From assembly GCA_002721815.1 (NCBI GenBank), contig PBLQ01000023.1:33569-82424 (forward strand): a DNA stretch of 48,856 bases, in the 5' to 3' direction. The notes beneath the pieces were generated by a model that was not told the DNA's origin, did not search any database, and saw only the letters and a program-made list of their open reading frames with translations. Made by a program: the position numbers and the translations under genes. The stretch is from Myxococcales bacterium (lineage in GTDB: Bacteria > Myxococcota > UBA727 > GCA-2721815). Of this stretch, positions 1 through 48,856 are shown in pieces (positions within the stretch are counted from its first letter, which is position 1; each line of letters opens with the position of its first letter).

Positions 1-1043
1 CCTTGAAGTGTTTTGTTTTCAAAAGTCATTTTTCCAGGGCTGGTATGCAACTGAATAATTTTCAATTGGTGATTGGCCCGGCAATGATCAAAGATGCAGC
101 CAAATTCACAGGCGGTATCTTCATAGTCGTATAAGCAAATGCCCTGAAGGCAGCCCGTTATTTCAGTGTAGTGTCGCACGGTGGTATCGCTGATGCACAG
201 GTCGTTAGGGAGCGTGATGCATAAGGGACTGCCCGCGCATTCGCTATCGGTACAAATGTCATTTTGAGTACATAGGTCACCGTCGTCGCAAACGTCGCCA
301 TCTAGAATGCTGTGGCTGCAGGCACCAGGTGGCGGGCCTGCATCGAAAGGCTCTTCCGCCACGCCCGCATCCCAGGTGGACACTGGAGGGGCCACATTGG
401 GGCACAGTCCGGTGTCTGGATCACAGGCTGTTTCACAGACGGTTTCAACCATGCGGTAAGCACAAACGTTGGCGGCATTGTCGCAAGAGTCGTTACTGGT
501 GGCCAAAAAAGAGATGGAGCTGGTGTTGTCCAGATGACATTCTGGCTCGGGAGGCGGGTTGCAAGGCGAGCAGATAATATTGGAAAGCCCGGTGCCCACC
601 AGCTGAACGGCATTGGGCCTTTCACCTTCGTGGTTCGATGTGAATGAAAGTTCTGAGTTGTAGGCTTTTTCTTCAGAGGGCCGAAAGAAGATGGGAACCT
701 CTTCGGATTGTTTGCCCTTCAGCGTAATTGGGAGCGCATCGAGAGCGATGATAAAGGAGCCGTCTTCAGGATCGACTTGAAAATCAGAAATGTTGAGAGC
801 CACATCACCGCCATTGGTGATGACCAGCCGTCCCGCTGTACGAATGCCCACTTGGGTGTGCCCGAAATTGAGTGGGCTGCTGGTGAGGAGTTTGGGACCC
901 AAGGCACATACATTGTCGTAGCAGCGCTGCTCACCTTTACAGTCGGCATCGGCCTCACAGCCCGTGGCAGGCGCCGTAGATCGGGCACAAGCCAGGGTCA
1001 AACAAATGGGTAAAACCATTAGTATTGAAAGGTATGAGCGCAT
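1..1043 (-). CDS. Partial lipoprotein with ASH/Hydin-like domain and Cys-rich region
   Basis: The frame is open from an ATG at 1043 to the left edge (about 347 codons), so the C-terminus is missing. The start follows a strong AGGGGAGG ribosome site with a five-base spacer. The product begins with a lipoprotein signal (LPICLTLAC), giving a predicted lipidated Cys near residue 19. Next come a short Cys-rich stretch and, at about residues 50-150, a beta-sandwich-like segment with the pattern of ASH/SPD-2/Hydin (choice-of-anchor D) domains: PLNFGHTQVG, then TNGGD, then VQLVGTG. The remainder is Cys-rich with a linker carrying two Asp-Ala-Gly motifs and a DGDVCDDGDLC segment. It is probably exported and anchored in the envelope. 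No enzymatic motif is seen, and substrate and partner are unknown. Confidence 0.8.
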   Translation of the reverse strand, partial: MRSYLSILMVLPICLTLACARSTAPATGCEADADCKGEQRCYDNVCALGPKLLTSSPLNFGHTQVGIRTAGRLVITNGGDVALNISDFQVDPEDGSFIIALDALPITLKGKQSEEVPIFFRPSEEKAYNSELSFTSNHEGERPNAVQLVGTGLSNIICSPCNPPPEPECHLDNTSSISFLATSNDSCDNAANVCAYRMVETVCETACDPDTGLCPNVAPPVSTWDAGVAEEPFDAGPPPGACSHSILDGDVCDDGDLCTQNDICTDSECAGSPLCITLPNDLCISDTTVRHYTEITGCLQGICLYDYEDTACEFGCIFDHCRANHQLKIIQLHTSPGKMTFENKTLQ

Positions 1044-1180
1044 GTGAGCCTCCCCTGAAAGATTAGCCCAAAGGGAGGCCTGTTCGCAAACATCCACGGC
1101 CATGAAAAATGTGCCGTATTTGGCCCAAAAAGCCCTTTTCAGCGGTGGACCTGTGAAGCCTTTAATGCTAGTTCCGGCTC

Positions 1181-2404
1181 ATGACAAAGATACATGCATT
1201 TTCAGCCCTTCGTCCCGCAGCCGGCCAAGCTGCTGCGGTTGCTTCCCCTCCCTATGACGTGCTTTCTACCGCCGAAGCGCGTGCCATTTGCGATCGGTTT
1301 CCCGATAGTTTTTTGCATGTGGTCCGCCCCGAAGTAGATCTGCCTGCGGATGCCGATTCGCACTCATCGGTGGCTTACGCCCAAGCGAAGACATCGCTCG
1401 ACCGTCTGCGATCGCAAGGCGCCCTGGTGCAAGAAAGTACCGATGCGGTTTATGTGTATCGCTTGGTTTGGCAAGGACAGGCCCAGACCGGTTTGGTGTC
1501 TTTGGCCTCCGTGGCAGATTACCGAGCAAATATTGTTCGCAAGCACGAATACACCCGCCCCGATAAAGAAGAAGATCGCGCTGATCACATCGAAACATTG
1601 GGCGCCCAATGCGGGCCCGTGTTCTTGATTTGTCCCGCCACTGAAGCTTTTAATGCCTGGCTTGAAAAACATGCGGCCCAAACGCCCCTGCACGATTTCG
1701 AAGCTGAAGACCAAGTACGTCACACCATTTGGTCCGTTACGAATCCCGCTGACATTCAAGAGGTGGTCACAATTTTTGATAACATGGAAGCCACCTACGT
1801 GGCCGATGGCCATCACCGGTCTGCCGCAGCTTCGGTGGTGCACGCTCGTCGCGGCGACCCCGAAAATGCGCTTTCCGATCGCTTTTTGACGGTCACTTTT
1901 CCTGAAGATCAAGTACGTATTTTACCTTACAATCGAGCGGTCAAAGACTTGAACGGGCGCACCCCGGCCGAGTTCCTGAGTGCGCTTGAAGGTATTTTTG
2001 AAATCAACACGCTTCAAGGCGAGCCCGGGCCCACCAACGAAAAGCAATTCGATTTTTATATCGACGGCAAATGGCACCGTGCCAGTGCGCTTTTAGAGCC
2101 CGCCCCTGAAGACCCAGTGGGCTCTCTCGATGTGGCTTTGTTACAAGATCGCGTTTTGTCTCCTTTGTTGGGCATTGAAGATCCACGCAGAGACACTCGT
2201 ATTTCGTTCATTGGTGGCATTCGAGGCACGCAAGAACTCGAGAAGCTGGTGGACTCTGGTGACTATGCAGTGGCCATGGCGCTTTTTGCCACGCCCGCCG
2301 CAGCTTTGTTGAATGTGGCAGATTCTGGCAATGTGATGCCGCCAAAATCCACATGGTTTGAACCCAAATTACGCTCGGGTCTTTTTGTCCACTTGATCGA
2401 CTAA
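1181..2404 (+). CDS. DUF1015 family protein (COG4198-like)
   Basis: A 407-residue cytosolic protein of the DUF1015 family. Family hallmarks visible are the N-terminal PPYDVLS, the HVVRPE motif near residue 46, and the YVADGHHR motif near residue 208. The length matches the usual 400-450 residues. Its biochemical role is unsettled; relatives often lie near amino-acid or serine metabolism genes, which is not evident here. The ATG has no strong ribosome site, but the family N-terminus begins right at it. The stop overlaps the end of the convergent ComF-type gene by four bases. Family assignment is firm, function is not. Confidence 0.9.
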   Translation: MTKIHAFSALRPAAGQAAAVASPPYDVLSTAEARAICDRFPDSFLHVVRPEVDLPADADSHSSVAYAQAKTSLDRLRSQGALVQESTDAVYVYRLVWQGQAQTGLVSLASVADYRANIVRKHEYTRPDKEEDRADHIETLGAQCGPVFLICPATEAFNAWLEKHAAQTPLHDFEAEDQVRHTIWSVTNPADIQEVVTIFDNMEATYVADGHHRSAAASVVHARRGDPENALSDRFLTVTFPEDQVRILPYNRAVKDLNGRTPAEFLSALEGIFEINTLQGEPGPTNEKQFDFYIDGKWHRASALLEPAPEDPVGSLDVALLQDRVLSPLLGIEDPRRDTRISFIGGIRGTQELEKLVDSGDYAVAMALFATPAAALLNVADSGNVMPPKSTWFEPKLRSGLFVHLID

Positions 2405-3087
2405 TTGTTCTTGGGCGTTTGAGCCAGTGTGAAAGTGTGCACGGCGGCACCTGCCAGGGCGAGTTGCTTTGATGCTTCGCCTAGGGTTGCGCCCGTGGTG
2501 CAGATATCATCCACCAACAGTATTTTCCTTTTGCGTGCCTTGGGGTGCGCGCGGTAACGCCCTTGAATGTTCTTTTGGCGAACCGCTTTAGAGCTGCCCA
2601 AAGAAAAAGGCGCATCGTTTCGGACACATTTGAGACTGGAGAACAAGGGCAACTGCATGCGTTTTCCCAAGATGATGGCCAGCAACTGGGCAGCGTTAAA
2701 GCCCCGTTGCAGACGCCGATAGGGGTGGGCAGGCACCCAGCTAATTGCATCCCAAGGGTGTTGCTGAAACAAGTCCCGGTGTTTTTCCAAAAACCCCTGT
2801 TGAACCAGCCAGGACAACAGCTTTTTCATTTGGTGGGGCTGCTTGGAAAATTTGGTTTTAGCGAAGGCCAAAGAGAGCGGGCCGCCATACAGCCATAAAC
2901 TGCCCAAATGGTGATGGGTATTTTGCTGTGGCGAGGATTCCGCATGTAACAATGCATTTTCACAGGGCAGGCAAAAGGGGCTTTGCCCCAAGGCATCGCA
3001 CGACAAACAGGCTGGTGGCCAAAAGGCATTGGCCAGTTCCTGTATGGGGGGGGTGAGCGTTTCAATAAGGGTTGAAGAGTGAGTCAT
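2401..3087 (-). CDS. comF: ComF family phosphoribosyltransferase-like protein
   Basis: A 228-residue protein of the ComF/GntX family. An N-terminal zinc-finger-like set of Cys pairs (residues 27, 30, 39, 42) is followed by a phosphoribosyltransferase fold carrying the PRPP-binding signature LLVDDICTTGAT near residue 187. In transformable bacteria ComF acts in the cytosol in uptake of single-stranded DNA; in others its role is unclear. I chose the ATG at 3087 because GAAGG lies seven bases upstream; a TTG at 3135 would extend the same frame but has no ribosome site. No other competence gene is visible. It converges on the DUF1015 gene with a four-base overlap. Confidence 0.88.
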   Translation of the reverse strand: MTHSSTLIETLTPPIQELANAFWPPACLSCDALGQSPFCLPCENALLHAESSPQQNTHHHLGSLWLYGGPLSLAFAKTKFSKQPHQMKKLLSWLVQQGFLEKHRDLFQQHPWDAISWVPAHPYRRLQRGFNAAQLLAIILGKRMQLPLFSSLKCVRNDAPFSLGSSKAVRQKNIQGRYRAHPKARKRKILLVDDICTTGATLGEASKQLALAGAAVHTFTLAQTPKNN

Positions 3088-3282
3088 CCGACGACCTTCG
3101 CCGCATCCATTTTGAGCATCGGACCTGAATGGCAAATGTTGCTAGGCGAAATAAGGAGCGCTTTAAAATAAGGGCGTTATGCTGCGTGAGATGCTTTGGG
3201 AGGCCTAAAATCCTGCCAAGCTGGATTGACCAAAAGTTTTCATGGGCTACAAACCCCCCAAGGATTTTTTCAAGGAGATTTC

Positions 3283-5055
3283 ATGAAACGCGTCATTGCC
3301 CCCTTAAGCACACTATTTTTGATTTTGGCTTGCCCCATTGCCCCTTCCGGTGAAGGTGGAGGTGGTGATGCTCCCCCCGCAGATCCCGCAGATATCGTCG
3401 AAGACACCGTTTGCCCCATGGGCACCGATGGGGGATTCTCCTTGTGTCACTTGCAAAACAGTGAGTCGCCCAATCACATTGCTACCGGCACCACCGTGGC
3501 GATTAATGGGGTGGTGGTCACCTCTCCCAGTTTCAAAATTGGCAATTCCGAAAGCACCCGCATGGGGGTTTTTGTTTCTGATGACCCGGTGGCCACTTGG
3601 GGCGCAGTTTTGGCCACCTACGAAGAGCCCGACGGTTACGAAGTCAGTGTGGGCGATGTGGTGGACCTGGAAGGCATGGCCGATGAGTTCTCTTTTGGGG
3701 CGCCCGGCTCTGAAACCCGTTACAGTTTAACTTCTTTGACCCGCACCGGGGCCACCGCCAACCTGCAGGCCATGCCCCTGAGCGATGGCACCGTCTTGAC
3801 CAACGAATTGACTGGCGAAGCCTACGAAGGTGTGTTGGTGACCATGAGTGATCTCACAGTGACACAAACCCTCGAATACGGACAGTTTGAATTGTCCAAT
3901 GGGGTGATCGTGGATGATTCCATTTATCACCACAGCGCTTATAATGAAGAGCCGTTGGCCAACATCACCGGGGTGATTTCTTACAGCCCCTTTGAAAACG
4001 GATACGGCTTTCGTTTGAACCCACGTACCGCGGATGACGTGGAGAGCACCGGGACGGCCATGCCAAAAACCATCCCTCAGCTCCGAGATCCAGCGGCAGA
4101 GGGTTATGTGGAAACCTGCCCCTACAATGGTGACTGCGCGCCGGTGGCTTTGAGCAACATGGTGGTGGTGTCTGAGGCCTGGGTTTTAGATGAGGACGAC
4201 GACTCTGGCGCTCCTTATCTCTTTGGCTTCTTTGTGGCCGACCCTACGGCCGTGAACGACAATGGTGAGCTGTTGGCCTTTTCAGGAATTCAAGTGGCCA
4301 TGGCGCCAGGCGCCAGTTATGTGGCCACCAACAGTTACACCTTTGGCGGGCAAAGCGATGGCACTTTTGCCAAGCCTTATTCCGTTGATTACGAAGGCTT
4401 TCCTCGACCTGGTGATGTGGTGAATTTATCCGGTGTTTCCAGTGAGACTTGGGATATGGCGCAGTTGCGTACCGTGACTGTTCTCGAGAAATTGGGCACC
4501 ACCGACACCATGGCCGATGTGACCATGCCATTGCCTGCCCAATTCTTCGGCGGCAATGCTGAAACCGATGCCAACCACCCCTCAGTTTTGCGTGGGGGCC
4601 GGCCTGCAGTTGAGGCTGCAGATTCTGGTGGTGTGAGTCGAGACGCGGTGACGGCCAGTACCGGCGTTGAAAGTTACGAAGGGGTGTTCGTCAAACTGCT
4701 CAACGTGGAAACCACGGAGGAGTGCGTGCCTTATCCCTACAACGATCACATGCATGACTTTGGGTATTTCGAAGTGACCGGCGGGGTCGAAATCGGCGGT
4801 CTTTTCGATCACAACTATTCGGGATATTGGCTCAATGTGGCCTTCGACAGCACCGACCGAACTTGTGAAAACACTGTAAACAAATGCGAAGATTCTCGTG
4901 AATCCGGTCAGGTGTTTGGCTTCATTCAGGGCATCGTGAATTACAGCTACAATGTTTATCGCGTGAACCCGCGTTTTGATGCGGACATCGACGGAAGCTT
5001 TGTGGCCGAAGGAACGCCTGAAGCGGCTTGTGCTTCCAGCGACGATGGTGAGTAA
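3283..5055 (+). CDS. Secreted lipoprotein with repeated OB-fold-like segments
   Basis: A 590-residue predicted lipoprotein. AAGGAG five bases before the ATG fixes the start, and the signal ends in the lipobox LILAC. The mature protein has two or three related segments of roughly 180-200 residues, each pairing a conserved strand block (VAINGVVVTSP, VALSNMVVVSEAW) with later VGDVVDLEG or PGDVVNLSG and YEGVLVTM or YEGVFVKL motifs, and a C-terminal YRVNPRFDADID matching the internal FRLNPRTADDVE. This resembles the OB-fold modules found before secreted nucleases in environmental bacteria, but no nuclease catalytic domain is present. Function is unknown; a surface-binding protein is plausible. A strong terminator follows. 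Confidence 0.82.
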   Translation: MKRVIAPLSTLFLILACPIAPSGEGGGGDAPPADPADIVEDTVCPMGTDGGFSLCHLQNSESPNHIATGTTVAINGVVVTSPSFKIGNSESTRMGVFVSDDPVATWGAVLATYEEPDGYEVSVGDVVDLEGMADEFSFGAPGSETRYSLTSLTRTGATANLQAMPLSDGTVLTNELTGEAYEGVLVTMSDLTVTQTLEYGQFELSNGVIVDDSIYHHSAYNEEPLANITGVISYSPFENGYGFRLNPRTADDVESTGTAMPKTIPQLRDPAAEGYVETCPYNGDCAPVALSNMVVVSEAWVLDEDDDSGAPYLFGFFVADPTAVNDNGELLAFSGIQVAMAPGASYVATNSYTFGGQSDGTFAKPYSVDYEGFPRPGDVVNLSGVSSETWDMAQLRTVTVLEKLGTTDTMADVTMPLPAQFFGGNAETDANHPSVLRGGRPAVEAADSGGVSRDAVTASTGVESYEGVFVKLLNVETTEECVPYPYNDHMHDFGYFEVTGGVEIGGLFDHNYSGYWLNVAFDSTDRTCENTVNKCEDSRESGQVFGFIQGIVNYSYNVYRVNPRFDADIDGSFVAEGTPEAACASSDDGE

Positions 5056-5085
5056 AGCTCCCATCCGCATCGAAGCAAAAATAAA

Positions 5086-5112
5086 GGATGGGCCTCGGCC
5101 CGTCCTTTTTTA
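5086..5112. terminator. Rho-independent terminator between convergent genes
   Basis: GGATGGGCC pairs with GGCCCGTCC (one G-U pair), followed by TTTTT on the plus strand. An A-rich stretch lies on the other side, so it may work in both directions. It sits between the lipoprotein ending at 5055 and putA, whose stop lies at its edge. Confidence 0.85.
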
Positions 5113-8082
5113 ATTTTCTAAATCGGGTGTGAAGCCGCGGCGCATGGTATTTTCGGTGATGCTTCGTGCGTCAGCAAATAACCTGAGATAGCCTGGACCG
5201 CCGGCCTTCGTGCCGGTGCCACTCATGCCAAAGCCACCAAATGCTTGCCGGGCCACAATGGCACCGGTGCTGCCTTGGTTAAGATAGAGATTACCTACCC
5301 GGAAATTGCGTCGGGCTTTATCCAGGTTGTCGGGACTGCGACTGTAAACGGCACCCGTTAACGCGTATTCGGTACTGTTGGCGTGGGTGATGGCTTCGTC
5401 AAAGGAGTTCGCCTTCATGAGGGCCACCACGGGCCCGAAAAATTCATTTTGCATGAGCGGATGCTTTGCGTCGTTTACCTCAAAAATGGTGGGAGGAATA
5501 TAATGGCCACCGGCCACGTCTGCACCACGGTGTACCAAAGTGGCATGACTGTGTTCTGAGGTGGTGACGTGTTGCAGTCGCGTAAAAGCTTCTTCATCCA
5601 CCACTGGGCCTAGCTTGGACTCTGGCAAATGAGCAGGGCCCATTTTTAAGCTGGCGGTGGCTTCGGCGAGCCGATGTTTAAAGGACTCATAGGCGGTGCC
5701 CACCACAAAAACGCGGGAACACGCGGAGCATTTTTGCCCGGCAAAACCAAAGGCGCTTTTGGCGACGCCCAAAACGGCTTCATCAAGATCCGCGTCATCG
5801 TCCACAATGATGGCATTTTTTCCGCCCATTTCGCAGATGACCCGTTTCACTTGGGGTTGGCCGTCTTGTCGAACAGCAGCATCTTGAAGGATTTGCAAAC
5901 CCACGGCTTTACTCCCGGTAAAGGCGATCTGGGCCATTTGTGGGTGGTTGACCAAATAGGCCCCGACCACTTCGCCACGACCGGGCAGAAATTGAACCAC
6001 TTTGGGATCAAAGCCCACTTGAATCATGCGCTGGTAAAGGGCGTAGGCAATGGCCGAGCTCTGCTCCGCTGGTTTCATGATGGTGGGATTTCCGGCCACC
6101 AAAGAGGCGGTGGTCATGCCGCATAAAATGGCGAGGGGAAAATTCCAAGGCGCGATCACCACCGATGGGCCACGGCCCTCGTAAAAGAGACGGTTGTCTT
6201 CGCCGGCGAGAGTGCCCATTTTTTGTGGTCCCAATTCATCAAGGGCCAAGCGAGCGTAGTAGCGACAAAAATCTACGGCCTCGGCCACGTCGGCATCCGC
6301 CTCGCGCCACGTTTTCGCGCTTTCATACGTCATGATGGCGGCCAGCGTATCTCTGTCATGCTGAATGGCATCGGCGAGCTTTTCGAGCAGTTCGGCTTTT
6401 TGCCGCAGGGGGGCCTTTCGCCATTCGTCTTGGACGGCCACGGCGTTTTCCATCGCGGCTTTGGCGTCGGTTTCATTGGCCAGGCTGACATCGGCGACTT
6501 TGAGGCTCGTTTCGCTGGGGCATTCGCGTGCCAAAGTCTCGTCTCTCATTTTCACGTCACCACCAATGGCCACTGGAACAGCATGGGGAAAGCTGGCGCG
6601 GGTTTGATCTAAGGCTTGTTGAAAAAGGTTCCTTCGTTCGGTTTGGGTAAAGTCCGCATAGGGACAATTGAAGAAGGGGGCATCGAGGGACTCTGGTTTT
6701 TCAAGGAGTGGTTGCTCTTCTTTTTGCGGTTGGGGTGATTGCAGAAGGGCATCGGTGTCCACATTGTCGTGATAACTCAGTTTCAAAAAACCATCATTGG
6801 AGGTGTTTTCCAAAAGACGGCGTACGAGGTAGGCCATGCCGGGCAACAGCTCCCCGACCGGTGCATACACGCGAACGCGATGCCCTTGTTTTCGGAATGT
6901 CTTTCGTTCTGGCTCTGCCATGCCATAGAGCATTTGAATTTCATAAGATCGCTCTGGGGCTTTTTCTTCTTTGGCCCAAGCCAAGGCATGCGCCACTGAG
7001 CGGATGTTGTGGCTGCCAAAGGCTGGAGACAAATGATCAATGTTTTGCAGCATCAACCGGGATAATCTTTCGTAGTTCACATCGGTGCGTGCTTTGTCGG
7101 TAAAAACGGGGATGGGGTATCCATGAAGGTTGGCGTGGACCACTTCTTGATCCCAGTAGGCCCCTTTCACCAGGCGAATGGTGATGGGCGCGCCCCGGTT
7201 TTTAGCCAATGAAAGCAGTCGCTGCACATCTTTTTCACTCTCTTTGAGGTAGGCCTGAACCACGATGCCCACGTGTGGCCAATCTTTGAGTTCGGGATGG
7301 CTGAGCACCTCTTCAAAAAGATTATAGGTGATATCGTGAACGTGCCAATCTTCCATATCCACGTTGATGAAAACGTTCTTTTCTTTGGCACGCAAAAAGA
7401 GTGGGGTGACCCGTTCTTTAAGTCGCGCCACGCTGCCCGCCATGTCTGCGGGGTCGAGCTGGGAATCCATCGCGGACAATTTAAGGGAGACATTGGTGCG
7501 TGGAATGGCGCCCAGATGATTGGTGTCGATGACAGGGTCATCTTTCCACTGACTGGCTTCTGCCGCCAAGTTGTCGATAAGATCCAGGTAGCGATCTTTG
7601 TAGACGACAGCTTCTTCTTCGCTCACCGTAGCTTCGCCTAAAAGATCTACCGTAAAAGCAATACCGTTCTTATGAAGTTTCTTTAACACCGGCATGGCTT
7701 CTTTGGCGTTGTGCCCCACAATAAACCGCTCGGCCATGTCCGTGACGTTTTTTTTCATGGTTTTGGTGGCAATCCCGGCAGTCAGCCCGCCCGCGGCTGC
7801 TTTTAGTGCGGTGCTCATAACGGTGGGCAACGGGCGATCTTTTTTGAGTAAATATTCGCGGACGTGTTGAGAGATTTGGTCGGTGGTGTGAAGGACTGGA
7901 AGCACATCCACAAAGCGAAACATGTCTACTTTAAAAGAAGGGTCCTTCATGGCCCATTCCATGATTTTGCCCTGCCAAAAATCTTTATTGAACACCCCGG
8001 GGATCTCCCCTTTCATTTCGGCATAAAATTGCTCTCCGAGTTCTAAAATGGCGGCTTCGATAGGGTTAGGATGCTGCGTCAT
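5110..8082 (-). CDS. putA: Bifunctional proline dehydrogenase / glutamate-semialdehyde dehydrogenase PutA
   Basis: A 990-residue PutA that oxidises proline to glutamate in two steps: FAD-dependent proline dehydrogenase, then NAD-dependent glutamate-5-semialdehyde dehydrogenase. The proline dehydrogenase barrel covers about residues 90-450 and ends with YLVRRLLENTSND near 420. The aldehyde dehydrogenase half covers about 500-960, with PWNFPLAI near 647, FTGSKAVG, EMGGKNAI near 752 and the catalytic Cys in GQKCSACSR near 785. The length fits the short (type A) PutA without an N-terminal ribbon-helix-helix DNA-binding domain, so it should not autoregulate as the E. coli protein does. GGAGG six bases before the ATG supports the start. 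It is a stand-alone gene, divergent from a membrane protein gene; no proline permease is adjacent, though a sodium:solute symporter lies about 12 kb away. Confidence 0.97.
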   Translation of the reverse strand: MTQHPNPIEAAILELGEQFYAEMKGEIPGVFNKDFWQGKIMEWAMKDPSFKVDMFRFVDVLPVLHTTDQISQHVREYLLKKDRPLPTVMSTALKAAAGGLTAGIATKTMKKNVTDMAERFIVGHNAKEAMPVLKKLHKNGIAFTVDLLGEATVSEEEAVVYKDRYLDLIDNLAAEASQWKDDPVIDTNHLGAIPRTNVSLKLSAMDSQLDPADMAGSVARLKERVTPLFLRAKEKNVFINVDMEDWHVHDITYNLFEEVLSHPELKDWPHVGIVVQAYLKESEKDVQRLLSLAKNRGAPITIRLVKGAYWDQEVVHANLHGYPIPVFTDKARTDVNYERLSRLMLQNIDHLSPAFGSHNIRSVAHALAWAKEEKAPERSYEIQMLYGMAEPERKTFRKQGHRVRVYAPVGELLPGMAYLVRRLLENTSNDGFLKLSYHDNVDTDALLQSPQPQKEEQPLLEKPESLDAPFFNCPYADFTQTERRNLFQQALDQTRASFPHAVPVAIGGDVKMRDETLARECPSETSLKVADVSLANETDAKAAMENAVAVQDEWRKAPLRQKAELLEKLADAIQHDRDTLAAIMTYESAKTWREADADVAEAVDFCRYYARLALDELGPQKMGTLAGEDNRLFYEGRGPSVVIAPWNFPLAILCGMTTASLVAGNPTIMKPAEQSSAIAYALYQRMIQVGFDPKVVQFLPGRGEVVGAYLVNHPQMAQIAFTGSKAVGLQILQDAAVRQDGQPQVKRVICEMGGKNAIIVDDDADLDEAVLGVAKSAFGFAGQKCSACSRVFVVGTAYESFKHRLAEATASLKMGPAHLPESKLGPVVDEEAFTRLQHVTTSEHSHATLVHRGADVAGGHYIPPTIFEVNDAKHPLMQNEFFGPVVALMKANSFDEAITHANSTEYALTGAVYSRSPDNLDKARRNFRVGNLYLNQGSTGAIVARQAFGGFGMSGTGTKAGGPGYLRLFADARSITENTMRRGFTPDLEN

Positions 8083-8182
8083 GGAGAACCTCCGATAATG
8101 TTGTGATGGACATGCCGGAAAAAATGACCTTGCTCAAGTGGTTCCCGATGGGGACATCTCGAGTTCAGGCTCTTTGAAAAAA

Positions 8183-8212
8183 TTGCGTCCTGAGCCTTTG
8201 AGCGGGTATAAG
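8183..8212 (+). promoter_or_regulatory. Candidate sigma-70 type promoter for the YfhO-like gene
   Basis: TTGCGT at 8183-8188 and TATAAG at 8207-8212 are separated by 18 bases, in the 173-base divergent region before the GTG start at 8256. Predicted leader is about 36 bases. Judged by eye only. Confidence 0.35.
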
Positions 8213-8255
8213 GGTAATCTAAGCTCCCATTTTATATAGGAAACTTCGAGGTCTG

Positions 8256-10157
8256 GTGGTGTCGCAATCCCAACAAAAATTGCTCTGTGTCTTGGGTCTG
8301 TGGGGCCTGGTGTTGGTCGTGCATCAGGTGATGTGGCATTTCGGGGCGCCTTACCCTTTCACCAAAGATGATAACTTTTCCTATTTTCTCCCTCTCGCGC
8401 AGGCGCAAAGCGAAATTTTTGCCGGTTTTCAAATCCCCAAAATGGTTTGGCAGCTGGGTGCTGGTTGGGACCCATTCACCAGTTCACAGTTGGGCGTTTT
8501 TTACCCGCTGCATTTGTTGGCTTACGGGGTAAGTGCTCTTTTGGGCGAGCCCATGTGGCAAATGGAGGTTCTGGTTTTGCTGCACCAAATGGTGCTGGCC
8601 GTCTTGGTGATGCTTTGGGCACCGGGTGATATGCGGCGAAACATCTTGCTCGCGGTATGCTTATTGTTTGTTCCCGCTTCATTTTTATTGGGCATGGTCT
8701 GGTGGGCCTATGGCTGCGCGCACGTTTGGTGGGTGGGGCTTATTTTGTTAACCCACCATGAGGCAGCTAAAGAGCGGCCTTTTGCATCTCACGTCAAAAA
8801 ACTTATTTTTACTTTGATGCTACTATGCAATTTCATGGCCAGTCACCCGCAAATGTTCGCGTGGGGAGGCTTGTTTCTGTTGGGCTGGATTCTTTTGGCT
8901 TACCCTGCCAATCAACGCATGCGATTGGTGTCGGTGTTGGTGGGCTGCGGTTTGCCCTTATTACCCGGTCTTTTGTACATCAAGAGTTTGGCTGATTTGT
9001 CTGGCGGAGTAGCGATTCGGCCCGACGGTATTATTTTGGAGTTGTCTCAATCTGTGAGTACAGCCCTGGTGGGTGGTTTGCTTGGCGGCTTAGGCGGTTT
9101 GTCTTCTATTCAACTTTTTGCCCACGAATATGTTGAGGGGCCATCGCTGTTTTTCCAGCCTGCTGTTTTTGTGTGTGCAATCTTAGCCTTTCGACAAAGG
9201 CGTTGGGGCTTTTTGGGGTTGGCTTTTTTGTGCTTTATTATTTTGGGCGCGCAAAGTTTTCCGTTTTTAGCCCAGCTCAATTTGGGGCCCTTCAACGGGT
9301 TTCGTTGGACCTTTAAGCTCGCCGTTTTGACAGCGCCTTTCTTTATTTTGTTTTTTGTCTTGGTTCAGGGCGACGCGGTGCCAAAAAATTTCACCCAAGC
9401 CTTTTTGTGTCTGGTGGCAGTGGCCTCTTTGATCATGTGTGTCCAAGGGCGCCATTTTAATTTCATGGCCGAAGCCTACGGAACCCAAAAACATGCGGGA
9501 CGCATGATGGAAGAGGCCCGGGCTTGTCTGCAGGAGGCTAAAATTCCAGAAGGGGCGCGTTTGGTTTTTGTGGGCGATTATCCGGGGCCTCCCAGTCCTG
9601 TTCCAGCAGCTGCTCTGGCTTTAACCGGCAATACGGCCATGATGCTCGGGGTGAACGCCACCCATCTGTACGAGCATTTGGAAAGCGGATTGATGGCCGC
9701 GGGCCATCTGAATTTAACAGGCCGTTACGGCAAGTCGTACGAGTCCGATTTTTTTGCCCTGAACAAAACAAGCCTTTTAGAAGGGTTTCGATTTATTGGC
9801 GGAACACATCTTTTCACTTTGGATGCGCAACTGTTTCAGGGCCCCAAAAAAACGCTTTGCACATCTCCTAGTGGTGAGCGAATTTTCTTTGAGCCCATTT
9901 CAAATGCACGCGCAGGAACGTATCCGCATCCGGCATCTTATGAAGATGCATCACGGGTTGAGCGAAACCCCAACGGGGAGCTTTGGGTGCCTGGTGTACA
10001 AGAGACACCTCCCGAGTTGAACACGCCGGCACCGGTGTCTTGGATCAAAGAAGAAGGCGGCTGGCGCGGTCATCCCAACCCCGTCGACCCCATTTGGGGG
10101 AGTTTGAGTTTTTTGTTGGCGGGCATGGTGTTTTTGGTTTTTCGACGCCGCCCGTGA
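8256..10157 (+). CDS. Polytopic membrane protein, YfhO / glycosyltransferase-like
   Basis: A 633-residue integral membrane protein with about 11-13 hydrophobic segments in the first 400 residues, a large soluble region (about 410-605) and a last membrane helix followed by FRRRP. The N-terminal DDNFSYFLPLA and QLGVFYPLHLL motifs resemble YfhO-type and other GT-C-like membrane glycosyltransferases, where an acidic residue in the first external loop is functional. A role in decorating surface polymer or lipid-linked sugars is therefore plausible, but donor and acceptor cannot be read. The start is a GTG (8256, or the next GTG at 8259) after GAGG. It is monocistronic and converges on a methyltransferase gene five bases away. 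Confidence 0.75.
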   Translation: MVSQSQQKLLCVLGLWGLVLVVHQVMWHFGAPYPFTKDDNFSYFLPLAQAQSEIFAGFQIPKMVWQLGAGWDPFTSSQLGVFYPLHLLAYGVSALLGEPMWQMEVLVLLHQMVLAVLVMLWAPGDMRRNILLAVCLLFVPASFLLGMVWWAYGCAHVWWVGLILLTHHEAAKERPFASHVKKLIFTLMLLCNFMASHPQMFAWGGLFLLGWILLAYPANQRMRLVSVLVGCGLPLLPGLLYIKSLADLSGGVAIRPDGIILELSQSVSTALVGGLLGGLGGLSSIQLFAHEYVEGPSLFFQPAVFVCAILAFRQRRWGFLGLAFLCFIILGAQSFPFLAQLNLGPFNGFRWTFKLAVLTAPFFILFFVLVQGDAVPKNFTQAFLCLVAVASLIMCVQGRHFNFMAEAYGTQKHAGRMMEEARACLQEAKIPEGARLVFVGDYPGPPSPVPAAALALTGNTAMMLGVNATHLYEHLESGLMAAGHLNLTGRYGKSYESDFFALNKTSLLEGFRFIGGTHLFTLDAQLFQGPKKTLCTSPSGERIFFEPISNARAGTYPHPASYEDASRVERNPNGELWVPGVQETPPELNTPAPVSWIKEEGGWRGHPNPVDPIWGSLSFLLAGMVFLVFRRRP

Positions 10158-10161
10158 AGGT

Positions 10162-11331
10162 TTAAGATAAATCCCAGCGATACAACCGTACGTTGAGCCC
10201 ACCATTTTGCATGTCCCAGCGTTTATTGTTACCCAGGTTCATGGTTTTCCCTGCACCCGCCAAGCCACTGAGGATGATCACGCGCATGGGCTTGGGAAGC
10301 GCCGACCATTTTTCACCCAGTTGTCGGTAGAGTCCATCGAGCTGTAGTTTGCCTTTGGTTTTCACATCACCCAGCCGCTCGCCGTAAGGGAGGTTGGAGA
10401 CCAGTTGAAAGTTGGTGCCGGTGAATTGCACGTCTCGCGCATCCATGGTGCGTACTTCAATAAACTGTTCGAGCCCTGCATTGTGTACACTTTCTTTTGC
10501 GATCATCACTGCGTTATCGTTCCAATCAGAAATGATGATGGGCGACTTCAACGATTTACGTTCTTTATCGAGGGCCTCCTCGCGCGCTTCTTTGACCAGA
10601 CGGGCCAGCACCCGTGGGGCTTTGCTCCAGCGTTCGAAAGCAAAACGCCGGCTTTTACTTGGCGCGATGTCCAAACACCGCATGGCCTGCTCGATGCCCA
10701 GAGTGCCGGTTCCACAACAGGGGTCCCAAAAAGGACGCCTGACGTCGGCATGAGCAATCGATAGGAGGGCAGCGCCTAAGTTTTCGTGAAGCGGGGCTTT
10801 GGCACCGGGCGCACGATACCCTCTTTTAAAAAGCGGTTTGCCGGTGGTGTCTAGGGATAAAATCGCTTCTTTCCCAAACCAAGAAAGAATGAAGCGACAG
10901 GCCGGTGTTTTGGCGTCAACATCGGGTCGGTTCTTTCCCAGGTTGGTAAATCTGTCAGCGATACAATCTTTGATGAGTAAGGCGGCGTAGTGGGAATGGT
11001 TGAGTGGGGCCTGGTATAAATGGCTGGCACACGCAAAAGTGGTTTTCACATCCAATATTTTTTCAAAGGGAAATGTGATGAGTTGCTCTTGCAACGCTTC
11101 GGTGGATTCCGCTTCAAAGGTTTTGAGTTGCCACAGAATCTTTTGTGCAATGCGAGAAAAGACATTGGCGCGGGCCACCAACGATAAAGGGCCCGTGAAC
11201 TTCAATGCACCGCGCCGGCGATCGAGAATTTGAGCGCCCAGTTTTTCCAGTTCAAATTTGAGCGCTTTTTCAGTGCTTGGCGCGCAGGTGGCCCAAAAAA
11301 TGGGGTTATCTAAATCAAAAGGATTGCTCAA
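10162..11331 (-). CDS. THUMP-domain class I SAM-dependent RNA methyltransferase (RlmL/YpsC type)
   Basis: A 389-residue predicted guanine-N2 rRNA methyltransferase of COG0116. The N-terminal THUMP region (about 1-160) binds RNA, and the Rossmann methyltransferase (about 165-389) has DPCCGTGTLGIEQA for S-adenosylmethionine and SNLPYGERLG near residue 307. Most relatives have NPPYGERL at that catalytic loop, so the Leu in place of the first Pro is a small departure; the Asn and Tyr are kept. The length matches the single-methyltransferase form, not the two-domain E. coli RlmKL. Its start overlaps the stop of the small upstream membrane protein by four bases, so the two are probably translated together. 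Confidence 0.9.
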   Translation of the reverse strand: MSNPFDLDNPIFWATCAPSTEKALKFELEKLGAQILDRRRGALKFTGPLSLVARANVFSRIAQKILWQLKTFEAESTEALQEQLITFPFEKILDVKTTFACASHLYQAPLNHSHYAALLIKDCIADRFTNLGKNRPDVDAKTPACRFILSWFGKEAILSLDTTGKPLFKRGYRAPGAKAPLHENLGAALLSIAHADVRRPFWDPCCGTGTLGIEQAMRCLDIAPSKSRRFAFERWSKAPRVLARLVKEAREEALDKERKSLKSPIIISDWNDNAVMIAKESVHNAGLEQFIEVRTMDARDVQFTGTNFQLVSNLPYGERLGDVKTKGKLQLDGLYRQLGEKWSALPKPMRVIILSGLAGAGKTMNLGNNKRWDMQNGGLNVRLYRWDLS

Positions 11332-11519
11332 AACCGCATGCCGTTTTTAACGCGGTATTTAAACCAGTCGTAACCCAAATAGGCACCAACGCCCACGCCT
11401 ACCAGGCCCAAAAAAGCACTTCCGGTCACTGTGAGGGCCACACCTGCGCCGCCCACGCCCATAAATAAAAGCCGTTTGTTGCGCTCTACTTTTTTCTTTT
11501 GTTCCACCAAGTTTGCCAC
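11328..11519 (-). CDS. Small membrane protein upstream of the rRNA methyltransferase
   Basis: A 63-residue protein with a charged N-terminus (EQKKKVERNKR), a Gly-rich hydrophobic stretch long enough for one long or two short membrane helices, and a basic C-terminus (KYRVKNG). I chose the GTG at 11519 because GGAGG lies five bases upstream; another GTG at 11531 in the same frame has a weaker site. The ATGA overlap with the methyltransferase supports a real gene. No family was recognised, and any link to RNA modification rests on gene order only. Confidence 0.6.
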   Translation of the reverse strand: MANLVEQKKKVERNKRLLFMGVGGAGVALTVTGSAFLGLVGVGVGAYLGYDWFKYRVKNGMRF

Positions 11520-11767
11520 GCTTGCCTCCACCCGCCCGAGGCGGTTTTGTTGGGCCAGATCTCACCGGATCTGCTTTTATCACTATGCCGATCCACGCAT
11601 CATGGGGCAAGGGGGCCTTTTTATCCGCCTAATTACCGATATTTAAACCCGCTTTACCACTTTGACAGCGGCCCCTCATTTTCTTACATCCAAACTCCTC
11701 ATTTGGGGCATATTTAGAGGGGACAGCCCAGTGAGAAGTCAAATTTAGGATATTTAAGGCGGTATTG

Positions 11768-12829
11768 ATGCTCCAGAAAAAGTCTAACTCTTTGAAATTA
11801 ATGACCTTAAGCGCACTTCTAATGGCACTTTTAGCCTGTGACCAAGGCACGCCCATCCCCTCAGATGAGATATCGGACAATCGCGGCGATATTCCATGTG
11901 CCACTGTAAGCGACTGTCCCGATCCGGACCTTTACGAGTGTATCAGCGTTTGTAAGCTCAAATGCCTTGAAGACACCGATTGCGCGGCTGATTCTTACTG
12001 CACTGATACCGGCTTTTGTGAAGCAGGTTGCCGCGATTCCGCCACTTGTCCCACGGGCCAGTATTGCGTTAACGGCAGCTGCCAAGTGGCCAACGCCGAC
12101 TGCACGTCCAAATGCGACTGTGCAGAAGGGCTCGTTTGCCAAGATGGCATTTGCCAAGACCCACCCACCCAGTGCCAAAACAGCGCCGATTGCGGTCGGG
12201 GCCCAGGCGAAAACTGCGAAGCCTACATTTGCAATGGTTTCACCAACCAATGCATCGAACAGTCCCCCGAACCCTGTGAAAGCAACGCCGACTGCACCGG
12301 CCGACCTGGTTGTGAGGGCGGGTGCGGCTGCAACAGTCAGGGACAATGTATCCCCTTGGGAGAGTGCACCCCTGAGACGCAAGAATCAGATTGTGCTGAA
12401 GGCGAAATCTGCGATGACACCATGATGTGTGTGGAAGCGCCAACTTGTTTGAACGGTGGCGTCACTTGCCCCGCTGGCCAAGTCTGCAATCCCAATACGG
12501 GTGCGTGTGAAGCCAGCACCAACTGCACCTCCAACGCAGATTGTCCCACCGGCCAAGTGTGCAACACGGTCACCGGTCAATGTGAGGAGACCACCGGCGG
12601 GAGCTCTGGTACTGGCGGCACTGCCAACTGGGGCGAAGCGTGTGGCAGTTTGTTGGGCGGTGGCAGTGGCAGCGGCGCCACTTGTGCCGAAGGCTTGATT
12701 TGCGGTTTCGCAAGCGGAGTTTGTGAAGAACTTTGCGATACCCCTGGGGCCTGTACAGATTGTTGCCCGGTTTCGGGCGGAAATTATTGCGAAGCGGGAC
12801 TCCTTGTTAACTTCTGTCGCGTTCAATAA
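11768..12829 (+). CDS. Cys-rich lipoprotein
   Basis: A 353-residue predicted lipoprotein. AAGGCGG precedes the ATG, and the signal ends in LLMALLAC. The mature part is almost wholly built of short disulfide-type units of the form CxxxxDCxxGxxC (for example NADCPTGQVC and DSATCPTGQYC), about a dozen in all, with a Gly/Ser linker near residue 275 (GGSSGTGG). Such repeats are typical of myxobacterial surface proteins and usually stabilise extracellular adhesive or binding modules. No enzymatic motif is present. It precedes the nuclease gene by 44 bases on the same strand and may be the first gene of that operon. Confidence 0.82.
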   Translation: MLQKKSNSLKLMTLSALLMALLACDQGTPIPSDEISDNRGDIPCATVSDCPDPDLYECISVCKLKCLEDTDCAADSYCTDTGFCEAGCRDSATCPTGQYCVNGSCQVANADCTSKCDCAEGLVCQDGICQDPPTQCQNSADCGRGPGENCEAYICNGFTNQCIEQSPEPCESNADCTGRPGCEGGCGCNSQGQCIPLGECTPETQESDCAEGEICDDTMMCVEAPTCLNGGVTCPAGQVCNPNTGACEASTNCTSNADCPTGQVCNTVTGQCEETTGGSSGTGGTANWGEACGSLLGGGSGSGATCAEGLICGFASGVCEELCDTPGACTDCCPVSGGNYCEAGLLVNFCRVQ

Positions 12830-12873
12830 CCTGTCGGAACTGAAACCTTTATCTCTTCATTTTGGATGGCCCT

Positions 12874-13809
12874 ATGATGCCCAAAGCCCTTCTCGTTTGC
12901 CTGACGTTTTTCCTCATGAATGCCGGCAGCGCCGCTGCGAAAGAACCCGCTTCTCAGGTGTTTCTCAATGGTGTTCCCACGCCAGTGTTTTTTAACGACG
13001 GAGACTCCTTTCGGGTACTGGAAGGGCCTTTAAAGGGAACCAAAGCACGCTTGGCGGGGTTCAATACCCTTGAGAGTTACGGGCCGGTGCATCAGTGGGG
13101 CACATGGCACGCGAAAGAATTGTATGCCATCGCAAAAATGGCCACCCTCAATGCGCGTCGTGGGGTGTGGAATTGCTCTTCTGAAATGGAAAAAGACACT
13201 TATGGTCGTGTCTTGTTCGATTGTTTGGATTTGGCGGAAGATCAAATCCGTAAAGGCTTGGCGCATGTGATGAGCGTGACCACGGATCCTGGACACCCAA
13301 GACTGGTTGCGGCCCAGAAAGACGCCATTGAAAATCGGGCGGGGATGTGGGCCCATGGGGTTCCTGAATTTGTATTGACTTCGTTGCACTCCATCGATGA
13401 GCGATCCAACCGTGCCTATGCTTACAACCGGTTGGTTTCTTCCATCGATGGCCATTCAGAAAAATGGATGCACAAAAACAAATACACAGAGTGCCAAGTG
13501 GTGTGTGAGCAAAACATTGAGATTACAGACGCCGATTTGGCCCAACTCCGCAAGACCTTGTTGCGTGATGTGAACGTCAAGCCCATTTTGGGTGGAACTT
13601 CAGCGCAAGAAGTGGATCACATTATTCGCATGTGGCTGAAAACCCAGACGGTGGCCGCCATTATTGAAAAAAGAAATATCGGCGTGATGAAAAAGGCGCT
13701 CGCGGCGCTCAAATCAGACGGCATGACCACTGCTTCAGATGGATCATGTGTGGTTTATGTGGACTTCAAGCGTCGTTTCGGTGGTGATAAAGCAAAATGC
13801 CTCAAATAA
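12874..13809 (+). CDS. Secreted staphylococcal nuclease (thermonuclease) family protein
   Basis: A 311-residue protein with a signal peptide (cleavage likely after SAAA, near residue 22) and a staphylococcal nuclease fold over about residues 28-165. Residues corresponding to the nuclease active site are present: Asp in DGDSF (42-44), Arg in ARLAG (59), Glu in FNTLES (67) and Arg in TYGRVL (112). Known relatives are calcium-dependent DNA/RNA phosphodiesterases. A C-terminal extension of about 145 residues has no recognised domain. The ATG at 12874 begins a proper signal peptide, but the ribosome site is weak. Its last 13 bases overlap the next gene, a MopE-like lipoprotein, which suggests translational coupling and a joint envelope function. 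Confidence 0.87.
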   Translation: MMPKALLVCLTFFLMNAGSAAAKEPASQVFLNGVPTPVFFNDGDSFRVLEGPLKGTKARLAGFNTLESYGPVHQWGTWHAKELYAIAKMATLNARRGVWNCSSEMEKDTYGRVLFDCLDLAEDQIRKGLAHVMSVTTDPGHPRLVAAQKDAIENRAGMWAHGVPEFVLTSLHSIDERSNRAYAYNRLVSSIDGHSEKWMHKNKYTECQVVCEQNIEITDADLAQLRKTLLRDVNVKPILGGTSAQEVDHIIRMWLKTQTVAAIIEKRNIGVMKKALAALKSDGMTTASDGSCVVYVDFKRRFGGDKAKCLK

Positions 13810-14924
13810 CCACTTTCATTTTTGCCACGGTGGCGCTGTTGCTGAGCAGCAGTGCTTGTGAGTTTCAACGACCGCTCACTGCCCCCATGGGGTATGAGAC
13901 CGGCGATGCGGCTTGTCACGATGGGCGGGACAATGACCACGATGGTTTGCCGGACTGCGCGGACCCAGATTGTGTGGCCACCTCGGGGTGGTGCGGCGAA
14001 GACGTGCCCTTGATCCCCTACGTTACCGAAGAAAACACGTACGAGCTTTGTAACGACCAAATCGATAACGACAACGATGGGCAAATGGATTGTGGCGACC
14101 GCAATTGTCAGGCGATTCCCGAAAATTGTTGTTCCAGAGAGTTTTCAGACGAGATGTGCAGCGATGGCATTGATAACGATCAAAACGGTTATGTGGACTG
14201 TGAAGATTTCGGTTGCCGCATGGGTGATTTTGTAACGGTTTGTGTTGAAAATACCGAGGCCTTATGTGCTGACGAAATCGACAATGACGGTGATGGAGAT
14301 ATCGATTGCAATGATTACAACTGCGCCGGTATCGGGGCTTGCCCGGCTGAAGAATCAGAGAGTGATGATGTGGATTGCTCCAATATGGCCGAAGGGCCAG
14401 AAGAAACACTGGCGTACTGCCAAGATGGTTGCGACAATGATGGCGATGGCTACGTGGACTGTGCCGATTACAGCTGCTCCCAAAGTGAAGATGCCGACGT
14501 CCTCGCTTATTGCGAAGGTCTTTCAGAATCTTCCTTAGAAAAGTGCACCGACGGCATTGATAACGATCAAAATGGATACACGGATTGCGATGATTACAGT
14601 TGCAACCGAGACGGCGATGCAGACGCCGTGGCCCATTGCGCCGAAAACATGGAGAATACCGCAGAGAAATGCAGCGATGGCATCGATAATGATGGCAATG
14701 GCTATGTGGACTGCGGCGATTTTAGCTGCTCTCAAAGTGAGGACATTAACGTGGCGCAAGTATGCCAGGAAAGCATCACGGCCATGGGCTCCGCCGCAGA
14801 GGCCAATCAAAAATGCGACGATGGCATCGATAACGATGGGGATGGTTTCACGGACTGCAACGACTGGGATTGCAGCTGGAACCCACTGGTCACCGTTTGC
14901 GCCGACAACCGAATTTGTGAATAA
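13797..14924 (+). CDS. Lipoprotein with eight MopE-like metal-binding repeats
   Basis: A 375-residue predicted lipoprotein (signal ending LLLSSSAC) containing eight copies of a motif close to CxDGIDNDxDGxxDC, spaced about 30-60 residues, each followed by a short DxxC tail. Asp/Asn spacing in each unit resembles calcium-binding loops, and the two Cys likely form a disulfide. The family is named after the MopE surface protein of Methylococcus, which binds copper at another site, so metal preference here is open. The start lies inside the nuclease gene (13-base overlap) and the next gene follows after 12 bases, so the three are very likely one transcript. Possible roles are a calcium reservoir or scaffold for the nuclease, or a surface spacer. 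Confidence 0.85.
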   Translation: MPQITTFIFATVALLLSSSACEFQRPLTAPMGYETGDAACHDGRDNDHDGLPDCADPDCVATSGWCGEDVPLIPYVTEENTYELCNDQIDNDNDGQMDCGDRNCQAIPENCCSREFSDEMCSDGIDNDQNGYVDCEDFGCRMGDFVTVCVENTEALCADEIDNDGDGDIDCNDYNCAGIGACPAEESESDDVDCSNMAEGPEETLAYCQDGCDNDGDGYVDCADYSCSQSEDADVLAYCEGLSESSLEKCTDGIDNDQNGYTDCDDYSCNRDGDADAVAHCAENMENTAEKCSDGIDNDGNGYVDCGDFSCSQSEDINVAQVCQESITAMGSAAEANQKCDDGIDNDGDGFTDCNDWDCSWNPLVTVCADNRICE

Positions 14925-14936
14925 CAGGAGTTCCTG

Positions 14937-16535
14937 ATGATGAATAAGAATTCATGGAAATACAAACTGCCATTATTGATGTGCGGCGTGTTCTTATGGG
15001 CCACCCCCCTTTCGGCCATGGAGCGCGAAACCAACTGCAAGGACGGCATCGATAATGATGGTGATACGGTTTACGATTGTTCGGATGCGGATTGTTTTGC
15101 CGAAGCCCATTGTCAGCCAGGCCAGGGCGAAGAAAACAGCGACGCCACCTGTGGTGACTGGGTAGACAACGATGGGGATGGCGTAAAAGATTGTGAAGAT
15201 ATGGACTGCAAGGCGCCGGGCATCACCACTTGTTACGGCTCTTGGGACATGCGCAAAGCCAAGGTGGAGCAAATCAAACCTGAAACCACCAAAACGGTAT
15301 CGCAGGTATTGCCCGATCTCAAACCGGGCATGGGCATCGAAGACCTCATTGGTTCCGGCAAAGATAAGGACGGGGAGCGCAACGATGTGTTGTGCAGTGA
15401 TGGTTTTGATAACGACGGCGATGGAATGGTGGATTGCGCAGATTACGGGTGCCGCTTCGATCCCGATGTGACCATTTGCCAAGGAAGCCCTGATTTTCGT
15501 TTTTCGGTGGTGGGGAATATTTCTCAGGAATACATTCAACGGGGCGAGATCGATAATTCTGGCGCGCCGGTGGATGCGGTGGCAGAAAACAACTGGGACA
15601 CCCGGTTTTCCCGTTTACAGCTTCGGGCTTTAGGGCCGATTCCTCAGATTCAAGATTCGTTTTTCCTTTTGTCCACACGAATGGAGAAGACGCCGCGTTT
15701 AACCTGGGCCATGTTCCAGTTGCCTGTGGGTGGCGGACACTACATTAACATCAACAGTGGCGGTGGCGGCCTCTCCAATGCGCTGGTGTTGTCCACCGCA
15801 AAACAACTTTTATTAGATCCCCCTTACTATGTGTACAGCGCCTTTGAGCAGGGCAATGGTGCCGCCATGGAGCTGGGTGGGCCCATGCCATTTTTGAATC
15901 CGGGTCTCATGCGTTATCGTGTGTTTTTTGGCGGTGGCAGCGGCCGCTTTGCCGGCAACGTGGGTGGGCGTTATTTCACCTATGACAATACTAATTACAC
16001 TTACTCCGTCGGCGCCCAGGTGGGCATCAACATTATTGGATATGTTTCTCGTTGGGATTCACCCTTCCTCTACACACCAGCCCCAACCGCATTGGGTTTG
16101 CAGGTGGGGGTCAAATACGATCAGCGTGCGCAAGAACGCTACCCCGCTTTGAACGCGGCCTCTTCGTTTCGCTGGAATCGTTTAATTTTGATGGGCGAAT
16201 TTTACGGCAAACAAGAGTTGGAGTTTGAGTCCACACAAATGGCTTATAACCTCCAAGCGGGTTTTCTGATTTGGCCCAAGCATTTGTTGTTGGCGGCCGA
16301 CTTTGGCCAGTATCTGCCCACTGAAATGCAGAACCCACCCGAGCAGCTGGAGACGGACATTCGAAAGAACCTCCAGGGCCAAACCCAATGGCGCGCGGCG
16401 CTGCATTGGTTCTTTTGGCGTAACATCGGCGTGGCCTCGGTGGTCTACTCTGACAAGCTCACCGCTCCTTATGAAGAAGGGGACAACTTCGAATACGAGC
16501 GGATTGTAGAAATGGTCGCCCAATACCGATTCTAA
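14937..16535 (+). CDS. Outer-membrane beta-barrel protein with N-terminal MopE-like repeats
   Basis: A 532-residue predicted outer-membrane protein. A signal peptide (ending TPLSA) is followed by three MopE-like repeats (CKDGIDNDGDTVYDC, CGDWVDNDGDGVKDC, CSDGFDNDGDGMVDC) over about residues 33-185. The rest, about 188-532, consists of alternating amphipathic strands rich in Tyr, Phe and Gly, and ends in VAQYRF; a C-terminal Phe is typical of barrels inserted by the Bam machinery. A porin-like pore is likely, substrate unknown. ACAGGAG lies six bases before the ATG. It shares its repeat with the preceding lipoprotein, which argues that the two act together at the surface. It converges on the J-protein gene with 21 bases between. 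Confidence 0.82.
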   Translation: MMNKNSWKYKLPLLMCGVFLWATPLSAMERETNCKDGIDNDGDTVYDCSDADCFAEAHCQPGQGEENSDATCGDWVDNDGDGVKDCEDMDCKAPGITTCYGSWDMRKAKVEQIKPETTKTVSQVLPDLKPGMGIEDLIGSGKDKDGERNDVLCSDGFDNDGDGMVDCADYGCRFDPDVTICQGSPDFRFSVVGNISQEYIQRGEIDNSGAPVDAVAENNWDTRFSRLQLRALGPIPQIQDSFFLLSTRMEKTPRLTWAMFQLPVGGGHYININSGGGGLSNALVLSTAKQLLLDPPYYVYSAFEQGNGAAMELGGPMPFLNPGLMRYRVFFGGGSGRFAGNVGGRYFTYDNTNYTYSVGAQVGINIIGYVSRWDSPFLYTPAPTALGLQVGVKYDQRAQERYPALNAASSFRWNRLILMGEFYGKQELEFESTQMAYNLQAGFLIWPKHLLLAADFGQYLPTEMQNPPEQLETDIRKNLQGQTQWRAALHWFFWRNIGVASVVYSDKLTAPYEEGDNFEYERIVEMVAQYRF

Positions 16536-16556
16536 TTTGGGGCAGGGCCGGCCGCT

Positions 16557-16991
16557 TTATTCTGAGCGAGATTCGTTTCTTGGGTTGAAGTGAGACGTTT
16601 TGGCGAGCTTTTCGAAAAGCTTTCGCTCTGCATCGCTCAGCTGGCTGGGGACCACCAGGTTCAAATGCACGTAAAGATCTCCCCGTGTGTTTTTATGGGG
16701 AAAGCCTTTTCCTTTTAATCTCATTTTTTGTCCGCCTTGCGCGCCAGCGGGAACGGTCATGGTCACCATACCGTCTAGGGTGGGCACCTCGATTTTCGCG
16801 CCCAGAGCCGCTTCCCAAGGGGCGACATCGACAGTGGTGTTAATGTTTTTACCATCCACTTTGAAGAGTGGGTGTTTTTCAAGTTTGACTTTTAAGAAAA
16901 GATCGCCGTTGGGCACCCCATTCACGCCCACTTTACCTTGGCCACTTAACCGGATTTTCATGCCTTCGGTGGCGCCGGGGGGAATTTTAAT
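16557..16991 (-). pseudogene. C-terminal half of a DnaJ/CbpA-type J-protein, after an in-frame stop
   Basis: This part continues, in the same frame, the J-protein that stops at 16995-16997. It encodes the two DnaJ C-terminal substrate-binding domains: KIPPGATEGMKIRLSGQG, then GDLFLKVKLEKHPLFKVDG, then APWEAALGAKIEVPTLDG and the GKGFPHKNTRGDLYVHL motif. An internal ATG at 16961 could start a 134-residue fragment, but it has no convincing ribosome site. Joined across the stop, the product would be about 322 residues, the usual length of CbpA-like J-proteins without a zinc finger. The fold is intact, so the break is either recent or an assembly error. Confidence 0.75.
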
Positions 16992-16994
16992 TTG

Positions 16995-17525
16995 TTACCT
17001 TTTCTTTTGCCCGCTTCCGGACGCAAGATTCAAGTTACGGGTGGCGCCATGGTACGCGTCGGCCAAGTTGATGGTAATTTCAACTTCGAGATCTTCACCT
17101 TTTTGCGGCGGGGGGCGGTTTTGATTTCCAAAAGGGTTAAAGCCATCGCTTTGTCCACCAAAGCCAGCGCCGCCGAAGAGCGTTTCGAAAAAGTCGGAAA
17201 AATCCCCCCCGCCGAATCCACCCGCAGGACCGGCTCCGCTGAAGCCCGAAAAGGGGTTGCCACCGCCGCCGCCGCGAAAGCCCGAAAAGGGGTCACCTGA
17301 CTGCCAGTTGGCGCCGAGGTTATCGTATTTGTCACGTTTGACCGGGTCTTTTAAGACCTCGTAAGCTTCGTTGAGCTCTTTAAATTTATCTTCTGCGCCA
17401 GGATCTTTGTTGACGTCCGGATGGTATTTGCGCGCAAGTTTACGAAAAGCTTTTTGAATGGTGTCTGCGTCAGCCTTGCGGTCGACGTTAAGCGTTTTGT
17501 AGTAGTCTTTGTATTTGACACTCAT
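16995..17525 (-). CDS. N-terminal half of a DnaJ/CbpA-type J-protein
   Basis: A 176-residue product with a full J-domain (about 5-70, HPD motif at 35-37), which stimulates Hsp70 ATPase, then a long Gly/Phe-rich linker and the first strand of the substrate-binding region ([16 protein letters not shown]). No CxxCxGxG zinc finger is present, so it is of the CbpA/class B type. It ends at a TAA after GQKKR, in the middle of a domain; the same frame continues into the rest of the gene. The start lies nine bases downstream of grpE, so grpE and this gene form an Hsp70 co-chaperone operon. No dnaK lies in the window. If truncated as read, the product could stimulate Hsp70 but not hold substrate normally. 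Confidence 0.85.
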
Positions 17526-17534
17526 GTTGAGGCG

Positions 17535-18236
17535 TTAGTCTTCGTTTTTAACCACGACCACCCGCGCCGCGCGAAGCAATCGACCCTTGCGAACGTATCC
17601 GGTTTGCACCACTTGGGAAATGATGTCGTTTTCTTTCTCCGGATCTTGAATCATGGAGATGGCTTCGTGCCAGTTGGGATCGAAAGGTTGGTCTTTGGCT
17701 TCGATGGGGGTGATGTCGTGTCGCTCCAAGGTGTAGAGCATGTGCTTGAAGATGGCTTGCATCCCGGAGATCCAGGGGGAGTCTTCTTCATTGATATTGG
17801 TGAGCGCTCGCTCAAAGTTATCCATGACTTCGAGCCATTCGGAGAACACTTTATCTTCGGCCTGTTCTACGGCTTGGCTGGTCTCTTTTTGCACTTGCTT
17901 GCGGTAATTTTGGAAGTCGGCTGTTTGCCTGCGGGCGTACTCTTCCAATTGGTTGATCTTTTGTTGCAGGGCAGAAGGCTCTTCTTCAAGAGGTTGAAGG
18001 TCTTCGGGACTCAGTTCCACGGCACCGTCCTCTTGGGGACTGGGTTCTTCTGAATCTATTGGTGCGAAAGCCCCAAAACCATCATCATCATTGAGGATGG
18101 CGTCGCCCAAATCTTGCGAAGCGTTTGGGGAATTGGTTTCAGTCTCGCTGGCTTGGCCTTGCTCTTCTTGCATTTTTTTTGCCTCTTCTGACAGGTGTAT
18201 CACAACGGGATCGTTGTCTTTTGTATTTCCATTCAT
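17535..18236 (-). CDS. grpE: GrpE nucleotide exchange factor
   Basis: A 233-residue GrpE, the cytosolic factor that releases ADP from DnaK. An acidic, disordered N-terminus (about 1-85) is followed by the long dimerisation coiled coil (about 85-150, with YARRQTADFQNYRKQ) and the beta domain ending in VVQTGYVRKGRLLRAARVVVVKN, which matches the family signature. AAGGG seven bases before the ATG supports the start. It precedes the J-protein gene by nine bases. No CIRCE-type inverted repeat was seen upstream; a weak TTGATT / TAAGGT pair (18287-18260) could be a promoter. The N-terminal acidic extension is longer than in E. coli. Confidence 0.95.
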   Translation of the reverse strand: MNGNTKDNDPVVIHLSEEAKKMQEEQGQASETETNSPNASQDLGDAILNDDDGFGAFAPIDSEEPSPQEDGAVELSPEDLQPLEEEPSALQQKINQLEEYARRQTADFQNYRKQVQKETSQAVEQAEDKVFSEWLEVMDNFERALTNINEEDSPWISGMQAIFKHMLYTLERHDITPIEAKDQPFDPNWHEAISMIQDPEKENDIISQVVQTGYVRKGRLLRAARVVVVKNED

Positions 18237-18344
18237 GGTTTGGCCCTTTGGGAGCCCATACCTTAATCACCCTGTGCCTAAAATCAAGGCCGTGGGGGGT
18301 GGAAAAGAGGCAAAAGTGTTTAAATACAACAGGTTAAGAGTTTT

Positions 18345-19103
18345 CTACATGGGTTCGTGGAATTGCAGAACTTGGTTGAAAATCTGAAACTTATCACCGT
18401 CGAAAAGGCGGGCCGGCTCTTTGAGGAGTTGGCCCTTTACTTTGATGGGAATGAACCGCGAAAGAGGCTCTAAGTAATATTGCTCGCCTTTGCGATAGAT
18501 GCAGGCGAATCGTTTGACCCCCGGCAGGCCACCCGAAATTTTGATGTCACAATCATCCCCTTTGCCAATGAACGCCTCCTGCTTTTGCAGTGGGAGAATT
18601 TGTTTCTCTTGGTCTGTAAACCAGGAAACGTGTGCCTCCATCAGGGTTTGGTTGCGTTGATGAAGCCGCTTGAGTTCGTCCAAGCTCATGCTCACTGTTT
18701 TTTGGTCGAGTGACTTGGGCCGGGCGCCCCACGCTTGGTCGATGGCGTCGGAAGCCGCTTCGGAAAGCGGGCTCACGCCAATAGGGGTGTCTTCTTCGAG
18801 AGAGATGGCGTTGGGCGTTTGAATGAAGAGGATCACGTGGCGACCGATTTCAATACGATCACCGTTTTTCAATGGACGTTCGGTGGTGAATTGGCCATTG
18901 ACAAAGAGGCCGTTTTTTCCGTCTTCGATTTTGACGGTCCAAATGCCCCCGGCCCGTTGCAGGAGTGCGTGTTTTCGAGACACAGATTGATGGTCTAAGA
19001 CGATGTCCGCATCTGTCTGTCTGCCAATGCGAATGAGGTCTTTATCGAAATTATATTCTTCGATGAGAGATCGTCCAAGATACAGGCGCCACCTGGCCAT
19101 CAT
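18345..19103 (-). CDS. Protein with two FHA domains
   Basis: A 252-residue cytosolic protein. The first FHA domain (about 5-95) has the phosphothreonine-binding signature residues: IRIGRQTDADIVL, SVSRKHA and NGLFVNG. The C-terminal segment (about 170-250) repeats the pattern in weaker form (AFIGKGDDCDIKI, then KVKGQLLKEPARLFDGDKFQI) and looks like a second, degenerate FHA domain without the Ser-x-x-His core. FHA proteins bind phosphothreonine made by Hanks-type kinases; the kinase encoded from 25039 is the only candidate in this window. It lies 108 bases upstream of grpE on the same strand, and a shared transcript is possible. Ribosome site weak; ATG at 19103 or 19100. Confidence 0.87.
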   Translation of the reverse strand: MMARWRLYLGRSLIEEYNFDKDLIRIGRQTDADIVLDHQSVSRKHALLQRAGGIWTVKIEDGKNGLFVNGQFTTERPLKNGDRIEIGRHVILFIQTPNAISLEEDTPIGVSPLSEAASDAIDQAWGARPKSLDQKTVSMSLDELKRLHQRNQTLMEAHVSWFTDQEKQILPLQKQEAFIGKGDDCDIKISGGLPGVKRFACIYRKGEQYYLEPLSRFIPIKVKGQLLKEPARLFDGDKFQIFNQVLQFHEPM

Positions 19104-19164
19104 TTGCCCCCGAAAATTAAAATGTTCCCATCATGCATGATTATCTCTAAAATTAGCATGGAGT

Positions 19165-19675
19165 TTACAAATTTTCCAAATGCAGCACAAGCGCCCAAAT
19201 TTGTTCATTGTGAAGTAGATCACCAAATCCAGCCATTTGAGATGGGACTTTAGATTTCGCGGATTGCCCAGTTTTTATTTTCTGAAAAATTCCGGCCCGC
19301 ATCTTATCGCCGCCGAAGAAAAAGCCCATCTTTAATCCCATGCCACCGAACTTCCTGGGCGCAGGGGTGAATTTTTGGGGGTTTGTGCGCCCTTGAGGTC
19401 CGTGACAAACGGCACAATTCATGTGCCACAACGCTTGCCCCTCTTTGCGCTGATAGTCAGCCCCATAATTGGGGGGGTTTGGTGGTGGCGTCCCACCCCT
19501 GGTCGGCTTGGCGAAAGGCTTCTTGGCTGATGTTGGCGGCCGAAGCACGCCACGTGGCCCAGGCTTCTTTGTTGTGTGGAAAGTCAGTTTGGTATTGGTT
19601 GGCGGGAATTTGTTTGGCACAGGCCATGAGCGTACAGAAAAGCAATAAGCCAAAGGGCAACAGGACGTGTTTCAT
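19165..19675 (-). pseudogene. Monohaem cytochrome c lipoprotein, frameshifted in a seven-C tract
   Basis: The gene starts at an ATG at 19675 after GAGGAGG and encodes a lipoprotein signal (LLLFCTLMAC). As read, it stops after 72 residues (stop at 19457-19459). Removing one C from a run of seven (plus-strand G at 19471-19477) joins it to a frame that carries TTKPPNYGADYQRKEGQ, the haem-binding motif CAVCH, a likely axial Met in PSQMAGFGDLL and a C-terminal helix, the pattern of a class I cytochrome c of about 169 residues. It would be an envelope electron carrier; partner oxidase or reductase is not visible. The lesion could be an assembly error, a true mutation or slipped-strand variation. 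Confidence 0.8.
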
Positions 19676-19705
19676 GGGGAACCTCCTCGCATGGTTTGCG
19701 CTTTG

Positions 19706-19720
19706 TAGCACCCAGTGCTA
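19706..19720. promoter_or_regulatory. Perfect inverted repeat in a divergent intergenic region
   Basis: TAGCAC and GTGCTA, separated by three bases, form a perfect 15-base dyad in the 57 bases between the cytochrome c start (19675) and the ATG at 19733 of the transporter operon. Its position suits an operator for one or both directions. No regulator gene is adjacent. Confidence 0.3.
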
Positions 19721-19732
19721 AGTCTTGGCCTC

Positions 19733-19942
19733 ATGCATACTTGGTCTTATATCTATTTATACCTCGTTGGGGGACTTTTTTACGCCATTGGTTCTTACCT
19801 TTGCATACGGGCGGAAATGATCGATTTAAAGGCGTCCCAAGATCGTCGCATGTTTTATGCGACCACCGCCAGCCTCATTCTTTTTGCGGTGGTGCATGGT
19901 TATTTCCAGCTGGTTTTGCCTTATGGAACGGGAGCGCCATAA
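19733..19942 (+). CDS. Small membrane protein preceding a sodium:solute symporter
   Basis: A 69-residue protein with two predicted membrane helices (LYLVGGLFYAIGSYLCI and FYATTASLILFAVVHGYFQ) joined by a charged loop. Its TAA is directly followed by the ATG of the symporter, so the two are translationally linked. Known symporter systems such as YhdT-PanF and the small proteins next to ActP show the same arrangement, and an accessory or assembly subunit is the likeliest role. I chose the ATG at 19733; a GTG at 19715 in the same frame lies inside an inverted repeat. Neither has a strong ribosome site. Confidence 0.7.
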   Translation: MHTWSYIYLYLVGGLFYAIGSYLCIRAEMIDLKASQDRRMFYATTASLILFAVVHGYFQLVLPYGTGAP

Positions 19943-21808
19943 ATGGGCGGTATTCAGCTGACCAATCTAGATGTGGTGTTGATCATCGCATACGTCATCG
20001 CCATTTACGGTTTCGGGCTGTATTTTGCCCGGCATACCAAAAGCACCACCGATTATTTCTTTTCGGGCCGTAAGTTTGCTTGGTGGATCATCGCCTTTTC
20101 CATGATCGCTTCCATTGTGGGTTCTTACTCGTTCATCAAGTATTCGGCGGCAGGCTTTACCTACGGTTTGTCCTCAAGCATGAGTTATCTGAATGATTGG
20201 TTTTTCATGCCGCTTTGGATGTTTGGCTGGCTGCCCATCATGTATTACGCCCGCATCGTATCGGTACCCGAGTATTTTGAGCGCCGCTTTGATCGCAAAA
20301 CCCGCTTGATGGCCTTGATATTTATCTCACTTTATTTGGTGGGCTATATCGGGATTAATTTTTATACCCTGGGTGTGGCGCTCAACACCTTGTTGGGTCT
20401 GGATACCTTTGTGGCCGCCGCATTGGTTTCGGTTGGCACCGCCATCTATGTTTTTTCTGGCGGTCAAACCGCAGTGATCATGACCGACCTTTTGCAGGGG
20501 GTGGTGTTGCTGGCAGCGGGTCTGGCCATCTTCATATTGGGCTTTGATTACCTTGGCGGTGGTTCACTGCTGGCGGGTATTGAAAACTTTTGGAATGGAC
20601 TGCCCCAAAGCCATCGATTCATGCTCGCAGACTTCAACCAACCCAGTAAGTTTCATTTTGTGGGCGTGTTCTGGCAGGACGCGATTGCCGGCTCCATTGC
20701 GGTTTATTTTTTCAACCAAGGCATCTTGATGCGTTTCTTGGCTTTAAAGAGCGTTCATGAGGGACGGAAAGCCATCGTGGCCTCTTTGGTGGTTTTGTTT
20801 CCCTTGGCCGTTTTGGCTGTGGGCAATGCCGGTTGGCTCGGGGCGGCCATGCACAACCTGGGGATGATTCCCGAAGCTTACGCCAACCCAAACCCCAAAG
20901 ATGTGTTCGTGGTCGTCACCAAAATTCTGGTGCAGCCGGGTTTGTTCGGCTTGGTGATGGCGGCTCTTTTGGCCGCTTTGATGTCATCAACTGACACCCT
21001 TATCAATGCGACATCGGCTGTGGTGGTGAACGATATTCTCAAGCCCTTCGCCTGGCCGGGGCGCTCCGATGAAGAATATTTGAAATTGGCGCGCTGGATT
21101 TCTGTGGTGGCCGCGGGTGTGGGGCTGTCATTGGTACCATTGTACATGTCGTTCAAATCAATTTATTTGGCCCATGCGACATTTGTTGCCACCATCACAC
21201 CTCCCATGGCGGTATGTGTAATCATGGGCTTTGTTTGGAAGCGCATGACCGCCAACGCTGCATTTTGGACGTTGCTGGGCGGTGGTTTTGCGGTGGGTTT
21301 CTCCATTTTTGTTCCCGATGTCATCACGCCTTTTGCTCATGGGGTTTCCGACGAGGGCGGTTTTAAGTACATGAGGGCACTTTATGGTTTGGTGGTCTCC
21401 GGTGTCATCGGCGTGGTGGTAACCCTGATCACGTCGCCCAAAAAGTCGGACGAAGAAATTAAAGGATTAACATTGAGCTCTTTGAAGCAAGCCGAGCAGG
21501 ACTTCAAAGGGGCCGTGCCTGTGAACAAAAAAGTGGGTCGCGTTGTCAAACTTCAGGTTCAAGTGGTACCGCCCCAGCCTGACAACGGGCTGTCATTGCA
21601 CCCTGATGATCTTGCAGTGATGAGTGCCGATGTGGGGGATATGATTTATGTGGCCGACGGGCGGTGGTATTTGGGGGGATTGCGGGCTGCCCACGCGGTG
21701 GTCACCAGCAGTGATGGTGAGCAGGGTGTGGTTAAAATCCCCAGCAATATCGTGCACGAAAATAATCTGTTGCCTGAAAAAGGGGTGCGTGTGGAAAAGC
21801 TGCTTTAG
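19943..21808 (+). CDS. Sodium:solute symporter (SSS family) with C-terminal soluble tail
   Basis: A 621-residue inner-membrane transporter. The first 500 residues contain about 13 membrane helices with SSS features: STTDYFFSGRKFAWWIIAFSMIAS near the start, SVPEYFERRFDRKTR, and MAALLAALMSSTDTLINATSAVV, which holds the Ser/Thr residues of the second sodium site. Substrate cannot be read; sugar, amino acid, organic acid and vitamin carriers all belong here. The last 110 residues or so are soluble and include VVPPQPDNGLSLHPDDLAVMSADVGDMIYVADGRWYLGG, not part of the usual family fold. It follows a small membrane protein with no gap. The stop overlaps the convergent amidohydrolase gene by four bases. 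Confidence 0.92.
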   Translation: MGGIQLTNLDVVLIIAYVIAIYGFGLYFARHTKSTTDYFFSGRKFAWWIIAFSMIASIVGSYSFIKYSAAGFTYGLSSSMSYLNDWFFMPLWMFGWLPIMYYARIVSVPEYFERRFDRKTRLMALIFISLYLVGYIGINFYTLGVALNTLLGLDTFVAAALVSVGTAIYVFSGGQTAVIMTDLLQGVVLLAAGLAIFILGFDYLGGGSLLAGIENFWNGLPQSHRFMLADFNQPSKFHFVGVFWQDAIAGSIAVYFFNQGILMRFLALKSVHEGRKAIVASLVVLFPLAVLAVGNAGWLGAAMHNLGMIPEAYANPNPKDVFVVVTKILVQPGLFGLVMAALLAALMSSTDTLINATSAVVVNDILKPFAWPGRSDEEYLKLARWISVVAAGVGLSLVPLYMSFKSIYLAHATFVATITPPMAVCVIMGFVWKRMTANAAFWTLLGGGFAVGFSIFVPDVITPFAHGVSDEGGFKYMRALYGLVVSGVIGVVVTLITSPKKSDEEIKGLTLSSLKQAEQDFKGAVPVNKKVGRVVKLQVQVVPPQPDNGLSLHPDDLAVMSADVGDMIYVADGRWYLGGLRAAHAVVTSSDGEQGVVKIPSNIVHENNLLPEKGVRVEKLL

Positions 21809-22563
21809 CTCTGGTTCGCAAAACGCCACCGACATAAGTCTTTCAATATTTTTGCCAAAATCAATCCAAACCCATGGGCTTGGTTATCATTACCAATCAA
21901 GTCTTGTCGCACTTCGAGTTCGAGGTTGACGAGGTTGTGCTGGGTGCCATGCTTATGAGGGGAAAACATCATACCATCCACCCCTGACCAAGGCTCATTC
22001 AGACGTACATCAAATCCGTGGGCCTTGAAGCCGTCGCGCATTTGATGGGCCTCTTTTTCGTAATCGTCGTATAGTACGCCCACTTCTACTTCCCTTTGCT
22101 GGCCGAGGTAGTTCGGGGTGAAGGAATGAATGGAGAAGACTAAAAAGTTAGCATTCATTTTCAGTCGTGTTTGAATCATTCGCTCAACAGCTTGGTGGTA
22201 GGGCTCATAGTAAGTTTCGACCCTTCTTTGAACTTCGTCACTATTTATATGTTGATTGAAGGACAATGCGTGGCCCTCCAATTCGTATCGAATAAAGGTA
22301 TCATCGCTGACCGGACGGTTTGGATCACAGACCAAGCGAGAGAAGTTGGCCATCACCGCGCTGCACCCCAATTGCTCAGCAACGGTTTTGATCACCGTGG
22401 CCACGCCAATGTCCCAAGCCCAGTGCGTTTGTAGCCATGGATGGTCTTGGGCTGAGGTCTGCAAAGGAGGCGGAACCACGTTGCTGGCATGCTCGCACAA
22501 CAACACGAGGGGGGCTTCAGGGTCACGTGATTGAATGTGTAGAAATGAGGGACGGGCCATCAT
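21805..22563 (-). CDS. N-formylglutamate amidohydrolase family protein
   Basis: A 252-residue cytosolic hydrolase of the N-formylglutamate amidohydrolase (HutG-type) family. Motifs seen are LLCEHASNVVPP near residue 20, WAWDIGVATV, SRLVCDPNRP, the FSIHSFTP metal-site region near 145, and HNLVNLELEVRQDL near the C-terminus. Relatives release formate from N-formylglutamate at the end of histidine breakdown, but no hut gene is near and many members have other or unknown substrates. It lies six bases downstream of the large J-like protein gene, so the two likely share a transcript. The start can be either of two tandem ATGs (22563 or 22560). Confidence 0.88.
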   Translation of the reverse strand: MMARPSFLHIQSRDPEAPLVLLCEHASNVVPPPLQTSAQDHPWLQTHWAWDIGVATVIKTVAEQLGCSAVMANFSRLVCDPNRPVSDDTFIRYELEGHALSFNQHINSDEVQRRVETYYEPYHQAVERMIQTRLKMNANFLVFSIHSFTPNYLGQQREVEVGVLYDDYEKEAHQMRDGFKAHGFDVRLNEPWSGVDGMMFSPHKHGTQHNLVNLELEVRQDLIGNDNQAHGFGLILAKILKDLCRWRFANQS

Positions 22564-22569
22564 GCGTGT

Positions 22570-24897
22570 TTACCCTCGCTCGGATTTTCCAGATAATTGA
22601 TCCAGAAGAGCTTGGGCGGCAGAGTTTGGATAGATATCCATGGCTGCATCCAGTTTGCGTTGGGCTGCAAAGTCTTCGTCACGAAACATGTCCATGCGGG
22701 CTTGTTTAATGAGGTGGGTCGCCATGTCCTTTCTCGATTTTTTGTCGTGGTGTTCTTTGCGGTACAAATCACGGCTTTTCTTATCATCAATAAACCGAAA
22801 CGCGCTTTCAACCTTTTCCCAAATTTTATCTGCCCATTCGGGGGCTTCGTTGCGCCGCTTCCCTTGAGGCCCAAAGAGTTGACGGTGTTCATGGTAACTT
22901 TCAATGATTTCGATGGGCGAACAAAACCAGTGCAGTTCTAAGGTTTCAAATGGATTGGCCTCTTCAATGCGTTCGAAATGATCCACCAGGGTTTCGACCC
23001 GGTCTTTAAGACTGAGGGTTGGTGCTTCCCAATCCAAAAAGTTATGCATTTCGAGTAAAGCCATGGCTTCCAGACCGCTTTTGCGATCGCCCTCCACCAA
23101 AAGCAGGTTTCGGCCCACTTCTTGGCCATTGTACTTAAATGTCACGTGTCGTTCGAGAAGCTTGGGCAAGCCCAGCACGTGGACCCTTTTTTCCCCCAGT
23201 GATGTAAGTTTGGGGGCGAGGTCAAAGCGGCTGGTCATGGCCTCGTTTAAATCCTCTTCCTCGTAATGAGATAAGAGGAGGCGGGTGGCCGCTGACAGCA
23301 GTTTCACGATGTGAATTTTGCTTAAGGCCGGGGGGATTTTAGGTCGCTCGATGATGGCGTAAACGGTGCCCGGTTCACTCAAGTATTGGGCGAGTTGGCC
23401 CACGTCGAACCTGGAGAAGAGGGTGATGCCTTCTTGTACAAAAAAGTTGCGGGTTTGACCGTCACGCAACTTAAGGATCACCTCACAAATGCCTTCCGCA
23501 CCGGTGAGGACCCGCAATAAAATAATGGCACTGGGTTGATTGAGGTCTCCAATGGTGGGCTGATTTTCAAAATTCTGGTCCAAAAGCTCAGCGGCGGAAT
23601 TGGGGATACACAAGGTCCCGGCCAAAGAGAGACCCGCGGTTTTTTTGTCTTCTACAATTGTTTCCCGGCTGATGGCTTCATTAATTTCTTCTAGTGCCGC
23701 GTCCAACGCCGCTTGGTCGGGGAAGTTGGCCACCAGCTGACCTCGACCCATGGGTTGAATGTGTGCAGGAATCGGATTAAATTGAGTACCACTAATTTGA
23801 AAAATGGCTTCGGTTTCAAAAGCCATGGGCAAGTCTTGTTGGCTGGTGAGCATGAGCGCGGACATGCTGGCCAGTTCGTCTTGTATTTTTTTAAAGTCAT
23901 CCACATGCCAAAAGTAGAGGGTTTCTTTGGAACGGAGCTCTGGCGGGCGGATCTCTCGAGGTGCTCTGGCCAGTGCGACCTGAGTACGGGACCACGCCAT
24001 ATCGCTGCAGAGCGTGCGGGCTTCAGTTTCCACTTCTTTGAGACTTTCAAATACAAACACCCCTTTGCCTGCTTCAGTAAGCTCGACGATCACATCCACC
24101 ATGTTGGACATGTTGTTTTGATTGATCAGAGTGATGGAAAGCTCTTTGCCTTGTTCAGGGGGGCTGGCGCAATCAAAGGGCATGAGGTTACGGAGGTAAA
24201 GGCGCTGAACAAAGTACGCGATGGATTCATCGCTGCCAAAGAAGACGCGATCCACCCCGTCGAAAAAGGGGAGGGTGTGCGGGTGTTCTTCTTCGATGAA
24301 TTCGTCGTCTTCAGACCGCGGATTTGGAATCGTGGCACTGACAAGCGGCTCATCTTCTTGAGTTAGTTCTGGAGGAAGCGATTGCGCATCCGAGCTATCG
24401 TGCTCCAATTCGGGTTCACCTTCTTGGGTGACGAACTCGTTTTCATTGGCGGGGGCGGCAGCATCCAAAAAATTGATCGGAATGGGAGCGGGCATCGGTG
24501 GTTGAGAAATGTGTTCAATCAGGGGTTCTGACTCATTGGAAATGAGCACTGCCTCCGTACTGATGCCGGGGGGAATGGTGTCATTGGGATCGGTGAAATC
24601 CATGGGAGCGGGGGCAGCATGGTCTTGTTGCGCTTCAACCAAGGTACTGAGCCGTTCCGATGCGACATCTTTTAGATAATCTTGGGCCGCTTTGCTTGAA
24701 GCCGGAGGCCTAAAGGCCGCGCCATCATTTTTTTTTGGGAAATCTACCAGCCTTCGAAGTGCTGCTTCTCGCATGGCCGAAATATTCGCTTCGCGTACCG
24801 CTTGCATGACATAACGACTCGCTTCTCGCAGGCCGCCTTGCCGCAATTGGTGAGCGAGGGTTTCACCCGCATCTTTAAGTTCTGGATCCTTGGCCAA
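22570..24897 (-). CDS. Large multidomain protein with C-terminal J-like segment
   Basis: A 775-residue cytosolic protein of unknown function. Residues 1-200 are acidic and low in complexity. The middle (about 220-480) has two related alpha/beta blocks resembling PilZ-like or similar sensory modules. A block near 500-650, including GRNLLLVEGDRKSG, resembles the DUF4388/PATAN group. The C-terminus (about 655-735) reads FETLELHWFCSPIEIIESYHEHRQLF, then KIWEKVESAFRFIDDKKSRDLYR, like a J-domain whose HPD motif is missing, followed by a TPR-like tail. The start is probably TTG at 24897, ten bases after AGGAG. Domain names rest on pattern only. It is divergent from the kinase gene, 141 bases away. 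Confidence 0.72.
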   Translation of the reverse strand: MAKDPELKDAGETLAHQLRQGGLREASRYVMQAVREANISAMREAALRRLVDFPKKNDGAAFRPPASSKAAQDYLKDVASERLSTLVEAQQDHAAPAPMDFTDPNDTIPPGISTEAVLISNESEPLIEHISQPPMPAPIPINFLDAAAPANENEFVTQEGEPELEHDSSDAQSLPPELTQEDEPLVSATIPNPRSEDDEFIEEEHPHTLPFFDGVDRVFFGSDESIAYFVQRLYLRNLMPFDCASPPEQGKELSITLINQNNMSNMVDVIVELTEAGKGVFVFESLKEVETEARTLCSDMAWSRTQVALARAPREIRPPELRSKETLYFWHVDDFKKIQDELASMSALMLTSQQDLPMAFETEAIFQISGTQFNPIPAHIQPMGRGQLVANFPDQAALDAALEEINEAISRETIVEDKKTAGLSLAGTLCIPNSAAELLDQNFENQPTIGDLNQPSAIILLRVLTGAEGICEVILKLRDGQTRNFFVQEGITLFSRFDVGQLAQYLSEPGTVYAIIERPKIPPALSKIHIVKLLSAATRLLLSHYEEEDLNEAMTSRFDLAPKLTSLGEKRVHVLGLPKLLERHVTFKYNGQEVGRNLLLVEGDRKSGLEAMALLEMHNFLDWEAPTLSLKDRVETLVDHFERIEEANPFETLELHWFCSPIEIIESYHEHRQLFGPQGKRRNEAPEWADKIWEKVESAFRFIDDKKSRDLYRKEHHDKKSRKDMATHLIKQARMDMFRDEDFAAQRKLDAAMDIYPNSAAQALLDQLSGKSERG

Positions 24898-24977
24898 CGA
24901 AGCGTTTCTCCTACACCAGTTTCAACCCCTTAATTTAACTTATTAAAACTACGAACCCAAAAAAACCCTTCTACTAA

Positions 24978-25007
24978 TTGCACGCAAGGGAGACAGCCCT
25001 GTAAGAT
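24978..25007 (+). promoter_or_regulatory. Candidate sigma-70 type promoter for the Ser/Thr kinase
   Basis: TTGCAC (24978-24983) and TAAGAT (25002-25007) with an 18-base spacer lie 31 bases before the kinase ATG. The spacer contains AGACAGCCC, and a similar GGACAGCCC occurs at 11721 before the Cys-rich lipoprotein gene. Confidence 0.4.
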
Positions 25008-25038
25008 GTTTTAAAATAGGGCTTTTTTAGGAAATGAC

Positions 25039-27858
25039 ATGAAAATTTGCACCCAATGCGGGGCCTGCTTTGACGATGACTACGATGCCTGTAGCTATGA
25101 TCAGGCCAGCCTGCAGCAACCATTCGATGGTCCCAGGGTGCTGGGCGATCGGTATTTGTTGGAGCAACGCATTGCTGCGGGGGCCATGGGTCAGGTGTTT
25201 CGAGCCACCCATTTGCAAATCGGCTCCACGGTTGCCGTCAAAATTATGCAACCGCAAAAAGAAGCCTTGCGGGTGGCTTTGGCACGATTCCACCGGGAAG
25301 CACAGGTCTTGGGACAGCTCAAGCACCCCAATGCAATTTTGGTCATGGATTTCGGTGTGGACGATCGCGCGCACAGCCAGGTCCCCTACTTGGTCACTGA
25401 ATATTTACAGGGCGAATCACTCAGCCATTCCATGCAGACGCAAGAGCCTTACGATCTCAAAAAAGCGGGTTCCGTTATTTCACCCCTTTGCGAAGCCATT
25501 GCCGAGTTGCATGAAATTGGAATTGTTCACCGAGACATCAAACCGTCCAATGTGTTTTTGGAACGACTCCGCGATGGCACCCAAATCGTCAAAGTATTGG
25601 ATTTCGGGATTGCAAAGTTTCTTGAGTATTCTGAAACCCGTTTGGCCTCTTTACCTGAGGTCAGAGACATCTTTGATATGGTTTCCGAGTCTTATTTGGA
25701 CGCGGAACTGGAAGTCACACCTCTGCCCATTGAAGGGGAAGCGTCAGAAGACATCACTGCGGTTTTAACACCGGAAGAATTAGGGATGGCCACCGCGGAG
25801 CAAGACGGGTTCTCACAGGAAGATTGGGCACTCACTGGGGCAGACTTGGTGGTGGGCACTTTACCCTATATGGCGCCAGAGCAGTTGGTTGGCGAACCTT
25901 TGTCACCCCAAACAGATTTGTATGCCATTGGCGTGTTACTGTTTCGCATGCTGGCAAACAGGTATCCGTTCGAGGGCTCTAACAAAGAGGTGGCGAGCAG
26001 CAAGTTGAACGAAGAGCCGCCATCTTTATTGGAATTGGGTGCGGTCACCGATGCCCAGCTCTCAGCATTTATTGGGCGCTGTTTGTCCATCAATCCCAGC
26101 ATGCGCCCCGACAATGCCTTAGAGGTGGTGAAAGCTTTGCGGGACGCCATTACGGAAAAAGGCAAGGCCCCCACAGGTTACGTCTTGTTTGAGACCCATG
26201 TTCAAGAACTGCAAGGCGCATTGGAAAACCTTATCAATGCCATTACCGCTTGGGTCTCTGATATCGCCGAAGAAGAGCCTTATAAGTGGAGCCGAGATGC
26301 ATTGTTGGGGTTGGATCGTCCCATGGAAAATGTGTTGAATGATTTAGATCAAGGCGAAATTGAAGCACAGCCTCACGAGATGGCCCGTTTAAGAAAGCCA
26401 TCACAACGCATTTCGTGGTCGGTGGAAAAATTATCGCGTCTTATTTATGGCATCGCCGCGGAGTCTTTACCGGGCGCGGAATACGCCGCTTATGTGAGCA
26501 CCTTGTGGTCTCGCGTTACCTTGTCATTGGATTATATTTGCACCGAGTTAATGGAGATGGCGTCCAATCATACGCCCATGACGCGCCCAGGGGATTCCAT
26601 GTCGGGCGCCGCCAGTAACCCATTTCAATCGCCAACCTCCACCACCCCAGATGTGTTGGAACGTCTTGCCCAAAAACTCATGACCGCAGATGTTCTGGAG
26701 AATGTAGAAGCCTTTGAAAAACTGCTGTTGGAGCACCGCGATCTTCTGTTTTCGGTTTTGGCCAAGCCCGATGCAACACAGGCTGAAACCCTCGAGCGTT
26801 TGATCGAGGGGTTGTGGCGGCAAGCACCCGATTTGCTCTTACTCGAGCTTTACCCGGCTGAAAGCCCCTTGCGTATCGTGTCTCTTTTGGCCGATATGGA
26901 AACGGTCCCGCAAGCCCAAGGGTTTGGCCTGCTGTCGTCGTTGTTCAATATGAGTTCAGACGACACCAATATTATTTCCAGGGTACAAATGATGGTGGAG
27001 GTGGGGGCCGACCCCAAGTATCGTCGCACTTTGTTGCGCTGTTTGACCTTACATCCGGAGTCCGAGGTTTCTCAGTGGGCCATCGATCACTTGGAGCGAA
27101 GTGAAATATGGCACGCCATCGCCTACCCACACACGCCTTTAGAATTGAAGAAAAAGTTGTTTGTTCGCGTCAAAGATGAAGCACCACCTGAATACCTCAA
27201 AGTATTTTTCTTCTGTGTGCGGGCCAACATTCAAAGTGTTCAAGATCTGTCTTCGTTGGTGGCGGCTTTTGAACTTTTACAGCTGTTTTTTCAGGTGCCT
27301 TGCTTTCATGAAGACATGGTTTTCGAACCCTTGCTGTCTTTGGACAACCGCTTGCACCAACGGGCGTCCCAGTTAAAATACCCGGTTCCTCAGACCGGTG
27401 GATATCAGACTTTGTTATCGGCTTTTACGGCCAAGGGGTCGCGCCCTACTCGCGAACCGGAAAACATGCGCGAGATCCCCTTGCCCATTCAGCGGAAGAT
27501 TGCTCGAGAGGGACACTTTTTGTCCTTCTTCGTGAGTCACAGCAATGACAAAGTCGCACTGGAAACCCTGCCCCATTTGTATAAAAAAGAAGACATCACA
27601 CGCTATTTGCGCATTCCCACCATCAACCGTTTGGTGTTGGCCGAATTGGCCAAGCGTCGGCGCTTTTTCCGCAAGGAAACCCCCCGTTTGGCCTTGCTGC
27701 AAAACCCCAAAACACAAGCCAGGGTGGCCCGTACCTACCTCCCGTTTATCAGTGATCACCAAGTCCGTTTGCTTTCCGAGAATAAACACATCAGTTCTGA
27801 CGTTCGTCAATTGGCCAAGGCTTTTTGGACGCGATTGAAAGAAAAGCGGCGTGATTAG
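25039..27858 (+). CDS. Hanks-type Ser/Thr protein kinase with long activation segment and large helical C-terminus
   Basis: A 939-residue predicted kinase. It opens with a zinc-ribbon-like set of Cys (4, 7, 10, 18). The kinase domain (about 35-360) has the glycine loop AAGAMGQVFRA, the Lys in VAVKIM, HRDIKPSN near 164, DFGIAK near 188 and GTLPYMAPEQL near 277. DFG and APE are about 85 residues apart instead of the usual 20-30; the extra stretch is acidic, and how it affects activation is unknown. The remaining 570 residues have no membrane helix and look like a helical, HEAT-type repeat array, which could bind partners. Targets may include the double-FHA protein. A lipoprotein, an unknown protein and a barrel-like protein follow on the same strand. 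Confidence 0.92.
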   Translation: MKICTQCGACFDDDYDACSYDQASLQQPFDGPRVLGDRYLLEQRIAAGAMGQVFRATHLQIGSTVAVKIMQPQKEALRVALARFHREAQVLGQLKHPNAILVMDFGVDDRAHSQVPYLVTEYLQGESLSHSMQTQEPYDLKKAGSVISPLCEAIAELHEIGIVHRDIKPSNVFLERLRDGTQIVKVLDFGIAKFLEYSETRLASLPEVRDIFDMVSESYLDAELEVTPLPIEGEASEDITAVLTPEELGMATAEQDGFSQEDWALTGADLVVGTLPYMAPEQLVGEPLSPQTDLYAIGVLLFRMLANRYPFEGSNKEVASSKLNEEPPSLLELGAVTDAQLSAFIGRCLSINPSMRPDNALEVVKALRDAITEKGKAPTGYVLFETHVQELQGALENLINAITAWVSDIAEEEPYKWSRDALLGLDRPMENVLNDLDQGEIEAQPHEMARLRKPSQRISWSVEKLSRLIYGIAAESLPGAEYAAYVSTLWSRVTLSLDYICTELMEMASNHTPMTRPGDSMSGAASNPFQSPTSTTPDVLERLAQKLMTADVLENVEAFEKLLLEHRDLLFSVLAKPDATQAETLERLIEGLWRQAPDLLLLELYPAESPLRIVSLLADMETVPQAQGFGLLSSLFNMSSDDTNIISRVQMMVEVGADPKYRRTLLRCLTLHPESEVSQWAIDHLERSEIWHAIAYPHTPLELKKKLFVRVKDEAPPEYLKVFFFCVRANIQSVQDLSSLVAAFELLQLFFQVPCFHEDMVFEPLLSLDNRLHQRASQLKYPVPQTGGYQTLLSAFTAKGSRPTREPENMREIPLPIQRKIAREGHFLSFFVSHSNDKVALETLPHLYKKEDITRYLRIPTINRLVLAELAKRRRFFRKETPRLALLQNPKTQARVARTYLPFISDHQVRLLSENKHISSDVRQLAKAFWTRLKEKRRD

Positions 27859-27920
27859 CTTAACCCTTTGATTTTTGGCACAAAAAGTGGTCTCTTAGGT
27901 TTCTTGTACAGGAGGTTTGG

Positions 27921-28832
27921 ATGTTGCGTTCAGTTTGGGCTCTTTCGGCAGCACTGGTTTTGGCCACAGGTTGTGGCGGACACGAAAGTGCGAGCAAGGC
28001 CCCCTTGAAAAAACCGGTGATGCAAACCCCACTCACGCTGGGCATCACAGCCACCATCTCTTTTGAAATCGCGAAAAAAGACGGGACCCGTTTAGAGCAA
28101 CTCATGTCCGAAAGCTTGGGCGAGCCCGTGAGCATTCAGGTTTACGCGTCTTACTCCTCCTTGGTGGACGCTTTGGTGGCTGGAATGTTGGATTTGGCCT
28201 GGATGCCGCCTTTGGCATATGTGAAGGCCCGTCGGCAGGCGCAGGTAATTCCCATCCGGAAAGCCACCCGTGCGGGACACGCCAGTTACAAATCGGTGTT
28301 GTTCACCAAAAAGGATTCAAAACTCAAGTCGCCCGCAGATCTTAAGGGAACCCGTGTGGGCTGGGTTTCCCAGCTGTCCTCTTCTGGCTATGTCTTTCCT
28401 CGGGTCTTGCTCATGGATGCGGGCATCAACCCCAATGGTTTTTTTGGCGAAGAAGTCTTCCTAGATGGTCACTTGGCAGTCTGTGAAGCCGTGGCAAATG
28501 GCACCGTCGATGTGGGCGCGACGTTCACAGATGATATTTTTGAGCAGATTCCCAAGCGCGTTTCGGCCTGTGCAAAAATGGGCGTGTTTGCAGATGACAC
28601 CTTTAAAGTTCTTTCGGCCACACCTGAAGTTCCCAGCGATGTGATCGTGGCGCGTGTGGGCCTAGACCCCATGATGATCAAGTCTGTGGGCACGGCACTG
28701 GACGGCATGGCCAACATCAAAGATTTGAGAGCGCAGTTGGGCCGCAGCTTGGATGCCGATGGCTTTATCGAGGTGGGGATGAGTGATTACATGGAAGTGG
28801 AACGTGCCTTAGAAGTGCTTGAAAGCGAGTAG
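27921..28832 (+). CDS. PhnD-like phosphate/phosphonate-type substrate-binding lipoprotein
   Basis: A 303-residue lipoprotein (signal ending LVLATGC) after AGGAGG. The mature protein is a type II periplasmic-binding fold of the PhnD/PtxB group: LTLGITATISFEI, then YSSLVDALVAGMLDLAWMPPLAYV, VLFTKKDSKLKSPADLKGTRVGWVS, and SSGYVFPRVLLMDAGI. Such proteins deliver phosphonate, phosphite or phosphate to ABC importers, but no ATPase or permease gene is in the window. With a kinase 62 bases upstream, it may instead present a ligand for sensing, as binding proteins do in some two-component and kinase systems. That role is inferred from position. Confidence 0.88.
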   Translation: MLRSVWALSAALVLATGCGGHESASKAPLKKPVMQTPLTLGITATISFEIAKKDGTRLEQLMSESLGEPVSIQVYASYSSLVDALVAGMLDLAWMPPLAYVKARRQAQVIPIRKATRAGHASYKSVLFTKKDSKLKSPADLKGTRVGWVSQLSSSGYVFPRVLLMDAGINPNGFFGEEVFLDGHLAVCEAVANGTVDVGATFTDDIFEQIPKRVSACAKMGVFADDTFKVLSATPEVPSDVIVARVGLDPMMIKSVGTALDGMANIKDLRAQLGRSLDADGFIEVGMSDYMEVERALEVLESE

Positions 28833-28871
28833 GCGGCACGCATTTTGGCCAGAAACCCTTAAGGATTGGGC

Positions 28872-29945
28872 ATGCCGCCAGAGAACCTAAGTTCAAAAAT
28901 ACCACACATGACCCCAGAGTCGGCCTGGGTCCTGGCTGCAGATCGGTTGCCTTCCAAGGAAATAATAATCCTGTGCTTTGGTTTGCCTTGCGCAAATGAG
29001 CGTTTGCTCCGGTATTTAGATTTGCTTCGGCAACGGCCCGAACTTCTGGCCCAAACTGGGGCTTGCTTGATTTGTTTCGAGCTGGCCAAACGTAAAGTTT
29101 CTGAATACGAACTGGAATTTTTAACGCTGTTACCAGTGGTCCGCGAATGGATGGTCTCTTCGGATGAAACAGTGGAGTGGCTGCAAGGAGATTCCATGCT
29201 GGCCCAACTGTGGACCGACCTCCGCGATCGGTTAAACAGTGCAGACCCGCGTGAAGCGTTCTTACCGCCCCCTGTGGACCAAGTGGAAGACGCAGAGCTC
29301 GAGTTTGCATTATTCGAAGAGGAAGAGATCGACGACTTGGGCCTCGACGCATTGGCCGAAGAAAGTAAAGATTACAAAGTTCTCGCCGACGCTTGGAACG
29401 ATCGGGTAAACACTTTTCTGCTCGCCGACAGGCCCAAATGCAGCAAAGGTTTTTTTGCCGGACTCGATGGGGACCTCGACCGTTTCGAACAGTTTCGACT
29501 CGAAGCGATATCCTTTAAAGACGATGTTTCGAATGCTTCTTCCATGTTGCCCATCGTAGAATTGTTCATGGCCTCGCACATGCGAAGCCGAAATTTTTTC
29601 GGACGAAAGAACAAGCGTCGTGCTCAAATCCTGGTCTCGGGCCTTACCCACATGCTCGAAAGCCCGCGCCCGCCCGTTCAGGCCGTTTCATGGTTACAGC
29701 CACCCACCGGCCATCCCGATGCATGGCCGAAAATAGCAGAACATTTGTTACACTTTTTGTCTTTCGCAGCGGGTTACATGCACGCCAATTCGCTCTTGCC
29801 CCACGAGATGACCGACTTTGATTTTGAGGACTGTCTTCAGCGATTTTTGACTCAAGCCGCGAGTGCTGAGCCCGAGGCTTTGCTTCACGACGGCTGGGAT
29901 CGCCGCAGAAGAGAAATGGAAAACGAATTTGATAATGCGTTTTAG
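28872..29945 (+). CDS. Protein of unknown function in the kinase gene run
   Basis: A 357-residue protein without signal peptide or membrane helix; no family was recognised. The N-terminal third (AWVLAADRLPSKEIIILCFGLPCANERLLRYLDLL) looks like an alpha/beta domain. Residues about 130-165 are acidic (ELEFALFEEEEIDD), and the C-terminal half is mostly helical, with many Arg and Asp residues and MASHMRSRNFFGRKNKRRAQ near 235. I chose the ATG at 28872 because AAGGA lies six bases upstream. It follows the PhnD-like gene by 39 bases, and its last 11 bases overlap the next start, so it belongs to the same transcript as its neighbours. A cytosolic partner of the kinase is possible. Confidence 0.7.
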   Translation: MPPENLSSKIPHMTPESAWVLAADRLPSKEIIILCFGLPCANERLLRYLDLLRQRPELLAQTGACLICFELAKRKVSEYELEFLTLLPVVREWMVSSDETVEWLQGDSMLAQLWTDLRDRLNSADPREAFLPPPVDQVEDAELEFALFEEEEIDDLGLDALAEESKDYKVLADAWNDRVNTFLLADRPKCSKGFFAGLDGDLDRFEQFRLEAISFKDDVSNASSMLPIVELFMASHMRSRNFFGRKNKRRAQILVSGLTHMLESPRPPVQAVSWLQPPTGHPDAWPKIAEHLLHFLSFAAGYMHANSLLPHEMTDFDFEDCLQRFLTQAASAEPEALLHDGWDRRRREMENEFDNAF

Positions 29946-30792
29946 CGGACTCATCATTTTAATGGGCCTGTTCTTCACCATGGGCTGTGTAACGTCGCTG
30001 AGTATGCAAAACGGTCCTTTTGCCCTGAATAAGGGCGAGCATGAAGTTTTTGCGTCGGGAGGCTGGACCGGACATTCACAGGTGCTGACAACGTCTTATG
30101 CTGCGGGTGAAGATTTGTGGCAACAGGCCCAGGGCGAAAAGCAACTTTCTGAAGAAGAGTTTCGCAACTTGCTCGATGCAGGATTGGGGTGGCTGCTGTT
30201 TTTTCCAGGTTTCAATGCTGAATTTGCTTACAGAACGGGCTTGCCTAATTTCGGTTGGCCAAAATGGGACGTTGGGGTGCGCACCGACGGACAGGTGCTG
30301 AAGTACGATCTTCGAATGCAGTTTTTCGAGGATGGCGCGCAGTGGAAGCACGCTGCCGCGCTCAATGTGGGCCACGGCGTTCACATGGGAATTGTGAATG
30401 AAACCTTGTCTTACGTATCCTTGACCGATTTTACGAGGCACGACTTGGACATGCAGTTGTCCTACGGACTGCGGTACGATGAGTATTTCGAATTTTACGC
30501 CAACCCCCGGTTTCTCGTTTCTTATGTCGATGCGGAATCAAAACTGCCGGCAGATTTGATGGCGAAAATGCCAGAATCACTTCAAGAATATGATCCCAGC
30601 CAATTTTTCCAGGATGTTTGGTTGACCTATGTGGGAGGGGGCTTGGGGATTCGAGGCGGGTACAAGTACGCTTTTGTTTTCGCAGAGGCCTCTTTGCTTT
30701 GGCTGACTTTTCAGCCCGAGGTGTTTGGTGAGACGCGGGACCTGAGTGGTTTGGCCCTAACCCCGCGAATCGGCCTCATGGCTCGATTTTAA
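29935..30792 (+). CDS. Predicted outer-membrane lipoprotein with beta-barrel-like sequence
   Basis: A 285-residue protein with a lipoprotein signal (GLFFTMGC) and a body of alternating polar and hydrophobic residues rich in Tyr, Phe and Gly. It has strand-like segments such as WPKWDVGVRTDGQVLKYDLR and YVGGGLGIRGGYKYAFVFAEA, and ends in RIGLMARF, typical of outer-membrane barrels of 10-12 strands. A barrel with an N-terminal lipid anchor is less common than a plain barrel. The start overlaps the preceding gene by 11 bases and no good ribosome site is visible, suggesting coupled translation. Function is unknown; it may be the outer-membrane end of the kinase gene run. Confidence 0.72.
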   Translation: MRFSGLIILMGLFFTMGCVTSLSMQNGPFALNKGEHEVFASGGWTGHSQVLTTSYAAGEDLWQQAQGEKQLSEEEFRNLLDAGLGWLLFFPGFNAEFAYRTGLPNFGWPKWDVGVRTDGQVLKYDLRMQFFEDGAQWKHAAALNVGHGVHMGIVNETLSYVSLTDFTRHDLDMQLSYGLRYDEYFEFYANPRFLVSYVDAESKLPADLMAKMPESLQEYDPSQFFQDVWLTYVGGGLGIRGGYKYAFVFAEASLLWLTFQPEVFGETRDLSGLALTPRIGLMARF

Positions 30793-30898
30793 ATTGGAAA
30801 AACCGGGTTTACCGGCAAAAAATACCTCAGGCACCGGATTACCCAGAAAAAACCATTTAAATCTCTGGAAAATAAGCCTAAATTGCGAGGCGCAAAAC

Positions 30899-30927
30899 TT
30901 GCCGTGGGCTCCAAGCCCCATTAGACT
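30899..30927 (+). promoter_or_regulatory. Candidate sigma-70 type promoter for the zinc-ribbon/PEGA protein
   Basis: TTGCCG (30899-30904) and TAGACT (30922-30927) with a 17-base spacer lie 41 bases before the TTG start at 30969, in a 176-base intergenic region. Judged by eye only. Confidence 0.3.
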
Positions 30928-30968
30928 CTGCGGCAACGCCTAAGTCAGCGGGCGGAAAGGGACTCCTG

Positions 30969-32900
30969 TTGAAATCTTGTCATGTGTGCGGCGCATTGAT
31001 CGAGGACAACGCAATCTTTTGCGATGCTTGTGGTGCGCTCCAAGAGTCCAACCCGTCGACTGGTTCAGAGGAAAAAGTCGACGAAGAAACCGATAGCACA
31101 CCAATGGACGCAGATTCGTCCGAGGCGTCCGAAGCGCCGGCCACGGACAGTGCTTCCGATGAGGTGGTGGAAGAAGATACGGAGGAAGACTCCGCGTCCA
31201 ATGTTGACGCAGACAATTCCACCTTGGTGCCGCCTCCCATTGACGAACTCATACCCGCAGAGCTGCCCGAACTGCCCAAAGTGTCGGGCGCTTCTATGGC
31301 GCCACCTGCGCCCATTGAGTTTGCTGCGCCGAAGCCTGTTTCCACCATTCCGCAGCCGGCCAACCAAGTTGGAAGCGATGGGCAAGCAGATACTTCGCCC
31401 CCGCCAATTTCTTACGAGGGCGACGCGTTTACTGACTCTGTCCCGCCCGAGGAGCGCACAGCAGAAGAAACGGCTGCTTTACTTGAGGGGGCCCCCGACG
31501 CTCCGGGTGATGGCGATACGCCCTTGGCTGGCCCTCCCGAAAACACGGGTGAGCTCAGTCTGTTAACAGACAATGAACCTTCTACACGGTCTGCACTGGT
31601 GGCCGTTCTAACGGGCCTGCTCTTTTTATGTTTGGCCACTTGGCTTGTCGCGCGCGACAACCAGGCTTATGAAATCGAACGTCGCATGGACAGCCAAGGC
31701 GAGAATGCGTTGGAAAAACTTGATTTGGGCGAGGTCACGGTGGAGGTCAAGGGGACCGCAGACGCTGAGGTGTTCATCGATGGTCAGCGCTTGGGTCGAA
31801 TCCCTTTGAGCCGAAAGGTAACGGCGGGAGCCCACGTGCTTAAGGTTTCCAAACGAAACTTTGAACCACAACAAAAAGAATTTACTGTCAAAAAGGGCGA
31901 GAAGTTTGAAATTGAGGTGACCCTCACCGAGGTGGCCTCTGGGATGGCATGGGTGGAGTCAGGTTCTTTTTATCGCGGCTGCGACGTGCAGAAAGATGCA
32001 TACTGCTACCGGTACCGCTCTGAGCAACCGGGCCGACAAATCGAGTTGGATGGTTTTTATATCGATAAAACCGAGGTGACGGTGGCAGAGTACGGTGAGT
32101 GTGTGAAAGCGGGCGCTTGTGTCCCCAATGGACTGCAAGCATATACTGGCCCAGTGAACCGCCTGGGTGTGCCCACTTATCTAAAGTCAGACATGTGTAA
32201 CTGGGGACAGGCTGGTCGAGACAACCATCCTCTCAACTGTGTGACCTGGTATGAGGCCGATCAATACTGCCAATGGTCAGGTAAAGATTTGCCCACCGAG
32301 GCCCAGTGGGAAAAAGCTGCCCGGGGACAAAAGGGATCGTTATATCCTTGGGGCAATGCAGAACCCTCTTGTCACTTTGCGGTGATTAAAGTGGGGAACA
32401 AGGCTTGCTCCCAAAAACAAACTTGGGACGTGGGTAAAAAACCTGAAGGTCAGAGCCCTTACGGTGTGATGGACATGGTCGGGAATGTAAGCGAATGGGT
32501 TTGGGACCGTTACTCGGCAGGCTTTTACGCGCAAGCCCCTTCAAAAAATCCTGTTGGCCCCAATGCAGGTTTTCAACGCGGTATTCGAGGTGGTGCGTGG
32601 AGCAGCATTCATACTTCTGGCGAGTTGCGCACCTCTTACCGTTGGCGCCGGCCCCCTACGTTTCGATCACTGGCCATCGGTTTTCGATGTGCCAAACCAG
32701 CTCCAGGAAAAACCTCGGTGATTCCCAGAGAAAACGCGGCTGAAACACAACAGCAAAACCCACAAGGCGCAGCAGCACCTTCGAGCAAATCAGGTGGTGT
32801 GGTCCAGCCCAAAGTCCTCCCGAAAACGAAAACGCCAAAAGTGCCCGGTGCTCAAGTCCCAATCCAGGCTGCCCCATCGGCCATGCCCGCTGCGCAGTAA
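30969..32900 (+). CDS. Zinc-ribbon, single-helix membrane protein with PEGA and FGE-sulfatase domains
   Basis: A 643-residue protein in four parts. A cytosolic zinc ribbon (CHVCG and CDACG, residues 4-22) is followed by an acidic, Pro-rich linker (about 25-205), one membrane helix (about 208-230), a PEGA domain (about 255-317, with VFIDGQRLGRIPL and GAHVLKVSKRNF) and a formylglycine-generating-enzyme-like domain (about 322-577, with MAWVESGSFYRGC, YPWGN and GIRGGAWSS). The Cys pair that does the chemistry in true FGE is absent in GGAWSSIHTSGELRTSYRWR, so it is probably a binding domain. The tail is Gln/Pro-rich. TTG is the likely start because it keeps the first Cys pair. The layout suggests sensing or cell-wall binding outside and a partner-binding ribbon inside. 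Confidence 0.87.
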   Translation: MKSCHVCGALIEDNAIFCDACGALQESNPSTGSEEKVDEETDSTPMDADSSEASEAPATDSASDEVVEEDTEEDSASNVDADNSTLVPPPIDELIPAELPELPKVSGASMAPPAPIEFAAPKPVSTIPQPANQVGSDGQADTSPPPISYEGDAFTDSVPPEERTAEETAALLEGAPDAPGDGDTPLAGPPENTGELSLLTDNEPSTRSALVAVLTGLLFLCLATWLVARDNQAYEIERRMDSQGENALEKLDLGEVTVEVKGTADAEVFIDGQRLGRIPLSRKVTAGAHVLKVSKRNFEPQQKEFTVKKGEKFEIEVTLTEVASGMAWVESGSFYRGCDVQKDAYCYRYRSEQPGRQIELDGFYIDKTEVTVAEYGECVKAGACVPNGLQAYTGPVNRLGVPTYLKSDMCNWGQAGRDNHPLNCVTWYEADQYCQWSGKDLPTEAQWEKAARGQKGSLYPWGNAEPSCHFAVIKVGNKACSQKQTWDVGKKPEGQSPYGVMDMVGNVSEWVWDRYSAGFYAQAPSKNPVGPNAGFQRGIRGGAWSSIHTSGELRTSYRWRRPPTFRSLAIGFRCAKPAPGKTSVIPRENAAETQQQNPQGAAAPSSKSGGVVQPKVLPKTKTPKVPGAQVPIQAAPSAMPAAQ

Positions 32901-33050
32901 ACTTGTGCTTTGACCGATCTTTTTTAGTTCATTGTATTTATTAGACTTTCTGGGGGAGCGCGTCCGTTTTTTTTGGGGTGTGTCGTTTTTTTAGCGACGA
33001 ATGGCTTGGAGTTGCCGAAACTGATCAGAGAGAAGGCGGGAAACACACCT

Positions 33051-35546
33051 ATGAATATGAATCAACGATTATTAATGCGACTGCTGATGATTGGAACCCT
33101 GGCCTTGGTTTGGAGCTCTTGCGCTCGCACCAGTGCCCAGTTTCGCCGATGCGACACGAGTGCCGATTGTAATGCCAGTGAGGTATGTGAAGACAATGTT
33201 TGCACCGAAGCAGATGGTGTGGGTGGCATGGGGGTGCCCGAATGTCTGGTGAATACAGATTGTGACGATGGCGACCCTTGCAATGGTGAAGAAACCTGTA
33301 ACGAAGAAACGTGTGAAGCCGGTACTGCCGTTAATTGCAGCGATGGTGATGTTTGTAACGGCGAAGAAACGTGCGATCCGGACACCGGTACTTGCTTGGC
33401 CGGAGAAAACCCTTGCGACAGCACTGATGCCACCGATATTTGCGTCCCCACAGACTCCGACACGGGCTACGCCTGTCAAGAAGTGGCTTGTTTAACCCAT
33501 GACGACTGCAGCGGGGACACCCCTTATTGTAACGAAGCCAATGAATGTGTGGCTTGTTTGTCTGATGCAGATTGCGACGATGGTGCACTTTGTAATGGTG
33601 AAGAGGTTTGTAATGCGAACAGCACCTGCGAAGCGGGAACGCCCGTTGCTTGTTCGGATGGCGATGCGTGCAACGGTGAAGAAACCTGCGACCCGAACAC
33701 CGGCGCGTGTCTTTCTGGCAGTGATCCGTGCTTAGCAACATCGGCCATCGATATATGTGAACCCACAGATTCTGAGACCGGCTATGTGTGCCAAGAGGTG
33801 AGCTGTTTGTCTGATGCAGATTGTGACGGGGATACGCCTTATTGCGACGCGCAAAATGAATGCGTGGCTTGCCTGGTCGATACGCATTGTGATGATGGCG
33901 CACCTTGTAATGGGGGTGAGACCTGCAACGCCGACAACACTTGCGAGGCAGGAACGCCCGTGACTTGTTCGGACGGAGACGCCTGTAACGGTGAAGAGAC
34001 CTGTGATGCGACCACGGGGGCTTGTCTTTCCGGCACAGATCCATGTTTGGCAACGGCGGCCATCGATATTTGTGAACCTGCCGACAACAGCAATGGCTAT
34101 GTGTGCCAAGAGGTGACTTGCACAGAAGACAGTCATTGCGATGATGGCAACCTTTGTACCACCGGTGAAACCTGTAACTTGGAAACCAATCTTTGTAATG
34201 CCGGTGACTTGGTGGTGTGTGCGGACGAAGACCCGTGTAATGGAGAGGAAACCTGTGTGCCTGAAACTGGTGAATGTATCGATGGCACATCGCCCTGTGC
34301 GGACGGTGAAACCTGTCTGTCCGAGGACAGTGACGATGGCTATTTTTGTGCTGCCTATGGGGTGAACGAACTGGTCGCAGGCGGAGATAAAACCTGTGCC
34401 ATTACCTTAGAAGGCGACCTTTACTGTTGGGGCTCTAATGTGGACGGCGAGATTCGCTATAATGGAAACAGCATTCTTCATACGCCTGAGTTGGTGGCCC
34501 AAAACGTGTTGGATGCGGCCATTGGCCGGGTGCCCGACCAAGAGTCTGGGAATCACCTTTGCTACATTCGAGACACATCAGGAACCCAAGAGATTGTTTG
34601 CTCCGGCTCACAATGGTGGGGCATGTTGGGAGACGGTGTTGATTTGGATGTGCTTTCAGAAAACACCACCACCGCCACCATTAATAATGCCTATTTTTCT
34701 GGTGATTTTGTGGCCATTGATGCCGGTGTGGCCCACACTTGCGTCGGGACATCTACCGGCGCGGTTTATTGTTGGGGCATGGCGTTCAGTGGTCAAACAG
34801 GCAACTGGGTGAATCCGTCAACCTCCTCTGGTGGTCAGGCCACGCCTTTGTCCGTTTCCGGTTTGCCCGCGAACAAACAGGTTATTGATGTGGCCACCGG
34901 TGGGTATCACAGTTGCGCGGTCATGGCCGATGCTGGTGTTGCTCATGGCGATCTTTATTGTTGGGGCCTAAATGAAAATGGCCAGCTCGGCACGTCCGGC
35001 GCGGGTGATTCGAATTGTTTGGATTCGGAAACGCTCGATGATGTGGGGTGTTATGTGACGCCCCAAAAGGTGAACTTTCCGGGCGCGGTTGCAGGCATTT
35101 CTCAAGTTTGTGGGGGCAAGGATTATACCTGTGCCATCACCGAGCCCGATGGCACACTTTACTGCTGGGGCGATTACACGCAAAGTGGTGGAGACAATCC
35201 TTTGGTGGCACCAGCGGGTGCAAGTGTTGCTTTAGATGTGCAACAAGTCTCTTGCGGTCTGTTTCACGTGTGCGCACTGGGCGGTCATGGCCAGGTTTCA
35301 TGTTTTGGTAATAACAACTACGGTGAAGGTCAAAGCAGTTTGTCTTATGCTTCGCTGGGCGATGATTTCGCACCAACCGTTGTAGCGGCCGGCGCTTACC
35401 ACACCTGCATGGCCGGGGCCCTTGCAAACTCTGTGTATTGCTGGGGTGACAATGCTCTTGGTCAGCTGGGGATTTGCTCCAACATTGGGACCTTTAATGC
35501 GCCTCAAGAAACCGCTTTGCTGGATGTGTGTCCAGAGCAACCTTAA
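33051..35546 (+). CDS. Secreted Cys-rich and RCC1-repeat protein
   Basis: An 831-residue exported protein. The signal region ends in LALVWSSCA; the Cys may be lipidated, though the lipobox is imperfect. The N-terminal half (to about 435) is built of disulfide-rich units such as DPCNGEETCN and DGDACNGEETCD, partly in large duplicated blocks. The C-terminal half has six RCC1-like repeats (LVAGGDKTCAITLEGDLYCWG, VATGGYHSCAV, GGKDYTCAI, CGLFHVCALG, AAGAYHTCM and relatives), which should fold as a beta propeller. Such propellers in myxobacterial surface proteins usually bind proteins or sugars, and the Cys-rich half acts as a stalk. The ATG at 33051 gives the best signal peptide; the ribosome site is weak. 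Confidence 0.82.
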   Translation: MNMNQRLLMRLLMIGTLALVWSSCARTSAQFRRCDTSADCNASEVCEDNVCTEADGVGGMGVPECLVNTDCDDGDPCNGEETCNEETCEAGTAVNCSDGDVCNGEETCDPDTGTCLAGENPCDSTDATDICVPTDSDTGYACQEVACLTHDDCSGDTPYCNEANECVACLSDADCDDGALCNGEEVCNANSTCEAGTPVACSDGDACNGEETCDPNTGACLSGSDPCLATSAIDICEPTDSETGYVCQEVSCLSDADCDGDTPYCDAQNECVACLVDTHCDDGAPCNGGETCNADNTCEAGTPVTCSDGDACNGEETCDATTGACLSGTDPCLATAAIDICEPADNSNGYVCQEVTCTEDSHCDDGNLCTTGETCNLETNLCNAGDLVVCADEDPCNGEETCVPETGECIDGTSPCADGETCLSEDSDDGYFCAAYGVNELVAGGDKTCAITLEGDLYCWGSNVDGEIRYNGNSILHTPELVAQNVLDAAIGRVPDQESGNHLCYIRDTSGTQEIVCSGSQWWGMLGDGVDLDVLSENTTTATINNAYFSGDFVAIDAGVAHTCVGTSTGAVYCWGMAFSGQTGNWVNPSTSSGGQATPLSVSGLPANKQVIDVATGGYHSCAVMADAGVAHGDLYCWGLNENGQLGTSGAGDSNCLDSETLDDVGCYVTPQKVNFPGAVAGISQVCGGKDYTCAITEPDGTLYCWGDYTQSGGDNPLVAPAGASVALDVQQVSCGLFHVCALGGHGQVSCFGNNNYGEGQSSLSYASLGDDFAPTVVAAGAYHTCMAGALANSVYCWGDNALGQLGICSNIGTFNAPQETALLDVCPEQP
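33258..34356 (+). repeat. Four large imperfect tandem repeats in the Cys-rich half of the RCC1 protein gene
   Basis: Units begin near 33258, 33570, 33885 and 34134, giving periods of 312, 315 and 249 bases (104, 105 and 83 codons); the last unit is divergent. Each starts with a (D/H)CDDGxxC motif followed by CNGEETC-type modules. This points to internal gene duplication and possible copy-number change. Confidence 0.75.
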
Positions 35547-35779
35547 AAACATTCCGTCATACAAATGTGCGGCTGGGCTGATTGGCCTTCTTGGCTGGGT
35601 GCTGAGCGCGCCTTGGATTGCGATCTGTACACCGCAACCTGCGCATTACAGGCATCTTGGTGCGCGAGCTGCTTTCCGCGGCTGATTTTGTAAGAATCTG
35701 AAAAAAAACAATATTTTCTTTTGGCACCGTTGGCACTCTTCTTGAAATGTATTTGGTGACTGCAACCAAGGAGATGCAA

Positions 35780-37371
35780 ATGAACACACGACTTTTAAAT
35801 ATCACTTCAATGATTCTGTTAACGTTGGCTTTGGGCATGGGCACCGGGTGCTCCATGGATGCCGATTATTCACAGGAAGCCTCTTACGGTAATTCCATTC
35901 CACCCAAAAACAGCAGCGAGCAGGTCAGCCCCGATCAGAACAGTGCTGAGCATGCAGGGACCGATGGTGCTGCAGATGGCAGTACCGGTGAAAATGAGAT
36001 TCCTGACAAACCTGAAGACGAAGTGGCTCAGTTTTGGATTCAGTTCTCCACGGACGATTCCACCTCCATGGCTTCCCCACAATTGTTCAAGGCGGGTCAG
36101 TATGGCGGTTTGCCTCACGAATTCGTGAACTACTACGATCCACCCGCATCCATGTTTGAAGAAGAAACCTGGAGCATCGAAGAAGATGTGAATGAAGACA
36201 TTCGTTTGGGTTTGAAAACCACCGAGGCGCAAACCATCACCCGTACCTACCCCTGTGGCGAAGACGGCTCTGATCAAGGCTTTGAAGTGGTGGGCGAGCA
36301 AGAATGCACCGAGGAAAAAGAAGTGGTGGATGTGCTTTTTCAAATGCGCGCCGATGCTGTTCCTCAGAGCGAGCGCCGTAACTGGAATCTGTTTTTCTGT
36401 GTTGATGTATCTGGCTCGATGACTGGAGATAACTTGCTATACGCCAAGCGGGCACTGGAAAAGAGTCTCGATAATCTCAAGACTGGCGACCGCGTGACCA
36501 TGGTGACTTTCAACAGCCAAGCCGTACTTCATTTTGAAGACCTGGAATTCACCGCGAACGAAGAAACCATTCGCAATGCTTTTGATAACCTGGAAGCAGG
36601 TGGCGGTACCGATATGCGTCGCGGCCTTAACCTCACTTATGAATTGGCCCAAGCGCTCTACAACACAGACCATACAAACCGTGTGATTCTGTTTTCCGAC
36701 GGCGCAGCCAATGTGGGTGATACCCGCATCGCAGGTTTTGAAGCACTGACCCGTATCGGTGGTAACGAAGGCATTTACCTTTCAGGTGTGGGCGTTGGCC
36801 ATTACTACGATATGGAGCGTATGGACGCACTCACCGACGCCGGCAAAGGCGCTCATGTCTTCTTGCCCAGCATTGAAGAAGTAGATTGATTTTCGGTGAT
36901 TACTTCAGCAAGTTGGTGGAAGTATCAGCGGATCAAGTGGCCATCGAAATGATGCTGCCTGAAGGACTGGCCCTTGAGGGTTTCTCTGGAGAAGAAGTAT
37001 CGGTGGATCCCGAGCAGCGCTTGCAGAACATCATTTTGGCCGCTGGAGACGACATGACCTTCACCGCTCGCTTCGTGGTACACGATGAGGCCGCTTTGGA
37101 CGGCGCAGCCAGCCTGAAGGTGACCTTGCGTCCTCTGTCTTCTGGGGAAGAGCAAATCATTGAAATCGAAATCGATAAGTTCTCTGATTTGATTGCAGAC
37201 CCAGGCGTACTTTTTGAGCGCACCCAACTCGTCTCTGACTTTGCCAAGTATGCCACGGGGCACAATGGTGCGACCCGCACGTTGGAAGAGTTAGAAGCCG
37301 ACTTGGAAGCGTTGGATAATCCAGATTGGGGTTTGGCTGAGATTGAGGGTTATGTATCTCAGCTCCAATAA
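35780..37371 (+). pseudogene. VWA-domain lipoprotein (YfbK-like), single-base frameshift
   Basis: The start at 35780 follows AAGGAG by six bases; the signal ends in LGMGTGC. An N-terminal region (FWIQFSTDDSTSM, then LPHEFVNYYDPP) matches the pattern of YfbK-like proteins. The von Willebrand A domain (about 205-370) has the metal-site motif DVSGSMTGD, TMVTFNSQA and GGTDMRRG. As read, it stops after LPSIEEVD (TGA, 36887-36889). A second frame beginning with IFGDYFSKLVEVSADQVAIEM continues the family C-terminal domain to 37371. One missing G (GATTGG read as GATTG) would give VDWIFGDY and a single 530-residue protein. The break is probably an assembly error or a recent mutation. A strong terminator follows. 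Confidence 0.8.
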
Positions 37372-37401
37372 ATGTGAAGAAGTTTAGGAGAGATGTTTTG
37401 G

Positions 37402-37430
37402 CGGGCCCCTTTATTGGGGCCCGTTTTTTT
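37402..37430 (+). terminator. Rho-independent terminator after the VWA gene
   Basis: CGGGCCCC and GGGGCCCG form a perfect eight-base stem around a six-base loop, followed by seven T. It ends the transcript of the VWA lipoprotein. The stop codon of the convergent hydrolase gene lies in its loop. Confidence 0.92.
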
Positions 37431-38409
37431 GTGCGTTCAAAAAGTGGAGCATGCGTTCCGCGAGCCAATTCGGTTCTTGTTCCCAAAAGCCCATGTGCCC
37501 ACCAAAGGGCAAAATGTCCACTTCAATGTTTGGGTTTTGTTCGAGCTGCGTGCGGGGAAAACAATCGGTCACCACAATCGGGTCGTTTTGGGCGTGTAAC
37601 ACATAAGTGGGCAAAGTCACATTGGAAATATGGGGGGCTGACGACGCCTTTTGGTAGTAATCAGCACTGCTCTCAAAGCCAAAAGAAGGGGCCGTCCAAT
37701 AATGGTCAAATGCTTCTAATGTTTTGGCTTTCAATGTTTGTCGAATCCATTGTTGCGCTTGCGGGTGCTTTTTTGCTTTTGCTTTTGCTTTGCGTCGCAA
37801 TGAAAACAGAAACCGCAGTTCATACACTTGGGTGAAACCGGTTTGTAAAGCTTTGGCGCCAGGGGCCAAGTTGAATGGCGTTGCGCACAGACAGGCCGCT
37901 TTCACATTGGGGGTGACCTGGTGCCGTCCCAAGTGATTGGCCAGGATGGAACCACCCAGCGAAAAGCCAATCACGAACACCGATGTTTGGGGCTCTTGCT
38001 CTTGGAGCAATTGGAGCATGGTCTGAATGTCATTGGTAAACCCAGAGTGATAACAATGCACCAAACGGTTGTCTTCGCCGGAGCACGAACGGTGCTGAAA
38101 AGCCGCGAAACGATAACCATGCGTACGCGCCGTTGTGGCCAGACGCTTTATATAAGGGGCTTCACTGCTGCCTTCGAGCCCATGCAAAACCAACAATATG
38201 GGTCCCGATTCGTTTTTGCCCACCCAATCCACATGAAAGAAGTCCCCATCAGGTGTTTCAATTTGTTGCCGCTCATAAGCCACTTTGGGGCCCGGCGGCC
38301 ATGCGTAGCCCAAAATGGTGCTTAAATGGGGGTTTTCTTTAATTTGGCGGTGGAGGTTCAAATTAGGGCCTCGATGGTTCACAAATTCTGCTGCTCGTTT
38401 TATTATCAT
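37411..38409 (-). CDS. Alpha/beta hydrolase of the YheT family
   Basis: A 332-residue cytosolic hydrolase. The pattern is that of YheT/EMB8: a leader with HLSTILGYAWPPGP, then VLHGLEGSS (oxyanion site), the nucleophile elbow GFSLGGS near residue 151, the Asp in AQNDPIV near 278 and the His in GGHMGFW near 306. The substrate is not known; esterase or lipase activity is expected. The ATG at 38409 has no strong ribosome site. Its start is only 32 bases from that of hemF on the other strand, so the two promoters must overlap or reach into the genes. Confidence 0.9.
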   Translation of the reverse strand: MIIKRAAEFVNHRGPNLNLHRQIKENPHLSTILGYAWPPGPKVAYERQQIETPDGDFFHVDWVGKNESGPILLVLHGLEGSSEAPYIKRLATTARTHGYRFAAFQHRSCSGEDNRLVHCYHSGFTNDIQTMLQLLQEQEPQTSVFVIGFSLGGSILANHLGRHQVTPNVKAACLCATPFNLAPGAKALQTGFTQVYELRFLFSLRRKAKAKAKKHPQAQQWIRQTLKAKTLEAFDHYWTAPSFGFESSADYYQKASSAPHISNVTLPTYVLHAQNDPIVVTDCFPRTQLEQNPNIEVDILPFGGHMGFWEQEPNWLAERMLHFLNAQKNGPQ

Positions 38410-38441
38410 CAAGATGTAAAGCTACAACCCTTGTGTGAGGT

Positions 38442-39386
38442 ATGCGTGTGAGTACTCTTGAAATCGACGGTCTTTCACTGGACACCATTGAAGAGGCCTT
38501 GCATCAAATCCAGGAAAGCATCTGCGCCATGGTGGTGCAGGCTGATCCCGAAGGCTATTTTAAAGAAGATCGCTGGGAACGTCCGGGGGCCGGTGGCGGG
38601 CGCACGCGAATTTTCGAACACGGTAAAGTATTTGAAAAGGGCGGGGTGAACTTTTCTCGCGTGAGTGGCAATCGTTTACCGCCATCTGCCACGGCCAAAA
38701 ACAAAATGTTGGAAGGCCGGTCTTACGAAGCAATGGGGGTCAGTGTGGTTTTGCATCCCACCAACCCGTTCATCCCCACCAGCCACTTCAATGTTCGATT
38801 TTTTGTTGCCATGGCAGAAGACGAAGCGCCCATTTGGTGGTTTGGGGGTGGTTTTGACCTGACGCCTTACTACCCTTTTGAAGAGGACTGTGTGCTTTGG
38901 CATAAAAAGGCGAAAGAAGCTTGTGACACTTTAGATGAAAGTCTGTACGAGCAATACAAAGCATGGTGCGATCGTTATTTTTATTTGCAGCACCGAGGAG
39001 AAACCCGAGGTGTCGGGGGACTTTTCTTCGATGACCTGCGCGATTATGACGTACAAGAATGTTTTGCGTTTATTCAAGAGGTTGCCCGGGCGTATGAGCA
39101 CGCTTACGCACAAATCGTTTCGAAACGGGTCGAAACACCTTATGAAAAACAGCACCGTGATTTTCAGTCTTACCGAAGAGGTCGGTACGTCGAGTTTAAT
39201 TTGGTGTACGATCGCGGCACTTTGTTCGGTTTACAGTCTGGTGGACGCACCGAATCAATTCTCATGTCCATGCCACCCGTAGCTCACTGGGCGTATCGAT
39301 ATGAGCCCACACAAGGCAGCCCAGAATCTCGACTTGCCGAATTTTTGGTGCCGCGGGATTGGTTGACCCAGCAACGACACGCATGA
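38442..39386 (+). CDS. hemF: Oxygen-dependent coproporphyrinogen III oxidase
   Basis: A 314-residue HemF, which converts coproporphyrinogen III to protoporphyrinogen IX with O2 in haem synthesis, cytosolic. Family motifs are present: ERPGAGGGRTRIFEHGKVFEKGGVNFS, LHPTNPFIPTSHFNVR, WWFGGGFDLTPYYPFEED, HRGETRGVGGLFFDD and YVEFNLVYDRGTLFGLQSGGRTESILMSMP. Length is normal. The ATG at 38442 is only one base past GAGG; a GTG at 38448, seven bases past it, may be the true start and would give a protein two residues shorter. It indicates aerobic haem synthesis. The TGA overlaps the next gene's ATG (ATGA). Confidence 0.97.
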   Translation: MRVSTLEIDGLSLDTIEEALHQIQESICAMVVQADPEGYFKEDRWERPGAGGGRTRIFEHGKVFEKGGVNFSRVSGNRLPPSATAKNKMLEGRSYEAMGVSVVLHPTNPFIPTSHFNVRFFVAMAEDEAPIWWFGGGFDLTPYYPFEEDCVLWHKKAKEACDTLDESLYEQYKAWCDRYFYLQHRGETRGVGGLFFDDLRDYDVQECFAFIQEVARAYEHAYAQIVSKRVETPYEKQHRDFQSYRRGRYVEFNLVYDRGTLFGLQSGGRTESILMSMPPVAHWAYRYEPTQGSPESRLAEFLVPRDWLTQQRHA

Positions 39387-40705
39387 ACATATCCCCTTCA
39401 TCATCAGCGCCATCGGTTACTGCCCGCACATCAAAGTGGTTTTTCCCACTCATCGTGTTGTCATTGTTGTTGTTGTTTATGGTGGTTTATTTCTTCAAGG
39501 GCCAAAACCTTCATGCTACTTGGTCATCTTTTTTCATTAAACCCATGGAAATACCCTTTGGTGATTTACAATCTTTGGTGGCGGCCATTACGTGTACCAA
39601 CCAGGGGCTTGATCCCATGGTCATCAACCCCTGCGATGTGGGCTCTCGCGGGCTTTTGTTACCTCGCACCTGGTTGGTCTTTGAGTTGTTGGGCTTATCA
39701 GCTGCCACCATTCATTGGTTTGCGATTTTATTTGTTGCACAATTGCTCATCGCCTTTTGCGCTTTGGTGGGTGTGGCGCGTAAGCAGGACGCGGTCTTGG
39801 GAGCCTTGCTCTGCTTTTCACCGGCAGTGTTATTGGGCATCGAGCGCGTTAACTCCGACTTACTGACTTTTGTCTGTTTAACTTTGTCTGCTTATTTGTT
39901 TTCTCGATCGTCACGTGCGCAACACCTACTTTCGGCCTTTGTTTTGTTTTTGGCCACGGCTTTGAAGTTGTATCCGGTGGTGGGCGTGGCGATGCTTTGT
40001 AAGGGGCGTTCGTTTAAGCTGTGGCGATATGCGACTGTTTTCCTTGTGCTGGCCTTGCTCTTTGTCGCTGCCATTTGGTCCGACATTGAGGCCATCAGAA
40101 GCGTGGATTCAAACCGTCATGTTTATGGGGTCGGTCACGATATGGTGTGGTTGCATTTATTTCCCCTGTTTAGCCATGCCACATCTCTTGAACTCATCCA
40201 TGCAGGCTGGCGTTTGCTTGAAGGCGTTGTATTAGCGGTCATTGCAGTGTGGCTCTTGCGGCACCGAGCAGCCTTGCATGATTTTGGTGCATTCCTATCG
40301 AGGGCAAATGGTTTTCACTTAAATGCTTTTGTACTGGGAAGTAGTTGCTACCTGGCCCTGTTCATCATGCATTCATTTTACGATTATAAATTGCTTTTGT
40401 TGGTTTTAATTTTTCCTTTACTGGTGTGGGTGAAGAACCATGCAGTGGTCAAAGAGCAGGTTTCATGGGCGAAGGGGGTATTGCTCATGACCTTTTTGCT
40501 CATGTGGACGGGCATGTATTTTTGGTGGTCGTTTTATGACCAAGCTTTTGGCGTGGACCTGCGCGAGGTCCCTTGGCTGTATTACGGTTCATTGGTCGTG
40601 CGGTTTACTATCAGCTGGGGCGTATGGATCGGTTTGTGCTGTGCTCTGACCGCTTTGGCTGTTTACCGGTGGACTTTAATTGAGATTGAGTCTGACTTGA
40701 GTTGA
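39383..40705 (+). CDS. GT87/DUF2029-like polytopic membrane glycosyltransferase
   Basis: A 440-residue inner-membrane protein with about 10-12 hydrophobic segments. The motifs IERVNSDLLTFVCLTLSAY and FLATALKLYPVVGVAML are characteristic of GT87-type (DUF2029) polyprenol-phosphate-sugar-dependent mannosyltransferases, which add sugars to lipids or proteins on the outer face of the inner membrane. The acceptor is unknown. I chose the ATG at 39383, which overlaps the hemF stop (ATGA), although the enzyme has no clear link to haem. A convergent gene begins 11 bases after its stop. Confidence 0.82.
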   Translation: MNISPSSSAPSVTARTSKWFFPLIVLSLLLLFMVVYFFKGQNLHATWSSFFIKPMEIPFGDLQSLVAAITCTNQGLDPMVINPCDVGSRGLLLPRTWLVFELLGLSAATIHWFAILFVAQLLIAFCALVGVARKQDAVLGALLCFSPAVLLGIERVNSDLLTFVCLTLSAYLFSRSSRAQHLLSAFVLFLATALKLYPVVGVAMLCKGRSFKLWRYATVFLVLALLFVAAIWSDIEAIRSVDSNRHVYGVGHDMVWLHLFPLFSHATSLELIHAGWRLLEGVVLAVIAVWLLRHRAALHDFGAFLSRANGFHLNAFVLGSSCYLALFIMHSFYDYKLLLLVLIFPLLVWVKNHAVVKEQVSWAKGVLLMTFLLMWTGMYFWWSFYDQAFGVDLREVPWLYYGSLVVRFTISWGVWIGLCCALTALAVYRWTLIEIESDLS

Positions 40706-40716
40706 AACGGCGACAC

Positions 40717-42549
40717 CTAATCTGTGTTTCCTATTCGGCGAGTAAGCTGATCCTCAAAAAGGGACGGGGGGTATAAGTTTTCGCCCTCATCGATCAATTC
40801 TGAATGGTCTTCGGGGGCGGAGAGCGAAGACCGCCCGGTGATATCCACCACGGGGATGCTCACTTGGACATCTAAATGTTGGGTGCCAATGACATAGCCC
40901 ATGCCGTGTTGGAATGAGAGCAGCGCGTTACTTCCGAACCCGCTTTCTCCGGGGTCACCCCGCAAATTCCAAAAGACAGTTTGGGTGGCACAGGTGCCCG
41001 CCCCAGAGCTGTAAAATCGCCGGTTCACGGCGGCCCACCCATCAGATGCAAAGCTGTCATCGATGAGGTTGGCCATGGCCAATGCGTGGTGAAACTCACT
41101 GTAAGCGGTGGTGCCCACGCCCAATGTGGCTGAATTGATGGTTTGCCCTTCAGCGCTCTCGGTTCTTAAAAAGACCACCCCGCTGGTACCAAAGTCCCAA
41201 TTTTGGATGAAGTTGTGTCGCCCGGCAATGCCGCGAGAATCCCTGAACAAGATTTCATTGCTTTGCATGACTTCGTACAGGTAGCCATTGCCGCCCGCCC
41301 CGCGATTTTGTGCCTTCATCAAGTCCGAATGGGCGACCGTGACATTTTTACTTTGCTTCACCAAGATGCCGCTGCTTTGAAGGTGAAAACTGCTAGGGCC
41401 TTCTGGGGATGTGGTGCTTTTGATGTGGTTGATCCATGCGTTCTTTACCTGGTGCATTTCAATCAAATGAACGCGATCTGCGGCCCATGCTGCATTGGTG
41501 TCGATGGCATTGGACAGTTTTAAGTTTTCGATGCCCACTTCGAGCAAATGCCCACTCACTTTGCGCAGGGAAGCCGCATCACGAATTTTTGCGGGGTATC
41601 GCAGGGGCACATCCAGGCCAATCCGAAAGGTGTTTTCAGGGGTTTCATCGATGCTGGTGATGACACGGCGAAAGAAGGGCCGCCACAAATCAACACTGGG
41701 AAAGTTGTTATTGCTGTTCCAAAATTCGGTCATGCCATGTTCTTGAATAAAGGGGGTGGTGATGCTCCAGCCCACCAAAATGTCATCGCCCACTTGCAGC
41801 TCAGATGCATCGGCAATGAACACCTCGTGCGAACGGTTTTCTCCATTGATCAAAAGAAGGTGGTCGTTACCCTCGGTTAGCGTGCCACGGAAGCGAATGC
41901 TGGCATCGCTCGAATTGTTGGAACGGGTAAAAAACAGCTTGGTATCCTGAAGGCTGTGTCCGCGTAACACGATGTTAGAATGTGTGATGAGAAGGTTGTT
42001 CTCACACCGATATTCACCTGACGGAAAAAAGATCAAACCTCCGCCATTGCTGGATGCGGCATCGATGGCTTGTTGAATGGCAAGTGAACTGTCGTTGGCG
42101 CCCGTGTTGTCTGCGCCGTGATCGGTGACATCAAAGACATCTAGGGTTTCGTGGTTTTGGGGCACGTCTTTTTCGCTTTGGTGGTAACCCGCGTAGGAAA
42201 AATCATGAAGGAATAAACCCCCTTCATAGGTAGTATCAGGGGCCCAATCCTCTGGGTACAATACGCTGCGGACACAGCTTTCACAGAGGTTGTCGCTTGA
42301 TAAGCCCGCATCCCAAACGCTGCCACCATCTTCATCAGAGAGGCTTAAAGACGGGCCGGCATCGGTGACAAACGGGGGAGAACCCGCGTCATGTTTGGGT
42401 GTGGGTGAGAGCGCGCCCGCGTCTTGCGTAGGCTGAAAGACCTCGCCCGCGTCCACTTGAGGCTCGAAGGGGGTGGGCGGCTCTGATGGACAGCCCCACA
42501 CCCCCATGAGCGGCATAAGCCAGATTAACGATGACTTCGTTTGCGCCAT
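40717..42549 (-). CDS. Secreted lipoprotein with pectate-lyase-type beta helix
   Basis: A 610-residue lipoprotein (signal ending LMGVWGC) with a linker bearing five Asp-Ala-Gly motifs (about 30-110), then a right-handed beta-helix domain. The block FDVTDHGADNTGANDSSLAIQQAIDAA near 150 and GGLIFFPSGEYRC match the pectate lyase superfamily (PF12708 type). Later repeats (NIVLRGHSLQDTKLFF, LLEVGIENLKLSNA, NAWINHIKS) continue the helix. Substrate is probably an extracellular polysaccharide; catalytic residues cannot be set from sequence alone. The start overlaps the previous gene by 25 bases, which suggests coupling to the CTERM protein upstream. Alternative roles include adhesin or polysaccharide binding. 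Confidence 0.83.
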   Translation of the reverse strand: MAQTKSSLIWLMPLMGVWGCPSEPPTPFEPQVDAGEVFQPTQDAGALSPTPKHDAGSPPFVTDAGPSLSLSDEDGGSVWDAGLSSDNLCESCVRSVLYPEDWAPDTTYEGGLFLHDFSYAGYHQSEKDVPQNHETLDVFDVTDHGADNTGANDSSLAIQQAIDAASSNGGGLIFFPSGEYRCENNLLITHSNIVLRGHSLQDTKLFFTRSNNSSDASIRFRGTLTEGNDHLLLINGENRSHEVFIADASELQVGDDILVGWSITTPFIQEHGMTEFWNSNNNFPSVDLWRPFFRRVITSIDETPENTFRIGLDVPLRYPAKIRDAASLRKVSGHLLEVGIENLKLSNAIDTNAAWAADRVHLIEMHQVKNAWINHIKSTTSPEGPSSFHLQSSGILVKQSKNVTVAHSDLMKAQNRGAGGNGYLYEVMQSNEILFRDSRGIAGRHNFIQNWDFGTSGVVFLRTESAEGQTINSATLGVGTTAYSEFHHALAMANLIDDSFASDGWAAVNRRFYSSGAGTCATQTVFWNLRGDPGESGFGSNALLSFQHGMGYVIGTQHLDVQVSIPVVDITGRSSLSAPEDHSELIDEGENLYPPSLFEDQLTRRIGNTD

Positions 42550-44039
42550 CTTAAGCCAATCAGCAAAAACAATCCCATAAAGAAGGACGCCCCGGGCATT
42601 TCATTGCTGTGACAGTCACAGCCGCCTGCAGGCACCACTTCAGCATCACCAGACTCAGCAGAAACACATTCACCATTGCTGTTGCAAATGTCACCGAGAT
42701 TCGGACAATCACGGGATTCCGCGCAGTCTTGAATGCAGGTACCCAGTTCACAGCGATGGAGCGGTGGGCAGTCTGAGTTGAGGTTGCAAGGCTCACCGTC
42801 GGTTGTGCCATCGGTCGTTCCGTCGGTTGTTCCGTCGGTCGTGCCATCGGTCGTACCATCGGTCGTTCCGTCGGTCGAGCCATCGGCGGTTCCATCGGTC
42901 GTGCCATCGGTCGTGCCATCGCTGCTGCCGTTGGTGCTGCCATTGGTACTTCCGTTGGAAGAACCTTCTTCACAAGGGCTATCACCATTGCTCGAGCTCC
43001 CGCCCGTGAATTTTACATCGAGGGCAAGTGCCAAATAGGTAGTCACGAAAGTGTCTCCGCCGGAATCCATGGTAATGGTTGCAGAGGTGTCACCGGGATT
43101 CATGGCCCCAGAGACGTCGAACTCATCGAGGTCGATTCCAAAATTATTGGTACCGCATGAGCCCATGGCAGACAGAGAGCCGTTGATCAGGTCCGTGGCG
43201 GAATGGTTGCAGGTGTTAAAAAGCTCGCAGTCGTTCATGGTTAATTGGTCGCCCGTAGCCCCGTTGTCGATAGAAAATGGGAACATGGCGTAAAGAGAGC
43301 CATTGGGAGTATCGGCAGCGATGAAGTCGCTCACGGTTACAGTACTAACCCCCGGGTAATCGGAGTCAAACATGCCCAAGCCGTCATAGAAATACAGACG
43401 TCGAGGCACTTCAACGGTTTGGGGCGAGTCATAAAACACGACGATGGACCAAGACCCCATGGTGAGGTGAAACAAGCAGAAAACATCACTAAAATCTAAA
43501 GCGCTTTGGCATTCATGGATGTCCACGCCGGAAACGGAGTAGCTACCGTTGAGGTCGTCTCCTTCCCCTATTTCATCTTTGAGTTGCTGGGTGATATCGC
43601 TGATCACATTATAATACCCTAAATTGAGAGAGTAGCCCTGTGCCGTGGCTGAGCCCTGCCATTTGCGAACTTCATCGGCTTCTGCGGTGACGGTGATGCT
43701 GGAACCATTTGGCAAGGTGAGCTGTGCATCACTGTCGGCCACCACCGCACTAAGGGAGCTGGCCTCTGGGCCGCTGGCCGCCCATACCAAGTAGGCTTTG
43801 AGCAGTTCTGAATTTGCTGGAACCCCGCTTAAAGAAGCGGAGCTGCTGCTTTTGGCGGAGGGCGGACTCAACATGGAGCCGGCATTGGTGAGACTTGCGC
43901 CGGTGACGGCAATGCCACCGTTGCCTTCGTGGGTGAAGGAAGGCTCCCCTTCGTAAATCACTTGGCCTTCACCCCAATCGGCCTGAGCTGCATTGGAAAA
44001 AAGAAATAAAACGAATAAATAACGAATAAAAATAAACAT
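42525..44039 (-). CDS. Secreted protein with DGTT repeats and MYXO-CTERM-like tail
   Basis: A 504-residue protein. The ATG at 44039 follows GAGGGG by seven bases and starts a signal peptide ending in NAAQA. The N-terminal 320 residues have a beta-sandwich-like pattern (AYLVWAASGP, VSDFIAADTPNGSLYAMF). Next come 13 tetrapeptide repeats of the DGTT/NGST type, two small disulfide modules (CPPLHRCELGTC and CPNLGDICNSNGEC) and a tail of CDC, hydrophobic helix and RWRKRSHR. This order of Cys motif, helix and basic end is that of MYXO-CTERM sorting signals, in which the protein is thought to be processed and attached at the surface. Transcribed with the beta-helix lipoprotein. Function unknown. Confidence 0.82.
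   Translation of the reverse strand: MFIFIRYLFVLFLFSNAAQADWGEGQVIYEGEPSFTHEGNGGIAVTGASLTNAGSMLSPPSAKSSSSASLSGVPANSELLKAYLVWAASGPEASSLSAVVADSDAQLTLPNGSSITVTAEADEVRKWQGSATAQGYSLNLGYYNVISDITQQLKDEIGEGDDLNGSYSVSGVDIHECQSALDFSDVFCLFHLTMGSWSIVVFYDSPQTVEVPRRLYFYDGLGMFDSDYPGVSTVTVSDFIAADTPNGSLYAMFPFSIDNGATGDQLTMNDCELFNTCNHSATDLINGSLSAMGSCGTNNFGIDLDEFDVSGAMNPGDTSATITMDSGGDTFVTTYLALALDVKFTGGSSSNGDSPCEEGSSNGSTNGSTNGSSDGTTDGTTDGTADGSTDGTTDGTTDGTTDGTTDGTTDGTTDGEPCNLNSDCPPLHRCELGTCIQDCAESRDCPNLGDICNSNGECVSAESGDAEVVPAGGCDCHSNEMPGASFFMGLFLLIGLRWRKRSHR
42795..42956 (-). repeat. 12-base tandem repeat encoding DGTT/NGST
   Basis: About 13.5 units of 12 bases, each coding four residues, with slight variation (DGTT, DGTA, DGST, NGST). 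A 12-base unit lets copy number change without frameshift, so the spacer length of the surface protein could vary between strains. Confidence 0.85.
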
Positions 44040-44172
44040 AAATTGACCCCTCTTCAATAATGAGGAGGGAGTATACAATCCAAAAGCGTTTTTGGCCATG
44101 CTTATGTGCGGGACCGTTTTGCGGAGGCAAATAAAGTTAAGTTTTTTTAATAGGTTGTGCTATTTTTTGCCG

Positions 44173-44928
44173 ATGTATGCGTTCATTGTCTTTTTGTTTA
44201 TCATGGCCATTAGTGGTTGTAGCGGTGTGCTGTTAGAGGACTTGCCGGGGCCCACTGTGGCGAAAAATTTGCTCGTTGTGGTTCATGGTAGCGGGGACAC
44301 ACCGAAAGATTGGCCCAACGCGCTTCGAGCGGCCATTGAAAAAGAATACGGCGATGGGCTGGATTGGGACATTTGGACCTACGATTGGGATGTTTACGCT
44401 GCTTCAAGAATGACCGCTTCGGGTGATGGCTTAGTCGTGGGCCAACTGCTGGGAGAGGCGTTGCTGGAATCACCCTACGATTACCAGCACCTTCATTTGG
44501 TGGCACACAGCGCGGGGTCGTACGTGATTCACGCTTTGGCCCAAACCGTTTCAACCCAAAAGTCTGACATGACCATTCATGCCACTTATCTCGACCCCTT
44601 CACGGCAAATGGTTTTTTTGATTGGAGCTACGGTCAACGAGAATTTGGGCGTCATGCAGATTACGCAGAGAATTTCATGAACGTAGATGATCCTGTTCCT
44701 TCTACCAATAACCTGCTTGAGCACGCGCATAATTTCGATGTCACGGCTTTACGCCCCGATGACTATGACAATACGAAAACCCATTGGTGGCCGGTGGATT
44801 ACTATCGGGAATCGGTGGCCAATGATGAACGGGTAGGGTACGCCCATTCACAGACCGCCTTGGAAGAGGGCTTGGATACTTTGAAGAGCCAGTTTCCCAA
44901 AGGTGAAGTGACGATGGTAAACGACTAG
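44173..44928 (+). CDS. Lipase/esterase-like alpha/beta hydrolase lipoprotein
   Basis: A 251-residue lipoprotein; the signal ends in FIMAISGC after an ATG at 44173 that has no good ribosome site. The body has LLVVVHGSGDTP (oxyanion site), HLVAHSAGSYVIH with the nucleophile Ser near residue 116, TYLDPFTANGF, a candidate acid region, and a His-rich C-terminal part (NTKTHWWPVDYYRES) with candidate catalytic His. Secreted esterase or lipase activity is expected, acting at the cell surface. The gene is divergent from the CTERM protein (133-base region between starts) and converges on the EEP lipoprotein two bases away. A longer start at 44092 is possible but would bury the signal peptide. Confidence 0.83.
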   Translation: MYAFIVFLFIMAISGCSGVLLEDLPGPTVAKNLLVVVHGSGDTPKDWPNALRAAIEKEYGDGLDWDIWTYDWDVYAASRMTASGDGLVVGQLLGEALLESPYDYQHLHLVAHSAGSYVIHALAQTVSTQKSDMTIHATYLDPFTANGFFDWSYGQREFGRHADYAENFMNVDDPVPSTNNLLEHAHNFDVTALRPDDYDNTKTHWWPVDYYRESVANDERVGYAHSQTALEEGLDTLKSQFPKGEVTMVND

Positions 44929-44930
44929 TC

Positions 44931-45776
44931 TTACTGTTGCTGCCAATCAAAAGAGACATGAATGGCCGGGTGATCGGAGAGTTCAGAACCATCTTCCGTG
45001 ACAAATTCCGTGGCCACTTGCCATTGCGTTGGGGCAATGGACAGGTTTTCGCTGCTTCGAAAAAAGAAGCGATCGATTTGCTCGTCACCACAGTCAAGCG
45101 TTCGACAAACGTCGGCCAGTCCTGTTTCTTCCATGAATTTCAAAAGTACAGGTTCATCGGCCTCGTCAAATCCGTGTAAATTGGTATCTGCACCCACAAC
45201 CACCGCCGCGTTTTTCGACTGCGTTTGCATGTATTCGATGAGTTGATCGTACCCTTCTTCGCGGGCTTGATTGTCTTCGGCGGCCCCACCGGCTTCCGCA
45301 TGAAAATTATAGACGTGAACCAAGACGCCTTCACCCAGATCGTGAATGGCAAATGAAAAGCCTTTGTCGGCCAGGCAGTCACTGGCGTTGCCACTGATTC
45401 CCCCAAAACACGCCACCCACTTTTGGCGTTCGAAGGCCTCAAAAGGGGTACGGCTGAATCGATTGAGTCCGTCGGTCATGATGCTTGCCGATTCGGAGGG
45501 GTCCATGCTGGGGCTTTGGTGTGGGTGGTCCAGCTGAGAAACCAATTCGTGGTGGTAGGAGAAGTCTTCTTGGACCAGGACCAGATCATAGGCATTGAGC
45601 AAGGGGCTGATCATTTGCATGTTCGTTTCTGGGTTCGAACCTGAAATGCCTTCGGGCAGACCGGCCACATTATAAGTCAGCGCTGTGAATGAGCCTGACT
45701 GCACAACGGCCTCTTCTTGGTTGCCGCAAGCGCCAAGAAGAAGGCCCACCAGAATAACGACAAGTGGACTTTTCAT
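44931..45776 (-). CDS. Endonuclease/exonuclease/phosphatase (EEP) family lipoprotein
   Basis: A 281-residue lipoprotein (signal ending LVGLLLGAC) of the DNase I/sphingomyelinase superfamily. Catalytic motifs: TYNVAGLP (Asn), LVLVQEDF (Glu), VVVGADTNLHG (Asp and Asn), EQIDRFFF (Asp) and the final SDHPAIHV (Asp-His pair). The SDH ending and the lipid anchor fit a surface phosphodiesterase acting on nucleic acid, phospholipid or inositol phosphate; the substrate cannot be told apart here. The ATG at 45776 overlaps the stop of the upstream SAM-domain membrane protein (ATGA), so the pair is translationally coupled. A longer reading frame to 46364 exists but lies over that neighbour and has no family sequence. 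Confidence 0.87.
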   Translation of the reverse strand: MKSPLVVILVGLLLGACGNQEEAVVQSGSFTALTYNVAGLPEGISGSNPETNMQMISPLLNAYDLVLVQEDFSYHHELVSQLDHPHQSPSMDPSESASIMTDGLNRFSRTPFEAFERQKWVACFGGISGNASDCLADKGFSFAIHDLGEGVLVHVYNFHAEAGGAAEDNQAREEGYDQLIEYMQTQSKNAAVVVGADTNLHGFDEADEPVLLKFMEETGLADVCRTLDCGDEQIDRFFFRSSENLSIAPTQWQVATEFVTEDGSELSDHPAIHVSFDWQQQ

Positions 45777-46672
45777 GACTGCGCGTTGTTGGAAACGATG
45801 TAGCGAATGTCTAAGGCGGCTCTGGTGTAAAACAAAAAGACGCTTAAAGACCGAATGAGCACGAGCAGGGTGATGGACCAAGCCATTTGCTGCTCCTCGA
45901 GGTTGCCAGTGAAATCGAATTGGTTGAGATAACCCAGCAACAAAATTTCCCAGGCAGAGAAAACCAAGCACAACAAGAATGCCAACCCGAAAATACGATG
46001 AATGTTTTTGAATAAAAGCTTTCGCAACAAGATCATGGGAAGGCCCACAAAAAGGAACCATGACAGCATCAATTCGTTCTGCGTTTGGTTTTCGAGACCA
46101 AAGTTGGTGATGCCAAAGTAGACCATGGCCACGTAAACGCTGAACATGAGCGTGCTTGAAATCAAGTCTTGTCTCAGGGTTCTCTTGAGGTTGAGATTGT
46201 GTTTGGTCCGCAGCAGACAATAGAAAACGGTGAAGGCCCCCAACAGAGAGGTCATGCCGAATACCGCCGCGTTTTGTGAAGTGGGTAAGCCCACTGCGAT
46301 AAAGCAAATCTCCGCAATGAAGCAGCACAGCCCAGCGCAAAACGGGGCGAGAAAATACAACCAAATAATTTTCAGGGAGCTTTGTAGGTCTGATGCCGTT
46401 GCGCTCTTAGATCTGGGCTGTTCTGTGATGACGGGTTTGGGGGCCGCGAGCATTTGGTTGCGGTGTTTGGCAGAACTCACACCAATTTCTTTAAGGTAAT
46501 CGTCATTGAGCCGAATGAGATCTTGGGCTTGTACTTGGTTTTCATTGAAGAGGGTGGCGTATCGGTCCAGTCCCAATTGGGAGAGCCAACCCTCCACTGA
46601 AGATTCTGGCATGAGCCTGTTGTTGGGCTGTTGTTGCATGCTCACGGTTAAAGGGTCCCCGTTGGTTCTCAT
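45773..46672 (-). CDS. Membrane protein with N-terminal SAM (sterile alpha motif) domain
   Basis: A 299-residue protein. Residues 24-77 form a SAM domain: SVEGWLSQLGLDRYATLFNE, then VQAQDLIRLNDDYLKEIGV, SSAKHRNQML. About 25 residues of linker lead to six or seven membrane helices from about residue 103 to the end, with no loop domain of note. SAM domains are best known from eukaryotic scaffolds and are uncommon in bacteria, where they mediate self-association. AGGGG lies ten bases before the ATG at 46672. The gene is coupled by ATGA overlap to the EEP lipoprotein, so a joint envelope function is likely. No transport or enzyme motif is seen. Confidence 0.8.
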   Translation of the reverse strand: MRTNGDPLTVSMQQQPNNRLMPESSVEGWLSQLGLDRYATLFNENQVQAQDLIRLNDDYLKEIGVSSAKHRNQMLAAPKPVITEQPRSKSATASDLQSSLKIIWLYFLAPFCAGLCCFIAEICFIAVGLPTSQNAAVFGMTSLLGAFTVFYCLLRTKHNLNLKRTLRQDLISSTLMFSVYVAMVYFGITNFGLENQTQNELMLSWFLFVGLPMILLRKLLFKNIHRIFGLAFLLCLVFSAWEILLLGYLNQFDFTGNLEEQQMAWSITLLVLIRSLSVFLFYTRAALDIRYIVSNNAQS

Positions 46673-46813
46673 GCTATTTATACCCCTAATCGTGACTTCA
46701 TTGCTATGCCGCCGAAAGGTGTAAGCAACCCATTGAAATAATGAGCTTTTTGGCTTGGGAGAAAATTTGGAGGTGCGCCATGACTCCCTTAGGCTGAGGG
46801 CAGGAGGCAAGAC

Positions 46814-47536
46814 ATGACAGCCGACACTTTTAAAGAATCTCTTCTGCAGTGCATGGAAGCGAAAGAGCACTGGGCTTGGCCTTTATTTACTTCCGGCCAA
46901 GTGGCCAAAGCGCAACTGCACATCCACTTTGAGCAGGAGTACGAAGTGTATGTGCGCGACTTTCCCATTCTGATCGGATGGGCGTATGTGCAATGTCCGG
47001 TGGCTGAAGTGCGTCGGGAACTGGCTGAAAACCTGTTCGAAGAAGAAACGGGTGGCCTGGTGGCTGGCAAGCCTCACCCCGAGTTGTTTTTACGCTACCC
47101 GCGTGGTTTGGGCTTTGACATGTCTCGTTTTGAAGACATTAAGCTTTTACCCGCGGCACAGACATATCGGTCTTTTCTCGACGACGCTTGTCAAAATCAA
47201 GGCTGGGAGGTGGCTGCCGCTGTCTCTACTTTGTTTATTGAGGGCACCCCGCACGAGCGGGGAGAGCTCGACGATGCTGCCCCAAAACGACCCACGCCAC
47301 CTTTAAGTGAACACCCTTTGGTGAAACACTATGGACTGCCTTTGGGAGATCTCGAACTCACCAAAGCCCATCGTGAGGTGGAGGGCGAACACCGACAAGC
47401 CGCGTGGCGTATTTTACTCTCTCACATCGCGCCCGAAAAAGAGGCTGCAGTGATCGAGGCCATGAAAGAAGCCCTTAAGTTGTGGAAAGCCTACCGGGAT
47501 GAAGTGGCTTTGGCGGTGGGTTTATCTCGCCCTTAA
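46814..47536 (+). CDS. Haem-oxygenase-like diiron protein (TenA/PqqC/CADD-type)
   Basis: A 240-residue all-helical cytosolic protein. Likely metal ligands: Glu in LFEEETGG (76-78), His in HPELF (88), Glu in FIEGTP (143), and the H-x3-E-x2-H set at 186, 190, 193 (AHREVEGEH), which matches the HxxxD/ExxH pattern of HDO diiron oxidases such as CADD and UndA. These use O2 to cut or oxidise small molecules; CADD makes p-aminobenzoate from one of its own Tyr residues. The reaction here is unknown. AGGAGG six bases before the ATG fixes the start. It is divergent from the SAM-domain gene, with no operon partner. Confidence 0.85.
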   Translation: MTADTFKESLLQCMEAKEHWAWPLFTSGQVAKAQLHIHFEQEYEVYVRDFPILIGWAYVQCPVAEVRRELAENLFEEETGGLVAGKPHPELFLRYPRGLGFDMSRFEDIKLLPAAQTYRSFLDDACQNQGWEVAAAVSTLFIEGTPHERGELDDAAPKRPTPPLSEHPLVKHYGLPLGDLELTKAHREVEGEHRQAAWRILLSHIAPEKEAAVIEAMKEALKLWKAYRDEVALAVGLSRP

Positions 47537-47568
47537 TTCTATTTGGGCATCAGGCCCCTACTTATTAT

Positions 47569-48420
47569 TTAAGGAACGGGCTTACATGCGCCAAGCGCAA
47601 TGGGCCCAATGGCGTCACCTTCGTTAGTGGATAAGACAGGCGCGTTGAGGCAAACCTGATCGCCCGCATAGCTGGAGACGGGCAGGGTGAGGATGAGCAC
47701 GGCCTCACAAGCTGGGTCTGCATTAGGGGAACAGTTCACCTCGGCTGCCGTCACATTATCGGTGTCAGAAAACCCAAAGGCTAAAAATGTTCCATTGGAT
47801 GCAATACTTAGGTTCCAGCTGTTGGGAATTAAATCGGTGCCAGTCGGGGTACCCGATAAGCTCGCACCGTTGACGAGGAATTGCATGCCGTAAATGTCGT
47901 GGTTGGTTTTGATCGTGATTTCAACCGTGTTCAGGGTGACCGCACCAAACCCCAAATAAGCCTGGGCGAGCACTGGTCCGGCATCGATACTGCCAGGCAC
48001 GCAAGGCATTTGACCGGTGGTGCCGCCCACGCAAACATCGCAGGCGTCGACAAAGGCTGCACCGCCCCAGTCGCCATTGCAGTCTTGTTCACAGGGCGAC
48101 CGGTTGGTGGTGCCGCCCACACATCGATTACAGTTGTCCAGATAAGCCTCACCGCCAACCACGCCGTGGCAATCGGCAAGGGCCACCAGACCATTGCCAG
48201 CGTCTAAAGATTCGGAGGGGTTGGTGATGTTGCCCGCATCGAAGGTAGGGACTGGATTCTCCCTGTCACCCGCATCGGTGGTCGCAACCGGGGGCGCCGT
48301 TTGGCCCGCATCTGCCACGGGAGCTATGGACTGGGCGGCACCTGCGTCTTGCCGAGGGGGTTCTGGGTTACAGGCGGCCAGAGCTAGAATTAAAGGTAGG
48401 ATACGAAAGATTTTGCTCAT
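47569..48420 (-). CDS. DAG-rich lipoprotein with two 27-residue Cys repeats and cohesin-like C-terminus
   Basis: A 283-residue lipoprotein; AGGAA precedes the ATG at 48420 and the signal ends in LILALAAC. A linker with five Asp-Ala-Gly motifs (about 20-75) leads to two Cys-rich repeats (CHGVVGGEAYLDNCNRCVGG and CNGDWGGAAFVDACDVCVGG). Residues about 155-283 form a beta-sandwich-like domain (VTLNTVEITIKTNHDIYGMQF and AVLILTLPVSSY) resembling cohesin-type or carbohydrate-binding modules. No dockerin gene was seen. A binding or scaffolding role on the cell surface is possible. It converges on the diiron protein gene, 32 bases apart. Confidence 0.8.
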   Translation of the reverse strand: MSKIFRILPLILALAACNPEPPRQDAGAAQSIAPVADAGQTAPPVATTDAGDRENPVPTFDAGNITNPSESLDAGNGLVALADCHGVVGGEAYLDNCNRCVGGTTNRSPCEQDCNGDWGGAAFVDACDVCVGGTTGQMPCVPGSIDAGPVLAQAYLGFGAVTLNTVEITIKTNHDIYGMQFLVNGASLSGTPTGTDLIPNSWNLSIASNGTFLAFGFSDTDNVTAAEVNCSPNADPACEAVLILTLPVSSYAGDQVCLNAPVLSTNEGDAIGPIALGACKPVP

Positions 48421-48661
48421 AAACAGATTCCTGTATTTCAACTGATCAAATAGAGAAGTTAGCAGGAAACCCGACGTAGCGAAAAATTACCTTTATTTTT
48501 GGTGGTTTATTTCCTGGGCCCCCAGCCGAGATTTGCCAACCTCAAAAGAGATCTAAGTATTTGATATAAAGCCGTAAAAAGATGCAACCAAATCCCGCAG
48601 AAAGTATCTAAATCGCGGAAGTTTCGCTATGCTCGAAACAGTCATTTCTCGGGGTGAACCA

Positions 48662-48856
48662 ATGATTTCAACGCGTCGACAAGAACCTTCAGTCAGCGCC
48701 GCACGTGGGCGCTTCTTTTTTATCAGTAAAGCATGTGCCTTATTTTTGGCCTTGGGCTATTTGAGCACGGCCTATAGCGACACGTCGGGCAGCCCCCAAG
48801 CGCCGGGCACGCCTGAGGCTTATGCTTTTGAAGACTTCTCCAAAAGTCACACCGTC
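48662..48856 (+). CDS. Partial exported protein running off the right edge
   Basis: The frame is open for 65 codons from an ATG at 48662 (GGGGTG six bases upstream) to the end of the window. The product has a basic N-terminus with an Arg pair and ARGRFFF, a hydrophobic stretch (KACALFLALGYLSTAYS) that looks like a signal peptide, and a mature start rich in Pro, Ser and Gly (TSGSPQAPGTPEAY). The family cannot be told from this part. The 241 bases before it, back to the DAG-rich lipoprotein start, hold no gene that I can see. Confidence 0.65.
   Translation, partial: MISTRRQEPSVSAARGRFFFISKACALFLALGYLSTAYSDTSGSPQAPGTPEAYAFEDFSKSHTV

Follow-up and report, generated by a model that had tools for sequence, protein, structure and literature searches.

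A conserved Myxococcota gene trio predicted to encode an SNase-fold nuclease, a calcium-repeat lipoprotein and a porin-like barrel

Results

Layout of the locus

In the window, that is, the whole 48,856-nucleotide stretch of DNA that was analysed, the genes of an exported SNase-fold nuclease, a repeat lipoprotein and an outer-membrane barrel form a tight, co-directional and operon-like run on the plus strand, and this trio was found in the same order and on the same strand at 31 distinct Myxococcota loci. The nuclease gene (12874 to 13809, 311 aa; ATG at 12874, stop at 13809) overlaps by 13 bases the gene of the lipoprotein (13797 to 14924, 375 aa), which has a lipobox and eight NF033662 repeats. 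After a gap of 12 bases follows the gene of the barrel protein (14937 to 16535, 532 aa), which combines a signal peptide and three NF033662 repeats with a porin-like barrel. The overlap and the gap had been given in an earlier note made from the sequence alone, and they and the coordinates were exact on recheck. The run is flanked by the gene of a putative 23S rRNA methyltransferase (10162 to 11331, minus strand) and, on the other side, by DnaJ/GrpE genes on the minus strand, and is thus bounded on both flanks by genes of the opposite strand. A scan for promoters and terminators between 11300 and 16700 gave nothing usable.

The gene of a Cys-rich lipoprotein (11768 to 12829, plus strand) ends 44 bases before the nuclease gene, as the earlier note had also reported. 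The stretch described in the note includes this gene; among the cassettes, however, the protein is present only at the window locus, with no relative at any other cassette, and it was therefore rejected as a fourth member and is treated as an upstream neighbour outside the conserved unit. Its sequence weakly resembles the repeat Myxo_Cys_RPT (TIGR04201). On the other flank, the DnaJ/CbpA-type gene (16557 to 17525, minus strand) is a single frame except for one TAA at 16995 to 16997, which separates the J domain from the C-terminal domain; either the gene is broken or the stop is an error of sequencing, the surrounding bases being rich in A.

Distribution and conservation of the trio

The nuclease was used to scan 84,980 species genomes once, a scan whose reach is that of close relatives and which gave 28 loci, and further loci were obtained from 97 relatives. 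In the resulting count of 31 cassettes each genome enters once, and L008 and L076, which have identical sequences, are counted once; 27 cassettes are complete and four (L059, L062, L068 and L077) are cut by contig ends. The trio is present in cultured Plesiocystis pacifica SIR-1 (L074), and a few of the MAGs are labelled as Proteobacteria in their records. The genes of the cassettes overlap or are separated by no more than tens of bases, and the genes that flank the cassette vary between loci. Neither nucleotidase nor phosphate genes were seen to recur in the neighbourhoods of the cassette loci.

The cassette nucleases fall together in a maximum-likelihood tree (34 rows, support 85/98), and the only members of this group outside a cassette are L002, which lies at a contig end, and L006 and L010, which belong to one genus and whose lipoprotein-barrel pair is intact at a separate site (L034 and L035). 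Outside this split genus, every cassette-clade locus with sufficient downstream sequence has, behind the nuclease gene and on its strand, the gene of a repeat protein and next that of a barrel. Of 195 genomes from the phylum, 10 have the barrel, 10 the full-length (long-form) nuclease and nine both, a co-occurrence with a hypergeometric p of about 1e-13 when kinship is ignored. The nuclease is not strictly tied to the pair, since in G003 and G008, of one genus, it is located apart from the lipoprotein-barrel pair, and the fragmented genome of G010, a third member of that genus, has the pair and no full-length nuclease. As the pair is kept elsewhere in the split genus, it represents the tightest part of the cassette.

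The whole 4.6-Mb genome of the window has only about eight genes with NF033662-type repeats, and such a low number, taken together with the 31 cassettes, argues that the adjacency is not due to chance. The conserved adjacency that the earlier note had proposed to look for is therefore found across 31 loci and is not a peculiarity of one genome. The other NF033662 genes of the window's genome are located on contigs C15, C57, C9, C6, C71 and C16 of G000, some of them in very long open frames (over 2000 to 4500 aa). Other Myxococcota have stand-alone nucleases that are related to the cassette form but shorter, several of them with a lipobox of their own. In three order-mates with genomes of 1.3 to 1.8 Mb (L011, L012 and L014), a short exported nuclease is found without the lipoprotein or the barrel, near genes that by eye were named tRNA-synthetase-like and dehydrogenase-like.

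The nuclease

The nuclease consists of a signal peptide, an SNase core and a C-terminal segment with four Cys residues and a helical insert. The insert is absent from the nucleases of cassettes L058, L078, L080, L082 and L083, and is therefore dispensable. As a single sequence, the protein scored 20.3 bits against Pfam SNase (PF00565), just below the gathering cut-off of 21, and gave no match in the PDB, while the profile of the family alignment matched S. aureus nuclease with an E value of 5e-5. The structural model (mean pLDDT 95.1) was compared with the PDB using Foldseek, and all 50 matches listed were staphylococcal nuclease (probability 1.00, TM by target 0.53 to 0.68). The model thus predicts an SNase (OB-type) fold.

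The earlier note had described the active-site residues as intact. This holds for R59, E67 and R112, the equivalents of the catalytic R35, E43 and R87, and for D44, the equivalent of the calcium ligand D21, all of which are invariant in 48 sequences; R112 was aligned to R87 by the profile, and the equivalences of R59 and E67 were placed by motif. It does not hold for the calcium ligand D40, whose position is occupied by Asn64 in 48 of 48 sequences. His73, Trp75, His172, His200, Cys101, Cys117 and Cys207 are also invariant, and this set marks the nuclease as a distinct Cys-bearing subfamily, in which disulfides may be formed.

The repeats and the lipoprotein

The lipoprotein has the lipobox LSSSAC (in LLLSSSAC), and its location is most likely the outer membrane. 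A lipobox-type Cys, with a conserved GYE motif after it, recurs in the repeat proteins of the cassettes, in a comparison that leaves out L004, L008, L009 and L076, for which the sequence shown began too far downstream. The eight repeats counted in the earlier note were recovered, although not as the MopE-like repeats it had taken them for: Pfam MopE (PF11617) gave no match to the window repeats at E<=1, so that membership in that family was rejected, and the repeats belong instead to NF033662 (NCBIfam, acidic double-disulfide repeat, acid_disulf_rpt), for which the lipoprotein scored 212.5 bits and the barrel protein 95.1 bits at a cut-off of 41. In other cassettes the number of repeats in the lipoprotein varies from 5 to 11.

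Both the barrel-family profile and the lipoprotein alone match the C-rich domain of teneurin in the PDB (7plp, teneurin-4). In the crystal structure of teneurin-4 this domain binds three calcium ions through E835, D840, D843, N844, D845, D847, D851, D854 and D856 and through backbone oxygens (PMC9058538). The equivalents of D840, D843, N844, D845, D851 and D854 are kept in all 11 repeats of the window, that of D847 is D or N, and that of D856 is variable. Because the core ligands are kept, the reading of the repeats as calcium loops, already suggested in the earlier note, can be considered well supported as a prediction. Each repeat contains about four Cys residues, and the six of teneurin, with their 1-3, 2-5 and 4-6 disulfides, are not matched.

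The barrel

In the barrel protein, the signal peptide is followed by three NF033662 repeats at residues 34 to 173, approximately, and by the barrel from residue 188, so that it opens with the same repeats as the lipoprotein, as the earlier note had observed. About 16 strands are present in the model (mean pLDDT 80.9), whose best structural matches are the 16-strand porins PorB, Omp38, OprP and OprO; on this model, the barrel is predicted to be a 16-strand porin. A Pfam search with 28 barrel members gave no convincing family match, including none to phosphate-selective porin O/P. A strand-parity estimate of the pore-lining residues, which is rough and was made without model coordinates, indicated a balanced charge, and an anion-selective pore for phosphate or nucleotides is thus not indicated. 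Since neither a family match nor, in this rough estimate, a basic pore was observed, the reading as a phosphate or anion porin was not retained. By the ordinary topology of even-stranded porins, the N-terminal repeats are probably periplasmic.

Discussion

The conserved operon, the folds of nuclease and barrel, the calcium ligands and the export signals come from sequence and models; complex formation, nuclease activity, a periplasmic side and a scavenging role are what we infer. We consider that there is about an even chance that the three products assemble at the outer membrane into a complex, stabilised by calcium, in which nucleic acid is degraded and from which substrate or products move through the porin. 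According to this proposal, the nuclease would be exported by the Sec route and freed by signal peptidase I, the lipoprotein with its teneurin-type calcium-binding repeats would be anchored in the outer membrane, and the 16-strand porin would bear three of these repeats at its N-terminus. Loaded with calcium and bonded by disulfides, the repeats of the lipoprotein and of the porin would then constitute a rigid scaffold keeping the nuclease at the porin's mouth. Nucleic acid, for example that of lysed neighbours or prey, would be cut by the nuclease, and substrate or products would move through the pore as nutrients; the purpose of cutting and passage would probably be nutrition. Points that speak against this proposal are the Asn at the D40 position, the loose tie of the nuclease to the pair in one genus, the balanced charge estimated for the pore and the lack of recurring nucleotidase or phosphate genes next to the cassettes.

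The most serious of the other readings, albeit an unlikely one, is that the SNase-fold protein is in practice not a nuclease and serves as a ligand binder or a structural partner of the porin. The invariant replacement of D40 by Asn at a calcium ligand would agree with this, as would the extra invariant His73, Trp75, His172 and His200 and the conserved Cys residues, which are unlike classical SNase, and the Pfam score short of its cut-off; nevertheless, structural selection alone poorly explains why the equivalents of R35, E43, R87 and D21 are invariant in 48 sequences. The earlier note had placed the system at the cell surface; in such a system the lipoprotein would display the nuclease and the barrel would import the products. 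Surface lipoproteins are common in Gram-negatives, and the stand-alone nuclease relatives of other Myxococcota often bear a lipobox. The cassette nucleases, however, have an ordinary cleavable signal peptide and no lipobox, the repeat domain of the barrel is N-terminal and hence periplasmic by ordinary porin topology, and no genes for export of the nuclease across the outer membrane are located nearby. The surface location is therefore somewhat disfavoured, and we regard such an arrangement as improbable.

Almost equally improbable in our view is a DNA-uptake (competence) route, in which the nuclease would trim DNA and a strand or fragment would travel via the barrel toward ComEC. In the cassettes of one genome group (L072, L073, L078, L080, L082 and L083), ExbB-ExbD-ExbD genes are located upstream of the trio and ComEC directly downstream, and the last ExbD overlaps or abuts the nuclease gene in some of them. 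For that genome group, this context points to a connection with energised transport or DNA uptake. Elsewhere, however, these genes are not neighbours of the trio, almost every relative has ComEC whether or not it carries the trio, and in the window's genome ComEC is on another contig, and so are the ExbB homologues; a general link of ComEC and ExbB/ExbD to the trio was accordingly rejected. Moreover, the pore of a 16-strand porin offers little room for duplex DNA. Least probable of all, and in our opinion very unlikely, is a periplasmic barrier nuclease that would destroy foreign DNA, for example phage genomes, on its way into the cell. An exported soluble nuclease adjoining a channel of the outer membrane that plausibly serves as a phage receptor would fit such a role, but the PADLOC defence models gave no meaningful match, for which reason a defence system was rejected, no defence genes were seen recurring beside the cassette in the neighbourhoods of its loci, and the inheritance is clade-wide, unlike that of patchy defence islands.

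As to the outer-membrane complex proposed above, its parts are each close to a known family. The cassette nuclease resembles staphylococcal nuclease and the SNase family (PF00565) in its predicted fold and in the equivalents of R35, E43, R87 and D21, and differs in the Asn at the D40 position, the additional conserved His, Trp and Cys residues, the four-Cys C-terminal segment and, in the long form, the helical insert. The repeats share the calcium-ligand pattern of the teneurin C-rich domain (7plp), whereas they occur in 5 to 11 tandem copies in a bacterial lipoprotein and have about four Cys residues instead of six. The acidic metal-binding loops of MopE (PF11617) are also similar to them, although the window repeats have paired Cys residues and nothing in them corresponds to the copper binding of MopE. 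With 16-strand porins, including the phosphate porins OprP and OprO, the modelled barrel shares its fold and strand number; it differs in that it lacks a sequence family match, has an N-terminal calcium-repeat extension and shows a pore charge roughly estimated as balanced rather than basic. SusC/SusD-type nutrient loci are alike in outline, with an outer-membrane lipoprotein, a barrel and a degradative enzyme, but the cassette barrel is porin-like with 16 strands and not a 22-strand TonB-dependent transporter, and no homology was seen. A search of open-access papers gave no report on this gene make-up. The combination appears to be undescribed, and so does the SNase subfamily whose residue at position 40 is Asn.

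In its widest form our interpretation is tentative, and rather less likely to hold than the complex by itself: the trio may represent a dedicated Myxococcota outer-membrane machine for the processing and transport of nucleic acid. In it, teneurin-type repeats loaded with calcium would act as the scaffold that links an SNase-type nuclease, stabilised by disulfides, to a porin of its own, and in some lineages ExbB/ExbD and ComEC would be joined to the machine. The presence of the trio in a cultured species, P. pacifica, makes the idea accessible to direct testing. If true, it would mean that a phylum known for predation has a dedicated outer-membrane route for the breakdown and movement of nucleic acid, and it would provide a bacterial setting for a calcium-binding domain known from teneurins, which are animal adhesion receptors.
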